Source of the DNA: Phycisphaerales bacterium
Lineage (GTDB): Bacteria; Planctomycetota; Phycisphaerae; Phycisphaerales; UBA1924
Length of the DNA stretch: 54,356 nucleotides
NCBI GenBank assembly: GCA_017640485.1
Contig: JAEPQP010000005.1
Span: forward strand, 1-54,356
Direction: 5' to 3'
Part shown: positions 1 through 54,356 of the stretch, piece by piece
Position numbering within the stretch: the stretch's first letter is position 1
Layout of the letters: the number at the start of each line of letters is the position of its first letter
The notes under the pieces: model-generated
The model's database searches: none
Told to the model about the DNA's origin: nothing
Seen by the model: the letters and a program-made list of their open reading frames with translations, nothing else
Translations under genes and position numbers: made by a program

Positions 1-239
1 CCAGTGGGGATCCGACCCGAGGCCCAATCGTCCCATTCCCAGATGTGCCGATCCGTGCCACAGATCCCGACTTTCTGGATCTTGATCCGGACCTCGCGCG
101 GACCCGGTACTGGGATCGGACGATCATCGACGAGCTGGAGTTCTGGTCCCGCGTGGTGCTTGATCAAGCCTCGCATCGTCCCGTTCTGGGATGGTGCGGT
201 CGCGGGAGCGTCGTCTTGCTGCGTGGTGGTCTGGGTCAT
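1..239 (-). CDS. tdh: L-threonine 3-dehydrogenase, N-terminal part, cut by window edge
   Basis: Reading the minus strand from an ATG at 239 gives about 79 codons that stay open to the window edge. The segment [18 protein letters not shown] is followed by a [15 protein letters not shown] stretch. This matches the start of zinc-dependent threonine dehydrogenase, where the Cys of CGTD is the catalytic zinc ligand and the H-I-x-x-W-D pattern follows. The enzyme oxidises L-threonine to 2-amino-3-ketobutyrate in the cytoplasm and usually works with Kbl. An alternative start is the ATG at 176, which fits the usual family N-terminus better; the 21 residues before it are Thr/Ala/Gln-rich. The gene diverges from the secretion operon. 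The family call is firm, the exact start is not. Confidence 0.85.
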
Positions 240-314
240 CAAAAGGTCTCACAAGCGGATCGGGTGGGAAATCTTTGAAAAACAGGCATTCTCAGCGCGA
301 TTCCTGCGTTCTCC

Positions 315-332
315 TGATTGGTGGTCCAATCA
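315..332. promoter_or_regulatory. Inverted repeat TGATTGG-TGGT-CCAATCA
   Basis: Perfect 7-bp arms flank a 4-base loop in the 243-bp region between the divergent tdh and gspF genes. It has no T tract on either side, so an operator is more likely than a terminator. A second repeat with the same CCAAT/ATTGG core lies at 409-430. Confidence 0.35.
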
Positions 333-349
333 GTTCTGAAGCGGACTAT

Positions 350-380
350 TTGTGCCCTGTCGCCGTGAATATCGTATACA
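350..380 (+). promoter_or_regulatory. Possible sigma70-type promoter of the secretion operon
   Basis: TTGTGC (350-355) and TATACA (375-380) are separated by 19 bases, about 100 bases before gspF. The spacing is long and the -35 match is partial, so this is only a candidate. It lies between the two CCAAT-core inverted repeats. Confidence 0.25.
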
Positions 381-408
381 GTTGCCCCCCGCAAGCCGCC
401 GATGTTGA

Positions 409-430
409 ACCAATGGGACTCCACATTGGT
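409..430. promoter_or_regulatory. Inverted repeat ACCAATG-N8-CATTGGT
   Basis: Perfect 7-bp arms are separated by 8 bases, about 50 bp before the gspF start and downstream of the candidate promoter. The core is shared with the repeat at 315-332. A paired operator for one regulator is an inference. Confidence 0.35.
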
Positions 431-482
431 ATAGATCGATGGTCCACACCGTTATCGACCCTCTGAAGGGGTCTTCCAGAGC

Positions 483-1682
483 ATGTCCAGAGCAAACATC
501 AACAGCTCATTCTTCTATATCGCCAACAAGTCCAGTGGTGGCAAGGCTTTCGGTGTGCGCACCGCTCGCTCCCAACGCGCCCTGGGCGCGGCGCTCCGCA
601 AGGACCGCCAGATCCTTGTCAAGACCTGGAAACTCCCGGATTGGGCATCCAACGAACAGGACATGTCCCTCAAAGACCACGCGGAGTTCGACGCACAGCT
701 CGCACAACTCCTCGAGCGAGGGGTCCCGCTGACCGAAGCACTCGAGGTCGCTTCAACTGTCGTCGGATCAGCGAACGAGGACCGCATCCTGCGGCTCCGC
801 ACGCTCGTGGCTCAGGGGACCAGTTTCAGTGATGCGTGCGCTCAGGTTGGGAGCTTCGACGAAGTGACCTGTGCCGTGTACAAGGCGGCGGAGAAAACGG
901 GCGATCTCGCCGGCGCGTGTGCGCAGTTGTCGATCGGCGCCAAGCGCCGTCTGGAAGTGTCGGGGAAAGCCGCGACGCTGATGATCTATCCCTGCATCGT
1001 CCTCGCGATCGCGTTTATCGCCGGCCTCGTCATGATGACCCTTGTTGTTCCCACGATCGGTGAATCCATGGCCAGCTCCGGGATCGAGGTCCCGACCTTC
1101 ACCAAGATCCTTGTGACAGCCGGGAGCTTCCTCCGCGCCAACATCATCATCCTCATCGGAGTGATCGTGGTGACTGTTGTCGTGATGTTCCTCTGGAGGA
1201 GCACCGTCGGAAAGCTCGCGGTCTCATTGACCCGCAACATGCCCTTTGTCCGAGATGTGGTGCTCGAGCAGGAACTCACCCGCTTCTTCTCCGTCATGGG
1301 ATCCATGACACGATCCGGGATTGTCCTGAGCGATGCGATCGCTGTATCCAGCGGCGTGATCGGACACCCCAAACTCAGCAAAGATCTCCAGCGTCTTCAG
1401 CTCCGCTTGATCGAGGGCGGGATCTTCCGCACGCTCATCGAGCAGGTCTCGGCGCTCCCGCTCGCGACCCGGAAACTCCTCGTCGCGGCTGACCAAGCCG
1501 GGGACCTCGAATCCGCGTTCGATTCGCTCGCGAAGGACCACGCAAAGAATGTTGACAAGAAAACAGCTCGGCTCATGGCGCTGCTCGAGCCCGTGCTGAT
1601 CGTGATCCTGTTCCTGATCGTGGGAACGATGATCCTCGCGATCATGCTCCCGATGATGAACATGACCGGATCGGTCTTATAA
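483..1682 (+). CDS. gspF: Type II secretion inner-membrane platform protein GspF
   Basis: A 399-residue protein of the T2SF/PilC family, the polytopic platform that couples the cytoplasmic GspE ATPase to pseudopilus assembly. Two repeated cytoplasmic helical domains are visible: roughly residues 65-165, with the motif GVPLTEALEVASTVV, and 265-370, with SGIVLSDAIAV. Each is followed by hydrophobic helices, near 165-190, 215-240 and 370-395. The C-terminus ends in the usual Met/Leu-rich membrane helix. The length is normal. The ATG has a GAAGGGG-like stretch upstream. It is the first gene of the operon. The gspE ATPase, normally adjacent, is not present upstream; a divergent tdh gene is there instead. 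Confidence 0.9.
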   Translation: MSRANINSSFFYIANKSSGGKAFGVRTARSQRALGAALRKDRQILVKTWKLPDWASNEQDMSLKDHAEFDAQLAQLLERGVPLTEALEVASTVVGSANEDRILRLRTLVAQGTSFSDACAQVGSFDEVTCAVYKAAEKTGDLAGACAQLSIGAKRRLEVSGKAATLMIYPCIVLAIAFIAGLVMMTLVVPTIGESMASSGIEVPTFTKILVTAGSFLRANIIILIGVIVVTVVVMFLWRSTVGKLAVSLTRNMPFVRDVVLEQELTRFFSVMGSMTRSGIVLSDAIAVSSGVIGHPKLSKDLQRLQLRLIEGGIFRTLIEQVSALPLATRKLLVAADQAGDLESAFDSLAKDHAKNVDKKTARLMALLEPVLIVILFLIVGTMILAIMLPMMNMTGSVL

Positions 1683-1779
1683 TGATTCAGACAGAACCAT
1701 CGCCGAGCTTTCCGATGCTCGGTGTTCAAAACCCACGCAACACACGCTCATTTGAAGCGTTGAACCTTTGGAGTCCATC

Positions 1780-2205
1780 ATGACCACACCACACGCACAC
1801 CCAATGTCTCGCCGCCCAATCGCGCGTCCCGGCTTCTCGTTGATCGAACTCACCGCGGTGCTGGTGATCCTCGGACTCCTCATGGCGGGCGCCGCGGTCG
1901 CGGTCCCGAGCCAGATCAAGAAAGCACGCATCAAGGTCACCAAGACCTCGATGAAGACGATCAAAACCCAGATCGAGTCGTACCGCGCCGAGAACGCAGG
2001 AACTCCGCCTGCGACACTCTCCGCGCTGATCCCCTCGTTCATGGAACCCGGCGCAGATACCGATGCGTTCGAAGAGCCGTTCTACTACCTCCCCACTCCA
2101 GGCTCAACCCACGAGTACGAACTCCGCTCGTCTGGTCCAGATCGAGAGATGGGCACCGAGGACGACATCAACCTATGGACAATGGATGTGACCAAAGCCA
2201 ACTAA
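1780..2205 (+). CDS. gspG: Major pseudopilin GspG
   Basis: A 141-residue prepilin-like protein. The N-terminus carries the cleavage and methylation motif RPG|FSLIEL, with Gly at -1, Phe at +1 and Glu at +5, followed by a 20-residue hydrophobic helix. The C-terminal part has SSGPDREMGTEDDINLW, which corresponds to the calcium-binding loop of GspG and separates it from type IV pilins. GspG polymerises into the pseudopilus that pushes substrates through the outer-membrane secretin. I chose the ATG at 1780 because GGAG lies 6 bases before it; an in-frame TTG at 1768 overlaps that site. The gap after gspF is about 100 bp. Confidence 0.92.
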   Translation: MTTPHAHPMSRRPIARPGFSLIELTAVLVILGLLMAGAAVAVPSQIKKARIKVTKTSMKTIKTQIESYRAENAGTPPATLSALIPSFMEPGADTDAFEEPFYYLPTPGSTHEYELRSSGPDREMGTEDDINLWTMDVTKAN

Positions 2206-2232
2206 TCCGACCGATCCGAAAGCGATCTCCTG

Positions 2233-2862
2233 ATGTACACCACCACTGCACCAACCCAATCCCGCACCCGCCCAACGGGCTCTCGCGGATCGGGAGCAAC
2301 TGGTCGTGTGCCTGGGAGGCGCGGCGCGACATTGATCGAAGCGGTCCTCGCGACCGTCCTGCTCGGCATGGTCGCGGCGACACTCGCCAGCGCCGTCTCG
2401 TACATGAACGCGTCGCAGCGGCGCATGCAGCAGCGGCTCGGAGCCGCGGAGCTTGCGAATCGGTTGATGCTCCAGTACATGGACGATCAGGACGCGATGC
2501 CGAGCAAGTCGCTCCCGATCGAATACGACATGGACCTGTTCCGCTGGACACTCGATGTCGAGCCCGTGCAGTTTGAGATGTCGCAGCCACCACCCGAATC
2601 GGATGCCAACGACATCGGTTCGGGGATCAACTTCGATCGCATCCGTCTCGTCTCGATCCGTGTCTGGCTCAGCGAAGACTCGGGTGGCGCCCGAGGCTTC
2701 TCCACCGAGCTCCCCAACTCCCAGCTCACGCGACTGATCGACCCGCTCGCGTTCTCCAATCCGGACTCGCTCCAAACCATGATCGATTCCCCCGGCGGGA
2801 TGGAACGGCTCTTTGAACGACTCATGCAACTCGACTCCACATCTGGAGGCGCCGCGCCATGA
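2233..2862 (+). CDS. gspI: Minor pseudopilin, GspI-like
   Basis: The prepilin motif RRG|ATLIEAVLA has Gly at -1 and Glu at +5, followed by a hydrophobic helix. The rest is a roughly 160-residue periplasmic domain with an acidic, Pro-rich segment in the middle. From the ATG at 2233 the leader would be 31 residues, long for this family. A GTG at 2308, preceded by GGGAG, would give a six-residue leader and may be the true start. Position between gspG and a GspJ-like gene supports the GspI call, although sequence alone does not exclude GspH. It overlaps the next gene by four bases (ATGA), so translation is probably coupled. Confidence 0.7.
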   Translation: MYTTTAPTQSRTRPTGSRGSGATGRVPGRRGATLIEAVLATVLLGMVAATLASAVSYMNASQRRMQQRLGAAELANRLMLQYMDDQDAMPSKSLPIEYDMDLFRWTLDVEPVQFEMSQPPPESDANDIGSGINFDRIRLVSIRVWLSEDSGGARGFSTELPNSQLTRLIDPLAFSNPDSLQTMIDSPGGMERLFERLMQLDSTSGGAAP

Positions 2863-3968
2863 GCACTTCAGCCCGTTCAAACCAGTCTACTCGCGCGTTC
2901 ACGCTTGTGGAGCTCACGCTCGCGATCGTGGTCGCGTCGCTCGTGATGCTCGGCGTCACAGGAGTCTTTGCCGCGGCGCGCAGCATGGATCGGATCTTCT
3001 CAAATCAGTATGAGAACTCCACGCAGCTCAACATCGCGCAGATGACGATCCGCCGAGCGTTACTCTCGCTGCAGATCGAAGAGGATCAGCGCGTCAATCC
3101 GAATGATTCAGCCGGGGTCAACACCGAGGCCGCGGGAGAGATCGAGCCGCGCCCAAGGATCATCCTCGAAACGGACCCGATCTTCGACAACTATCCGGGT
3201 GAGTGGAAACCACAGCGCCTCGAAGTGGTCCTCTCCGCACCCCCGATCGCGCTGAACATGGCGACCAAAGCCGCGGCGTGGGCGCGGATCAACGACCGCG
3301 ACGCGGACTCGCTGGACTTCTCCTCGACCGATGCATCCGGAGGGATCCTCCGGTCAGTATTTGAACTGCGTCCCGACGGCAGCCGTGAAGCGATCATGCG
3401 CCGCGTGGGGATCATGGATCCGGATCAAGAAGCCGACGAGCGGTACCTCCAGTCTTTACAGGCGCTCCAGTCTGGACGAGCCGTGGAGGGATGGACGCTC
3501 TGGTGGCGACCGATTCTCTACACTGAGAGTTTGTACCTCCGCGATGGAGGGATCCCGCTCGAAGACACGGCGGGGACTGAAGACGAGATCCGCTTCCGTC
3601 TCGCGGGCGCGATCCCGCTGGTCAGCGACATCGACCTGTGCTCGTGGACGGTCTACAAGAGCGACGAGAAGATCAACGAATACGAAGCGCTCTCCATGAG
3701 CAGTCTCCCGGCGTATGCCGAGTTCGAGCTGCTGCTCAACAGCGACCAATACGCGACCTGGATGTTCGAGATCGACTGGGTGCTCGGCGAGGATCCGCTC
3801 GAACTGAGCGAGGATGATGATGCTGCAGCGGTCAACGGCGAAGACGCCGACGGCAACAACGGGGCCGGTGGCGGAAACAACCAGAACGACAACGGGCGCC
3901 CAGGAGGTGGAGTTCGTGTCCCGAACCCAAACAACCAGAACAACATGGGGAGCAGAGGGGAATCCTAA
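2859..3968 (+). CDS. gspJ: Minor pseudopilin, GspJ-like
   Basis: A 369-residue protein starting with a short basic leader, then TRA|FTLVEL with Glu at +5 and a hydrophobic helix of about 20 residues. The residue before the expected cleavage point is Ala, where prepilin peptidase normally requires Gly. The protein is longer than a typical GspJ of about 200 residues. It has a Trp-rich central domain (residues about 190-315) and a low-complexity Asp/Gly/Asn tail (about 320-369). Within the pseudopilus tip complex GspJ binds GspI and GspK, which agrees with the gene order. The start overlaps the stop of the preceding gene. Confidence 0.7.
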   Translation: MSTSARSNQSTRAFTLVELTLAIVVASLVMLGVTGVFAAARSMDRIFSNQYENSTQLNIAQMTIRRALLSLQIEEDQRVNPNDSAGVNTEAAGEIEPRPRIILETDPIFDNYPGEWKPQRLEVVLSAPPIALNMATKAAAWARINDRDADSLDFSSTDASGGILRSVFELRPDGSREAIMRRVGIMDPDQEADERYLQSLQALQSGRAVEGWTLWWRPILYTESLYLRDGGIPLEDTAGTEDEIRFRLAGAIPLVSDIDLCSWTVYKSDEKINEYEALSMSSLPAYAEFELLLNSDQYATWMFEIDWVLGEDPLELSEDDDAAAVNGEDADGNNGAGGGNNQNDNGRPGGGVRVPNPNNQNNMGSRGES

Positions 3969-3974
3969 CCAACC

Positions 3975-4859
3975 ATGACGATCGCACCGATCCATCCAAG
4001 AGCATCGACTACGCAGTCCCGCACGCGCGGGTTTGTGATGCCCATCATCATCCTGCTGATGGTGGTGGTCGGGTTGACGATCTCGTTGTCGCTCAGACGG
4101 CTGTCTGCTCAGCAGCTCGTCGTCGCGAGACAGGTCAGCGCGTACTACGAGCACCATTCTGGACGCGGACTCCAAGAAGCGATCGGCGCTTGGCTCAGAC
4201 AACAGAACGGCCGCGAGCTCGACGAGGTCCTTGAGCCCAACACGGGCAAAGCGATGGACATCATCCTCTCCGATGGATCCGTCGTCTCGATCTCGCTCTT
4301 TGATGCGCAGGGAACCATGCTCTCGGATCTCTCCAGCGTCGGGGTCAATCAGATCGACGAAGTGGGACTCTCACTCCAGATCCTCTCGCGGAATGTCGGC
4401 ACCGAGGAGTACATGCAGTACACCCGCCCGTTCGGACCATCGGGGGTGAGTGTCCACACCGCTCCGGAGATTGTGCTCCGATCGATCGGGGAATCGGTCG
4501 CCGAGGGGAAGGGGATCCGGTTTGCGGATGACATCAAACTCATCCGAGACTCTGGAGAGCGGATCACACGCCAGATGCTCGTCGAGTCCGCAACCCGCGC
4601 CGGCGTCAACTCCGAACAACGAGCAGCGATCCTCAGACGATTCTCGACCGATGTGCAGATCTGGGGGGTCGTCGTCGAGGTCCGAGGCGGCCGCGGATTG
4701 AGCAAAGGGCGTTTATTGGCCCGATACGGGGGGATCACCCGCATCCGATCCAACACCGGACGGCGATCCGCAAGCAATGCAATGGAAATTGGTGCGTTCT
4801 ATACATGGAAAGACCTCGGTATCGACAGTCAGAGCATCGATCCAGCCGATCTGTACTAA
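3975..4859 (+). CDS. gspK: Minor pseudopilin, GspK-like
   Basis: A 294-residue protein with a basic leader and the motif TRG|FVMPIIILLMVV. It keeps Gly at -1 but lacks Glu at +5, the hallmark of GspK, which caps the pseudopilus tip and need not pack against a preceding subunit. After the helix comes SAYYEHHSGRGLQEAIGAWL and a soluble domain of about 240 residues. It begins six bases after the GspJ-like stop. It is somewhat shorter than proteobacterial GspK (about 320). The identification rests on the missing Glu5 and on gene order. Confidence 0.7.
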   Translation: MTIAPIHPRASTTQSRTRGFVMPIIILLMVVVGLTISLSLRRLSAQQLVVARQVSAYYEHHSGRGLQEAIGAWLRQQNGRELDEVLEPNTGKAMDIILSDGSVVSISLFDAQGTMLSDLSSVGVNQIDEVGLSLQILSRNVGTEEYMQYTRPFGPSGVSVHTAPEIVLRSIGESVAEGKGIRFADDIKLIRDSGERITRQMLVESATRAGVNSEQRAAILRRFSTDVQIWGVVVEVRGGRGLSKGRLLARYGGITRIRSNTGRRSASNAMEIGAFYTWKDLGIDSQSIDPADLY

Positions 4860-4947
4860 AGCAAATGCGTATCCTGATACAGCCGATGGGTATGGTCCCT
4901 TCGGTTGATCCGGAATCGCTGGATTCAGTGAAAGAGTGAGTTCATCA

Positions 4948-5814
4948 ATGAGTGCGATTATCTCAAGAACCAAAGCGAAACGACTGACACTCGTCTACCA
5001 AGCCGCGGCCGTTGTCTGCGTGCTCGGAGGAGTCGCCGTCGGAGTTATCGGACTCCCCGAATCCTCCGCGATTGCTAAAATCAATGATGTCTCGCAGAAT
5101 CCGATCCCTTCGAACCCGGTCCTGCCATCGGGGACCACTGAGACAACACCGACCAGCACCCCACCGACCTTCAAAGCACGCATCGAACCCGCCGGGATCG
5201 CGGCACGACTGAGTCTCCTCGATAACGCACCACGCGTGACATCCGTTCCAGAAGTGGTGACCACCGAGGACAATGAGGTTGAGTATGTTGAGGATTCGAC
5301 AGAAGGAATGCTCGCAAAGCGCGTCCGCTACACAGGATACATCAGCGACTCGAACAACCCGCTCGCGTTCATCCGGATCGATGGAACGCAGCGCATTGTC
5401 CCTCAGGGCGGGATCGCTCAAGCGGGATCAATGAGCATGGATGATCTAACGATCACCACCGTTCGGCCGCAGTTCATCATGGTTTCCGATGGGAATGTCG
5501 AGGACCGGATCATGCTCGCGGACAAGATCGGTTCTGCGAGCACGATATCCAGCGAGTCAATCGAAGCCGCACCGGTCCGTCTCACAGAAGCGGATATCGT
5601 GCTGACTCCAGAAGAGCTCGCGTCACTCGAGGGGCTCTCCCCTCGCGAGCGCGGGCTTCGTGAACGGATGCTCAAGCGATCCAAGCTCGGCCGCGAGGTT
5701 CAACAGAAACCGATGGAGCCATTGGCATCGTTCCGTGCAGGCCTCGGCGCGCGTGATCGACCTGCGAATGCTCAATCAGAGAACTCGAGAGCACAACCCA
5801 ATCGGAACGATTGA
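4948..5814 (+). CDS. GspC/PilP-like inner-membrane linker protein
   Basis: A 288-residue bitopic protein: a short basic cytoplasmic end, one transmembrane helix at about residues 15-38, a Pro/Thr-rich linker (45-80) and a periplasmic beta domain. The segment RVRYTGYISD with FIRIDGTQRIVPQGG (about 120-155) looks like the HR domain of GspC or the PilP fold, which links the inner-membrane platform to the secretin. The C-terminal 80 residues are charged, with an LSPRERGLRERML helix. I prefer the ATG at 4948 over the GTG at 4936, whose bases overlap a possible ribosome site. No PDZ or second domain typical of proteobacterial GspC is visible. Confidence 0.55.
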   Translation: MSAIISRTKAKRLTLVYQAAAVVCVLGGVAVGVIGLPESSAIAKINDVSQNPIPSNPVLPSGTTETTPTSTPPTFKARIEPAGIAARLSLLDNAPRVTSVPEVVTTEDNEVEYVEDSTEGMLAKRVRYTGYISDSNNPLAFIRIDGTQRIVPQGGIAQAGSMSMDDLTITTVRPQFIMVSDGNVEDRIMLADKIGSASTISSESIEAAPVRLTEADIVLTPEELASLEGLSPRERGLRERMLKRSKLGREVQQKPMEPLASFRAGLGARDRPANAQSENSRAQPNRND

Positions 5815-5877
5815 TTTCCATCACGCCCCCAACGGGTACGTCCAGCACACTCCTCCCCAGCACCACGAGCATCATCC

Positions 5878-7467
5878 TTGAGTGACCGAATCTGTTATCT
5901 CGAACGCACCGACCGGGGGCTCTCGCTCGACGGGATCCGTCTGATCGGCGCACACAGCGATGATCAATGGCGATCAACCGTCCGGGGCACCCCCGATGCA
6001 GTGCTCGAGATGGTCGACGACGCCGCGGTCTGGATCAGACAACGGCTCAAAGCCGGGGGTGGGACTTCGAAGTCACTCCCGATCCTCTGTCTGGACACCG
6101 ATGGCGCCGTCTGCACATGGACCAAGCCGGAGGATACGAGTCCCGAGATGATCTCCGCCGCGATCGAGCAGCTCGAATCCGACCAGGATGACGACGCTTT
6201 GGAGGGCGCGAACCACTCCACGATGGGTGAGCGGTTCCCGAACCTCCCGCTCGAAGTGCACTACCAGCCGCTGAGCGACGAACAGACTTCCGAAGGCTCT
6301 CGACGGGCGGTCATCGCGACCCCGGATGTCCCCGCTCGATTGCTGATCGACGAGCTCGACTCGATGGGGATCCGGATCGGACGCGTCGAGAACTTGTGGA
6401 CCTTCGTCGCTCGTGCGTGGGATCCCGGCGCCCGCACCAATACCTCAACCAGAGGATCTCAGCGTGTCGTCACGACGGATGATCCGGTGTGTGCGTGTGT
6501 TGTGCTCGATTCGACACGCGACCGGATGGTGTGGACTTGGTCCAAAGAAGGCGAACTCATCGCGGCTGGATCGATGCGTGTTGGTCACAGCGCCCACGGC
6601 CCGACACTGCACGAGAGCGATCTCTCCAGACTCTGCGCGGATTGGATCGGATGGGCATCACAGATCGGTGTCTCCCCGCTGCGGATCGTGATGGTGACCC
6701 CAGAACCGAATCAGGACATTGATCCGGATGACGACTCCGGAACCCAAGGTGCTCATCAAGGACTCGATCGGGCGCAGATCGCGCGGGTATTCTCGACCCA
6801 CTGGCCGACGGCGACTACGGATCTGATCCATGAAGCGGACCCGATCCAGAAAACACTCCGCGTGGCGCTCGAAGCGGAAGAATCCAATCGATCCACCAGC
6901 ACTTCATTCTCATCGCTCACCAATCGACCCGGCCGATCACACAGAGCGATGTACCGATGGGCGAGTCTCGCGCTCATCCTCGGCGGCGCGGCGATCGGGT
7001 GGACCGGATGGACCCTCTACAGTCGGGGCTTGGAAACGGCTCAACAAGCCAAGGATGTTCGCTCACAGATGGTTGAGCAGATCATGACGCTGCAGCCACC
7101 ACTCTCGCCTGAGAGTCTCCGTATTCCAACAGTCGAACTCCAAGCTCGACTCAACAAGCTCCGTACTGAAACCGGACCGATGCAGGTCACGCCGACTAAA
7201 CCGATTCTTGAGGAACTCGAAACGATCTCCTTTGTACTCGGGATGTCGGGTATCGAGATCGATTCGATCCAGCTCACCCATACGCTTGCGAAACTCAAAA
7301 TCCGTGTTGACGAGGATGATCTCTCGCTCGCAGAACAAATCAACGAGTCACTCCGTTCAATCCAGGGATCAACTCTCCAGTGGCGTCCACAGCCTGAGCT
7401 TGTGAAACGCGGGAACAAAATCGAAGCTTCCTTCACCGCTGTCTGGGACGCAGGGAGCAGTTCATGA
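5878..7467 (+). CDS. gspL: GspL-like assembly platform protein (actin-like domain plus periplasmic domain)
   Basis: A 529-residue protein. Residues 1-340 form a cytoplasmic domain with no signal peptide, resembling the actin-like half of GspL or PilM. One transmembrane helix lies near residues 360-378 (ASLALILGGAAIGWTG). A coiled-coil segment and a ferredoxin-like periplasmic domain (about 420-525) follow, as in GspL or PilN. GspL recruits the GspE ATPase and pairs with GspM, and the next gene is GspM-like. The reading frame starts at a TTG with a weak ribosome site; no in-frame ATG is near. It overlaps the following gene by four bases (ATGA). Confidence 0.65.
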   Translation: MSDRICYLERTDRGLSLDGIRLIGAHSDDQWRSTVRGTPDAVLEMVDDAAVWIRQRLKAGGGTSKSLPILCLDTDGAVCTWTKPEDTSPEMISAAIEQLESDQDDDALEGANHSTMGERFPNLPLEVHYQPLSDEQTSEGSRRAVIATPDVPARLLIDELDSMGIRIGRVENLWTFVARAWDPGARTNTSTRGSQRVVTTDDPVCACVVLDSTRDRMVWTWSKEGELIAAGSMRVGHSAHGPTLHESDLSRLCADWIGWASQIGVSPLRIVMVTPEPNQDIDPDDDSGTQGAHQGLDRAQIARVFSTHWPTATTDLIHEADPIQKTLRVALEAEESNRSTSTSFSSLTNRPGRSHRAMYRWASLALILGGAAIGWTGWTLYSRGLETAQQAKDVRSQMVEQIMTLQPPLSPESLRIPTVELQARLNKLRTETGPMQVTPTKPILEELETISFVLGMSGIEIDSIQLTHTLAKLKIRVDEDDLSLAEQINESLRSIQGSTLQWRPQPELVKRGNKIEASFTAVWDAGSSS

Positions 7468-8039
7468 GTACTCTGGATAGCCAAGCCAGGCTTAGCGCCG
7501 ACGATCGCTACGAGCTCGCATCCCGCGCGATGATGCACGAGCGTCGATCGCGCCCAGCTCATCTAGTTGCGTTTGGGGTTCTGGTCTTCGTTATTGCATT
7601 GCTTTTCCTCGCGTTTGCGTGGAGACACAACTCCGCCGCAGAATCCAAGCTCTTATCGAATAGTGTCGCGGCTATCAATGTCGAGCAGATGATGGATCAG
7701 ATCAACCAGCTCGAACTTGCACTGCTCGAGAATCCAGAAGACGACATCTTCCAACCCATCCCCGACATCCTCACCCGCATCACACGCATCGGTGAGCAGG
7801 TCGGGCTTCAGAATCCCATCGGTCTGCCGCGGAACACACCCCCACGCACAGAGGGGTCCGCTCGATTGATGAGTTATCCCTACACCGTTCGCGATCAATC
7901 GCTGGAGTTGATCCTCGAGTGGATCCAGCAAACACAAGAACAGATCCCAGGCTTGCAAGCGCGGGAAGTGACCATCAATCTCAATGCCCAGAGTTGGGTC
8001 GTGAAGGTCACGCTGACCCGATACGAGCGGATCCAGTAA
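7464..8039 (+). CDS. gspM: GspM/PilO-like assembly platform protein
   Basis: A 191-residue bitopic protein with a basic cytoplasmic N-terminus, one transmembrane helix (residues about 34-52, FGVLVFVIALLFLAF), a short coiled coil (70-95) and a small ferredoxin-like periplasmic domain at the end. This plan is shared by GspM and PilO, partners of GspL and PilN. It overlaps the GspL-like stop by four bases. Sequence conservation in this family is low, so the assignment relies on topology, size and position. Confidence 0.6.
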   Translation: MSTLDSQARLSADDRYELASRAMMHERRSRPAHLVAFGVLVFVIALLFLAFAWRHNSAAESKLLSNSVAAINVEQMMDQINQLELALLENPEDDIFQPIPDILTRITRIGEQVGLQNPIGLPRNTPPRTEGSARLMSYPYTVRDQSLELILEWIQQTQEQIPGLQAREVTINLNAQSWVVKVTLTRYERIQ

Positions 8040-8089
8040 ACCGAGTACACCCGAAAGCCAATCCCAGAGCCTGACCAAGGAGTCTCCCT

Positions 8090-8731
8090 GTGACGACCCA
8101 GAACCCTAGACCAACCATGACTCTCCTCGCTCTTGCATCTTCCGGTGCTGTGCTGCTCGGTAGTTTCGCCGTGGGATGCTCTTCGAGCAGTTCACGCGAT
8201 CGAGCCGTGCAGCAGGATATGAATCAAGCAGAGATGCAGCGCTCTCGCGCCAAAGCGATCGAGTACTTCCAGCAAGCGTCCGAACTCCATGAGAACGGCG
8301 AGTACGACAAAGCGCTCGACAAATACCGCGAATCCATCGAGCAGGACAACACGCTCTTCGCGGCGTGGAACAATATGGGTCAGCTCTTGATGCAGCAGAA
8401 GAACTACGCCGACGCGGTCGCGGCCTACAAAATCGCATCAGACCTCCAGATCAATGATCCGCGCCCAGACTACAACATCGGTCTCGCGTACCAGACCATC
8501 GGATGGGGCAAGGAATCCTACACCCACTTCCAGCGCTCGCTCGATCGGGATCCGAACTATCTCCCCGCGATCCGCGGAGCGGTGCGCAGCGCAGAGATGC
8601 TGGGGGTCGGCGACCAACGCGTGCTCGACTTCATTCAGAACGGGCAGCTCCGCGAGACAAACGATCAGTGGCGCGAGTACTTCGATCGCCAGCGTTTCCG
8701 TGTTGAGAAACTGATCGAAGAGAACACCTGA
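8090..8731 (+). CDS. TPR-repeat lipoprotein at the end of the secretion operon
   Basis: A 213-residue protein. The hydrophobic start ends in a lipobox FAVGC, so the mature protein should be lipid-anchored. Three to four tetratricopeptide repeats follow (residues about 55-165), with motifs such as ALDKYRESIEQD and AWNNMGQLLMQQKNYADA. The GTG at 8090 has AAGGAG seven bases upstream and is well supported. Its place as last gene of the locus suggests a pilotin-like or secretin-assembly role similar to PilF/PilW. That role is inferred from context; the TPR lipoprotein call is direct. Confidence 0.75.
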   Translation: MTTQNPRPTMTLLALASSGAVLLGSFAVGCSSSSSRDRAVQQDMNQAEMQRSRAKAIEYFQQASELHENGEYDKALDKYRESIEQDNTLFAAWNNMGQLLMQQKNYADAVAAYKIASDLQINDPRPDYNIGLAYQTIGWGKESYTHFQRSLDRDPNYLPAIRGAVRSAEMLGVGDQRVLDFIQNGQLRETNDQWREYFDRQRFRVEKLIEENT

Positions 8732-8744
8732 TCACAGAAATCAA

Positions 8745-10190
8745 TCAGAGTCGCTCGGCCGCGAGCGATGCGAGTTCGGAGCGTTCGGTCTTCGCGAGCG
8801 TCACATGACCGACCATTCCCAGTCCACGCATTTTCTCCACGGCGTAGCTCAGCCCGTTGGATGATTCATCGAGATAGGGATTATCGATCTGACCGATATC
8901 ACCCGTCAGGATGAGCTTCGTCCCTTCACCCACACGCGAGACAATCGTCTTAACCTCGTGCGGCGTCAGGTTCTGCGCCTCGTCCACGATCATGAACTGG
9001 AGCGGGATCGATCGGCCTCGGATATAGGTGAGTGGTTCGAGCACCAATCGACCATCGGCGACGAGTTTGTCGATCCGCTGCTCGGTTGTTTTGGACTCCG
9101 GCGCTTGGTTCGGTGAGCCGCGGGTCGAGAGCAGGTACGACAGGTTGTCGAAGATCGGCTGCATCCACGCGCCGAGTTTCTCATCCTTATCACCCGGCAG
9201 ATACCCGATGTCGCGCCCCATCGGCATGATCGGACGAGCGACGAGCAGTTTGTCGAAGCGCTCTTCCTGAAAGACCTTGGTCATCCCCGCAGCGATCGCG
9301 AGCAGGGTCTTTCCGGTCCCCGCGCTTCCCAATAGGGTGACAAGCTTAATCTCGTCGTCGAGGAGCATGTCCATCGCCATGGTCTGCTGCGCATTGCGGG
9401 CCATGATCCCGAAGGTTGGTTTGCGCTGACCCGCAACGGGGATCAGGTGCTCGGTGTCGGTCAATCGACGAGCAAGCCCGGAGTGGGTTTCGTCCTGAGC
9501 ATCCGACAGGATCACATACTGGTTTGGGGTGATCTCGCGGGTGTACTTCTCCCCCTGTGCGTTCTCGACCTCAAGATACGGCTCGAGACGATCGATCGGC
9601 ATCATCCGGTCCGCGTACAGGTCATCGATGATGTCCCGGCTTACTTGCAGCTCGGTGTACCCCTGATACAACCGGTCCGCATCCACGCGCTGGTCGCGGA
9701 CATCCTCGGACTTGATCCCCAGCGCGTCGGCTTTGATCCTTGCCGCGAGATCCTTTGAGACAAACACCACCCGGTGATTGGCGCGGTGCAGCGACCACGC
9801 CGTCGAGATGATCCGGTTGTCGGGCATGTCTTTCGACAGCAGCGGCGGTCGATCATGATCCTCAACATCAATACTCAGCCATCCCGTCGCGCCGCTGGAC
9901 TGGACACCGAGTTTCGCGAGCGAGACCCCCTCGATGAGCTTCCCGTGGACGCGCAATCGATCGAGCTGGCGGATCGCCGTGCGTGCGTTGCGCCCGACAT
10001 CGTCCTCACGACGCTTCATCGTGTCGAGTTCTTCAAGGACAGGGTACGGGATCACGATGTGGTTCTCTTGGAACACAAACATCGCGTTGGGGTTGTGCAA
10101 GAGGACATTGGTGTCAAGCACATAGTACTTGATGGAAGAACTGGTATTTCTGGAATCGCTCATATCGCTTCGCTGGAGCGAGCCGGTCAT
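8745..10190 (-). CDS. PIN-domain PhoH family ATPase
   Basis: A 481-residue protein. The N-terminal PIN nuclease domain (about 20-165) shows VLDTNVLLH, PVLEELD and a later acidic residue in VFVSKDLAARIKA. The C-terminal PhoH domain (about 260-475) has Walker A GSAGTGKTLLA, Walker B FMIVDEAQN, the PhoH signature RGRSIP and a Thr-Gly-Asp motif LILTGDIGQ. This PhoH2 type is regarded as an RNA helicase/nuclease related to toxin-antitoxin modules, here without a visible antitoxin partner. The start could be the ATG at 10190 or at 10163; neither has a strong ribosome site. It converges with the TPR lipoprotein gene, 13 bp away. Confidence 0.88.
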   Translation of the reverse strand: MTGSLQRSDMSDSRNTSSSIKYYVLDTNVLLHNPNAMFVFQENHIVIPYPVLEELDTMKRREDDVGRNARTAIRQLDRLRVHGKLIEGVSLAKLGVQSSGATGWLSIDVEDHDRPPLLSKDMPDNRIISTAWSLHRANHRVVFVSKDLAARIKADALGIKSEDVRDQRVDADRLYQGYTELQVSRDIIDDLYADRMMPIDRLEPYLEVENAQGEKYTREITPNQYVILSDAQDETHSGLARRLTDTEHLIPVAGQRKPTFGIMARNAQQTMAMDMLLDDEIKLVTLLGSAGTGKTLLAIAAGMTKVFQEERFDKLLVARPIMPMGRDIGYLPGDKDEKLGAWMQPIFDNLSYLLSTRGSPNQAPESKTTEQRIDKLVADGRLVLEPLTYIRGRSIPLQFMIVDEAQNLTPHEVKTIVSRVGEGTKLILTGDIGQIDNPYLDESSNGLSYAVEKMRGLGMVGHVTLAKTERSELASLAAERL

Positions 10191-10222
10191 TGCGACGCGC
10201 CCAGCAGGGTCTCCTGGTTGGA

Positions 10223-10243
10223 TCGATCTCTCTCTGATCGATG
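10223..10243. promoter_or_regulatory. Inverted repeat ATCGATC-N7-GATCGAT before the PhoH gene
   Basis: Perfect 7-bp arms around TCTCTCT lie 33 bp upstream of the PhoH start, probably in its leader. A weak promoter-like pair lies further upstream on the minus strand. GATCGAT words are common in this genome, so chance is not excluded. Confidence 0.25.
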
Positions 10244-10317
10244 TCTACAGCATATCGCGCCTTGTGGTTGTGTGCGAACCGGGTCGCTCGGATGGACTGC
10301 TGAATGCGTAGATCAAC

Positions 10318-10830
10318 TCAGAACCCGTTGACGATGACCATGACCACGAGCACCGCCGCCGCGGCTCCTGCGAGCATGAGCTTGATCACCATCGAGATCA
10401 GACGCCCCACCGCTGCGCCCGAACCGGACCGGACCGAATCTTTGAAGGTCCGCTTCGCGACCCCGCGTTCTGCGATGAACGCGCCAGCTCCAGCACCCAG
10501 CACGCCTCCGATGATGGACCCGATGATCGGGAGTACGAACGATCCCGCGATCGCGCCAACAAGCGTGCCGATGACGGATCCGACCGCGCCGCTGCGGGAT
10601 CCGCCCATGCGTTTGACACCCAGTGCTGATGCGATGAAATCGACAAGCTCGGAGGTCGCCGCGATCAGGATGATCGTGATCACCGTCCACCACCCGACAT
10701 ACTCGGGGACCCAGAGCGCCAGGATCGCGGAGCACAGCGCCATCATCCAGATCCCAGGCAGGGTGATCGCTGTCAGGGAAATCCCGACAGTCACCACGAT
10801 CAAGATGATAGAAAGCACCAACCAGAACAT
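10318..10830 (-). CDS. DUF456 family membrane protein
   Basis: A 170-residue, strongly hydrophobic protein with about four membrane segments. It has a central Gly-rich stretch (GSVIGTLVGAIAGSFVLP and GGVLGAGAGAFIAE) typical of DUF456, a family of unknown function. The start is the ATG at 10830, which has AAGGAG eight bases upstream; a GTG at 10839 would overlap that site. It lies 127 bp upstream of PhoH on the same strand. Confidence 0.8.
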   Translation of the reverse strand: MFWLVLSIILIVVTVGISLTAITLPGIWMMALCSAILALWVPEYVGWWTVITIILIAATSELVDFIASALGVKRMGGSRSGAVGSVIGTLVGAIAGSFVLPIIGSIIGGVLGAGAGAFIAERGVAKRTFKDSVRSGSGAAVGRLISMVIKLMLAGAAAAVLVVMVIVNGF

Positions 10831-10918
10831 CAGCACCACTCCTTGGATGAGGATGCATCATATCTGACTGACGATTCAATCACCGATCGACGGCTTGTGA
10901 GACTGAGCAGACGGGTAT

Positions 10919-11851
10919 TCATTCCCCATCTTCTTGGGAACCGAACGCTCGCACTTCCATCGCGAGGATCCAGTCTTCGACCAGCGCATGCTGGTAGGTA
11001 TCGACTTTGATCTCTTTTCCGCCGTGGGATGGATGGGTGTTGTTGAGCTTGAGGAACACAATGAACTTGTCCCACTTCCGCTTATCGACCTCTTCGAGGT
11101 GTGCAGGAGTGATCGCGATCGGTCCGGGGACTGTCAGTGTCATCGAGTCCGCTTCCCACGAGTACTTCTGACGCACGACCTTGATGATGTTGACGAGCAT
11201 CCAGAATCCGATCACCCAGCAGACGACCATGATCGCCCACTGTGATGGGATGTCGTAGCCCTTGAGCGGCTTGGGGATCGAGGAGGTCGAGCTCCATCGT
11301 GTCTTGAGTTCGGTCAACTCATCGTTGGGGAACTCGATGATCGTGTTCTCTGGCTTGAGTTCGCCGATGGTCTTCAGACCCTTGAGCCAGTCGTATCGAG
11401 CGTTGCGGGCTGTTGAGCGGAGTCTGCTCGACGAGCTCTGGTTCTGTGCATCATTCAGATTCTGCTGTCGGCGGGTCGGATCGCTCAGTTCTTCGAGTGT
11501 TGCGACCGGATCAGCGATGCTCGTGTTGCGCTCGAAGTACCCAAACTCCTCGCTGCTCGCGGCTTTCGCGGCTTCGAGGTATTGCATCTTTGCCCAGTCT
11601 GCGAAACGCTGACCACGATTCGGGTACGCGATGGTCGCGTCGTACAAGCCGTACGCACCGAACCCGATCACAAAGAAGGTGATCAGGAAGAGCTTGATGC
11701 TCCATTTTTTGTTCAGCGGTGCTTTCGCACAATCCTGCGTGACATGCTCCGGCGTTTCATTTGATTCCGCTGGCGCTGAGTCGTTTGATGGATCGATCGC
11801 CGGGGAGTCGGTTGGTGAGGAATCATCGGGGGTGTGTGGTGTGTCGCTCAT
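10919..11851 (-). CDS. Unknown two-helix membrane protein
   Basis: I do not recognise a family. The 310-residue product has a Ser/Pro/Asp-rich disordered cytoplasmic start (about 1-45). A first transmembrane helix follows (about 53-73, SIKLFLITFFVIGFGAYG), then a roughly 130-residue charged loop with DWAKMQYLEAAKAAS, a second helix (about 207-227, WAIMVVCWVIGFWMLV) and a C-terminal soluble domain. The C-terminal part resembles a small membrane-associated domain with TVPGPIAITPAHLEEVD. I use the ATG at 11851 because a promoter-like TTGACA at 11914-11909 would otherwise lie inside the gene. It is monocistronic or co-transcribed with the DUF456 gene 88 bp downstream. Confidence 0.7.
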   Translation of the reverse strand: MSDTPHTPDDSSPTDSPAIDPSNDSAPAESNETPEHVTQDCAKAPLNKKWSIKLFLITFFVIGFGAYGLYDATIAYPNRGQRFADWAKMQYLEAAKAASSEEFGYFERNTSIADPVATLEELSDPTRRQQNLNDAQNQSSSSRLRSTARNARYDWLKGLKTIGELKPENTIIEFPNDELTELKTRWSSTSSIPKPLKGYDIPSQWAIMVVCWVIGFWMLVNIIKVVRQKYSWEADSMTLTVPGPIAITPAHLEEVDKRKWDKFIVFLKLNNTHPSHGGKEIKVDTYQHALVEDWILAMEVRAFGSQEDGE

Positions 11852-11883
11852 GAGATCCCTATGTGCTTGACGCGTTGGTCTGA

Positions 11884-11914
11884 ATAATCTGATCAGTTTA
11901 AGAATATATGTCAA
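11884..11914 (-). promoter_or_regulatory. Candidate sigma70-type promoter
   Basis: On the minus strand TTGACA (11914-11909) is followed 19 bases later by GATTAT (11889-11884). A start of transcription near 11877 would leave a leader of about 26 bases before the ATG at 11851. The -35 is perfect; the spacing is slightly long. Confidence 0.5.
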
Positions 11915-12088
11915 AAATGAACAGTTGGTTCGTCCAAGCCGGACATTCTCTTAATCGGCCATCTCTCGGACCCGGCTTCATCTGATCCGTGCTTTCGAGC
12001 ATTTCCATGCAGAATTGAGCGGATTCTTAGGTTGTGGATCCAACATCTGGATTCGGATGCCGAGTGAGAAGCGATTCTGGAGTGTGGA

Positions 12089-12331
12089 TTATTTCTTGGA
12101 ATCGAACTGATCCATCCGCGCCATGGCGGCTGCCCACCAGACCGCGGACCGCTTCTCGTGCTCCGGGATCTTGAGAAGCGTGGAGTAGCCACCCTCGTCG
12201 ACCCGCTTAGCGGGGATCCGAGGCGTGCGAAACCCGAACTTGAGCGCCCGCGTCAAGAATCCGGAATGCACAGCACGAAAGCGGGCGCCGGCATCGAGTT
12301 CCTTCTTAGAAAGCTTCCCGTTCCAGATCAT
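12089..12331 (-). CDS. Small basic protein of unknown function
   Basis: An 80-residue protein, starting MIWNGKLSKKELDAG, with many Lys and Arg residues and a WWAAAMARMDQF segment near the end. I do not recognise it. Codon use is the GC-ending pattern of its neighbours, which supports a real gene. No clear ribosome site precedes the ATG. It sits alone between the unknown membrane protein and the SRP RNA gene, transcribed away from the latter. Confidence 0.6.
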   Translation of the reverse strand: MIWNGKLSKKELDAGARFRAVHSGFLTRALKFGFRTPRIPAKRVDEGGYSTLLKIPEHEKRSAVWWAAAMARMDQFDSKK

Positions 12332-12379
12332 GCGTGGATGATACCAGACAGATCCGGATGAGCCAACCGCAATTTCGAG

Positions 12380-12600
12380 TTGCCGACAGCGGTAGCGGTT
12401 GAGGGAGAAGCGGCGGGGACCTACGATCGAGGTTCAGACCCGCTCTGGTTGACGCCCGGGCCCGATGCACGGGTGGCCTGTGAACCTGGTCAGGGCTTGA
12501 CCGCAGCAGCCATAAGCAGCCGTCGCCCGGTGCCGTTGGTGTCCTGGGCGTCAACCAGCGTGGGTCGACACAGCGAGGTCGCGAACGGAGCATTCTTCAG
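12380..12600 (+). ncRNA. ffs: Signal recognition particle RNA (large, Bacillus-like type)
   Basis: The core GGTCAGG (12488-12494) and AGCAGCC (12505-12511) form the conserved symmetric loop of helix 8, with CATAAGCAGCC next, GTGAACC just before and GGTGCCG at 12529-12535. A long helix 5 is visible: 12445-12460 pairs with 12543-12558 over 16 bp with one G-U. It extends outward through GACCC (12437-12441) with GGGTC (12562-12566). The 5' part has a GGTAGCGGT element like the Alu domain of Bacillus scRNA. The gene lies directly before dnaX, as in Bacillus. The SRP RNA binds Ffh and directs membrane protein targeting. The ends are approximate. The apical loop is TTGACC instead of the usual GGAA. 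Confidence 0.88.
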
Positions 12601-12601
12601 G

Positions 12602-12631
12602 TTCCTTCACCGATTTCACCCCCCCTACTAT
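12602..12631 (+). promoter_or_regulatory. Candidate promoter for a nearly leaderless dnaX mRNA
   Basis: TACTAT at 12626-12631 ends five bases before the dnaX ATG, with a partial -35 (TTCCTT, 12602-12607) 18 bases upstream. There is no Shine-Dalgarno sequence. If used, transcription would start at or within a base or two of the ATG. dnaX could equally be read through from the SRP gene. Confidence 0.35.
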
Positions 12632-12636
12632 CACCC

Positions 12637-13761
12637 ATGGCTTACACCGCGCTCGCTCGTAAACACCGCTCACGCACCTTTGATACCGTCATCGGACAGG
12701 AACCGATCGCCAAGACGCTCCAGGCCGCGATTGATTCGGATCGTGTCCATCATGCGTACCTGTTCATCGGGACACGCGGGGTCGGGAAGACCTCGATGGC
12801 GCGGATCTTCGCGAACGAACTCAACAACCCGGATCACAAGGACGACATCGCCAACGCGGTCTTCTCGGGTCAAGACACCGATGTCATCGAGATCGACGCG
12901 GCGTCGCACAACAAGGTCGAGGAAGCTCGCGAGTTGATCGCGAACTCCGCGTACCGACCGATGCGTGGACACTACAAGATCTACATCATCGACGAGGTCC
13001 ACATGCTCTCGACCGCGGCGTTCAACGCGCTGCTCAAGACGATGGAGGAGCCACCCGAGCATGTGAAGTTCATCCTCTGCACGACCGAAGCGCACAAAGT
13101 CCCCGCGACGATCCAGTCGCGCTGCCAGCGGTTTGATTTCCGCAATATCCCGGCGCCGAGGATCGCGGAGCATCTCTCGGCGTTGCTCGATCAAGAAGGA
13201 TTCAAAGCAGACCAAGAGCTGGTCTTCACACTCGCTCGGCTTGGGAACGGATCCATGCGCGACGGGCTCTCGCTCCTCGATCGGCTCATGGCGTCTGGAG
13301 AGAAACAACTCACCGTACAACTCCTCGAAGAACTGCTCGGACTCCCAGATCGCACGATCGTCGGCGAGTTGATTGATGCAATCGCGGGCGGAGATCCGGC
13401 GACTGTGCTCCGCGCTACGGGTCAACTCCTGAGCAAAGGGACAGCACCAGAGCAGGTCCTCTCAACGCTCCTCGAGCGGTTCCGCGATCTCATGGTCCTC
13501 GGCGCGTGCGGCGTGGATACGGATCTGGTCGAACTGTCCGATGATGCTCGCAAGAACGAGCTCGAACGCGCGCAGCAGTTCGACGCCGCGGCGATCGTGC
13601 ACATGATCGCGCTGTGCGAATCGGTCCAACGAGCACTCAAGTCATCCCCGGCCCCTCGCGCCCTGATCGACGCGTGCATGGTCCGGCTCGCGATGACGGA
13701 GAAAATTGCTGATCTGACTGCGCTGGTCCAGAGCGGAACGCCAAGCGGAAAAAAATCCTGA
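12637..13761 (+). CDS. dnaX: DNA polymerase III subunit gamma (zero-frame product of dnaX)
   Basis: A 374-residue clamp-loader ATPase. It has YTALARKHRSRTFDTVIGQ at the start, Walker A GTRGVGKTS (about 46-54), DEVHMLS (Walker B), sensor 1 CTTEAHKVP and the SRC arginine-finger motif QSRCQRFDF. A helical collar domain (about 240-360) follows. It loads the sliding clamp within the replication holoenzyme. The four cysteines of the zinc module that normally lie between Walker A and EIDAASH are all absent. The zero frame ends at TGA 13759-13761, directly after seven adenines, giving a gamma-like product. A -1 shift there adds the tau tail. Confidence 0.93.
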   Translation: MAYTALARKHRSRTFDTVIGQEPIAKTLQAAIDSDRVHHAYLFIGTRGVGKTSMARIFANELNNPDHKDDIANAVFSGQDTDVIEIDAASHNKVEEARELIANSAYRPMRGHYKIYIIDEVHMLSTAAFNALLKTMEEPPEHVKFILCTTEAHKVPATIQSRCQRFDFRNIPAPRIAEHLSALLDQEGFKADQELVFTLARLGNGSMRDGLSLLDRLMASGEKQLTVQLLEELLGLPDRTIVGELIDAIAGGDPATVLRATGQLLSKGTAPEQVLSTLLERFRDLMVLGACGVDTDLVELSDDARKNELERAQQFDAAAIVHMIALCESVQRALKSSPAPRALIDACMVRLAMTEKIADLTALVQSGTPSGKKS

Positions 13762-13802
13762 GGGCGGCGTCGGCTCCAGAAACACTCAGCCGACCGTCGC
13801 CC
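13749..13802 (+). other. dnaX: Programmed -1 ribosomal frameshift signal in dnaX
   Basis: Seven adenines (13749-13755) sit in phase as A-AAA-AAA. A six-base spacer TCCTGA contains the zero-frame stop. A stem-loop then pairs 13762-13775 with 13788-13802: 14 bp with one bulge and one G-U, and a 12-base loop. This is the known geometry of bacterial -1 frameshift sites and of the E. coli dnaX site. Transcript slippage adding one A, as in Thermus dnaX, would give the same product. No stimulatory upstream ribosome-like site is evident. Confidence 0.8.
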
Positions 13803-14096
13803 ACATCCAACACTTCGAAAACACCAAGCAAGCCGAGGGTACAACCGAATCCTGAACCGGTGCGCCACGAAGCGCCCGAGACAGAGCGGACACCAGGCAG
13901 GCGGGTGGATTTCAATCCATCCCCGGCTCCAAAGCCGTCCACACCCACGCCCGCTCCTGAACAGGAAGCTCCGCAGGAGCCGATCGCGCCGCCGAGCAAT
14001 CTGCCGACCCCTGAAGAAGCGTCGGAGCACCCGCTGGTTCAAGCGGTTCTCAAGACATTCGACGGCACTGTGAAGAATGTGTATCCACGAAGGTAA
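13755..14096 (+). CDS. dnaX: Tau-specific C-terminal extension of DnaX (-1 frame)
   Basis: This frame is entered by the -1 shift at the A7 run and runs for 113 residues to a stop at 14096. It opens with ILRAASAPETLSRP, is rich in Pro, Ser, Thr and Glu (APKPSTPTPAPEQEAPQEP), and ends in a small folded-looking segment, HPLVQAVLKTFDGTVKNVY. In other bacteria the tau tail is a flexible linker leading to parts that bind the polymerase and DnaB. The final segment here is a plausible contact peptide, but that is inference. Codon use and the absence of any other gene in this 335-bp stretch before ybaB support translation. Confidence 0.75.
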   Translation: MLRAASAPETLSRPSPTSNTSKTPSKPRVQPNPEPVRHEAPETERTPGRRVDFNPSPAPKPSTPTPAPEQEAPQEPIAPPSNLPTPEEASEHPLVQAVLKTFDGTVKNVYPRR

Positions 14097-14101
14097 TCAT
14101 C

Positions 14102-14473
14102 ATGCTCGACAAACTCAAAGCGATGCAGGCACTCGGCTCGCTGATGAAGAACAAGGAACAGCTCGCTGAAGCGGGTGACCGGATCAAAGCCAAGATGGAC
14201 GCGATGCGCGTCGAGGGCGAAGCCGGGGGCGGTGCGTGCAGAGCGATCGTCAACGGCAAAATGAAACTGCTGGATCTCACACTCGACCCCGCACTCCTCT
14301 CAGGGATGGCGGTCGATGACAAAACCCGAGAGCTCGCGACCACGCTGATCAAGGACGCGATCAACAACGCGACCGACAACGCTCAGCGTCAGGTCCAAGC
14401 GATGATCGCGAAGGAAGCGGAGGAGATGGGTCTGGGTGATCTCGCTCCGCAGCTCGGCGGACTCCTGACTTGA
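14102..14473 (+). CDS. ybaB: YbaB/EbfC family nucleoid-associated protein
   Basis: A 123-residue protein that begins MLDKLKAMQALGSLMKNKEQL and has the family core of an amphipathic N-terminal helix, a short beta sheet (GACRAIVNGKMKLLDLTLDP) and C-terminal helices. These dimeric proteins bind DNA with little sequence preference. The gene lies five bases after the tau stop; dnaX-ybaB adjacency is one of the most conserved bacterial gene pairs and supports the call. The usual third partner, recR, is not next. The stop overlaps the TTG start of the NUDIX gene. Confidence 0.88.
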   Translation: MLDKLKAMQALGSLMKNKEQLAEAGDRIKAKMDAMRVEGEAGGGACRAIVNGKMKLLDLTLDPALLSGMAVDDKTRELATTLIKDAINNATDNAQRQVQAMIAKEAEEMGLGDLAPQLGGLLT

Positions 14474-15195
14474 ATCCAGCCGTGCGTGTTCAACAGACCG
14501 CGGGTCCGCTGTGCGTGCGGATCGATCGAGAACCGGTCGAGCTCCCGACCCAGCACACCGATCCGGTCGAGCATGCATGGTCGCGGCTTCAAGCCTCCAA
14601 CCCACGCTACTTCAACGGTGGGATCCTCTCCTTTGCATCGTTCGATGTGAACTCAGGAACAATTCACGCACGAGCCGAGCAGTACAAGCACCATGCTGTA
14701 CGCGAAACAGTTGATCTCGGAGTAACCCTTCTTGCGGTCACCGGCGTGCTCGTTGCACGCGATCAAGACGGAATCGAACGATTCATGATCGGCAAGCGAT
14801 CGCCGACGACGCATCGGTACGGGAATCTCTGGGAGTTCGGTCCCTGCGGCGGGATCGACCAGCCCGCTACTGATGTCCAGATGCTCGACCAAGAGATGAT
14901 CCTGCAAGAACTCCGCCGAGAGTGCATCGAGGAAGCGGGGATCGATCTGAGCAGCTCATCCATCACACCGATAGCGCTGGTCCATGACGATTCGGTGGGG
15001 TCGGTGGATGTCGTTTATCGCGTGCACCTCGCGTCGATCCCCCAGCAGCGTGCAAACTGGGAGTATCTGGAGTGCGACTGGTTGAGTCTGAGCGAACTCC
15101 AGGAGCGGATCGGAGCGGACCCAGATCAGTTCATCCCGACCGCGATCCCGATTGCTCGCTTGCTGGACGCACTGAAGGATGAACCGAGCGACTAG
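14470..15195 (+). CDS. NUDIX hydrolase with an extra N-terminal region
   Basis: A 241-residue protein whose central NUDIX domain carries RRECIEEAGI, the core REUXEEXGU motif, after a Gly-rich strand (LWEFGPCGGID). The gap between that Gly and the REUXEE part is longer than the canonical GX5EX7, so the box is slightly irregular. The first 75 residues are not part of NUDIX and I cannot assign them; such regions often set substrate choice. The substrate (a nucleoside diphosphate derivative) cannot be told. The start is a TTG overlapping the ybaB stop (TTGA), which suggests coupled translation. Confidence 0.8.
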   Translation: MNPAVRVQQTAGPLCVRIDREPVELPTQHTDPVEHAWSRLQASNPRYFNGGILSFASFDVNSGTIHARAEQYKHHAVRETVDLGVTLLAVTGVLVARDQDGIERFMIGKRSPTTHRYGNLWEFGPCGGIDQPATDVQMLDQEMILQELRRECIEEAGIDLSSSSITPIALVHDDSVGSVDVVYRVHLASIPQQRANWEYLECDWLSLSELQERIGADPDQFIPTAIPIARLLDALKDEPSD

Positions 15196-15204
15196 GATTG
15201 CGTG

Positions 15205-15849
15205 ATGTCCAACCAGACGACGACCGACACAACGACCGACCCATCGAGTTCGCTCGCGGATCAGACCATCGCGGGCTATCTCGGTGCGCTCAACTCCAAA
15301 TCCCCCACTCCCGGAGGGGGCGCTGTCGCGGGAACCTGCGGAGCGACCGGCGCTGCGGTCGCCGGGATGGTGGTGCACTACACGCTCGGCAAGAAGAAGT
15401 ACGCCGAGCATGAAACAGCCAACGCGAAGCATCTCGAAACCCTCTCTGCAGCGCAGCGAGCGTTTCTGACGCTCGCCGACGACGACGCTCGCGGCTACGG
15501 CGAACTCAACAGCCTGTGGTCGCTCCCCGAGTCGGACCCAGTCCGGAAGGAGCGATGGTCAGCCGCGGTTGCTGGAGCGATCGCGCCTCCGAAGCAGATG
15601 CTGAGTCTGTGTGTTGAAGTCATGTCCGTCATCGAAGGTCTGGTCGAAACCACCAACACGCAGCTCAAATCCGATCTCGCGGTCGCGGCCCACACCATCC
15701 GAGGCGCGGCGCACAGCGCGGCGTGCAACATCCGGATCAATGTGCCGCTCCTTGAAGAAAGCCAACAACAGGATGTGCTTGAAGACTCCGCTCGCAAGCT
15801 CTCCATCATCGACACGCTCTGCGAGCGCATCGAGGGATTGACACAATGA
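15205..15849 (+). CDS. Formiminotransferase-cyclodeaminase-like (FTCD_C) protein
   Basis: A 214-residue, mostly helical protein with the family signature SPTPGGGAVAGTCGATGAA near residue 35, then long helices including LSLCVEVMSVIEGLVE. FTCD_C proteins include the cyclodeaminase part of the histidine-degradation enzyme and methenyltetrahydrofolate cyclohydrolases such as FchA. The single-domain form here would act on folate one-carbon units if the active site is kept, but this is not certain. The ATG at 15205 follows AGGA by eight bases. It overlaps the next gene by four bases. Confidence 0.75.
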   Translation: MSNQTTTDTTTDPSSSLADQTIAGYLGALNSKSPTPGGGAVAGTCGATGAAVAGMVVHYTLGKKKYAEHETANAKHLETLSAAQRAFLTLADDDARGYGELNSLWSLPESDPVRKERWSAAVAGAIAPPKQMLSLCVEVMSVIEGLVETTNTQLKSDLAVAAHTIRGAAHSAACNIRINVPLLEESQQQDVLEDSARKLSIIDTLCERIEGLTQ

Positions 15850-17240
15850 CCGACACCCCTCCAGTCCAGCTTGAGTCCTTCCCGGCACAGGTGGTTGATC
15901 TCGCGCAGAACCCCAAGATCATCGAGCTCGCATCCGTGCTCAAAGCCGCGAGCTCGACGACGGATCCAGCGCAGATGCTCAGCCAGTTCGGTCCTTGGGT
16001 CGCGAATCGCTCCCCGCGTGATGCGTTTGTTTCGATCTCTCGTCGTGGTCTTGCAGATGGTTCGTACAAGTTCACACGCGTGATGAACAACGCGGGCGGG
16101 AGCCCAGACCCTGAGAACCCGACACCAAGTCCTTGGGACTCCTGGGACACACTCGAGACCCATCAAGGCGGGCTCGTGTGGGAACTCATCAAGACCCCCG
16201 AACCCAAACTCATCAATCATGTGGATCTCATGCAAGACCCGGTCTTCTGCAAAGTGCTGGGTCCGATGTGTTCGGAGCTCAAAGCGATCGCCGCGATCCC
16301 GGCGTACGAGAACGGCCAAGCTATCAACTGGTCGCTGAGTTTGTACAAAGATCCCGAATGGAACAACCTCAGCGAGTTTGAGATGGGGTTCCTCGATCTG
16401 AACATGATGGGCACCGCGACGCGGAACCTTGTCTCGCGCCGGAAAGTCGAAGAACTCAACGACGAACTCGAGAAGCAACTCAGCGAGATGGGTCGTATCC
16501 AACGCGCCCTGATCCCGGCGACCAATCCATCGCTCGATGGATACTCACTCGCGACGAGTTACGAGCCGAGTATGCAAGCGGGTGGTGATTTTTACGACTA
16601 CTTCCAGTTCCCCGATGGTCGTCTCGGGGTCATGATCGCGGATGTCGCGGGTCACGGCGCCGCAGCCGCGACTGTCATGGCGATGATGGGCGCGTACATC
16701 CGCGCCTACGGCGAGCGCCAAGAGATCATGCAATCGGAACCCGATCCGGTGGATGCCGCGAAGTACCTCAACGCGGCGCTGCTGAGTTCCCCGCTCCCGA
16801 GTGTGTTTGTCACGGCGTTCATCGCGGTGCTCGACCCTACGAGTGGGACAATTAACTGGACGCGCTGCGGTCACAACCCGCCTCGGATCCGCGGCGTCGA
16901 TGGGACAATCCGCACGCTCAACGAACCCGGGACTCTCCCGCTTGGGGTCATTGAAGATATCCCGGCACTCGCGCTCTCGAGCACACTTGAGGAGGGCGAA
17001 ACCCTGATCCTCTACACCGATGGCATCACAGAAGCCTCGCGACCCGCCGACAACGAGAGCGGGTTTGAGATGTTCGGAGAGGACGGGCTCGATAACGCGC
17101 TCACCAAGTGCACCGGTCAGCCCGAATGTGTGATCGACTCGATCAACACCGCCCTCAACGAGTTCACTGGGACGAATCTCCAGAACGACGATCGCACGAT
17201 GGTGGTGGTCCGTCATACGCATCCGGATGATCCATCATGA
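15846..17240 (+). CDS. SpoIIE/RsbU-type serine phosphatase with GAF-like sensor domain
   Basis: A 464-residue cytoplasmic protein. Residues 1-200 look like a GAF-type sensor. A coiled coil (KVEELNDELEKQLSEMGRIQ, about 200-220) leads to a PP2C-like phosphatase domain. Metal-binding motifs are present: GGDFYDYF, IADVAGHGAAAA, LYTDGITEA and NDDRTMVVV. RsbU-like enzymes dephosphorylate an anti-anti-sigma factor in partner switching, but no STAS or anti-sigma kinase gene is adjacent, so the target is unknown. It starts on the stop of the FTCD_C gene (ATGA) and ends on the start of the YkgJ gene (ATGA), so the three are probably translated together. Confidence 0.87.
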   Translation: MTDTPPVQLESFPAQVVDLAQNPKIIELASVLKAASSTTDPAQMLSQFGPWVANRSPRDAFVSISRRGLADGSYKFTRVMNNAGGSPDPENPTPSPWDSWDTLETHQGGLVWELIKTPEPKLINHVDLMQDPVFCKVLGPMCSELKAIAAIPAYENGQAINWSLSLYKDPEWNNLSEFEMGFLDLNMMGTATRNLVSRRKVEELNDELEKQLSEMGRIQRALIPATNPSLDGYSLATSYEPSMQAGGDFYDYFQFPDGRLGVMIADVAGHGAAAATVMAMMGAYIRAYGERQEIMQSEPDPVDAAKYLNAALLSSPLPSVFVTAFIAVLDPTSGTINWTRCGHNPPRIRGVDGTIRTLNEPGTLPLGVIEDIPALALSSTLEEGETLILYTDGITEASRPADNESGFEMFGEDGLDNALTKCTGQPECVIDSINTALNEFTGTNLQNDDRTMVVVRHTHPDDPS

Positions 17241-17728
17241 GCAAGCGCCCGCTCCCGAACACAGATCAGGAATGGTTCGACCACCCCGACCCGACCGGAG
17301 AGACCAGCACCGGCGAGGTCGGGCTCCGCTTCACATGCACACAGTGCGGCGGGTGCTGCACGGGACCGACCGGGTTTGTGCTCTTTACCGATACTGAGTC
17401 CCAAGCGATGGCGCGGGATGTCGGAGTCACGCACGACGAGTTTATGGAACGCTACACGCGCGACACGATCGTCGGACGATCGCTCAAAGAAACCAAAACC
17501 AAGTTCGGATACGACTGCGTCTTTCTGGATCGTGATGAACAGGGAAAGGCGCTGTGCAAAATTTATAAGACGCGCCCGACACAGTGCAGGACCTGGCCGT
17601 TCTGGAGATCGAATCTCGAATCCGCCGAAACCTGGGCCGAGGAAGCCGAGGACTGTCCCGGCATGAATCAGGGCGAACTCCACACGACACAGCACATCCG
17701 ATTGACGCGTGATCGGGTCGATATTTAA
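17237..17728 (+). CDS. YkgJ-family cysteine-cluster protein
   Basis: A 163-residue protein with the CTQCGGCC cluster near residue 35 and later Cys residues in YDCVFLD, GKALCKIY and PTQCRTWPFW. This is the conserved pattern of the YkgJ (CxxCxxCC) family, believed to bind a zinc or iron-sulfur centre; function is not established. It is the last gene of the run that starts at dnaX and overlaps the phosphatase gene by four bases. It converges with ilvE. Confidence 0.85.
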   Translation: MSKRPLPNTDQEWFDHPDPTGETSTGEVGLRFTCTQCGGCCTGPTGFVLFTDTESQAMARDVGVTHDEFMERYTRDTIVGRSLKETKTKFGYDCVFLDRDEQGKALCKIYKTRPTQCRTWPFWRSNLESAETWAEEAEDCPGMNQGELHTTQHIRLTRDRVDI

Positions 17729-17758
17729 TCAGTACAACTGAAACGAAGCGTGATCCGC

Positions 17759-18769
17759 TTAGTCTTCCGGCACATCGTCGGAGGTCACGATCTCGGTGAA
17801 CTTGGCGCGGAGTTTCTTGGTGATCGGCCCCTCGCCTTGCGAGATGGTGTGCGTCTTGGTGACTTCGAGATCGGTGTGCTCGAGTACCTCGCGGACCGCG
17901 ATCATCTCAGCCGCGGATCCGGTCAAGAAGACCTCATCGGCGCTGAGCACTTCATCGAGCTCGAAGTACCGCTCCTCGATCTCAACATCACACGCGGGAC
18001 ACAGCACATCCTTCACGAAGCGCCTGGTGATCCCTTCGAGAATCCCGACATCGCTTGGTGGGGTAAAGACCTTGCCGTCCTTGACGACGAAGATGTTGTC
18101 TCCGGATCCTTCTGCGACCTTGCCGTCAGTCGAGAGCATGATCACCTCGAGGAGTTGCTCGGATGGTTCGGTGATCCCCATCTTCTGGGAGAGGTGGATC
18201 GCTTCGCACTTCGCGAGGATGTTGTTGAGGTAGTTGAGCGTCTTGATGCGTGGGTCCAGACACTCGATCGGGGTCTTCGGACGATTCGCGACCACAACGC
18301 GCATGCCTTGCTCGTACATCTCAGGCTCAAAGAGGGAGATTTTGTCAGCGATGCAGATCACGCCGGGTTCAGGACATTGGTATGGATTCAGTCCGAGTGT
18401 TCCGACGCCGCGGGTGACGACGAGACGGATGTACCCGTTCTGGATGCCGTTGGCTTCGATGCATTTGCGCTGAATCTCGACCATTTCTTCGCGTGAGACA
18501 TGGCTCTCGAGATCGATAAAGATCTGCTCGCAGCACTTGTAGAGGCGGTCCATGTGCTGCTCGCACTTGAAGATCTTGCCGTTGTAGACACGGATTCCTT
18601 CGAAGACGCCGTCGCCGTAGAGGAGCCCGTGATCGAAGACAGACACGGCAGCCTCGTCCTTCGGGACAAGCTGACCATTCACCCAGATGTATGGTCGGCG
18701 TGAGGCATCCAGACCAGATTGGGTCTCGGTTGCAGATCTGACGCTCGGCTCGCTGGTCATCTGGGTCAT
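17759..18769 (-). CDS. ilvE: Branched-chain amino acid aminotransferase (class IV PLP)
   Basis: A 336-residue class IV aminotransferase. It shows YIWVNGQLVPKDEA, FDHGLLYGDGVFEGIR, the PLP lysine within DPRIKTLNYLNNILAK, then EAIHLSQ and EGSGDNIFVVKDG. It moves amino groups between glutamate and the 2-oxo acids of Val, Leu and Ile. A D-amino-acid or 4-amino-4-deoxychorismate type is less likely given the length and the SGDNIF pattern. I chose the ATG at 18769, which has GGAGG five bases upstream; the ATG at 18781 and a TTG at 18814 lie before that site. Confidence 0.88.
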   Translation of the reverse strand: MTQMTSEPSVRSATETQSGLDASRRPYIWVNGQLVPKDEAAVSVFDHGLLYGDGVFEGIRVYNGKIFKCEQHMDRLYKCCEQIFIDLESHVSREEMVEIQRKCIEANGIQNGYIRLVVTRGVGTLGLNPYQCPEPGVICIADKISLFEPEMYEQGMRVVVANRPKTPIECLDPRIKTLNYLNNILAKCEAIHLSQKMGITEPSEQLLEVIMLSTDGKVAEGSGDNIFVVKDGKVFTPPSDVGILEGITRRFVKDVLCPACDVEIEERYFELDEVLSADEVFLTGSAAEMIAVREVLEHTDLEVTKTHTISQGEGPITKKLRAKFTEIVTSDDVPED

Positions 18770-19070
18770 GTTGTCCTCCATGTTCGTGTCCTTCGCTCGC
18801 TCGAATCCTCTCAAGCGTGTTTCTATTCTAGCTGTACACCCTCTCAGAGGCTGCAGTTCAGAGCATTCTGCTGTCCATTTATCCGTACAAAGACCTGATA
18901 AACATCCAATTCATCGGTAATTTGGGCAACCAAGTCGAAGATATTTCTCGCTCGGGAAACCAGAATCACCTGTTTCTGCGTCGATCATGCACCGAACTTG
19001 CACAGATCGTGGTCCGTTCGGTCGCGATCATGCCGTGGACGCAATCTCGGGGAGTCCATTTGGGGCTCAA
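18770..19070. other. 301-bp intergenic region between ilvE and pheT
   Basis: No credible gene on either strand. It holds the leader and presumably the promoter of ilvE (minus). TAGAAT is a possible -10 at about 18832-18827, without a good -35. An 11-bp palindrome CCTCTCAGAGG lies at 18840-18850 just upstream and could be an operator. I see no terminator hairpin with a T run after pheT and no T-box-like elements. Confidence 0.4.
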
Positions 19071-21173
19071 TCAGCTCCGGATCTCGGCGTTGAGTTCCGA
19101 TTTCGCGACGCTTGCGAGCTGGTCCATCTGCGGATCGACCTCCTCGTGCGTCAGGGTCCGATCATCATCGCGGAACTGGAGACGGAGCGTGACGGATTTC
19201 TTGCCTTCCCCGACCTGCTTGCCGCGATAGACGGAAACCATCTCGTATCCCACGCATTTGGCGAGTGATTGGGAACGCGCGAGTGTCTCGATCGAGCTCC
19301 AAGGGGTGGTTTCGGCAACGATCAGCGACAGGTCACGTTCGATCCCAGGATACGCCGGGAGCAGCGATGCTCGCGAGATCGGAGGGAACGGCGCGATCAC
19401 ATCTTCGATCCAGAGTTCCGTCGCGATGTATTCCCCAGTCAATCCTTCCGACTTCTTCGCGGCATCTGACAGCACACCCACCGAACCGAGCTCGATGGTG
19501 TTCCCGTTGTGCTCGACAGTGATGGTCGCGTGCGCGTCTGCGGCGAACCCGCCGTGAACCGGTTGGGATGGGTTGAGTGTGACCGGGACATCGCCGCCAA
19601 AACTGAGTGCGACGACCGACTCGATCGTTCCTCGCATCATGCGGACGCTCCGCTGGATGTCATCGTGCTTCGCGGACTTCCCGGCGTACTCAACATCCAT
19701 CAGCAGCGCAAGCTGTCGGCGCTCGATCGTGTCGGTCGTGCCTTCTTTCTGAGCGAAGCACGATGCGATCTCGAAGAGGCGCACCCCGCCGGGAGTGGTC
19801 GCACGCGCGTCCTGGTTTGCCTTACGGCTGTACATCAATCCAAGCAGCACAGACGGACGCAGCGTTGGCTCCGCTTTGCGGCGGTCATCATCAACCGCGA
19901 CATTCTCTTGACCCGCGCGGAGGAACATCTGTCCCTTCTTGGGATTGGTGAAGCTGTAGGTGATCGTCTCAAAGAATCCCATGCCGCTCAAGCACGATCC
20001 GATCGCACGCACGGCACGCTCGGACTGCTGCGGCTCGCGGATCTTGACGCAGACCTTCTCTGACGCCGGGACCACAGCGAGTGATCGGGCGCGAGCGACC
20101 TCTTCGATCAGATCGATCTCGCGCAAGAGGTCGTGGCTGCGGTGCGGCGGGATCGCGCATCGCAGCGTTTCCCCTGTGATTTCGGTGCGGATGGACAATC
20201 CATTAAGGAGTTCTGCGATTTCCTTGGGATCCGAGTGCACGCCGAGGATGACATCACAGCGCGAGGGACGCAGCTCGATGATCTTCTCCTCTGGGAGCGG
20301 TGATCCCTGGCTCAAGACGCCCTCGGCGAGCTCGGCGCCAGCAACCTCGCAGATCAACTGCACAGCACGCTGTGCCGCGTAATCGATCGTGCGCGGATCG
20401 ATCCCACGCTCGAAACGGAACGCGGCATCGGTGCGGATGTTCAATCGCCGTCCGGTATTGCGGACGGTCACGGTGTCCCAAGTTGCCATCTCGAAGACCA
20501 CGGTGGTGGTGTTCTCGTCGACCTGCGAATCATGACCCCCGATGATCCCGGCGAGAGACTGCGGCCCGTTCGCATCCGCAACCACCAGATCCGAACTCTT
20601 GAGTTTGTGCTTCCCGGCGTAGAGCGTGTTGACCTCTTCGCCGTCTTTCGCGTAGCGGACCTGGAGTTCGTGTCCCGCGAGTTTGTCGTAATCAAAGACA
20701 TGGCACGGATTGCCGAGCTCGAGCGTGATGAAGTTGGTGATGTCCACAACATTGTTGATCGAGCGCTGACCCATGGATTCGAGCGCTTTGACGAGCCAAT
20801 CCGGGGACGGTCCCACTTTGACATTGCGGAGCAAACGAGCCGTGAACAGCGGGCAGACATCGGGAACCGCGTTGTTGAGCTTGAGATCCCCCTCGATCGA
20901 TGCACCGGTCGGCATGCTTGCGAGTTCCGGCATCATCAGCGTGCGCCGGTTGTCGGTATAACGAGCCGCGGCGATCTCGCGGGCGATCCCGATGTGTCCC
21001 AGACAATCTCCGCGATTGGAGGTCACTTCGACATCGAGGACCATGTCGCCGTCGTCGAGGGGTTTGTACTCCTCGATCGGCATCCCGGCTTCCGTCAGGA
21101 TGTGGTCCGCTTCCTTCGGAGTGAGGTCCGCAGGGGAGAGGTACTGGTTGAGCCATTGCATTGAAATATCCAT
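19071..21173 (-). CDS. pheT: Phenylalanyl-tRNA synthetase beta chain, short form
   Basis: A 700-residue protein beginning MDISMQWLNQYLSP. It contains VTSNRGDCLGHIGIAREIAA, the B3/B4 region with IIGGHDSQVDENTT, the B5 domain (HRSHDLLREIDLIEEVAR), the catalytic-like B6/B7 domains and the C-terminal anticodon-binding FDX-ACB domain (YPGIERDLSLIVAET). After residue 38 the sequence jumps straight to the B1 strand. The OB-type tRNA-binding domain of about 110 residues found at 39-150 in E. coli PheT is missing, which explains the length below the usual 790-800. pheS is not adjacent. I use the ATG at 21173, the family start; upstream in-frame codons add a basic, unlikely extension. Confidence 0.92.
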   Translation of the reverse strand: MDISMQWLNQYLSPADLTPKEADHILTEAGMPIEEYKPLDDGDMVLDVEVTSNRGDCLGHIGIAREIAAARYTDNRRTLMMPELASMPTGASIEGDLKLNNAVPDVCPLFTARLLRNVKVGPSPDWLVKALESMGQRSINNVVDITNFITLELGNPCHVFDYDKLAGHELQVRYAKDGEEVNTLYAGKHKLKSSDLVVADANGPQSLAGIIGGHDSQVDENTTTVVFEMATWDTVTVRNTGRRLNIRTDAAFRFERGIDPRTIDYAAQRAVQLICEVAGAELAEGVLSQGSPLPEEKIIELRPSRCDVILGVHSDPKEIAELLNGLSIRTEITGETLRCAIPPHRSHDLLREIDLIEEVARARSLAVVPASEKVCVKIREPQQSERAVRAIGSCLSGMGFFETITYSFTNPKKGQMFLRAGQENVAVDDDRRKAEPTLRPSVLLGLMYSRKANQDARATTPGGVRLFEIASCFAQKEGTTDTIERRQLALLMDVEYAGKSAKHDDIQRSVRMMRGTIESVVALSFGGDVPVTLNPSQPVHGGFAADAHATITVEHNGNTIELGSVGVLSDAAKKSEGLTGEYIATELWIEDVIAPFPPISRASLLPAYPGIERDLSLIVAETTPWSSIETLARSQSLAKCVGYEMVSVYRGKQVGEGKKSVTLRLQFRDDDRTLTHEEVDPQMDQLASVAKSELNAEIRS

Positions 21174-21219
21174 AGGACTGCAAGGATAGCGCGCGTGGCG
21201 TGGATGCATAGACTGGTTC

Positions 21220-21720
21220 ATGCGACGATTCGCCACATTCTCAGTCCTGATGACCGGCTTGCTGTTCCTCCCGGGATGTCGGACCTTCGCTCCGGAGGTC
21301 CCGGATCGTCGGCCGGGTGATTTTCGGCTCGGGGTCGTTGTGATGGCCCCCGAATCGAGCTCCGATCTCGCAGGAGGCGACGCACGCTACATCATCGAGT
21401 CCGATTCAATCCTCCGTGCTTCATTCGGAGCGGGATCGACTCTCGATACCTATCCCGGATTCACCAGACGGCTGACCCCTGAAGAAATGGACGCGATCTG
21501 GATCATGACGAGCGATCTGCTCGAATCCAACGAATCCCAGCGGACGCTGAGCGCCGGTCAGCCGCAGAGCATGGTCAAGGCACAGCGTGGGACCATCATC
21601 GAGATCCACCACAACGCCCACGACGAGGTCTGGATCTTTGATTCTGACGATCAGCAAGCCGCGGCGATCGTCGATGCGCTCGCATCACTCGCATGGATCG
21701 ATGATCCGAACGCTCCATGA
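21220..21720 (+). CDS. Putative lipoprotein of unknown function
   Basis: A 166-residue protein with a signal sequence MRRFATFSVLMTGLLFLPGC ending in a lipobox (LPGC). The mature part is acidic, with LTPEEMDAIWIM and an EIHHNAHDEVWIFDSDD segment. I do not recognise the family. It diverges from pheT (46 bp apart) and lies 25 bp before the HscA-like gene, so it is probably co-transcribed with it. Confidence 0.65.
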   Translation: MRRFATFSVLMTGLLFLPGCRTFAPEVPDRRPGDFRLGVVVMAPESSSDLAGGDARYIIESDSILRASFGAGSTLDTYPGFTRRLTPEEMDAIWIMTSDLLESNESQRTLSAGQPQSMVKAQRGTIIEIHHNAHDEVWIFDSDDQQAAAIVDALASLAWIDDPNAP

Positions 21721-21745
21721 CGCACCAAGACACACGCTCCACATC

Positions 21746-23659
21746 ATGACCGAACCATCCACTGATTCCAAATCACTCATCGTCGGCATCGACCTCGGGA
21801 CGACCAACTCGCTCGTCGCGTTCAATGATCCCAGCGGCACGCGGGTACTGAGCTGCGACGATCAGGACCCGATGCTCCCATCTGTGGTCCGCTACAACGA
21901 CGACGGCTCGACCACGATCGGCACGCGAGCACGCGATGAAGCGACCCGGTTCCCGCACTCAACGATCCACTCCGCGAAACGCCTCATGGGACGCTCCATC
22001 AAGGATGTTCGATCGGATTTGGAGTATCTCGGATACCAGATCGTTGAAGGCGAGCACAACACCGCGCGTGTGCTGATTCCGGGGACTGAGCATACAGAAG
22101 TTCGTTTGGTCTCTCCTCAGGAAGTCTCGGCGCACATCCTCGCGGCTCTCAAGACGCGTGCACAAGAATGTCTGGGTCAAGAGATCACCAAAGCCGTGGT
22201 TACGGTCCCGGCGTACTTCGATGATGCGCAGCGCCAAGCGACCCGCGATGCGGGCCGACTTGCTGGACTCGAAGTGGTTCGGATCGTCAACGAACCGACC
22301 GCCGCGGCCCTCGCGTACGGATTGGGGACCGGGGGCACCGAACCCAGAACCATCGCGGTCTTCGATCTGGGAGGTGGGACATTTGATATCTCGATCCTGA
22401 GACTGACCCCTAGCGATGACTCCAACCCGACGGATTTCTTCCAGGTCCTCGCGACCGCTGGGGACACGCATCTGGGAGGGGACGATGTCGATCACCAGCT
22501 TGTTCAACTGTTCATGAGCGAGATCCGTTCTCAGCTCGGCATCGATATCAATACGAGCGAGCACACCTTTGATGCTCAGACACGCACGGCGTTGGCGCAG
22601 TTTGCGAGAGCCGTCAAGCACACGCTTTCTGAGAGGGAAGCCGCGAGTGTTCGGATTGATCTTGGGAATGATCGGGTGTACGAGCGAAAGGTGACGCGCG
22701 ATGAGTTCGAGTCGATGATTTCAGGATGGATCGACCGCGCCATGGACGCGTGCGATCGAGCGATCCGCGACGCAAAGAAGCAGCACGGCGGTGAATCCAT
22801 CGACGCCCTCATCATGGTCGGTGGTTCCACACGCATCCCGCTCGTGCGCCAGCGTGCCGGAGCGTTCTTTGGGATCGAGCCCTACACGGCGCTGGATCCA
22901 GACAAGGTCGTCGCGATGGGTGCCGCGATCCAAGCATCAATCCTAAGCGGATCCACAAAGGGATCGCTCCTGCTCGATGTCGTCCCCCTCTCGCTGGGGA
23001 TCGAGACCGCTGGGGGCGCAGTCGCGAAACTTATCATGCGCAACTCGACCGTTCCGACCCGCGCGATCGAGCGCTTCTCGACGCAAGTCGACGGGCAGGT
23101 CAATATCAAGCTCAACATCGTCCAGGGCGAGCGCGAGATGGTTGAGGATTGCCGATCGCTTGGGGAGTTTGAGTTGCGCGGGATCCCCCCGATGCCCGCC
23201 GGGGTCCCGAAGCTCGTTGTGGAGTTCCTCGTGGACGCGAACGGGATCCTGAATGTCAGTGCGCTCGAAGAACGATCGGGCAAACGGACCAGCGTCCAGG
23301 TCGTCCCGAATCATGGGCTCACCAACGAGGAAGTCGATCGGATCGAAGCCGAGAGCTTCACGCACGCACGCTCGGACATGACGCGTCACCAGATCGCGGA
23401 CTTGATCGCGAACTCCACGCTTGATCTCAAGTGGATCAGCGAGCGATTCGAGAAGCACCGCGATGAACTCGAACAAGGCGTGCGCGCAGATCTCGAATCG
23501 AAAATGGAAACCCTCAGGGGATTCATTCAAAGCGCACAAGCGGACTGGTCCAGCGTCGATCCCAACGCGTTTCACGACGCGAAGGAGGACCTCGACCGCG
23601 CTTCGATGCGGGTCCAAGAGATCGCGATCGCGGCCTCGCTGCGTGACGATCAAGATTGA
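21746..23659 (+). CDS. hscA: Hsp70 chaperone, HscA-like
   Basis: A 637-residue Hsp70. The ATPase domain (about 10-390) has GIDLGTTNSLVAF, VVTVPAYFDDAQRQAT, AVFDLGGGTFDISIL and IMVGGSTRIPLVR. The peptide-binding domain has DVVPLSLGIETAGG and EDCRSLGEFELRGIPPMPAG. The CRSL-xx-FELRGIPPM segment and the short lid are more typical of HscA, the iron-sulfur cluster chaperone that acts on IscU, than of DnaK. The usual partners hscB, iscU and fdx are absent here. There is no DnaK-type acidic C-terminal tail. The ATG at 21746 has no clear ribosome site. A second DnaK paralogue is the alternative reading. Confidence 0.72.
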   Translation: MTEPSTDSKSLIVGIDLGTTNSLVAFNDPSGTRVLSCDDQDPMLPSVVRYNDDGSTTIGTRARDEATRFPHSTIHSAKRLMGRSIKDVRSDLEYLGYQIVEGEHNTARVLIPGTEHTEVRLVSPQEVSAHILAALKTRAQECLGQEITKAVVTVPAYFDDAQRQATRDAGRLAGLEVVRIVNEPTAAALAYGLGTGGTEPRTIAVFDLGGGTFDISILRLTPSDDSNPTDFFQVLATAGDTHLGGDDVDHQLVQLFMSEIRSQLGIDINTSEHTFDAQTRTALAQFARAVKHTLSEREAASVRIDLGNDRVYERKVTRDEFESMISGWIDRAMDACDRAIRDAKKQHGGESIDALIMVGGSTRIPLVRQRAGAFFGIEPYTALDPDKVVAMGAAIQASILSGSTKGSLLLDVVPLSLGIETAGGAVAKLIMRNSTVPTRAIERFSTQVDGQVNIKLNIVQGEREMVEDCRSLGEFELRGIPPMPAGVPKLVVEFLVDANGILNVSALEERSGKRTSVQVVPNHGLTNEEVDRIEAESFTHARSDMTRHQIADLIANSTLDLKWISERFEKHRDELEQGVRADLESKMETLRGFIQSAQADWSSVDPNAFHDAKEDLDRASMRVQEIAIAASLRDDQD

Positions 23660-23877
23660 GCCGTTGATTCAGCGCCAACTGAAAATGAGGCACTCATTGA
23701 TCAAAAAACCACGACCCGTTCCTGCTGAGCAGTTATTGACGAGCAGTATCCAGTTCGTGGTCGGCCTAGTATTGGCGTGCTGTATCGTGCCTCCATACCA
23801 GGCGCCGATTCGAACCCAGCCACGACACGGGACCACGCGAAGCAGGATCCCGACACACATCCAAGCGGAGACTTTGC

Positions 23878-25377
23878 GTGCAACCACCAAAATCTACGGA
23901 TGACCAGACGAACCCATCAGAGCCAACCGATCAACCGAACAGCGCGTCCCAGAGCGATGGATCTCAGAGCGAGGGAACTCCACCACGCACTGGATCATCC
24001 AGGATGCTGAAGATCGCGTCGTTCTTCTTTCGTGCGATCGTGATCCTCGTGATCCTCGCAATCGCGGGCGGGATCGTTGCATTACTGATGCGGAGTGTCG
24101 AGAAGTCCGCACAGTCTGAGGATGGGCTTCTCCCGATGAGTGTCCGCGTGATCGAAGCGCATCCCGAGTTCATCGACCGGACATGGAACGGCTATGGCAC
24201 CACCCGCTCGATGAACGATGCGAATGTCGTCGCTGAAGTCAGCGGACGCGTGATCGAGCGTCCGGTTTCGATCGAGCCGGGGAAAGAGATCGACGCCGGA
24301 ACGGTGCTGCTGCGTCTGGACACGGCGGACTACACAAATGCACTGAACGCCGCGAATCAAGCCGCGAGCGCGATCGAAGCGCAGCTCGATGGGCTCACGG
24401 TCGAGTCCGAACGGGTGGGGACCCAGATCGAACTGGCGCAGGACGAGATCGACGCGGCGCAGCGTGATCTGGATCGCACGCAGCGAGCAATCGACGCTGG
24501 CGCAGGATCAATCGGTGAAGTCGACGCACGAACCGCGGCACTCCGCAGAGTCCAGCGCGAGGTCGAGATCCTGCGTGAACGGCTCGAGCTGATCCCCTCG
24601 AAACGCGCTCAGTTGCTCGCACAGCTCGCGGCTCAGCGTGCCAGTGCTGCGACCGCACAAGAAAACCTTGATCGGTCCGTGATCCGTTCCCCGATCGCGG
24701 GGGTCATCCAGAGCGTCGAGGCTCGGCGGGGCGACTGGGTCGCGCTTGGGACGCCGGTCGCTCGCGTTGTGGATGTTTCCCGACTTGAGATCCCGCTCCA
24801 ACTCCCAGTGAGCGCGACCAACTGGATCACGCTGGGTAATGAGGTCCAGTTGTGGGAAGGCGAGCCTCAAGGCGAGCCCGACAAGGTCGGGATGATCACA
24901 CGCATCGCGCCGGAAGCGGATTCGGGGACCCGCACGATCACGGTCTTCGTCGAGGTCGAGCAGGACGCGAGCAGCGCCGATGTGCTCAAGGCCGGTCGTT
25001 TCGTGATGGGACGCGTCCACACACCCGATGATCGTCCCCGCTTTGTCGTCCCGCGCCGAGTCGTGCAAGGCGGACGACTGATGATCGCGATCCGGCAAGA
25101 CAACGATGACTATCGCATCGAACCAATTCCAGTGGACATCGACTACTCGATCGACGGCGTCATCGAATCACTCGACCCAATCGAAGACCAATGGACCGTG
25201 CTCCGCTCAGGACTTGAGGGCGGAGAGATGGTCGTGGTCTCGCTGCTTGATCAGGTGCACAAGGGATTGATCGTCAACATCATCGACCCGGATGGAGATG
25301 ACACAGAAGCTGCGGATGCCCCCGCACGCTCCGGATCGATGATGGGCTCCAATCAGGAGAGCGAGGTTCAGCCATGA
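23878..25377 (+). CDS. RND efflux membrane-fusion (periplasmic adaptor) protein
   Basis: A 499-residue HlyD/AcrA-type adaptor. It has a Ser/Gln-rich cytoplasmic start of about 45 residues, one membrane helix (about 50-70, AIVILVILAIAGGIVALL) and the first half-lipoyl segment (VSGRVIERPVSIEPG). A long helical hairpin (about 155-260, heptads such as ELAQDEIDAAQRDLDRTQ), the second half-lipoyl (RSPIAGVIQSVEARRG) and beta-barrel domains follow. The GTG start has GGAG seven bases upstream. It overlaps the RND pump gene by four bases. There is no outer-membrane TolC gene nearby. The 218 bp before it hold no gene; a promoter should lie there but I cannot pick one. Confidence 0.87.
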   Translation: MQPPKSTDDQTNPSEPTDQPNSASQSDGSQSEGTPPRTGSSRMLKIASFFFRAIVILVILAIAGGIVALLMRSVEKSAQSEDGLLPMSVRVIEAHPEFIDRTWNGYGTTRSMNDANVVAEVSGRVIERPVSIEPGKEIDAGTVLLRLDTADYTNALNAANQAASAIEAQLDGLTVESERVGTQIELAQDEIDAAQRDLDRTQRAIDAGAGSIGEVDARTAALRRVQREVEILRERLELIPSKRAQLLAQLAAQRASAATAQENLDRSVIRSPIAGVIQSVEARRGDWVALGTPVARVVDVSRLEIPLQLPVSATNWITLGNEVQLWEGEPQGEPDKVGMITRIAPEADSGTRTITVFVEVEQDASSADVLKAGRFVMGRVHTPDDRPRFVVPRRVVQGGRLMIAIRQDNDDYRIEPIPVDIDYSIDGVIESLDPIEDQWTVLRSGLEGGEMVVVSLLDQVHKGLIVNIIDPDGDDTEAADAPARSGSMMGSNQESEVQP

Positions 25378-28300
25378 GTCTTGCAAAGTTCGGAGTCCGG
25401 AAGCATGTCGTCGCGAACCTCGTGATGTTCGCGATCATCTTCGCGGGGGTGATCTTCGGGACCACACTCCGGAGAGAGTTCTTCCCGTATGTCGCGCCGC
25501 GCGTGGTTTCGGTCGTCGCGCCCTATCCCGGAGCAGCGCCCGAAGAGATCGAGGACTCGCTGGGGGTCAAGATCGAGGACGCGGTCGCGGACCTAACGGG
25601 GGTCAAAGAGATCAACACCACCATCTCCGAAGGCGTCGCGTCGCTCCAGGTCGAGTTTGTGGAAGGCACCAACATCGATCAAGCGGTCACCGATGTCAAA
25701 CGCGAGATCGACGCGCTCCAGGATCTCCCGGACGATGTGGACAACATCATCGTCGATAAAATCGAACCCAAACTCCCTGCGATCGTCGTCGCGCTCTACG
25801 GCGGCAGTGACGAGCGCACGATGAAAGAGTTCATCAACGAAACACGCGACGATCTGCTCTCGCTCGAAGGTGTGACCGACATCACAACAGGGGGGACCCG
25901 CAATGACGAGATCCTCGTCGAGGTCGATCCGGCGCGTGCGATCGAGCACGGGCTGAGTCTCCCCGCGATCAGCGACCGGATCCGAGCCGCGATGCTCGAA
26001 CTGCCGGGCGGTTCGGTCCGCACGAATACCTCGACCATCTCCGTCCGCTCCGTCGGGATCGAAGAACGCGGCGACGAGATCCTCAACATCGTCGTCAAAG
26101 CAACACCCAACGGCGGGGTCATCCGCGTCAAAGATGTCGCATCGGTCTACGACGGGTTCGTTGATATCGATCTCACCTCCCGCTATCAGGGAGAACCCAC
26201 CGCGAACCTCACTGTGTTCCGGGTCGGGAAGCAGGACATCATCAGTCTCGCGTCAGTCGTCAAGGCGTATGTCGCGGGTCGCAACGGTGAGCCGATCGAG
26301 CTTGAATGGCGCGAGAAAATCGGCCCTCCAGAAGCATCTCCACGCGTGCAAGCGCACGAACTCGGACTCCAACGCTACGAGCTCGCACCTCCCCCAGGCA
26401 CATTGATCACCACGACCGAACTGTCCCGGTTTGTGTCGGGGCGCCTCAATCTCTTGCTCCGCAACGCACTCTACGGCGGAGTCCTTGTGTTCCTCACGCT
26501 CGTGCTGCTGCTCAACTGGCGCATCTCGTTCTGGGTCGCGATCGGGCTCGCGGTCTCGCTGCTCGGGACCCTCGCGATCATGGCGTGGGTCGATGTCTCG
26601 CTGAACCTGCTGACGATGTTCGGGCTGATCATCGTGATCGGTATTCTTGTGGACGACGCAATCGTCGTTGCTGAAAACATCGCGAGCAAGCACGAATCGG
26701 GACTCAATGCGTACGAAGCCGCGGTCGTCGGGACCGATCAGGTTTCCTGGCCGGTGGTTTCGACCGTGCTCACCACCATCTGCGCGTTCCTTCCGCTGGC
26801 GCTGCTCAACGGGCAGATCGGGGACTTCATGAAGGTCCTCCCGATCGTCGTGGGCTGCTCGCTCGCGGTCTCGCTGATCGAATCGCTCTTCATCCTCCCA
26901 TCGCACATGGCGTCCTCACTCAAAGGCGTTGACCGGCGTCACGAGAAGGACAAGAAGATGAGCAGGTTCGCTCGCTTCGAAGAGCGCTACGACACAGCGC
27001 GCGATCGCATGATCAACGGCAAGATCATCCCAGCGTACGCAAAGTTCCTCGCGTTCACACTCCGGAATCGGTACATCGCCGTCTCGATCGTGGTCGCGGC
27101 GTTCATCATCTCTGTCGGACTGGTGACTTCCAAGCGCCTCCCGTTTATCTTCTTTGAGGATGACGACGCGGAGACGGTCAACATCACGATCTCGATGCCG
27201 ATCGGCACACCCGTTACACGGACCGACGAGATCGTGCGACGCTTCGAAGCGGTGTGCATGGACCAACCCGAGATCCAGACCACCTTCGCGCAAGCCGGTG
27301 CGATGAGTGACCTCGAGGGTGCTGGTGGTGATGCGTCCGCTCCGCACATCGGACAGTTGATCCTCGAGCTCTACCCCGCCGAGCAACGCGATGTCAGTTC
27401 TTCAATCTTGATCGAACGCATCCGCGAGCTTGTTGGCCCGATCCCCGACGCCAAGAGCATCCGTATGGCGGGGATGTCGGGTGGTCCCGGAGGGACCGAC
27501 CTGAACTACACCGTGGTTTCTGAGCATCCTGAGCTGCTCGACGATGCCGTGAGCATGATCAAACGGACGCTCAACGAATACGAAGCGGTGTACGGCGTCT
27601 CTGACGACGCGGACAGGGGTCTTCAAGAAGTCCGCTTCACGCTCCGCGACGGCGCATCGGAACTCGGGTTCACGCGCGCGAATCTCGGTCGTCAGATCCA
27701 ATCGATGGTCTTCGGACTCGAAGCGTTTACCTTCGCTGGGGATCGTGAAGATGTCGATATCCGCGTGACGCTCCCGAAGGAAACCAAGCGTTCGCTCAGC
27801 GCAATTGAATCGCAGTATGTGTTTACTCCCGATGGGCGCGCCGTCCCGCTGAGCGAGGTCGCGCTGATCGAAGAGTCCCAGTCCTACGCGACGATCCGAA
27901 GAATCGATCGGATGCGGGGGGTCTCTGTGCAAGCGGATGTGAATCGAGCGCTCGGGAATCCGGAGGAACTCTCCAGCGAGATCAAGCCTCAGATCGAACA
28001 ACAGCTCGCGGAGTTCCACGGTGTTGAACTGGTCGAACGCGGACGACAGAAGGACTTCCAGGACTCGATGTCCTCACTCCCGATCGGGATGCTGGTCGCG
28101 TCGGGGCTGATCTTCGTTGTCCTCGCGTGGCTCTTTAGCAGCTTTACACAGCCGCTGGTCGTGATGACCGCGATCCCGTTCGCGCTCGTCGGGATGATCT
28201 GGGGGCATCTGCTTCTGGGATACTCGCTCACTTTCCTGTCGATGATCGGCTTCGTGGCGCTCGCCGGGATTGTGGTCAACGACTCGCTGATCTTCATGGA

Positions 28301-28688
28301 GTTCTTCAACGAGCGACGGAGAGAGGGTCTGAGCGTCTTTGAAGCGGGATACCTGACCGGACAAGCACGCTTCCGCGCGATCATGCTGACCACGATCACC
28401 ACGGTGCTCGGCTTGCTCCCGATGATGCTCGAGCAGAGCTTCCAGGCGCAGTTCCTCATCCCCATGGCGATCACCATCGCGTGTGGGCTTATTAGCGCGA
28501 CGGTCATCATCCTGCTGTTGCTCCCCTGTTTGCTGTTGATCTTGGACGACATCGTGCACGCGATCCGGGTTCTGTGGACCGGGAACGCGGATCTGCCTCG
28601 CAAGAATCCGGCTCTGGAATCTCCAGAGATCGCGGCGCTCAATGCATCTTCACAATCGACTGTCCAAACCGCTCCGAGGCATGAATAA
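25374..28688 (+). CDS. RND-family efflux transporter (AcrB/MMPL-like permease)
   Basis: A 1104-residue inner-membrane pump with the RND plan: TM1 near residue 15, a large periplasmic loop (40-335), TM2-6, a second loop and TM8-12. The FFPYVAPRVVSVVAPYPGAAPEEIE start and the TM4 proton-relay pair in GILVDDAIVVAENI are intact. The second half repeats the pattern (GIVVNDSLIFMEFFNERR). It works as a proton-driven trimer with the adaptor encoded just before. The FFP motif and the divergent periplasmic loops place it with heavy-metal/multidrug-like pumps of unknown substrate. It is slightly longer than AcrB (1049). Confidence 0.9.
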   Translation: MSLAKFGVRKHVVANLVMFAIIFAGVIFGTTLRREFFPYVAPRVVSVVAPYPGAAPEEIEDSLGVKIEDAVADLTGVKEINTTISEGVASLQVEFVEGTNIDQAVTDVKREIDALQDLPDDVDNIIVDKIEPKLPAIVVALYGGSDERTMKEFINETRDDLLSLEGVTDITTGGTRNDEILVEVDPARAIEHGLSLPAISDRIRAAMLELPGGSVRTNTSTISVRSVGIEERGDEILNIVVKATPNGGVIRVKDVASVYDGFVDIDLTSRYQGEPTANLTVFRVGKQDIISLASVVKAYVAGRNGEPIELEWREKIGPPEASPRVQAHELGLQRYELAPPPGTLITTTELSRFVSGRLNLLLRNALYGGVLVFLTLVLLLNWRISFWVAIGLAVSLLGTLAIMAWVDVSLNLLTMFGLIIVIGILVDDAIVVAENIASKHESGLNAYEAAVVGTDQVSWPVVSTVLTTICAFLPLALLNGQIGDFMKVLPIVVGCSLAVSLIESLFILPSHMASSLKGVDRRHEKDKKMSRFARFEERYDTARDRMINGKIIPAYAKFLAFTLRNRYIAVSIVVAAFIISVGLVTSKRLPFIFFEDDDAETVNITISMPIGTPVTRTDEIVRRFEAVCMDQPEIQTTFAQAGAMSDLEGAGGDASAPHIGQLILELYPAEQRDVSSSILIERIRELVGPIPDAKSIRMAGMSGGPGGTDLNYTVVSEHPELLDDAVSMIKRTLNEYEAVYGVSDDADRGLQEVRFTLRDGASELGFTRANLGRQIQSMVFGLEAFTFAGDREDVDIRVTLPKETKRSLSAIESQYVFTPDGRAVPLSEVALIEESQSYATIRRIDRMRGVSVQADVNRALGNPEELSSEIKPQIEQQLAEFHGVELVERGRQKDFQDSMSSLPIGMLVASGLIFVVLAWLFSSFTQPLVVMTAIPFALVGMIWGHLLLGYSLTFLSMIGFVALAGIVVNDSLIFMEFFNERRREGLSVFEAGYLTGQARFRAIMLTTITTVLGLLPMMLEQSFQAQFLIPMAITIACGLISATVIILLLLPCLLLILDDIVHAIRVLWTGNADLPRKNPALESPEIAALNASSQSTVQTAPRHE

Positions 28689-28694
28689 TCCGCT

Positions 28695-30539
28695 ATGACT
28701 ATGGACGCCTTCTGGCACTTCGCAAAGCAAATGCTGCGCTGGCGCGCGCACCTCGTGATGGGGTTGATGTTCGCGGTGATCTCCGCGGGCGGTATGGGCG
28801 CTGGGATCATCGCGATGCAGCCCGTGCTCGACACGATCCTCGAGCCGGGACACGAGGGTCTCCCCCAACTCGCGCGAGAATACGCCGACGAGGGTTGGCT
28901 GCCGTGGTTGCTGACCGACTCCTTCATCGCGGGACTCCCCGAGGGCCCGTTCGATGCGGTGATGTGGATCATGATCTCGCTGGGGTTGCTGACCATCGTC
29001 GGCGCGTTTGCGAACTTCATGCACCAGTTCCTGGCCCTGACCGTCGTGCACCGCTCGATTGCGCTGATCAGGAGACGAGCGTACGGGCGTGTGATCCACT
29101 TGCCGCTCAAAACCATCGTCGCGGAGGGACCGACCGACGCGATCTCACGGATCGTGAACGACACCGAATCGCTCGCGTCCGGGTTTGTCGCGCTGCTGTC
29201 TAAATCCATCGCGCAGATCACCAAGGGCTTGGTCGCGCTCATTGTTGCATTCATCACCAACTGGCAGCTCGCGATCGTCGCGATCCTGCTGATGCCGATC
29301 CTCGCGGTCGTCATCCGCAAGCTCGGCAAGCGGATCCGCAGGGCATCGCAGCGGGCACTCACGAGCAGGGCGGGTCTGTATCGCGCCGCGACCGAAGCGC
29401 TCCAAGGGATGCGCGTCGTCAAGGTCCACACCACCGAGCGCTACGAAGCGGGTCGGTTCGGGAAGATCAATAAGGAAGTCCTCAAACAACAGCTCAAGAT
29501 CCGCACCGCTCGCGCGATCGCGGGACCGTTGATCGAGATGGTGACTGTGTTCACGCTCGGCGCGCTGACGCTCGTCGCCGTGAAACTCATCCTCGACGGC
29601 GTGCTGGACAAATCCGAGTTCATGACGGTCCTTGTGGCGCTCGCGATCGCTGGTGCGAGCATCAAACCGATCACGGGTTTGGTCAACGACATCCAGCAAT
29701 CCGGCGCCGCCGCCGATCGGCTCCAGCGGCTGCTGGGCGCAGATTCTGAGCCGGGACACGATGTCCGCATGCCCAAGCTTGCTCGTCACGCACAATCACT
29801 CACCTTTGAGAATGTCTCGTTCATTTATCCAGGAGGGACCTCGCGTGCGGTCGCGGATGTCTCACTCAAGATCGATGCGGGGGAGACCGTCGCGTTCGTC
29901 GGTCCCAACGGCTGCGGCAAGACCACCCTGCTCTCGCTTGTCCCCCGACTCTTTGATCCCAATGAAGGACGCGTGCTCGTCGACGGGATTGATATCGCGC
30001 GCGTTCGGGTCCGCTCGCTCCGCCGACAGATCGGGGTCGTCACGCAGGAGGTTGTCCTCTTTAAGGGAAGCATCCGCGACAACATCGCGTACGGCAATCC
30101 GAGCGCGACCCAAGAACAAATCGAACGGGCCGCGGAGCAAGCCCGCGCCCTGACCTTTATCAACTCTTTCGAGGAAGGATTCGACACCCCGGTCGGCGAG
30201 CAGGGGCTCACCCTCTCGGGAGGCCAGCGCCAACGCATCGCGATCGCCCGTGCGATCCTGCGTGATCCCGCGATCCTGATCCTCGACGAAGCGACCTCGA
30301 TGGTGGACTCTGCGTCCGAACGACTGATCGGCGAGGTCCTTGAAACCTTCTGCAATAACAGAACCACACTCATCGTCGCGCACAGACTGTCAACAGTCTT
30401 GGGTGCTGATCGAATCGTGGTCATCGATCAGGGATCGATCGTTGCAACCGGAACCCACGAGGAGCTCCTCGAGACCTGCCCGATGTACCAGAGCTTGACG
30501 CGTCACCAGCTCATCTCTTCAGACGAGCAAGACCTCTGA
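28695..30539 (+). CDS. ABC exporter, MsbA/lipid A-type fused permease-ATPase
   Basis: A 614-residue half-transporter. The six-helix membrane domain (about 20-335) has an unusual insert between TM1 and TM2 (LEPGHEGLPQLAREYADEG). The ATPase domain (about 370-605) has Walker A GPNGCGKTT, the signature LSGGQRQRIAIARAI, Walker B ILILDEATSMVD and the H-loop IVAHRLS. Dimers of this type flip lipids such as lipid A core or export drugs. It follows the RND pump by six bases, and its stop overlaps the next start (TGATG), so the four genes from 23878 appear to form one operon. Confidence 0.88.
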   Translation: MTMDAFWHFAKQMLRWRAHLVMGLMFAVISAGGMGAGIIAMQPVLDTILEPGHEGLPQLAREYADEGWLPWLLTDSFIAGLPEGPFDAVMWIMISLGLLTIVGAFANFMHQFLALTVVHRSIALIRRRAYGRVIHLPLKTIVAEGPTDAISRIVNDTESLASGFVALLSKSIAQITKGLVALIVAFITNWQLAIVAILLMPILAVVIRKLGKRIRRASQRALTSRAGLYRAATEALQGMRVVKVHTTERYEAGRFGKINKEVLKQQLKIRTARAIAGPLIEMVTVFTLGALTLVAVKLILDGVLDKSEFMTVLVALAIAGASIKPITGLVNDIQQSGAAADRLQRLLGADSEPGHDVRMPKLARHAQSLTFENVSFIYPGGTSRAVADVSLKIDAGETVAFVGPNGCGKTTLLSLVPRLFDPNEGRVLVDGIDIARVRVRSLRRQIGVVTQEVVLFKGSIRDNIAYGNPSATQEQIERAAEQARALTFINSFEEGFDTPVGEQGLTLSGGQRQRIAIARAILRDPAILILDEATSMVDSASERLIGEVLETFCNNRTTLIVAHRLSTVLGADRIVVIDQGSIVATGTHEELLETCPMYQSLTRHQLISSDEQDL

Positions 30540-30886
30540 TGCACGAGAAAGACTCAGAGGGCAACCTGGTCTTTGTGTGTGATTACTGCCACCAAGCGTG
30601 GTCGGAGGATCGCCCGATGGTCGAAGGTCATCGCGGATCGCTCATCTGCGGCAACTGTCTGTCGATCGCGTACACGCAGCTTGTGCACCAGAAACTGGGA
30701 TCCCCGGTGACCGATGATGAGACCTGCCTGCTGTGTCTGGAGAACGGGCGTGATGATCCGCACTGGCGCTCCCCAATGTTCGATGAAGCGGTCGCGTGCA
30801 GACGGTGCTTGAAACAATCAGCGGGTGTGCTCCACAAAGACCGGGACATCGCATGGGAAAAACCGCGCGACCCGTCCGAGGACTAG
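30539..30886 (+). CDS. Small zinc-ribbon protein
   Basis: A 115-residue protein with four paired cysteine motifs: CDYC (residues about 14-17), CGNC (37-40), CLLC (63-66) and CRRC (87-90). These would form two four-cysteine zinc sites. I do not recognise a named family. The first site resembles the treble-clef or ClpX-type zinc fingers. It has no signal or membrane segment. Translation appears coupled to the ABC exporter gene through a TGATG overlap, which suggests a shared context but does not define a function. Confidence 0.7.
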   Translation: MHEKDSEGNLVFVCDYCHQAWSEDRPMVEGHRGSLICGNCLSIAYTQLVHQKLGSPVTDDETCLLCLENGRDDPHWRSPMFDEAVACRRCLKQSAGVLHKDRDIAWEKPRDPSED

Positions 30887-30948
30887 ATCGCGCGGCTCTC
30901 TCGTTCAACTTCAAACAGACCGTTGACCGGATGGATCTTGAATCCGCG

Positions 30949-31503
30949 TTATTCTTGTGAGGTCTTCTTGTAGATTGTTTCGATATCCGCGATGAGGATG
31001 TAGCTGCCGTCATCTTGATGGACGAGTCCTCGGAGGAACTCAGCGGAAGCTGTTGAGTCGGGAAGTGCGTCGATCGCGTCGTCGCCGCAGTCGAACACAG
31101 CGTGGACCTCATCGACAATCAGACCAATGTTCTGACCCTCGTGTTCGGTAATCACCATCATGTTGCTGTGCACGCGTTCTGAATCGTGCTTGAATCCGAG
31201 CAGCGAGCGGGTGTCGATTGCGGGGATAATTGAACCTCGATGGTTGATCACGCCTTGGACATACTCCGGAGCGTGCGAAACGCGTGTGATCTGAACTTTG
31301 GACGAGTCCATGAGTTCGACCGTGGAATCGGTCGAGATGCCGTACATGTTCTTGTTGATCTCGACCACAACATAGCGGGTGAGATCCTCAGCGGTGCTCG
31401 CTTCAAGATCAATCTGTTGATTGGTGTGGTCGGCTGGATTCGCGTTGCTTGATTCGGTTTGGGTCATTCCCGGAGCATCGGGCATCCTGGACGGGTTCAT
31501 CAT
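30949..31503 (-). CDS. CheW-like domain protein
   Basis: A 184-residue protein. After a disordered start of about 40 residues rich in Asn, Ser and Gln, a single CheW domain follows: TRYVVVEINKNMYGI, VSHAPEYVQGVINHRG, IIPAIDTRSLLGF, IGLIVDEVHAVF. CheW couples chemoreceptors to the CheA kinase. No other chemotaxis gene is near, so this could be a CheV-like or signalling-array adaptor. Three in-frame ATGs (31503, 31500, 31467) are possible starts. The 242 bp between it and the divergent protease gene hold hairpins at 31543-31558 and 31596-31615 and a TACAAT at 31587-31592 (plus strand). Confidence 0.85.
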   Translation of the reverse strand: MMNPSRMPDAPGMTQTESSNANPADHTNQQIDLEASTAEDLTRYVVVEINKNMYGISTDSTVELMDSSKVQITRVSHAPEYVQGVINHRGSIIPAIDTRSLLGFKHDSERVHSNMMVITEHEGQNIGLIVDEVHAVFDCGDDAIDALPDSTASAEFLRGLVHQDDGSYILIADIETIYKKTSQE

Positions 31504-31745
31504 CGAAAGGGCGGATCCCGATCAAAATAGCCGCTTTCTGCTGCCCGCCCGGTCGGGCTTCGCTCGGCACCCCCGTGATCAAGGCGTACAATGCTCCCAC
31601 GGCCACGCTCGTGGGGCCGGGATGCCCGATAATCCGTGAAACCTTTTCGCTGCATCCGCATACAACCCATACTCAAACAGAACGCTCACATCCGTATCGC
31701 GTCGGTGCGTGTGAGCAGACCTCAAAGAATACTCAGGAGCTCAGT

Positions 31746-33293
31746 TTGTCGACCTCTTCGCTCAAGAACCCCCAGACCCAAGCCCAGACCCAAGCCGGGT
31801 CCCAATCCCGGTCCCGATCGTTCTCAAAGATCCTCGCTCCGCTTCTGCTCGTGATCTCCGCCGGAGCTGTCGGCGCGGGGACCCTCGCCGTTGCACAACA
31901 ATCCTCGGCGACTCCGAACACTGCAGTGTCCATGATCAGCGTGTCGTCACTCGCTGAGCCCGCGCTCTCGCAAGAACAGCTCGACAAGCACATCGCGTCC
32001 TTCGAATATGTCTGGAGAAGTGTGAAAGAAAAACACTGGGACCCCGATCTCAACGGCGTTGACTGGGACCAAGCTCGCGAAGACCTGCTCCCGAAAATCA
32101 AGGAAGCATCGAGCGACGGCGAAGCACGCGGCGTGATCAACGAACTCCTCGCACGACTCGGACAATCCCACTTCGGGATCATCCCAAGCAGCTCCTACGA
32201 ACGACTCGAAGAGGAATCCAAAGAGCTTGAACTCGACGACGAAGAATCCGAAGATGAATCAACAGATTTCAAGGATGACGAACCCATCGAAGAGAGCGAC
32301 GATCCGGGTTGGCTCGGGATGAACGCTCGGCTCATCGGCGACCGCTTCCTCGTCACCAGAGTCTTCCCCGGATCACCGGCACAAGCGGCGGGAATCAAAA
32401 CCGGCTGGATCATCGACTCGATCCAAGATCGTAAAATGAGCTCGCTCATCGAACTCTCCAAAGATATCGACGGCGTCATGCGTCCAGAAACCCAAGCGGG
32501 ACTCATCGCCCACTCGCGCCTGCAAGGCAATGAAGGCAAGTCCGTCCGGATGACCCTGATCGATGGACAGAATAAAGAACAAGAAGTCAAGATGACCTTC
32601 GATAAAGCACCCGGCGTGATGGGTGGGTTCGGGGAACTCCCACCAATGCCGATCGAGGTCGAAGCGACCACTCTCGATCTCGGTGATGACGAAGGCATCG
32701 GCTACTTCCGGCTCAGCATGTTCATGAGTCCCGGCACCGTCCTCCCGACCTACCAGCAGTTTATCAAAGACCACATGGACAGCAGAGGGATCGTCATCGA
32801 TATGCGCGGCAACTTCGGGGGCATCATCCTCATGGCACCCGGCATGATCAACTGGCTCATCGAAGAGAAGGGGCTGATGGGCACCATGAAAATGCGTGAC
32901 GCGGTCCGCGGCGCATTCGATATCCCGCTCATGCTCAATCCACGCAAGAACGCGTACAAAGGCAAGGTCGCGGTCCTGATCGATGAGATGAGTATCTCCA
33001 ATGCTGAGATCCTCAGCGCCGGACTCAAGGACATCGGCCGCGCCCGGATCTTCGGCACGCAGACCGCCGGGCTCGCGCTCCCATCGACCGTCGAGCGTCT
33101 CCCCAACGGAGACGGCTTCCAGTACGCGTTCGCGGATTACACCTCCAGCGGCGGATACTCCCTCGAAGCACAAGGCACTATTCCGGATGTCCCCATCAAC
33201 TACACCCGCGAAGGACTTCTGAGCGGTCAGGACGAGGTGCTCGACGCCGCGACCGACTGGATTCTCAGCGACGAACCTGTTCAGGTCGATTGA
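31746..33293 (+). CDS. S41-family (C-terminal-processing type) peptidase with PDZ domain
   Basis: A 515-residue exported protease. The TTG at 31746 has AGGAG six bases upstream; the frame continues further up but without a plausible start. A Gln/Ser-rich cytoplasmic start and a signal or anchor helix (about 27-50) come first. A helical region follows (75-140), then an acidic linker (about 160-185, with runs of Glu and Asp), a PDZ domain (VFPGSPAQAAGIKTG) and the S41 core with IDMRGNFGG and EMSISNAEIL around the catalytic Ser. The Lys of the CtpA Ser-Lys dyad is not visible: TQTAGLALPST replaces the usual T-F-G-K-G-S. Confidence 0.85.
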   Translation: MSTSSLKNPQTQAQTQAGSQSRSRSFSKILAPLLLVISAGAVGAGTLAVAQQSSATPNTAVSMISVSSLAEPALSQEQLDKHIASFEYVWRSVKEKHWDPDLNGVDWDQAREDLLPKIKEASSDGEARGVINELLARLGQSHFGIIPSSSYERLEEESKELELDDEESEDESTDFKDDEPIEESDDPGWLGMNARLIGDRFLVTRVFPGSPAQAAGIKTGWIIDSIQDRKMSSLIELSKDIDGVMRPETQAGLIAHSRLQGNEGKSVRMTLIDGQNKEQEVKMTFDKAPGVMGGFGELPPMPIEVEATTLDLGDDEGIGYFRLSMFMSPGTVLPTYQQFIKDHMDSRGIVIDMRGNFGGIILMAPGMINWLIEEKGLMGTMKMRDAVRGAFDIPLMLNPRKNAYKGKVAVLIDEMSISNAEILSAGLKDIGRARIFGTQTAGLALPSTVERLPNGDGFQYAFADYTSSGGYSLEAQGTIPDVPINYTREGLLSGQDEVLDAATDWILSDEPVQVD

Positions 33294-33343
33294 GACCTAC
33301 AGTACACCACTTGATTTTTACCCCAGAACCCAGGATCTCACCC

Positions 33344-34243
33344 ATGAAAGCCACACGACAATCAACCGTTTCTTCCATCATCTTCGCATCAACCATCGCA
33401 CTCGCCGCCGCGACTGCATCAGCTCAGGACTGCAAGTCCTCGCCGTGCTCAGGAGCCGACAAGAAGACCGAACCGGTCTACATGGCGGTGCTCTCAGGAC
33501 CAGGCGCAACCGCTGAAGCGACCAAGAGCAGCTCGGACAAGATGGATGCGAAAGCCCAGAAAGTCTGGGACCGCTCGGTCGAATCGACCATGGGCAAGCA
33601 CGCGAAGGACCGCTCGGTCAAATCCATGAAGATGGTCGGAACCATGAGCATGCCCGCTCAAGGCATCACCGCGAACATGTCCATCCTCATCGCGGGTGAA
33701 GACGGGCTCCGCATCGAAGCCGAGATCCCGGGACTCGGCGCGTTTACCCAAGGCGTCTCCGACGGCGTCGCGTGGTCCAACGACATGATGCAAGGCCCCA
33801 AGATCCTCGAGGGTGACGAAGCAAAACCATTCCTCCAGCAGAACGATCTCTATGCGTCGCTCAACTGGAGCGAGTACTACTCATCCATCAGTTACGAGGG
33901 ACAAGAAACCGTCACCCTCCCGGATGACACCAGTGTCGAAGCGGATGTCCTCAAGCTGATGGATATCGAAGGCGAAACAGAATCCACTCAGTACTACAGC
34001 ACCGAGACCGGACGCTTGATCAAAGCAGAATCCATGGCGCCAATGAACGGCGCGAAGATCCCGGTGACCACCTACACGATGGACTACCGCGAAGTCGAGG
34101 GGATGCACATCCCATTCAAGTCGATCACCCAGATGGGCCCGGTCAAGCAGGTCATGGAGTTCAGCGAGGTCGAGGTCAATGTCGAGATCGATGAAGACCA
34201 GCTCGCGATGCCAGAAGAAATCAAGGAACTGGTCGAAGACTGA
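33344..34243 (+). CDS. Secreted protein of unknown function, LolA-like
   Basis: A 299-residue protein with a signal peptide (SIIFASTIALAAATASAQ, cleavage after AxA). The mature part has MSMPAQGITANMSILIAG, YYSTETGRLIKAESM and YREVEGMHIPFKSITQMG. This repeating beta pattern resembles the outer-membrane lipoprotein-sorting (LolA/LolB-like) superfamily, though no residue proves it. The ATG at 33344 has AGGA eight bases upstream. It lies 50 bp after the S41 protease gene and ends in a strong terminator, so the two form a short operon. Confidence 0.7.
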   Translation: MKATRQSTVSSIIFASTIALAAATASAQDCKSSPCSGADKKTEPVYMAVLSGPGATAEATKSSSDKMDAKAQKVWDRSVESTMGKHAKDRSVKSMKMVGTMSMPAQGITANMSILIAGEDGLRIEAEIPGLGAFTQGVSDGVAWSNDMMQGPKILEGDEAKPFLQQNDLYASLNWSEYYSSISYEGQETVTLPDDTSVEADVLKLMDIEGETESTQYYSTETGRLIKAESMAPMNGAKIPVTTYTMDYREVEGMHIPFKSITQMGPVKQVMEFSEVEVNVEIDEDQLAMPEEIKELVED

Positions 34244-34268
34244 TCCTCGAAAACAATCCAAGCTCAAT

Positions 34269-34303
34269 AGGAAGGCGACTCGTTCGCCTTCCTTTCTTTT
34301 TAT
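34269..34303 (+). terminator. Rho-independent terminator
   Basis: A perfect 10-bp stem (AGGAAGGCGA, 34269-34278, with TCGCCTTCCT, 34284-34293), a five-base loop and a T-rich tail TTCTTTTTATT. It ends the protease/secreted-protein operon. It touches the 3' end of the convergent gene. Confidence 0.9.
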
Positions 34304-35553
34304 TCCTCTTGATCACTCGTGCAAGGGATATACGCCGGACTCAGAGCGGTGAGCGCCCCGAGCAGCGCCATGGTGTTGACATTGATCAGGATCGAATCAA
34401 ACACACTGACCAGCAGCAAACCAACCGATGCGAAGAACGGCCCCATCGCGTAGCCCCACCGGTCCCCGCCGGTCATGACCCCGCAGCGCCAGGTGTTGAC
34501 CAGCACAACGGATGCAATCAGGATCAGGAGCAGCACGCCGGGCACGCCGTGCTCCGCGAATGTGTGCAAAAGCGATGAGTGGGCGTGCGCGTGATCGTCT
34601 CTGGGTTCGTCGGTTCTGGTTTCCATCCAATCGCGGAACCCGCCCGCACCCAAACCCTTGATCGGATGCTCGACTCCCGCTTGCACGGCTTGGCTCGCCA
34701 TTGACACCCGCGCGCCGGTCGAAGTCGAGAAATCCCCGTCCATAGCGCGTGCGATCTCGGTCCTCGCAGAATCGATCCGCTGACGCGTCGAATCCGAACG
34801 CATCAGAACACCCGCTGCAACCACCAAAACGAGAACACATCCGATCAAAGCGATCGCACCCCGTTTCCTGCTCCCCTGATCGCCGTGCTTCTGGAGGATC
34901 GCGATCAGGAAGACGAAGACGAACAACCCCAGTGCCGCGATCCACGCGCCGCGCGTGCCGGTTGCGATCAGCGCGACGATGGTCAACGCGGTCCCAGCCA
35001 ATCCGATCACACGCCAACGCCCCCGACCCATGATCGCGGCCGGGAGATGCAGACCCAATCCCGCGACAAGGACCGATCCACCCACGGCGGGGTCCCACCA
35101 CCCTGAGATCCGATCGGGTTCGTGCCAGAGACGATCCGCGAGCCACTCGTTCCCGAACCCATTGAATGCATCGATCAACTGCGCCCCGTTCCCGATCAGC
35201 AACCCGACACACAGACACGCGATCAGAGCACGGCGGTGCTCGATGACAGGATACACAAACCCGATCATCGCAAACCATCGAAGTTCACTCATGTGCTCGA
35301 GCCCCGCGCCCGGATCGGGTGACCAGAGCAGGCTGAGTCCCATCAACGCACAGAGCATGATCGCCGCGGGCACGATGGGCTGTCCGAACCCATGGATCCA
35401 GATCGGGAAGGTGTTAAATACCCGCACCAGAAAGAACACCACCATCGGGAGCACCGCAATATCCACCACACTCACCGGCCCCAGGATTCCGATCATCGCA
35501 ACACACGCAAACACCAGATGCAGCCGAACACCGATCCGATCTCGGCTGTGCAT
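34300..35553 (-). CDS. O-antigen ligase (Wzy/WaaL)-like membrane protein
   Basis: A 417-residue polytopic protein with about ten hydrophobic helices. It has a periplasmic loop of about 80 residues (GDFSTSTGARVSMASQAVQAG to DDHAHAHSSLLHTFAEHG) bearing the family pattern R..W..A......P..G.G and H.H...L....E.G. The basic ATGTRGAW motif before the sixth helix also fits. These enzymes join or polymerise surface glycans on undecaprenyl carriers. The ATG at 35553 lies just before TM1. An upstream ATG at 35721 would add 56 residues and run almost to the divergent gene, so the start is uncertain. No sugar-transferase genes are adjacent. Confidence 0.75.
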   Translation of the reverse strand: MHSRDRIGVRLHLVFACVAMIGILGPVSVVDIAVLPMVVFFLVRVFNTFPIWIHGFGQPIVPAAIMLCALMGLSLLWSPDPGAGLEHMSELRWFAMIGFVYPVIEHRRALIACLCVGLLIGNGAQLIDAFNGFGNEWLADRLWHEPDRISGWWDPAVGGSVLVAGLGLHLPAAIMGRGRWRVIGLAGTALTIVALIATGTRGAWIAALGLFVFVFLIAILQKHGDQGSRKRGAIALIGCVLVLVVAAGVLMRSDSTRQRIDSARTEIARAMDGDFSTSTGARVSMASQAVQAGVEHPIKGLGAGGFRDWMETRTDEPRDDHAHAHSSLLHTFAEHGVPGVLLLILIASVVLVNTWRCGVMTGGDRWGYAMGPFFASVGLLLVSVFDSILINVNTMALLGALTALSPAYIPCTSDQEE

Positions 35554-35696
35554 CCACTCAAACGCTCGATCGCACTGATCGCGCGTGACATACGAGCCCC
35601 GCACAAAACCGCCCAGATTCGTCCAGATCGCGTGTTTCAAGCAGGTCACTGTATCGTCACAAGCGAGCGAGTGGGCAACCAACCCACCCCGAAGCC

Positions 35697-35709
35697 GTAC
35701 AATGTGTAC
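35697..35709. promoter_or_regulatory. Palindrome GTACA-ATG-TGTAC in the divergent promoter region
   Basis: A perfect 13-bp inverted repeat lies 43 bp upstream of the ATG at 35752 and overlaps a TACAAT -10-like sequence (35698-35703). It lies between the divergent O-antigen-ligase-like and coiled-coil protein genes, unless the former starts at 35721. It is an operator candidate. Confidence 0.35.
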
Positions 35710-35751
35710 AGAAGCGCTCATCGAGAGCCGACCCTGTGCAAGGAACCGCTC

Positions 35752-37539
35752 ATGAACACCATCCACGCGACCATCTCCAGAGCAACGCGCCGGCTCGTGC
35801 TGATCGACTCCATCCGGACGATCACGATCTGTCTCGCGGCCGTGTTCGCGCTCATGGTCTTCGCTCGGCTCGTCCAAAAAGTCGCGCCGGTCTTTGAGGT
35901 CCCGTGGGGGATCGTCTTCATCGCAGGACCAGCATCAGCGATCATCGTTGGGTTGCTCTGGTCGCTGATCCGCAAACCCAGCGCCCACAAAGCCGCGATG
36001 ATCCTCGATGAGCGCTCCGGACTCCGCGAGACCATCTCGACGGCGCTGCTCGTTGAGTCTCAGACCGACGGATGGTCCAAAGCCGTGGTCACCGATGCAT
36101 CGGACAAAGCACGATCGGTGAACATCAACACCGCGCTCCCGCTCCAGGCACCGAAGTTCTGGTTCACCCCGATCGTCGCGGGGATCGCGCTGCTCGCCGT
36201 CTGGTGGCTCCCCGTCATGGACCTGACCGGGCTCTACGAGAAACAAGAGCAACAACGACAGGAACAACTCCAGGTCCAGCAGGTCGAAGCGACGGTCCAA
36301 GAATCTCAGCAAGCACTCAAAGAGATCATCGAGCAAACCAAGCTCGAGTTTGATGAGGATGACAACATCTTTGAAGACCTGCTGACTCCGGAGTCCGCCG
36401 AGTTCATCACCCCTGAAGAATCGCTCCGCAGCGCGATCAAGAACCTCACGAGTGTCACCGACAAGCTCGAAGAAAAACGCAACAACGAAGAGGGCGCGAC
36501 CTTCGACGCGATCCGCGACGCGATGAAATCGCTCAACTCCACCGAAGAATCCCCTGCTTCTGAGATGACCCGCGCCATGGCCCGCGGCGACTTCAAAGAA
36601 GCGAAAGAAAAACTCCAAGAACTCGCCGAACAGATGCAGGGCGGGGACATGTCCGAATCCGAGAAGAAGGCACTCGGCAAGCAGCTCGAGAATCTCCAGA
36701 AGCAGATGGAGCAGATGGCCCAGAACTCCGAGCAGCTGCAAGAGCAACTCAAAGCCGCGGGCCTGAGCGAGCAGCAAGCGAAACAACTCGCGACCGATCC
36801 AAACGCGCTCAAGAAAGCGCTCGAAGAAGCGGGGCTGACCCCTGAGCAAGCGGAATCGCTCGCGAAAGCGGCGCAGGCACAACAAAGAGCTTCAGACGCC
36901 GCGTCCGCGATGTCACAATCGATGGGTCAGATGGCGCAAGGCATGCAATCGGGTGACCAGCAGCAAGCCGCGGCCGGGTCCGAAGCGATGAACGCGCAGC
37001 TCTCGGATCTCGAGAACATGCAGCAAGAAGCCCAGTCCCTCGAATCCGCGATGAACCAAGCGCAGCAGCAACTCGACCAGCTCTCCCAATGCTCCAACCC
37101 CGGCGGCGACAGCGGCGGCGGATCACAATCCGATTGGCCGTCCACCGGTCAGTACGCACAGGGCGAAACCTCCCAGCAAGGCATGGGATCCGGAGGTCCG
37201 GGTCAGGGGCTCGGATCATCACCCGAAGAGCAGGGCGCCGACTTCACGATCAACAAGGAACACGCGTCTGTCCGCACGACTTCGGAAGGGCCGGTCATCG
37301 CATCCACAATGGTCAACGGCTCCCAGATCATCGGCGAATCCACGGCCGTGTTCTCCGACGCGGTCGCGAGCGCCACGACGCAAGCATCCGAAGCGATCGA
37401 GACCAAACGCATACCGCGCGAGTATGAATCTGCTGTTCAGAGCTATTTCGGTCGTCTCGACAAAGCCGCGAAAGCCGCGGATAAAACTGCTGAGAGCAAG
37501 GATAAGCCCGCTTCGAAATCCGAATCCGAAGACGACTAA
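35752..37539 (+). CDS. Coiled-coil membrane protein with DUF4175-like plan
   Basis: A 595-residue protein with two N-terminal membrane helices (about 25-43 and 51-68), a third near 137-155, then a very long Gln/Glu/Ala-rich coiled coil (about 165-445). A Gly/Ser/Gln-rich stretch (about 445-495) and a charged C-terminus with IPREYESAVQSYFGRL follow. That last motif and the helix arrangement resemble DUF4175-type proteins, often found near MoxR/DUF58/VWA genes, none of which is here. I use the ATG at 35752, with AAGGA eight bases before it; the open frame extends further up but is non-coding there. Function unknown. Confidence 0.7.
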   Translation: MNTIHATISRATRRLVLIDSIRTITICLAAVFALMVFARLVQKVAPVFEVPWGIVFIAGPASAIIVGLLWSLIRKPSAHKAAMILDERSGLRETISTALLVESQTDGWSKAVVTDASDKARSVNINTALPLQAPKFWFTPIVAGIALLAVWWLPVMDLTGLYEKQEQQRQEQLQVQQVEATVQESQQALKEIIEQTKLEFDEDDNIFEDLLTPESAEFITPEESLRSAIKNLTSVTDKLEEKRNNEEGATFDAIRDAMKSLNSTEESPASEMTRAMARGDFKEAKEKLQELAEQMQGGDMSESEKKALGKQLENLQKQMEQMAQNSEQLQEQLKAAGLSEQQAKQLATDPNALKKALEEAGLTPEQAESLAKAAQAQQRASDAASAMSQSMGQMAQGMQSGDQQQAAAGSEAMNAQLSDLENMQQEAQSLESAMNQAQQQLDQLSQCSNPGGDSGGGSQSDWPSTGQYAQGETSQQGMGSGGPGQGLGSSPEEQGADFTINKEHASVRTTSEGPVIASTMVNGSQIIGESTAVFSDAVASATTQASEAIETKRIPREYESAVQSYFGRLDKAAKAADKTAESKDKPASKSESEDD

Positions 37540-37566
37540 TCGACCCCAACTTCATACGATCCACGC

Positions 37567-38655
37567 ATGAAGATCCGTATCCATCGATTCCGTGCTTTGT
37601 TGACATTCATCCCAGCGCTCGTCATGCTCTCGGCATGCAACCCCACAGACGAATCACAGGACCAACCCAGGTCGGTGGTGCTCTACACCTCCGCCGACGA
37701 TGAGTTTGCTCGACTGGTCGTCGAAGACTTCACCAGCGAAACCGGGATCAGCGTCCAACTCGTCGGCGATACCGAAGCAACCAAAACCACCGGGCTCATC
37801 GCTCGGCTCAAAGCAGAAGCAAACAACCCCCAGTGTGATGTCTGGTGGTCTTCTGAGCCCTTCGGCACGATTGATCTCGCGAACTCGGGGATCCTCATGC
37901 CCGCCGGGATCACGCAAGCAGCAGATTGGCCGAGCGAGCTCGTCGCTGAAGACAGATCTTGGATCGGGTTCGCGTCTCGGCCTCGCGTGATCGCGTACGC
38001 GACCGATCGCGTCGAGTCCCCCCCCACCACACTCCGGGACTTCGCACAACCCCAATGGAAGGGACGCATCGGGATGGCGCGCCCTCAGTTCGGGACCACC
38101 CGCGGGCACATGGGCATCCTCGCGTCGCGCTGGGGGCTCGCGGAGTTCGAACGCTGGCTGACCATGCTCAAGAACAACGGGATCCGACTCTACGATGGGA
38201 ACGCGACCGTCGTCCGCGCCATCGCGATGGGCGAGATCGATCTTGGGCTCACTGACACCGATGATGTGTGGGCCGGACAACGCAACGGCTGGAAGGTCGA
38301 TTGCGTCTATGAATCCTTCGACTCCCCCATGACGCTCGAAACACTCAACTCGAAGGGACCAACCCTGCTTCCCAACACAATCGGGATCGTCAACGGCACC
38401 ACGAACATAGAAAATGCTCGGTTGCTCGCTGATTACCTCCTCTCCCCACGCATTGAGACACTGCTCGCGGAGTCCACCTCAAGAAACCTCCCCGCGAATC
38501 CGAAGCTTGTCGATCTGTTTCATCAGATCGCACCCACCGCACTGACACAATCCAACCCCAATCGTGAAGCACTTGGATCGATCTATCCGAATTTCTCGGA
38601 CGCAGAATCCATGATCCCCGAAGCGCTCGATGTATGCGAGCGTGTGCTCCGCTAA
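37567..38655 (+). CDS. Iron(III)-type ABC transporter substrate-binding lipoprotein
   Basis: A 362-residue protein with a signal peptide and lipobox LSAC near residue 20, followed by VVLYTSADDEFARLVVEDF, the usual start of FbpA/FutA-like binding proteins. Conserved pieces are TGLIARLKAE, DVWWSSEPFGTIDLANSG, KGRIGMARPQFGTTRGHM and AMGEIDLGLTDTDD. These bind ferric iron or related oxyanions and organic acids. No permease or ATPase lies next to it, so it would depend on genes elsewhere. It starts 27 bp after the coiled-coil protein gene. Confidence 0.82.
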   Translation: MKIRIHRFRALLTFIPALVMLSACNPTDESQDQPRSVVLYTSADDEFARLVVEDFTSETGISVQLVGDTEATKTTGLIARLKAEANNPQCDVWWSSEPFGTIDLANSGILMPAGITQAADWPSELVAEDRSWIGFASRPRVIAYATDRVESPPTTLRDFAQPQWKGRIGMARPQFGTTRGHMGILASRWGLAEFERWLTMLKNNGIRLYDGNATVVRAIAMGEIDLGLTDTDDVWAGQRNGWKVDCVYESFDSPMTLETLNSKGPTLLPNTIGIVNGTTNIENARLLADYLLSPRIETLLAESTSRNLPANPKLVDLFHQIAPTALTQSNPNREALGSIYPNFSDAESMIPEALDVCERVLR

Positions 38656-38820
38656 GACGCGTGCTACCGGACGAGTGAGCACCGAGAACCGTGTTTGATA
38701 ACACACGAATCGGACGGAACGACGCCCCTGATCGGCGCAACCTGTCATCCGCTCAGGTCAATGGCTGGAAACGGTTTGCATGGACTCGATCTGAATTCAT
38801 GCCAGACCGATGCTTGAGAT

Positions 38821-39846
38821 GTGGCAAGCAAACCATCCATCGAGATCGCATTCCGGCCACGCACCCGCCGTGCGTTCATGACCGCCGTGATCATCGCGCA
38901 GTCGGCGCTGCTGCTGGGTTCGGTCCTGCTGACCGACAAGTGGGTGCAAGCCAATATCGATCTCCCCCAGTCGCTGATGGACAAGCTCTTCATCCTCGAA
39001 CTCTCGACCGCGCTCAGTGTCGTCACGCTCACAGCGATGGTGTTCTACCTCGCGTCGCGCCGCTACAACGATGCACTCGAGCAGACCAACGAGCAACTCG
39101 AAGACGAGGTCAACCGGCAGGTGACCATCGGGCTCCAGAAACGCAACGCGCTGATCCACGGGCTCGCGAAGCTCGCTGACTACCGCGACACCGATACCGG
39201 CGATCACCTCGATCGGATCGGTCACTACGCGTGGGTGATCGCCAAGCGCCTACAAATCGAGAATCCAGAAGTGACCGACGAGTGGATCGATCGGTTGGTG
39301 CTCGCGTCATCGCTCCACGATATCGGGAAGGTCGGGATCCCCGACGCGGTCCTCCTCAAGCCTGGGAAGCTGACCCCTGAAGAACGCGCCATTATGGAGA
39401 AGCACACGCTCATCGGAGGCGAGACCATGCTCTCGATCCGCAACAAGTTCGGATCCGACGAGTTCCTGGACATGGGCATCGAGATCGCGCTCCAGCACCA
39501 TGAAAAGTACGACGGCTCCGGGTACCCCTTCGGACTCGAAGGCGACAACATCGCGCTCTCGGCACGCATCGTCGCGCTCGCGGATGTCTACGACGCGCTG
39601 ACCACCGCGCGGGTCTACAAAGACGCGATGAGCCACCAGAAAGCGATGGAGATCATCTTCGAGGGACGCGGATCACACTTCGATCCCGACATCGTTGATG
39701 CGTTCAAAGCGACCCAGAACACCTTCGACCATATCCGCGAAGAATCGCACGGCAGCCACACGCTCAAACGCGCCGATATCGAGTCCGCGGCCCGGATGTT
39801 TATGCAAGAAAACAACAGTCTCTACACACTCCGCAACGCCGCGTGA
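38821..39846 (+). CDS. Membrane-anchored HD-GYP domain phosphodiesterase
   Basis: A 341-residue protein with two transmembrane helices (about 18-38 and 58-80), a short coiled coil (about 85-110) and an HD-GYP domain (about 115-300). Metal ligands are intact: HLDRIGHYAW, SSLHDIGKVGIPD and HHEKYDGSGYPFGL with the GYP triplet. HD-GYP enzymes break down cyclic di-GMP. The short periplasmic loop between the helices offers no recognisable sensor. The start is a GTG at 38821 with a weak ribosome site; the ATG at 38878 is an alternative. The M20 amidohydrolase gene follows 21 bp later. Confidence 0.88.
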   Translation: MASKPSIEIAFRPRTRRAFMTAVIIAQSALLLGSVLLTDKWVQANIDLPQSLMDKLFILELSTALSVVTLTAMVFYLASRRYNDALEQTNEQLEDEVNRQVTIGLQKRNALIHGLAKLADYRDTDTGDHLDRIGHYAWVIAKRLQIENPEVTDEWIDRLVLASSLHDIGKVGIPDAVLLKPGKLTPEERAIMEKHTLIGGETMLSIRNKFGSDEFLDMGIEIALQHHEKYDGSGYPFGLEGDNIALSARIVALADVYDALTTARVYKDAMSHQKAMEIIFEGRGSHFDPDIVDAFKATQNTFDHIREESHGSHTLKRADIESAARMFMQENNSLYTLRNAA

Positions 39847-39867
39847 TCAGCGCCTCTACACTCTTGC

Positions 39868-41082
39868 ATGACCACGACAACCGATTCCACGACCCTGAAC
39901 GAACAGATCTCCGCTGTCTACGACGAGCTGGTCGCGATCCGCAGAGACCTCCACGCCCATCCCGAACTCAAGTTCAAAGAATCACGCACTTCCCAAGTCG
40001 TCCAGAAAGTCCTGACCGATCTTGGGATCGAGTTCGTCGCAAACATCGGGGGCAAAGAGCCCAACACCGGAACGGGGGTCGTCGCCCACATCCCCGCGAC
40101 GACCGACCAGCCCGGCGAGTGCATCGGGCTCCGCGCGGATATGGATGCGCTCCCGATCACCGAGATGTCCGATCTGCCGCACAAGTCGACCATCGAAGGA
40201 GTCATGCACGCATGCGGCCATGACGGGCACACCGCGATCCTGATCGGAGCCGCGAAAGTCCTGTCCGCGATGGAGCACCGACCCAACCCCGTCACGCTTG
40301 TCTTCCAACCCGCCGAGGAAGGCGGAGCGGGCGCGGACAAACTCATCCGCGACGGCGCCCTCGATGGGATTGTCGGACCACCGATCCAGCGCATGTACGG
40401 GCTCCACGGCTGGCCCGCCGAAACAGTCGGACACATCTCCACGCGCCCGGGCGCGATGCTCGCCGCGACGGATATGTTCACCGTGACCATCAAAGGCACG
40501 CAGGCGCACGCCGCGTACCCGCATCTGGGAGTCGATCCGATCGTCGCGGCGTCCCACATCGTGACCGCTGCTCAGAGCATTGTCTCCAGATCGACCAAAC
40601 CGACCGATTCGGTCGTGCTCTCGATCACCACCATCCACTCCGGGACCGCGTTCAATGTCATCCCGACCGCCGCGATTATGCAGGGGACGATCCGGACCCT
40701 CTCCGACGAGTCCAGATCATCAACCAAAGCGAAGTTTGCGCAGATCGCTGAATCGGTCGCTCAGGGACTCGGATGCTCGGCGTCCATCGAGTGGATCCCA
40801 GGATACCCCGTTACCAAGAACGATCCACACGAGGCCGAACGAGTGCTCGAAATCGCCCGATCGGTGGGGATTTGCAGCGAGTCGGCCATCGTCGAAGAGC
40901 CCACGCTCGGCGGGGAGGATTTCTCCTTCTACGCTCAGAAAGTCCCGTCGTGTTTCTTCTTCATGGGTCTGGCGCATGACGAACAAACCCCGTTCCCGGG
41001 ATTGCACACACCGAGTTTCGATTTTAACGATCAATCCATCCCGCTGGGCGTAGAGATGATGTGCCGCCTTGCCCTGTCGTAA
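39868..41082 (+). CDS. M20-family amidohydrolase
   Basis: A 404-residue zinc hydrolase. Ligand motifs are present: RADMDALPITE, MHACGHDGHTA, FQPAEEGGAGADKLI, YGLHGWPAE and the late GGEDFSFYAQKVP with H-T-P in GLHTPSFDF. The lid or dimerisation domain lies near residues 195-315 (KGTQAHAAYPHLGVDPI). Such enzymes remove acyl groups from amino acids (hippurate, N-acetyl-diaminopimelate or indole-acetyl amino acids); the exact substrate cannot be told. There is no signal peptide, so it is cytoplasmic. Confidence 0.87.
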   Translation: MTTTTDSTTLNEQISAVYDELVAIRRDLHAHPELKFKESRTSQVVQKVLTDLGIEFVANIGGKEPNTGTGVVAHIPATTDQPGECIGLRADMDALPITEMSDLPHKSTIEGVMHACGHDGHTAILIGAAKVLSAMEHRPNPVTLVFQPAEEGGAGADKLIRDGALDGIVGPPIQRMYGLHGWPAETVGHISTRPGAMLAATDMFTVTIKGTQAHAAYPHLGVDPIVAASHIVTAAQSIVSRSTKPTDSVVLSITTIHSGTAFNVIPTAAIMQGTIRTLSDESRSSTKAKFAQIAESVAQGLGCSASIEWIPGYPVTKNDPHEAERVLEIARSVGICSESAIVEEPTLGGEDFSFYAQKVPSCFFFMGLAHDEQTPFPGLHTPSFDFNDQSIPLGVEMMCRLALS

Positions 41083-41105
41083 TGCGGCCCTAAACTCACA
41101 TTCGA

Positions 41106-41119
41106 GCAAGATATCTTGC
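41106..41119. promoter_or_regulatory. Perfect 14-bp palindrome GCAAGATATCTTGC
   Basis: It lies 44 bp before the small lipoprotein gene, in the 80-bp gap after the amidohydrolase. The position fits an operator or promoter element. No flanking T run argues against a terminator. Confidence 0.3.
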
Positions 41120-41162
41120 GAGATCATTCAAGAGGACCGGTCCGAGAACCGATGGAGACTCC

Positions 41163-41588
41163 ATGAACTTTCGTATGAAGCCAATCGTGATTCTTGCTGG
41201 TGCTCTGGTGCTGGCTCTCTCCTCAGGGTGCCGTGTCGAGCGGACCACCGGACAGCGTCACCAGGCGCGTGCGATCGACACGATCCTGCGTGCTGAAGCG
41301 GGCCGTCTCAACGATGAACCGCTCGCCGAGGGCACGCTCGAGGACTACGCCCACCTCAACCAGCTCTACATCGATCTGGTCAACGCCGCCGTGCGTTCGG
41401 GTGAAGCCGATCCGCTGACCGTTCAAGAGGCCGAGGATGAACTCCGGCGCATCGCGAGCGAGGCTCGTCAGCTCGAAGCGTTCCGCATGTGGTCCCCAGA
41501 GGCGCAAGCGAACTTCGAAGAGAGCTTCTGGAGATTCCGCCTCAAGAAGTGGCAGCAATGGCGCGGCCCGGGTTACATCTACGAATAA
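41163..41588 (+). CDS. Small lipoprotein of unknown function
   Basis: A 141-residue protein with a signal ending in lipobox SSGC (residue about 23) and a helical, charged mature part (EAEDELRRIASEARQLEAF) ending in WQQWRGPGYIYE. I do not recognise a family. The ATG has GGAG four bases upstream. A terminator follows at 41614, so it is likely a single-gene unit. Confidence 0.7.
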   Translation: MNFRMKPIVILAGALVLALSSGCRVERTTGQRHQARAIDTILRAEAGRLNDEPLAEGTLEDYAHLNQLYIDLVNAAVRSGEADPLTVQEAEDELRRIASEARQLEAFRMWSPEAQANFEESFWRFRLKKWQQWRGPGYIYE

Positions 41589-41613
41589 ACGCCCATTCCA
41601 AACCGTTTACAAG

Positions 41614-41638
41614 AGCCCGGCCTTTGGCTGGGCTTTTT
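41614..41638 (+). terminator. Rho-independent terminator
   Basis: An 8-bp stem (AGCCCGGC with GCTGGGCT, one G-U), loop CTTTG, then TTTT. It ends the lipoprotein gene 32 bp before uvrC, so uvrC must be expressed by readthrough or from a promoter overlapping this hairpin. Confidence 0.85.
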
Positions 41639-41669
41639 CATTGTTGGAATTGTCCGAATAGGATATTGC

Positions 41670-43118
41670 GTGACCGAGATCGACGATCCCATCCCATTCA
41701 AACCCAACGACTATGCGCAGGAGATCCCCGCGTGGGGGAGCGAGGACTACACCGACCGGATCAAGCGCCTCCACACAACCGCTCGCGACCTCCCGCTTAA
41801 GCCGGGGGTGTACCTGATGAAAGACCATCGCGGGGTGGTGCTGTATGTCGGGAAAGCAACCAAACTCCGCGATCGGGTCTCTTCGTATTTCCTCCCATCG
41901 ACTGATCTCGGGCCTCGCAAGAACAAGATGCTCGATGAGATTCACACCTTCGAGGTCTTCAAGACCGACACGGCATGGGAAGCGCTGCTCGCTGAAAATC
42001 GGCTCATCAAGGATATCAAACCCCGATTCAACGCCGCCCAAAAAGACGACCGCACCTATCCCTACCTCGTCATCACCAACAATGAGGACTACCCGCGCGT
42101 GTTCGTCTCCCGCAACCCAACCGGGATCAAAGCCGACGGCTCGAAAGACAAACGACTCTCCAACGCGTCCATCCTCGGCCCGTTCACCTCACCCGGTGCG
42201 CTGCGGACCGCGATCGATGCGCTCCAGTCCGTGTTCAAGTTCCGCACTTGCTCGCTGGACATCGAAGAGGGTGACCCGAAGAACAAGTTCTTCCGTCCCT
42301 GCTTGCTCGCATCGATCGGGAAGTGCACCGCGCCGTGCAACGAATCCATCAGCAAGGAACTCTACCGCGAGGACATCAGCCGGTTCCTCCGCTTCTTCAA
42401 GACCAAGCGATCGACGATGATCCGCGAACTCGAAAAGGAGATGTCCGAGGCGTCCGCGAAGATGGACTTTGAACAAGCCGCGGTGCTGCGCGATCAGGTC
42501 ACCGCGCTCCGCAAGATCGACAACCGCGCCTCGACCGCTGATCAGTGGCAACCCGAAGCGGAGATCAGCTACATCGATCCGATCAAGGGTTGCCAATCCC
42601 TCGCCCGCGCCCTGGACATCACCACCCAGATCCGCTGCGTCGAGGGATTCGATATCGCCCACCTCCAAGGCGGCGAGACCGTCGCGTCCAAAGTCTGCTT
42701 CATCGACGGACGCCCGTTCAAACAAGAATACCGCCGCTTCCGGATCAAGTCCTTCACCAACCTCCCCGGCGGACGCGCCAACGACGACTTCCAGTCCATG
42801 CGCGAGGTCATCTCCCGGCGCTACCGCGACGCGGGCGCGGGACAGGAACTCTACCCCGATGTGATTCTCATCGACGGCGGGATCGGACAGCTCCACGCCG
42901 CGATGGACGCATTCGAGCAGCTCGAGGTCAAACCCCCGATGGTGATCTCGCTCGCGAAAAAAGAAGAACTCATCTACCGGACCGACACCGACGAACCACT
43001 CCGACTTGGACGCAACAACCCGGGACTCCGCTTGCTCCAGCAAGTCCGCGACGAATCCCACCGCTTCGCGCAGCACTACCACCATGTCCTGCGTAGAAAG
43101 AGAACCCTTGGGGAATAG
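41670..43118 (+). CDS. uvrC: Excinuclease ABC subunit C without C-terminal HhH domain
   Basis: A 482-residue UvrC. GIY-YIG nuclease: PGVYLMKDHRGVVLYVGKA with the Glu in LLAENRLIK. All four cluster cysteines are kept (TCSLD, RPCLLASIGKCTAPC). The UVR domain (KMDFEQAAVLRDQVTALR) binds UvrB. The RNase H-like nuclease has EGFDIAHLQGGETVASKV, DVILIDGGIGQ and DESHRFAQHYH. It makes both cuts in nucleotide excision repair. The protein stops at YHHVLRRKRTLGE, where family members of about 600 residues continue into a tandem helix-hairpin-helix DNA-binding domain. The GTG start has AGGA six bases upstream. Confidence 0.93.
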   Translation: MTEIDDPIPFKPNDYAQEIPAWGSEDYTDRIKRLHTTARDLPLKPGVYLMKDHRGVVLYVGKATKLRDRVSSYFLPSTDLGPRKNKMLDEIHTFEVFKTDTAWEALLAENRLIKDIKPRFNAAQKDDRTYPYLVITNNEDYPRVFVSRNPTGIKADGSKDKRLSNASILGPFTSPGALRTAIDALQSVFKFRTCSLDIEEGDPKNKFFRPCLLASIGKCTAPCNESISKELYREDISRFLRFFKTKRSTMIRELEKEMSEASAKMDFEQAAVLRDQVTALRKIDNRASTADQWQPEAEISYIDPIKGCQSLARALDITTQIRCVEGFDIAHLQGGETVASKVCFIDGRPFKQEYRRFRIKSFTNLPGGRANDDFQSMREVISRRYRDAGAGQELYPDVILIDGGIGQLHAAMDAFEQLEVKPPMVISLAKKEELIYRTDTDEPLRLGRNNPGLRLLQQVRDESHRFAQHYHHVLRRKRTLGE

Positions 43119-43121
43119 ACT

Positions 43122-43808
43122 GTGAGTTACGCCGATCTTGAAACTCGTCCCCGACTCAAAGCATTTGGGTTTATCCATCCAGGCACCCCATACGCATTGT
43201 CGCCTCGAACAAGCGTGAATGATTCTGTCACATTCACACTGCACATGTGGATCCCAGCGCTCATCGCACTTTGTTTTTCTTTGGTCCAACTGCTAGCTGC
43301 CTATTACCTGTACAAGACCAATAAGCCGCCAAACACTTGGGATAGTGACCTAGAAATTTGGTTATGGGGAGCATTGATCCCATTCGCAATAGGCGTATAT
43401 GCATTATCTCGCTGGCGATCAGCAACTGTCTTCCGAGATGGCACCGTTGAACTGAATCATCCATTTTTCATCATAAGAAGAAAGACACGATTCGAGTCGA
43501 ACACTATTTGGCTAGATGTCATCAGAAAGATCCCTTCTAAGCAGGAGAAGAATAATCTTGCTCAAATCATGTCACAGCCAAAATTTCAGCAAGCCATTTC
43601 TGAAGAACCTGATCTTGTTAATCAATTGATATCTTCCTATTGGAAAAAGATGCTTGTGATCCACAATCGTAAGAAATGCTTTGTACTTGTTCTCAACAAA
43701 GAAGACAAAATTGATGAGCTTCAGAATCTCTTATGCAACCACTATAATTTAGATTCGTCTAAAACTGATTACACTATTCGCTACAAGGGATTTTCTGGAT
43801 TGGATTAA
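43122..43808 (+). CDS. AT-rich membrane protein of unknown function
   Basis: A 228-residue protein. Two hydrophobic helices (about 43-65 and 82-95) are followed by a charged C-terminal part with many Lys, Asn and Ile residues. I do not recognise it. Three sampled lines (43501-43680) are 37% GC, against about 60% in the neighbouring uvrC, and AT-ending codons are common, which suggests recent transfer. The GTG start lies three bases after the uvrC stop, and the gene ends two bases before the convergent neighbour. The first 25 codons look more like the host in composition, so the start or a fusion point is uncertain. Confidence 0.65.
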   Translation: MSYADLETRPRLKAFGFIHPGTPYALSPRTSVNDSVTFTLHMWIPALIALCFSLVQLLAAYYLYKTNKPPNTWDSDLEIWLWGALIPFAIGVYALSRWRSATVFRDGTVELNHPFFIIRRKTRFESNTIWLDVIRKIPSKQEKNNLAQIMSQPKFQQAISEEPDLVNQLISSYWKKMLVIHNRKKCFVLVLNKEDKIDELQNLLCNHYNLDSSKTDYTIRYKGFSGLD

Positions 43809-43810
43809 TG

Positions 43811-45193
43811 TTAATCCGACACCCGTGTACTCTTGATCACCTGCCCGTTCTGATACAGCGTCACGCTCGTCGCGGTTCCATCATCGGACATCTCGAACTC
43901 CAACTCCGCGTCCACGGCTTCGTAGCGGAATCGATGCTCACCCTCAATCTCCACGATCGACAGCGCCGTCTGTCCAGTGATCTTCGCGAACAAACCGCCG
44001 CGCTCGTGTGTGATCTCCATCACGTAGTACGGGCTCTCGTACTCCCCAACCAGCTTCGCGGCGTAGTCCGCGTCGATCGGATCCGCGGCTTCAAGCTGCA
44101 CAGGTTCCACATCCATCCCGGCGAGTTGCTGGACCAGCTTCTCACCCACCGTGGTGGTCGTGAGTGTCGCGCTGTTGGTCAGCACCACCACCGCGAGATC
44201 GAGATCGTGATTGATCGCCATGTACGACGAGTACCCGCCGGTCATGCCGTTGTGCCAGTAGGTCGATCCATCGAGCGCGAGCATCCACCCGAAGCACACA
44301 CGCCCGAACCCCGAATCCGCCATGGGTTCGCGGGCGAATTCAAGCGATTCGTAGATCTCTCCTTCGCCCCCTTCAAGATTCGCAACCGCGAACTCCAGCA
44401 TCGCGGGCGCCGACGACACCCACATCCCCGCGGGATCCATCGCGCCCGTCGCGCCCCAGGGTTTGGTCGCGCGCTTGCTTGAGGTCGCGGGCGCGAGCCG
44501 ATCGCGTTCGTCGTCGTCGAGCGTGATCCAGAACTCCTCGATCCCCAGCGGCTCAAACACTCGTTCGATCACCAGATCCTCGTACCCGGTTCCCGCGTTC
44601 TTGGACACCAGCGTCCCGAGCAGCCCGACCCCAAGATTCGAGTATTCAAACTCCGTCCCAGGCGTGCGCTTCGGGGACGCGTTGGAGATGTAGTAATACA
44701 TCATCTCGTCGGTATATCCGAGGAATGGGTTCTCCGCATCCGCCGGACGCAGATTCGCCGGAGCCGTAGGCCAACCGGAAGTGTGCGTCGTCAGATGCCA
44801 GAGCTCGACCTCCGTCCCTTCGAAATCCCGCGCATCGAACTCGTCGGGGAGCAGATCATCGACAAGCGTGTCCTTCGTCACCTCACCCCGACGGACCGCA
44901 TCGGCAAACAACACGCCGGTGAACACCTTCGAGATCGAACCGACCTCATACAGCGTATCGAACGACGGCGACTCATCGGACTCATAATCCAACTTCCCGA
45001 GCGTGTAGTACGAATCGATCCCCTTCGATCGAACCGCGACCACCGCACCGGGAACCAGCCCCGCTTCAATCAACGGTTCAATATGCTTATTGACCGCGTC
45101 CTCAACAGGATTCTCCTGCGCAAGAACGAGCGTGCTGGAAGAAACCGATCCGAGAATGACCGCGCCGAGTGCTGTGCGTGTGTGGGTGTTCAT
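43811..45193 (-). CDS. Secreted serine beta-lactamase-fold hydrolase
   Basis: A 460-residue protein with a signal peptide (TALGAVILGSVSSSTLVLAQ). It has the class C beta-lactamase/DD-peptidase pattern: SxxK in GSISKVFTG, YxN in EYSNLGVG, and HNG (YWHNGMTGGYSS) in place of KTG. A roughly 100-residue beta domain follows at the C-terminus (AAKLVGEYESPYYVMEITHERG). Enzymes of this type include esterases, D-aminopeptidases and real beta-lactamases; resistance cannot be inferred. I use the ATG at 45193; in-frame codons upstream lack a signal sequence. Confidence 0.85.
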   Translation of the reverse strand: MNTHTRTALGAVILGSVSSSTLVLAQENPVEDAVNKHIEPLIEAGLVPGAVVAVRSKGIDSYYTLGKLDYESDESPSFDTLYEVGSISKVFTGVLFADAVRRGEVTKDTLVDDLLPDEFDARDFEGTEVELWHLTTHTSGWPTAPANLRPADAENPFLGYTDEMMYYYISNASPKRTPGTEFEYSNLGVGLLGTLVSKNAGTGYEDLVIERVFEPLGIEEFWITLDDDERDRLAPATSSKRATKPWGATGAMDPAGMWVSSAPAMLEFAVANLEGGEGEIYESLEFAREPMADSGFGRVCFGWMLALDGSTYWHNGMTGGYSSYMAINHDLDLAVVVLTNSATLTTTTVGEKLVQQLAGMDVEPVQLEAADPIDADYAAKLVGEYESPYYVMEITHERGGLFAKITGQTALSIVEIEGEHRFRYEAVDAELEFEMSDDGTATSVTLYQNGQVIKSTRVSD

Positions 45194-45215
45194 ACAGAAT
45201 GATAGGGATTCCCGC

Positions 45216-45722
45216 TTACGGGGTTTCAGAGGTGGATTCTTGGTCTCCGAGCTGTTGAGCAAGCATCCGCTCAAACTCCTCGTGTGCGATAATTTCAGCA
45301 CGTGCATCCGCAAAGCCAACCACAACTCCCTCTTCATAGTGATCGGGGTTTTCATAAACCATTATTCTGTTCTCATATCCTGGATCGAAGGCTTGATGTG
45401 TACTCGGCACATAGACGAATGAATAACCCCCTCCGTTCTCCACTCGTGAGATCAGCAACTCGTGCTCAATAATTCCAAGTTCAATCAACGCCCCGGGCCA
45501 CTCCTCTTTCGAAGGGAAACGGTCATCATGCTCGCCCGCAAATACAAATGCTCCCTGAACCAATGTTCTTGCCTGCCCCAACGACCATTGAATCGGGGGC
45601 CGCACAGCAGGACCATGAGATTCAACCGGGATCATTAGCGAAACCACGACAGCTATTGCAAGAGCAAGTAATGCGAACTTGACTACTCCTGAAAGAGGCA
45701 TATTGAGTGAATCGGTATTCAT
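45216..45722 (-). CDS. Anchored protein of unknown function
   Basis: A 168-residue protein with one N-terminal membrane helix (about 12-32, VVKFALLALAIAVVVSLMI) and a soluble periplasmic part with AFVFAGEHDDRFPSKEEWPGAL and AFDPGYENRIMVYENPDHYEEG. The HDDRFPS-type segment recalls the C-terminal part of planctomycete prepilin-like or H-X9-DG proteins, but no prepilin motif is present. GC content is about 52% in a sampled line, lower than most neighbours. It is followed by the beta-lactamase-like gene on the same strand, 22 bp away. Confidence 0.6.
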   Translation of the reverse strand: MNTDSLNMPLSGVVKFALLALAIAVVVSLMIPVESHGPAVRPPIQWSLGQARTLVQGAFVFAGEHDDRFPSKEEWPGALIELGIIEHELLISRVENGGGYSFVYVPSTHQAFDPGYENRIMVYENPDHYEEGVVVGFADARAEIIAHEEFERMLAQQLGDQESTSETP

Positions 45723-45758
45723 AGCAAACTGTTCGATTCAACAGTCCAAGTGGTTCCC

Positions 45759-47627
45759 TCACCCCTCATCAAGCACCTGGTGGTACCGCATCATCACATG
45801 CTCGCGGGTGATCAGCGCGACCGGGTTCATCTGTCCGAACTGATCCAGCAGACACAAGCTCGACACATCGGACTTCGTGAACTTCTCCATCACCGTGTCC
45901 AGATGCTCGTCGGCGGTGATCGTCGGGATATCGGTCCGCATCAGTTCCGCGACGAGCAGCAGCGGGATCGCTTCGCGATCGATGAGCGCTGCACGCATGT
46001 CGTGACCCGTCACCATCCCGAGGTACCTGCCCTCGTGATCGATGACGGGGAAGTCGGGGACATTGTGGTGCGCGTGGAGCGTGATCAGTTTGCTCAGCGG
46101 ATCCGACGCGTAGACCGGTTCATTCGGGAGCGCCGCGTACTTCACGCTCGCGACCGGGACATGCCGCAGAATCCCAAGGTCCCGGCTCGTCCCGATCCGC
46201 ACACCCGCGCGCCGGAGCTTCGCGGTGTAGATCGAGTCGGGCATCCACATCCGCGCGAACATCGTCGAGATGATCGCCGCGAGCATAATCGGCGCCAGCA
46301 CCCTCGGCTCATGCGTGAGCTCAAACAGCATCAGAATCGCAGTCATCGGCGCAAAGGTCGTCCCCGCGACGACCGCCGCCATCCCAACCAGCGCATAACT
46401 CGCGGGTGACCCACCCTCCGGGACCAACCCGAGCATCTCAAGGATCAAGCCGTAGGTCCCCCCCACTGTTGCTCCGATGAAGAGCGACGGTGCGAACACA
46501 CCGCCCGATCCTCCGGACCCGAGCGTCGAGCAGGTCGCGACGATTTTCGCGAACAGCAGGACCGTGAGCGTGATGACGGCCGTCCATCCGACATCGGACG
46601 CGGTGTAGTGCGCCGGGGAGAGCAGCGACTGGATCATCGCGTACCCGTTCCCGAAGAATACCGGGACCGGGGATTCGGTCGGGACGAGCGAGCTCGTGTC
46701 CAGCGAAGCGCACGCCCGCTGACTGAGCATCCCCAGCATCCCAAGCACGAGTGCGCCCGCAACGGGGAGCAGGATCGGGTGGATCCGCAGCCGAGAGAAA
46801 AACGACTCGCCGATCTCCAGCGATGCGACGAATATCCACGAGACCCCCGCGCAGATCACCCCAAGCACAACATAGTTCGGGAGTTCTGCGGCGGTGAACA
46901 AATACCCGACCAACTCATACGCGAAGATCGCGTCCTCTGCTGGGAGGACAACCTGCGTGAACGCCATCGCGAAGACCGACGCCATCACGATCGGGGAGAA
47001 CGCTTTGAGCGAGAAATCCCTGAGCAAGATCTCCAGAGCAAAGAACACCCCCGCGATCGGCGCATGGAAAATACTCGAGATCCCTGCCGCGGCACCGCAT
47101 CCCACCAGTGTCGGGATATGCCGACGCTCGATCCCGAGCCGCTGCGCCATCGCTGATCCGATCACCGATCCTGCTTGGACAATCGGACCTTCCGCACCCG
47201 CTGATCCACCACTACCAACTGTACAGATCGCGGTGATGACTTTGACAACACCGTTCACGACCGGGATCTTCCCACCCTTACGCACGATCGCATCGAGCAC
47301 ATGCGGCACGCCGTGACCCGCGGCTTTGGGCGCAAACCTGAACACTAGTATCCCGGTGATCAACGCTCCGCCCATCGGGACGAGCGGGATCAGCCACAGG
47401 CGCGAGCCGTCCTCGCCCTGGAGTGTGCCTTGCAGATCCTCGGTCAGAAATTCAACATTCCCCAGCGCCCACGCGAACCCGATCGCGGCGATCGCCGTCA
47501 ACACGCCGATGACCGCGCCGATCAGGTTCAACCAACCGTCCGGATGATCATGAACCCATCCCCCGAGCTTGCGGAAGAGTTTCTTGGTATTGGTTGTCAT
47601 CAGGACGCTGCTCACTGCTGGGATCAT
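45759..47627 (-). CDS. ClC-family chloride channel/transporter with two CBS domains
   Basis: A 622-residue membrane protein. ClC core (about 30-455): GSGGSAGAEGPIVQ holds the gating Glu, GSGGSGGVFAPSLFIG is the second selectivity filter, and further helices follow. At the position of the internal proton Glu the sequence reads FFALEILLRD, with Ile where transporters have Glu. C-terminal tandem CBS domains (about 480-600; DFPVIDHEGRYLGMVTGHDM) probably bind adenine nucleotides. It conducts or exchanges chloride or another halide. The start may be the ATG at 47627 or 47600; neither has a good ribosome site. topA ends 29 bp upstream on the same strand. Confidence 0.88.
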   Translation of the reverse strand: MIPAVSSVLMTTNTKKLFRKLGGWVHDHPDGWLNLIGAVIGVLTAIAAIGFAWALGNVEFLTEDLQGTLQGEDGSRLWLIPLVPMGGALITGILVFRFAPKAAGHGVPHVLDAIVRKGGKIPVVNGVVKVITAICTVGSGGSAGAEGPIVQAGSVIGSAMAQRLGIERRHIPTLVGCGAAAGISSIFHAPIAGVFFALEILLRDFSLKAFSPIVMASVFAMAFTQVVLPAEDAIFAYELVGYLFTAAELPNYVVLGVICAGVSWIFVASLEIGESFFSRLRIHPILLPVAGALVLGMLGMLSQRACASLDTSSLVPTESPVPVFFGNGYAMIQSLLSPAHYTASDVGWTAVITLTVLLFAKIVATCSTLGSGGSGGVFAPSLFIGATVGGTYGLILEMLGLVPEGGSPASYALVGMAAVVAGTTFAPMTAILMLFELTHEPRVLAPIMLAAIISTMFARMWMPDSIYTAKLRRAGVRIGTSRDLGILRHVPVASVKYAALPNEPVYASDPLSKLITLHAHHNVPDFPVIDHEGRYLGMVTGHDMRAALIDREAIPLLLVAELMRTDIPTITADEHLDTVMEKFTKSDVSSLCLLDQFGQMNPVALITREHVMMRYHQVLDEG

Positions 47628-47655
47628 ACACCCCCAACAATCCGCAGCTTATCGA

Positions 47656-50514
47656 TCAAGCACTCTTGGATGCTCGCGGATCATCCTGCAGGAGCAGTTC
47701 CTCGACCGATGGTGCTTCCGCGACCGGCTTGCCCTTCGAGTCCGTCAACGGCGTGCCGTCCATCCGCGTGATGGTCGGGACCGGGTGAGCCGCTTCATGC
47801 TTGCTGAGCTTCGCTTCCAGATCGGCGCGTTGCTCGTCCTCAAGAGCCGTCCATTTCCCGCGTCCCCGGCATTTCGGGAATCGGCTGCACCCCAACCACG
47901 GACCACGCGCCCCGTTCCGCAGGTTCAGCGGACTCTGACACAACGGGCATTCAAGCTCGGTCTCCAACGCGGGAACACTCGGAGCGTTCACGAACCCCTT
48001 CTTGTCGATGTTCAGGATCATGCCGTCGTCGTTGGTCTCACCCTCTTCGAGCGGGGTCGTCAGGAACGGACCGAACCGACCGACCTTCCGGATCATGGGG
48101 CGCCCGGTCATCGGGCACTTCACATCCACAAACTCTGCCATCTGAGGCCGACCCTGTCGATCGCACGGACACGCCCAGTTGCAGTCGGGATACTGTGAGC
48201 AGCTCAGGAAACGCCCGTTCTTCCCGAATCGATACACGAGGGATGAATCACACTTCTCGCACCGATACTCCTCGGGCGCAGGGCGCAGCTCCGCTTTCGC
48301 GTGCATCATCTCTTCGTGCGCCTTTTCCAGCGCCTTGGTGAATCGGCCGTAGAACCCCTCGAGCATCTCGATCCAGTCCAGGTGCTCATCCTCGATCGCG
48401 TCGAGCTTCCCTTCCATGTCACGCGTGTACCCAAGATCCATCAATCGCGGGAAACCCTCGACGAGCTTGTCGGTCACAACCATCCCGAGATCCGTCGCCC
48501 AGAATGCGCGTTGGATCTGCTCGACATACTTGCGGTCCTGGATCGTCTGGATGATGCTCGCGTATGTGGACGGGCGACCGATCCCCTCGGATTCAAGTGT
48601 TTTGATCAGACTCGCTTCAGAGAACCGTCCCGGCGCGCCGGTGAACTTCTGTCCCGGATCCATCGCGAACGGGTACATCGGCTGCTTCTCTTCAAGCTTC
48701 GGGAGATTCAGCTCATCGCCACTCGTCGGGACTCCCGAGACGCGGTAATGACCATCAAACGCGAGCGTGCGTCCAGTTGCGCGGAACAGCGCCTTGTTGT
48801 CCATCCCGCCTCGGATCATGACGCTCGTCGCGTCCCACTGCGCCGGGACCATCTGGCATGCAACAAAGCGCTCCCAGATCAATCGGTACAGTTTTTTCTG
48901 GTCGTCCTTCACAGACGATGGGAGCGAATCCGGATGACGCGAGACTTCCGTCGGACGGATCGCTTCGTGCGCCTCTTGTGCACCCTTGTTGGAGGACTTG
49001 AAGAAGTTGGGTTTCTCTGGGAGGTACTTATCGCCGTAGGTCTTCTGGATGTGACCACGCACCGCGTTGAGCGCCGATCCATCGATATGCGTCGAGTCGG
49101 TACGCATGTAGGTAATCAGACCAGTCGGACCCTCGCCGGGGATCGTGACCCCTTCGTACAAACCCTGCGCCGCGCGCATCGTCCGCTGTGCGCCGAACCC
49201 GAGACGCGACGACGCCGCTTGCTGCATCGTCGATGTGATGAACGGCCCCGGCGCTCTGGACTTGGTGCGCTTCGTTTCGATCGCTTCGATCGTGTACTCC
49301 AGATCGCTCTTGCAAGTCCCTGTGATTGACCGCATCCACTTCGCTGGACCGACCCCCTCAGGATCGGGGGTCACATCTGTCTTGATGTCGCGGAGCCCGC
49401 ACGCCTCGACCACTGAGAGCACTTGCTTGCTGATATCGTGCGCATCCGGATCCGCGAATGCTTCGTTGACCTGCTCGCGCCGCTCTTCGATCGCGTCGTG
49501 TGTGAGTTCTTCAACCTCTGGGACGATACTCGAAGAAATCAGGCGCGGATCAAACTTCTCGCCATCGAACTCGACAAGCTGCGCACGCACCGTGTTGTTC
49601 TGACTCAGCCACCCGTTCTGTGCCTTGATCGTCGGGCCTTTCCCCTTCTCATCGCGCTCTTCGATGAACTTCTTCCACTGCGGCCCCAGCCGTTCCGCGG
49701 CTTTCGCGTCCAGCGCGAAGTTCCCCGTCACCGTCCAGTACTCATCGGGAACAAACGCCGCGATCTGACGCTCGCGCTCGACAACCAAACGCACCGCGAC
49801 CGACTGGACCCGTCCGGCGCTCAGCCCCCGCGCCACCTTCTTCCACAGCAACGGCGAGACCTGGTACCCCACGATCCGATCCAGGATCCGTCGCGCCTGC
49901 TGCGCATTGACTCGCTCCTCATCGATCGCGTGCGGATTGTGGAACGCCTTCTCGATCTCCGCCTTGGTAATTGCGGTAAACATCACCCGCTGCGCTTCTT
50001 CGGATTTGATCCCCAGTTCCTGCGCCACATGCCACGCGATCGCTTCGCCCTCACGATCGAGGTCGGTCGCGAACCAGACTTGCCCGCCGGTCGACTGAGC
50101 ATCCTTCGCGGCTCGTTTCAGGTCCTTCACGACCTGCTCCTTACCCGACAAAATCTCATAGCTCGGCGTGAATCGCTTGTCCAGATTCACCCCCGGAACC
50201 GGATCCTTCACACCTTTGGGATTCTTAGAGGGCAGATCCCGGACATGACCGACCGATGCGAGCACGACATAGTCATCGCCGAGATACTTGTTGATGGTCT
50301 TCGCTTTCGCAGGAGATTCCACGATCACGAGCGATTTGCCCTTCGCGGCTCCAGCCTTGTAGGCGCTGGCGAACTTGCGGCCGCCCGACTTCTTCGCGAC
50401 CTTTTTGGAAGCGGCTTTTTTCGACGATGCCTTCTTGGTCGTCTTTTTCGCCGATTTCTTGGCCGTTTTCTTCGCGGCTTTCTTCTTGGTTGTCGCTGCC
50501 GTCTTCTTCGCCAT
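47656..50514 (-). CDS. topA: DNA topoisomerase I with N-terminal lysine-rich tail
   Basis: A 952-residue type IA topoisomerase. Residues 1-50 form a Lys/Ala/Ser/Thr tail with about 20 lysines, mostly in KK pairs, like histone H1 C-tails. The Toprim domain follows (SLVIVESPAKAKTINKYLG; ATDLDREGEAIAWHV). The catalytic Tyr lies in GLITYMRTDSTHI, then SEASLIKTLESEGIGRPSTY. C-terminal zinc-ribbon repeats (CEKCDSSLVYRFGKNGRFLSC; CPLCQSPLNL) bind DNA. The enzyme relaxes negative supercoils. The ATG has AAGG about six bases upstream. Lysine tails on topoisomerase I are better known at the C-terminus (actinobacteria), so the N-terminal place is notable. Confidence 0.95.
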   Translation of the reverse strand: MAKKTAATTKKKAAKKTAKKSAKKTTKKASSKKAASKKVAKKSGGRKFASAYKAGAAKGKSLVIVESPAKAKTINKYLGDDYVVLASVGHVRDLPSKNPKGVKDPVPGVNLDKRFTPSYEILSGKEQVVKDLKRAAKDAQSTGGQVWFATDLDREGEAIAWHVAQELGIKSEEAQRVMFTAITKAEIEKAFHNPHAIDEERVNAQQARRILDRIVGYQVSPLLWKKVARGLSAGRVQSVAVRLVVERERQIAAFVPDEYWTVTGNFALDAKAAERLGPQWKKFIEERDEKGKGPTIKAQNGWLSQNNTVRAQLVEFDGEKFDPRLISSSIVPEVEELTHDAIEERREQVNEAFADPDAHDISKQVLSVVEACGLRDIKTDVTPDPEGVGPAKWMRSITGTCKSDLEYTIEAIETKRTKSRAPGPFITSTMQQAASSRLGFGAQRTMRAAQGLYEGVTIPGEGPTGLITYMRTDSTHIDGSALNAVRGHIQKTYGDKYLPEKPNFFKSSNKGAQEAHEAIRPTEVSRHPDSLPSSVKDDQKKLYRLIWERFVACQMVPAQWDATSVMIRGGMDNKALFRATGRTLAFDGHYRVSGVPTSGDELNLPKLEEKQPMYPFAMDPGQKFTGAPGRFSEASLIKTLESEGIGRPSTYASIIQTIQDRKYVEQIQRAFWATDLGMVVTDKLVEGFPRLMDLGYTRDMEGKLDAIEDEHLDWIEMLEGFYGRFTKALEKAHEEMMHAKAELRPAPEEYRCEKCDSSLVYRFGKNGRFLSCSQYPDCNWACPCDRQGRPQMAEFVDVKCPMTGRPMIRKVGRFGPFLTTPLEEGETNDDGMILNIDKKGFVNAPSVPALETELECPLCQSPLNLRNGARGPWLGCSRFPKCRGRGKWTALEDEQRADLEAKLSKHEAAHPVPTITRMDGTPLTDSKGKPVAEAPSVEELLLQDDPRASKSA

Positions 50515-50541
50515 GCAAGCCTTTCACTTCGTCTATCTATT

Positions 50542-50571
50542 TATATAGAACAAGCCTGAGCCGTGAGGGAA
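50542..50571 (-). promoter_or_regulatory. Candidate topA promoter
   Basis: On the minus strand TATATA (50547-50542) forms a good -10, with a weak -35 (TTCCCT, 50571-50566) at 18-base spacing, and a leader of about 20 bases to the ATG. A perfect TTGACA further upstream (50594-50589) lacks a matching -10. Confidence 0.4.
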
Positions 50572-50669
50572 CGCTCGATATTCCCGATTGTCAAGCCCAT
50601 GTTTGCGATTCCCTCTCGCTGTGTCCGATAATCAGCGGACCAGAACCCACTTGCTCCAGCGCTTCCAGC

Positions 50670-50710
50670 GTGCTAATGTAGCACATGCTACTTGTAGCAA
50701 ATGCTACAAT
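50670..50710. promoter_or_regulatory. Tandem palindromic operators before the metal importer
   Basis: Five alternating half-sites (TGCTA, TAGCA, TGCTA, TAGCA, TGCTA) spaced 7-9 bases apart form three overlapping or adjacent palindromes. These are GTGCTA-ATG-TAGCAC (50670-50684), GTAGCA-CA-TGCTAC (50678-50691) and TTGTAGCAAATGCTACAA (50692-50709). The last overlaps a TACAAT -10-like box (50705-50710), the arrangement expected for repression. A DtxR/MntR- or Zur-type metal regulator is the likely binder, by inference from the operon. Confidence 0.75.
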
Positions 50711-50748
50711 AAAACGCCCTCAAACACCAAAAATCCGGGGATGCCCAT

Positions 50749-51744
50749 ATGAAATCAATCCACACGCTCTTGCTCCTCATGCTCATGCTTGTACTGCCAT
50801 CGTGCGATCAGAGCTCAGGAGAAAAAAAATCAGAGTCCGGAAGCGAATCCAGCAGCCAACTCTCGATCGTTACCACAATCGGTATGATCACCGACCCCAC
50901 GACCGAGATCGGCGGCGACCATGCCGAGGTCATTGGACTGATCGGGACCGGGATCGATCCGCATCTCTATAAACCCACCCGAACCGACATCGCGACACTC
51001 AGCAACGCGGATGTCGTCCTCTACACAGGACTCATGCTCGAGGGACGCATGACCGACGCTTTCGTGCGTATCGCAGGCAGCGGGGTGGACGTCAAACCAG
51101 TCACCGAACTGATCGATGAAGAATCCTTGCTCTCGCCCCCAGAGTTTGAGGGACACCACGATCCCCACCTCTGGATGGACCCAACCGCGTGGTCTCTCGC
51201 GGTTGATGTCATCACCCAGACCCTTGTGGATGCGGATCCGGCTCACGCGGAGTCGTATCAAGCAAACGCTGCGGAGTACCAGTCGCGACTATCGGCGCTC
51301 GATTCGTACGCACAAGAAGTTCTCTCATCAGTCCCCGAATCCCAGCGCATCCTCGTGACCGCGCACGACGCGTTCAACTACTTCGGACAACGCTACAACT
51401 ACCAAGTCGTCGGGATCCAAGGCATCTCCACCGAATCCGAAGCGGGTGTCCGGGATATCGAACGCATCGTTGATCTCATTGTCGAAAACAATGTCGGCGC
51501 GGTGTTCGTCGAGACCACTGTGTCTGACCGCAACATCAACGCACTGATCGCTGGAGCGAAGGCACGCGGGCACGATGTTGTCATCGGGGGATCCCTCTAC
51601 TCCGACGCGATGGGTGAGCCGGGGACATACGAGGGGACCTACATCGGGATGATCGATCACAACGTCACCACCATCGCGCGAGCACTCGGAGGGACCGCGC
51701 CAGCGAAAGGGATGAACGGATCGCTCAGCGAGACCTCCCCATGA
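50749..51744 (+). CDS. Metal (Mn/Zn/Fe) ABC transporter substrate-binding lipoprotein
   Basis: A 331-residue cluster A-I (TroA/ZnuA-like) binding protein with lipobox LPSC at about residue 20. Metal ligands are visible: GIDPHLYKPTRTD (first His), DPHLWMDPTAW (second His), a Glu in GISTESEAG and a C-terminal Asp in GGSLYSDAMG. The lack of a long His-rich loop and the GIQGISTESEAG motif favour manganese or mixed Mn/Fe over zinc, as in TroA. It is the first gene of the importer operon and overlaps the ATPase gene by four bases. Confidence 0.85.
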   Translation: MKSIHTLLLLMLMLVLPSCDQSSGEKKSESGSESSSQLSIVTTIGMITDPTTEIGGDHAEVIGLIGTGIDPHLYKPTRTDIATLSNADVVLYTGLMLEGRMTDAFVRIAGSGVDVKPVTELIDEESLLSPPEFEGHHDPHLWMDPTAWSLAVDVITQTLVDADPAHAESYQANAAEYQSRLSALDSYAQEVLSSVPESQRILVTAHDAFNYFGQRYNYQVVGIQGISTESEAGVRDIERIVDLIVENNVGAVFVETTVSDRNINALIAGAKARGHDVVIGGSLYSDAMGEPGTYEGTYIGMIDHNVTTIARALGGTAPAKGMNGSLSETSP

Positions 51745-52613
51745 GCGCATCGAGCACCACCACTGATCCCGCGCCTCGCTCGGCTCTGGACGCACGGCCT
51801 GAACACTCCGCTGACAATCCGCTGTCTGTCCACGCGATGACCGTCGCGTACCACCGGAAGCCCGTGCTTTGGGATGTGGATTACGACGCGCCTCCCGGAT
51901 CGCTTGTCGCGATCGTGGGTCCCAATGGCGCTGGAAAGAGCACCTTCATCAAAGCGTGTCTGGGACTCATCCCCTCGGCAGCAGGAACCGTGGAGTTCTG
52001 GGGGAAGCCGTACGCTCGCGCCCGTTCCAAGATCGGGTATGTCCCGCAGCGCGAGACTGTTGATTGGGATTTCCCGGTCAGCGCCCTCGATGTGGTGTGC
52101 ATGGGACTCTACCGGAAGATTGGGTGGTTCAAGCCCGTGCGCAGAGTTCATCGAGACGCCGCGATGGAATCACTCGCGAAGATGGGACTCGCGGATTACG
52201 CGCACAGGCAGATCGCTCAGCTCTCAGGAGGCCAGCAGCAGCGCGTCTTCCTCGCGCGGGCGCTTGTCCAGAACGCGGATCTGTACTTCATGGACGAGCC
52301 CTTCGCTGGGGTCGACGCCGCGACGGAAGCCGCGATCATCGATGTCCTCCGAGAACTCCGCTCGCAAGGCAAAACGGTGATCGTCGTCCACCACGACCTC
52401 CAGACCGTCCCGACCTATTTCGATCACGCGATGCTCCTGAACATGCGCATCGTCGCCGTGGGACCGGTGGGCGAAGTGTTCACCAACGCCAACCTCCACA
52501 AAACCTACGGCGGACGACTCACCCTCCTCGCTGAAGCGTCCGAAGCGGTCGCTCGCGCCGGAAAGCACAAGAACCCCTCCAAGAAAAGCCAATCAAGCAG
52601 CCCCACCAAGTGA
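51741..52613 (+). CDS. Metal ABC transporter ATP-binding protein
   Basis: A 290-residue ATPase with Walker A GPNGAGKSTF, Q-loop VPQRETVDWDFP, signature LSGGQQQRVFLARAL, Walker B LYFMDEPFAGVD and H-loop IVVHHDL. The VDWDFPVSALDVVCMG segment is typical of the Mn/Zn importer subfamily (MntB, TroB, ZnuC). The first 30 residues and a Lys/Ser-rich tail are extra. It overlaps the genes on both sides by four bases, so translation is tightly coupled. Confidence 0.9.
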   Translation: MSASSTTTDPAPRSALDARPEHSADNPLSVHAMTVAYHRKPVLWDVDYDAPPGSLVAIVGPNGAGKSTFIKACLGLIPSAAGTVEFWGKPYARARSKIGYVPQRETVDWDFPVSALDVVCMGLYRKIGWFKPVRRVHRDAAMESLAKMGLADYAHRQIAQLSGGQQQRVFLARALVQNADLYFMDEPFAGVDAATEAAIIDVLRELRSQGKTVIVVHHDLQTVPTYFDHAMLLNMRIVAVGPVGEVFTNANLHKTYGGRLTLLAEASEAVARAGKHKNPSKKSQSSSPTK

Positions 52614-53905
52614 TCCCCACCCTCGCCCAATCGCTCACCCAGACCCAAGACGAGATCCCCTCGCTGAGCGATATCTTTGAGACCATCACCCTCCGATCCG
52701 GGTTCAACACGAACGCGGTCATCATCGCCGCGACCCTGCTCGGCATCGCGGCCGGGATCATCGGCGCGTTCGCGCTGCTCCGAAAAAGATCCCTGACCGC
52801 CGATGCACTCTCGCACGCAACACTCCCAGGAATCGCGGGCGCGTTCCTCATCGCATCGGCGCTGGGATACGCTGGTCGATCACTCCCGATCCTCCTCATC
52901 GGCGCCACCATTTCAGGGATCATCGGTGTGGGATTCATCCACCTCATCCTCACCAAGACCCGACTCAAGGAAGACGCCGCGATCGGGATCGTGCTTTCGG
53001 TGTTTTTCGGGATCGGGGTCGTGCTGCTCTCAGTGGTCCAATCCACCGCATCGTCCGGAGCCGCGGGACTCAACCACTTCATCTACGGCCAAACCGCCGC
53101 GATGCTCACGCAAGACGCGATCACGATGGGCATCATCGCGATCATCGCGATCCTCATCGCACTGATCGCAATGAAAGAAATCACCGCGGTCTGCTTCAAT
53201 GAATCCTTCGCGAGTGTCATCGGGATCTCCGCGGGAGTCATCGACGCGCTGATTCTCTCGCTCATTGTTCTTGTCACAGTCGCGGGACTGCAAGCGGTCG
53301 GGTTAATCCTGATCGTCGCGATGCTCATCATCCCACCCGCCGCGGCTCGGTTCTGGACCGATCGTACCAAGCGGTTGGTGATCCTGAGCGCTGTCATCGG
53401 CGCTCTCTCCGGGTTTGTCGGGTCATCGATGTCCGCACTCCTTCCCCGAAAGCCCGCCGGAGCGGTCATTGTGCTCAGCGCCGGATGTGTCTTCATCATC
53501 TCCATGCTCATCGCGCCGCGTCGGGGGATCATCGCGCAGTTCATCAGAAATGCGCAGCTCAAACTCCGGATCGCGATCGATCACACACTCGAACACAAGT
53601 ACGCGCACCCAGAGAAAGTCCAACGCTCGTCACTCCCGCTCCGCATCATCCTGCGTTTCAAAGGATTCACGAATTCACTCGCAGACTCCTCTTCATTGAC
53701 CGAATCAGGACTCCGAAGAGGACGGCGCGTCCGGCGCAATCACATGCTGTGGGAGCAGTACCTCATCACACAAGCGGACATCGCGCCGTCGCATGTCGAT
53801 TGGTCTGTCGACCTCGTCGAGCATGTTCTTGACGAAGACCTCATCCACAGACTCGAACACGAGATCAGAGCGAGCGGGCTTGAGCTCGAGGAGGTCGCGC
53901 GATGA
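52610..53905 (+). CDS. Metal ABC transporter permease fused to a DtxR/MntR-like domain
   Basis: A 431-residue fusion. The permease part (about 25-305) has 8-9 helices with LTADALSHATLPGIAGAF and AASALGYAG-type packing, as in ZnuB/MntC. After MLIAPRRG comes a soluble tail with LTESGLRRGRRVRRNHMLWEQYL and VDLVEHVLDEDLIHRLEHEI. This corresponds to the wing and dimerisation/metal-binding region of DtxR-family repressors. His in RRNHM, Glu in LWEQ and the Glu-His in VEHV match repressor metal ligands. The recognition helix looks reduced. The domain may sense metal in cis. The GTG start overlaps the ATPase stop. Confidence 0.85.
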   Translation: MIPTLAQSLTQTQDEIPSLSDIFETITLRSGFNTNAVIIAATLLGIAAGIIGAFALLRKRSLTADALSHATLPGIAGAFLIASALGYAGRSLPILLIGATISGIIGVGFIHLILTKTRLKEDAAIGIVLSVFFGIGVVLLSVVQSTASSGAAGLNHFIYGQTAAMLTQDAITMGIIAIIAILIALIAMKEITAVCFNESFASVIGISAGVIDALILSLIVLVTVAGLQAVGLILIVAMLIIPPAAARFWTDRTKRLVILSAVIGALSGFVGSSMSALLPRKPAGAVIVLSAGCVFIISMLIAPRRGIIAQFIRNAQLKLRIAIDHTLEHKYAHPEKVQRSSLPLRIILRFKGFTNSLADSSSLTESGLRRGRRVRRNHMLWEQYLITQADIAPSHVDWSVDLVEHVLDEDLIHRLEHEIRASGLELEEVAR

Positions 53906-54356
53906 TCTCCACGCTCGCATCAACCCCGATACCCGACCAGCTCCGCGAGTACATCTCGTTCGATCTCTTCCCGCTGATCTCAGCGATCTGCGTCGCGCTC
54001 TCGTGCGGATTGATCGGGAACCATCTCGTGCTCAGGAAACAGTCCCTGATGGGAGACGCGATCTCCCACGCCGTACTCCCGGGACTCGTCGCGGCATTCC
54101 TGCTCGCATCGTCACGATCCCCAACGGTCATGCTGATCGGCGCGGGCGCTTCAGCAATCGTGACCGTCGCATTGATCGAGTTGGTCAAACGCTTCGGGCG
54201 CGTTGAGCCCGGCGCTGCGATGGGGGTGGTGTTCTCAGTGATGTTCGCGCTCGGTGTGCTGATGCTCGAGCAAGCGGCCGCGGATCATGTGGATCTCGAC
54301 GCGGACTGTGTGCTCTATGGACAGCTCGAGACCCTCTTCTTCATCGCGCCCGAGTC
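53902..54356 (+). CDS. Second metal ABC transporter permease, cut by window edge
   Basis: An ATG at 53902 overlaps the stop of the fused permease (ATGA) and has GAGGAGG upstream. The frame stays open for 151 codons to the window end. It has LVLRKQSLMGDAISHAVLPG, the conserved cytoplasmic motif of ABC-3 family permeases, and several hydrophobic helices. With the preceding permease it would form a heterodimeric channel like TroC-TroD. The C-terminus is outside the window, so a second DtxR-like tail cannot be judged. Confidence 0.88.
   Translation, partial: MISTLASTPIPDQLREYISFDLFPLISAICVALSCGLIGNHLVLRKQSLMGDAISHAVLPGLVAAFLLASSRSPTVMLIGAGASAIVTVALIELVKRFGRVEPGAAMGVVFSVMFALGVLMLEQAAADHVDLDADCVLYGQLETLFFIAPE

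Follow-up and report, generated by a model that had tools for sequence, protein, structure and literature searches.

In Escherichia coli, dnaX is decoded with a ribosomal frameshift at the heptamer A_AAA_AAG, accompanied by a stem-loop and an SD-like element about 10 nt upstream (PMC5009743). The dnaX gene of Thermus thermophilus depends on transcript slippage at a run of nine adenines (A9), with tau encoded in frame and gamma derived from slipped transcripts. A reversed arrangement, where recoding is needed for tau, was reported for 17 genes from 12 genera, mostly at A10 runs and ascribed to transcript slippage, and RefSeq annotated none of these 17 genes (Antonov 2013, PMC3711429). Shift-dependent production of tau with a gamma stop immediately behind the site seems to be restricted to many fewer bacteria, one of them being Chlorobium phaeobacteroides with an unpublished A7 candidate for the reversed arrangement that has E. 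coli-like stimulators (Atkins 2016, PMC5009743).

The Phycisphaerales dnaX studied here resembles that of E. coli in the gene itself, the junction, the in-phase heptamer, the downstream stem-loop and, in most family members, the SD-like element, but tau would come from the shift and gamma from standard reading, and the heptamer is never A_AAA_AAG. Two open reading frames, access to tau via recoding and a gamma stop close behind the site are shared with the reversed genes of Antonov and of C. phaeobacteroides, the latter also having A7 in common. In contrast to the Antonov genes, the trait spans a whole family of another phylum and takes the form of a ribosomal-type cassette with swapped heptamers, not A10 slippage. 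An A-run late in dnaX and two products are likewise found in T. thermophilus, where, however, tau is in frame and neither phase nor hairpin is needed. The reversed layout is already published; what is new is the clade, the heptamer swaps and the signs of mechanism replacement. Our literature search found no paper joining Phycisphaer-, dnaX and frameshift.

The dnaX locus and its conserved junction

The window, i.e. the whole stretch of 54,356 nt that was analysed, contains a dnaX gene, and a search of the genome revealed no second full copy. Its zero-frame protein matched the dnaX_nterm model TIGR02397 with 373.7 bits (curated cut-off 250) as well as the E. coli gamma/tau structures (1.5e-66), and the Pfam domains DNA_pol3_delta2, gamma3 and lid were detected. 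The zero frame ends with GGA AAA AAA TCC TGA, the first A of the A7 occupying a third codon position. An in-phase A7 with a zero-frame TGA inside a 6-nt spacer was found exactly where the original prediction had placed it, and so was a -1 frame of 113 residues closing five bases before ybaB, which brings full tau to 486 aa (373 + 113; Table 1). Genes for a NUDIX protein, a formiminotransferase-cyclodeaminase-like protein and a SpoIIE phosphatase were located 3' of ybaB (window positions 14470-17240), where the usual recR is not present.

Table 1. Features of the dnaX locus in window coordinates.
Feature	Position	Strand	Evidence
dnaX zero frame (gamma, 374 aa, ATG to TGA)	12637-13761	+	TIGR02397, Pfam and PDB matches
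Weak SD-like purine stretch, possible part	13731-13741	+	weak pairing with CACCUCCU (about -3.5 kcal/mol)
Slippery heptamer A_AAA_AAA, in phase	13749-13755	+	run start at phase 2 in 111/111 family A7/A8 split loci
-1 frame tau tail, 113 codons plus TAA (14094-14096)	13755-14096	+	selection, homology
6-nt spacer TCCTGA with zero-frame gamma stop TGA (13759-13761)	13756-13761	+	stop position conserved
Putative stimulatory stem-loop (arms 13762-13775 and 13788-13802)	13762-13802	+	folding, conservation, covariation
Conserved C-terminal tau motif HPLVQAVLKTFDGTVKNVYPRR	14028-14093	+	family-tail profile
ybaB/ebfC, next gene 3'	14102-14473	+	PF02575, 8.3e-13

For comparison, dnaX loci were gathered from genus, family, order, class and phylum by similarity to the window gene, nearly all of them from draft or metagenome assemblies. 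The GTDB family of the window (f1) yielded 135 distinct dnaX junctions, 127 split between two frames and eight not, with six of the split ones running off the contig before the end of the tail. All 127 split heptamers are in phase (111 AAAAAAA, 14 GGGAAAA, 2 CCCAAAA) and invariably end in A; the AAAAAAG of E. coli was absent. In the 54-kb window, A7 occurs as three overlapping matches compared to 1.46 expected, so that the run alone is near chance and its significance lies in the combination, the phase and the conservation in 127/127 split relatives. The site thus has the conserved, in-phase X_XXY_YYZ form by which -1 programmed ribosomal frameshift sites are recognised. The gamma stop follows 0 or 3 nt past the heptamer in 117 of the 121 family split loci with a complete tail, while zero-frame stops deeper inside the same tails have a density of 0.018 per codon; hence, the early stop looks selectively kept. 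A gamma stop right behind the site, followed by a long shifted tau tail, is the configuration of a reversed dnaX.

Thinning at >82% protein identity within type left 82 split and seven one-frame f1 rows. In a protein tree, f1 forms a clade (SH-aLRT 99); one-frame genes characterise f4, the other class families sampled and those phylum outgroups that were included in the tree. GGGAAAA requires six and CCCAAAA two changes on this quick tree with many weak branches, suggesting that the heptamer was swapped repeatedly. Short f2 and f5 genes (zero frame of 472-493 aa) were classed as one-frame on the grounds of ending at ybaB or of excessive length, and short zero-frame dnaX from other Planctomycetota (L301-L312) that have neither heptamer nor A-run were omitted from the tree. 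Three of the one-frame f1 members (L273, L281, L283) carry an A-run, a strong downstream hairpin and a nearby -1 stop, and judging from this arrangement their products may have the same roles as in E. coli.

Homopolymers are error-prone and the window belongs to a draft assembly in 250 contigs, so the split might be ascribed to an A8 misread as A7 during sequencing or assembly, or to a recent pseudogene. However, 127 distinct loci share it, and these stem from many assemblies, among them the chromosome-titled CP054186 (L119) and single-contig genomes; the tail, too, is under selection (see below). Eight adenines had been proposed as one observation that would overturn the prediction; this does not hold, since several congeners carry A8 yet keep the frame split, the extra A substituting for the next base, and A7 versus A8 is therefore not decisive. 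Given the conservation and the selection, we reject both readings and give them practically no chance.

Putative stimulatory elements and the tau tail

The predicted 14-bp stem-loop is present, its 14 pairs being arranged as 8 + 6, interrupted by a single bulged C and including one G.U pair. With a minimum free energy of -26.1 kcal/mol (z -5.3), it was not equalled in stability by any of 200 shuffles. Across the family, windows downstream of the site reach a mean of -26.9 kcal/mol (z -2.34) compared to -17.9 in other windows of the same tails, and the outer stem starts at most 5 nt from the stop in 116/117 loci (directly behind it in 81, after 1 nt in 25). Pairing between the arms was stronger in native combinations (-14.9) than when arms were swapped between loci (-9.3) or in control windows (-7.0). 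In the genus, the fifth pair of the stem is G-C in nine sequences and A-U in six, i.e. a compensating change, and none of 500 shuffles reached the observed number of two-sided covariation cells (six), a test that is modest because five of the eight pairs are invariant and two-sided change occurs in one pair. A structure folding beyond shuffles and controls is thus located a few nucleotides behind the heptamer, as in programmed frameshift sites. A search of Rfam with window positions 13600-14200 gave no match even at E 10. The alignment of orthologues suggested with the original prediction turned out in its favour, as heptamer, adjacent zero-frame stop, hairpin with compensating change and -1 tail are all kept.

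Complementarity to the 16S 3' end peaks in family windows ending ~8-11 nt before the heptamer (-6.1 vs. a background of -1.5), and 71% of family loci but only 14% of control segments have an SD-like score of -6 or below. Most members of the family therefore possess a strong SD-like element, whereas that of the window itself is weak (-3.5). An anti-SD sequence was located in 52 of 61 genomes, among them that of the window. When E. coli dnaX was run through the same script as a control, its heptamer was recovered in the same phase with an SD value of -6.3.

The -1 tail is, judged by its substitution pattern, under purifying selection: dN/dS amounts to 0.04-0.22 in the closest genus pairs with the hairpin excluded, and differences within the genus accumulate at the third codon position of the -1 frame (3223 vs. 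1749 and 1231 at the others). A profile built from the family tails matched the C-termini of one-frame DnaX from f1, f2, f4, f5, f6 and other Planctomycetota with E-values down to 5.5e-15. The C-terminal extension is thus homologous to other DnaX C-termini, which identifies the -1 tail as the C-terminus of tau. This homology to a region internal to one protein also speaks against a reading in which ribosomes terminate at the gamma stop and re-initiate there, so that the tail would be a small protein of its own. In favour of re-initiation, 21/117 family loci have ATG or GTG as the -1 codon that overlaps the stop. However, in 74/117 the -1 frame offers no ATG, GTG or TTG around the junction, nor does it in the window, and re-initiation would leave the heptamer without a purpose. 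We regard it as highly improbable.

Tails in the genus of the window are short (about 100-125 aa) and consist of a linker and the terminal motif. Longer tails in other genera of the family (e.g. L119, L128, L030, L033) additionally contain a central domain of ~70 aa that the window genus lacks and that had no confident match in Pfam or PDB. No Pfam domain was found in the window tail itself, the longer tails gave only sub-threshold Pfam matches (the best to a DnaA_N-like STICHEL domain, E 6e-4), and no credible match emerged when the tails were used for a profile search of PDB; therefore, we assign no named domain to the tail.

Probable ribosomal frameshifting and the alternative of transcript slippage

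Taken together, comparative sequence evidence makes it very likely that this dnaX undergoes a programmed -1 ribosomal frameshift with the roles known from E. coli reversed. In this scenario, a ribosome with tRNA-Lys(UUU) on AAA AAA would meet A_AAA_AAA while the GC-rich hairpin stands at the mRNA entrance. The fraction that slips would move back by one base and translate 113 more codons to give tau, whereas non-slipping ribosomes would decode TCC and terminate at TGA to give gamma. That shifting leads to the longer tau and normal decoding to the shorter gamma, as had been predicted, is supported by the orthologues and the homology of the tail. Both products would presumably be incorporated into the clamp loader.

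The window genome encodes two tRNA-Lys genes, CUU and UUU. Going by known decoding rules, AAG would be decoded by tRNA-Lys(CUU), whose pairing with AAA is poor, and the presence of this tRNA beside UUU, unlike in E. coli with its single tRNA-Lys, fits both the final A of the heptamer and the lack of AAAAAAG.

Alternatively, RNA polymerase might add or drop adenines at the A7 and thereby put gamma and tau in one frame. Such transcript slippage is already published for related layouts, some of it is conceivable at A7, and a long A-run sits at the same place of dnaX in related families: 47 of the 50 one-frame loci sampled in the class outside f1 have A9-A10 at about codon 372-412. But slippage runs are often eight or longer (PMC3711429), compared to which A7 is short. 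Moreover, slippage needs no fixed phase, non-homopolymer swaps, hairpin or SD-like element, and in the A10 class these features are either missing or show no order: the A10 runs of f6 and a few others, split or one-frame, occur in mixed phases, as do A9-A10 runs elsewhere in the order, and downstream folding in the A10 sister class (-13.6, z -0.34) reveals no hairpin excess, with a slight SD signal. We thus consider transcript slippage at this site unlikely. Non-homopolymer heptamers, the fixed phase and the stimulators favour ribosomal frameshifting, and the ribosome is inferred as the place where slippage would occur.

Possible evolution of dnaX recoding in Phycisphaerae

The distribution of the layouts makes us lean towards a replacement of mechanisms. 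Phycisphaerae would keep dual gamma/tau production nearly everywhere, and one family seems to have exchanged transcript slippage at A9-A10 for a ribosomal frameshift at the same codon position. For this, an A9-A10 site, the ancestral state as taken from outgroups and not reconstructed, might have been shortened to an in-phase heptamer, with an SD-like element and a hairpin being gained and tau becoming the shifted product. If true, this would be a natural exchange of one recoding level for another in an essential gene. Irrespective of such a replacement, a large, mostly uncultured clade would join the few groups thought to produce tau by shifting. The conserved layout further points to strong selection for keeping gamma as well as tau and is thereby relevant to the debate over the importance of gamma. 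A10 slippage, A7 frameshifting, frameshifting at GGGAAAA or CCCAAAA, and one-frame forms would constitute a comparative series within a single order, useful for studying how recoding signals evolve and change level. In practical terms, DnaX in such genomes would be prone to truncation by gene callers.

Long A-runs also mark dnaX beyond the family of the window. In the one-frame A9-A10 genes of the class outside f1 (e.g. L130, L135, L161, L297, L203), out-of-frame stops are mostly found close behind the run, a layout that resembles slippage of the Thermus type with gamma as its product. Sister-family genes split at A10 with tau in the -1 frame (L133, L134, L137-L140, L201, L202, L316, L317) have no hairpin excess and appear to represent a slippage form of the reversed layout. 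Finally, dnaX from other classes of Planctomycetota (L212, L218, L219) has an A9 in the same region, again with out-of-frame stops nearby.
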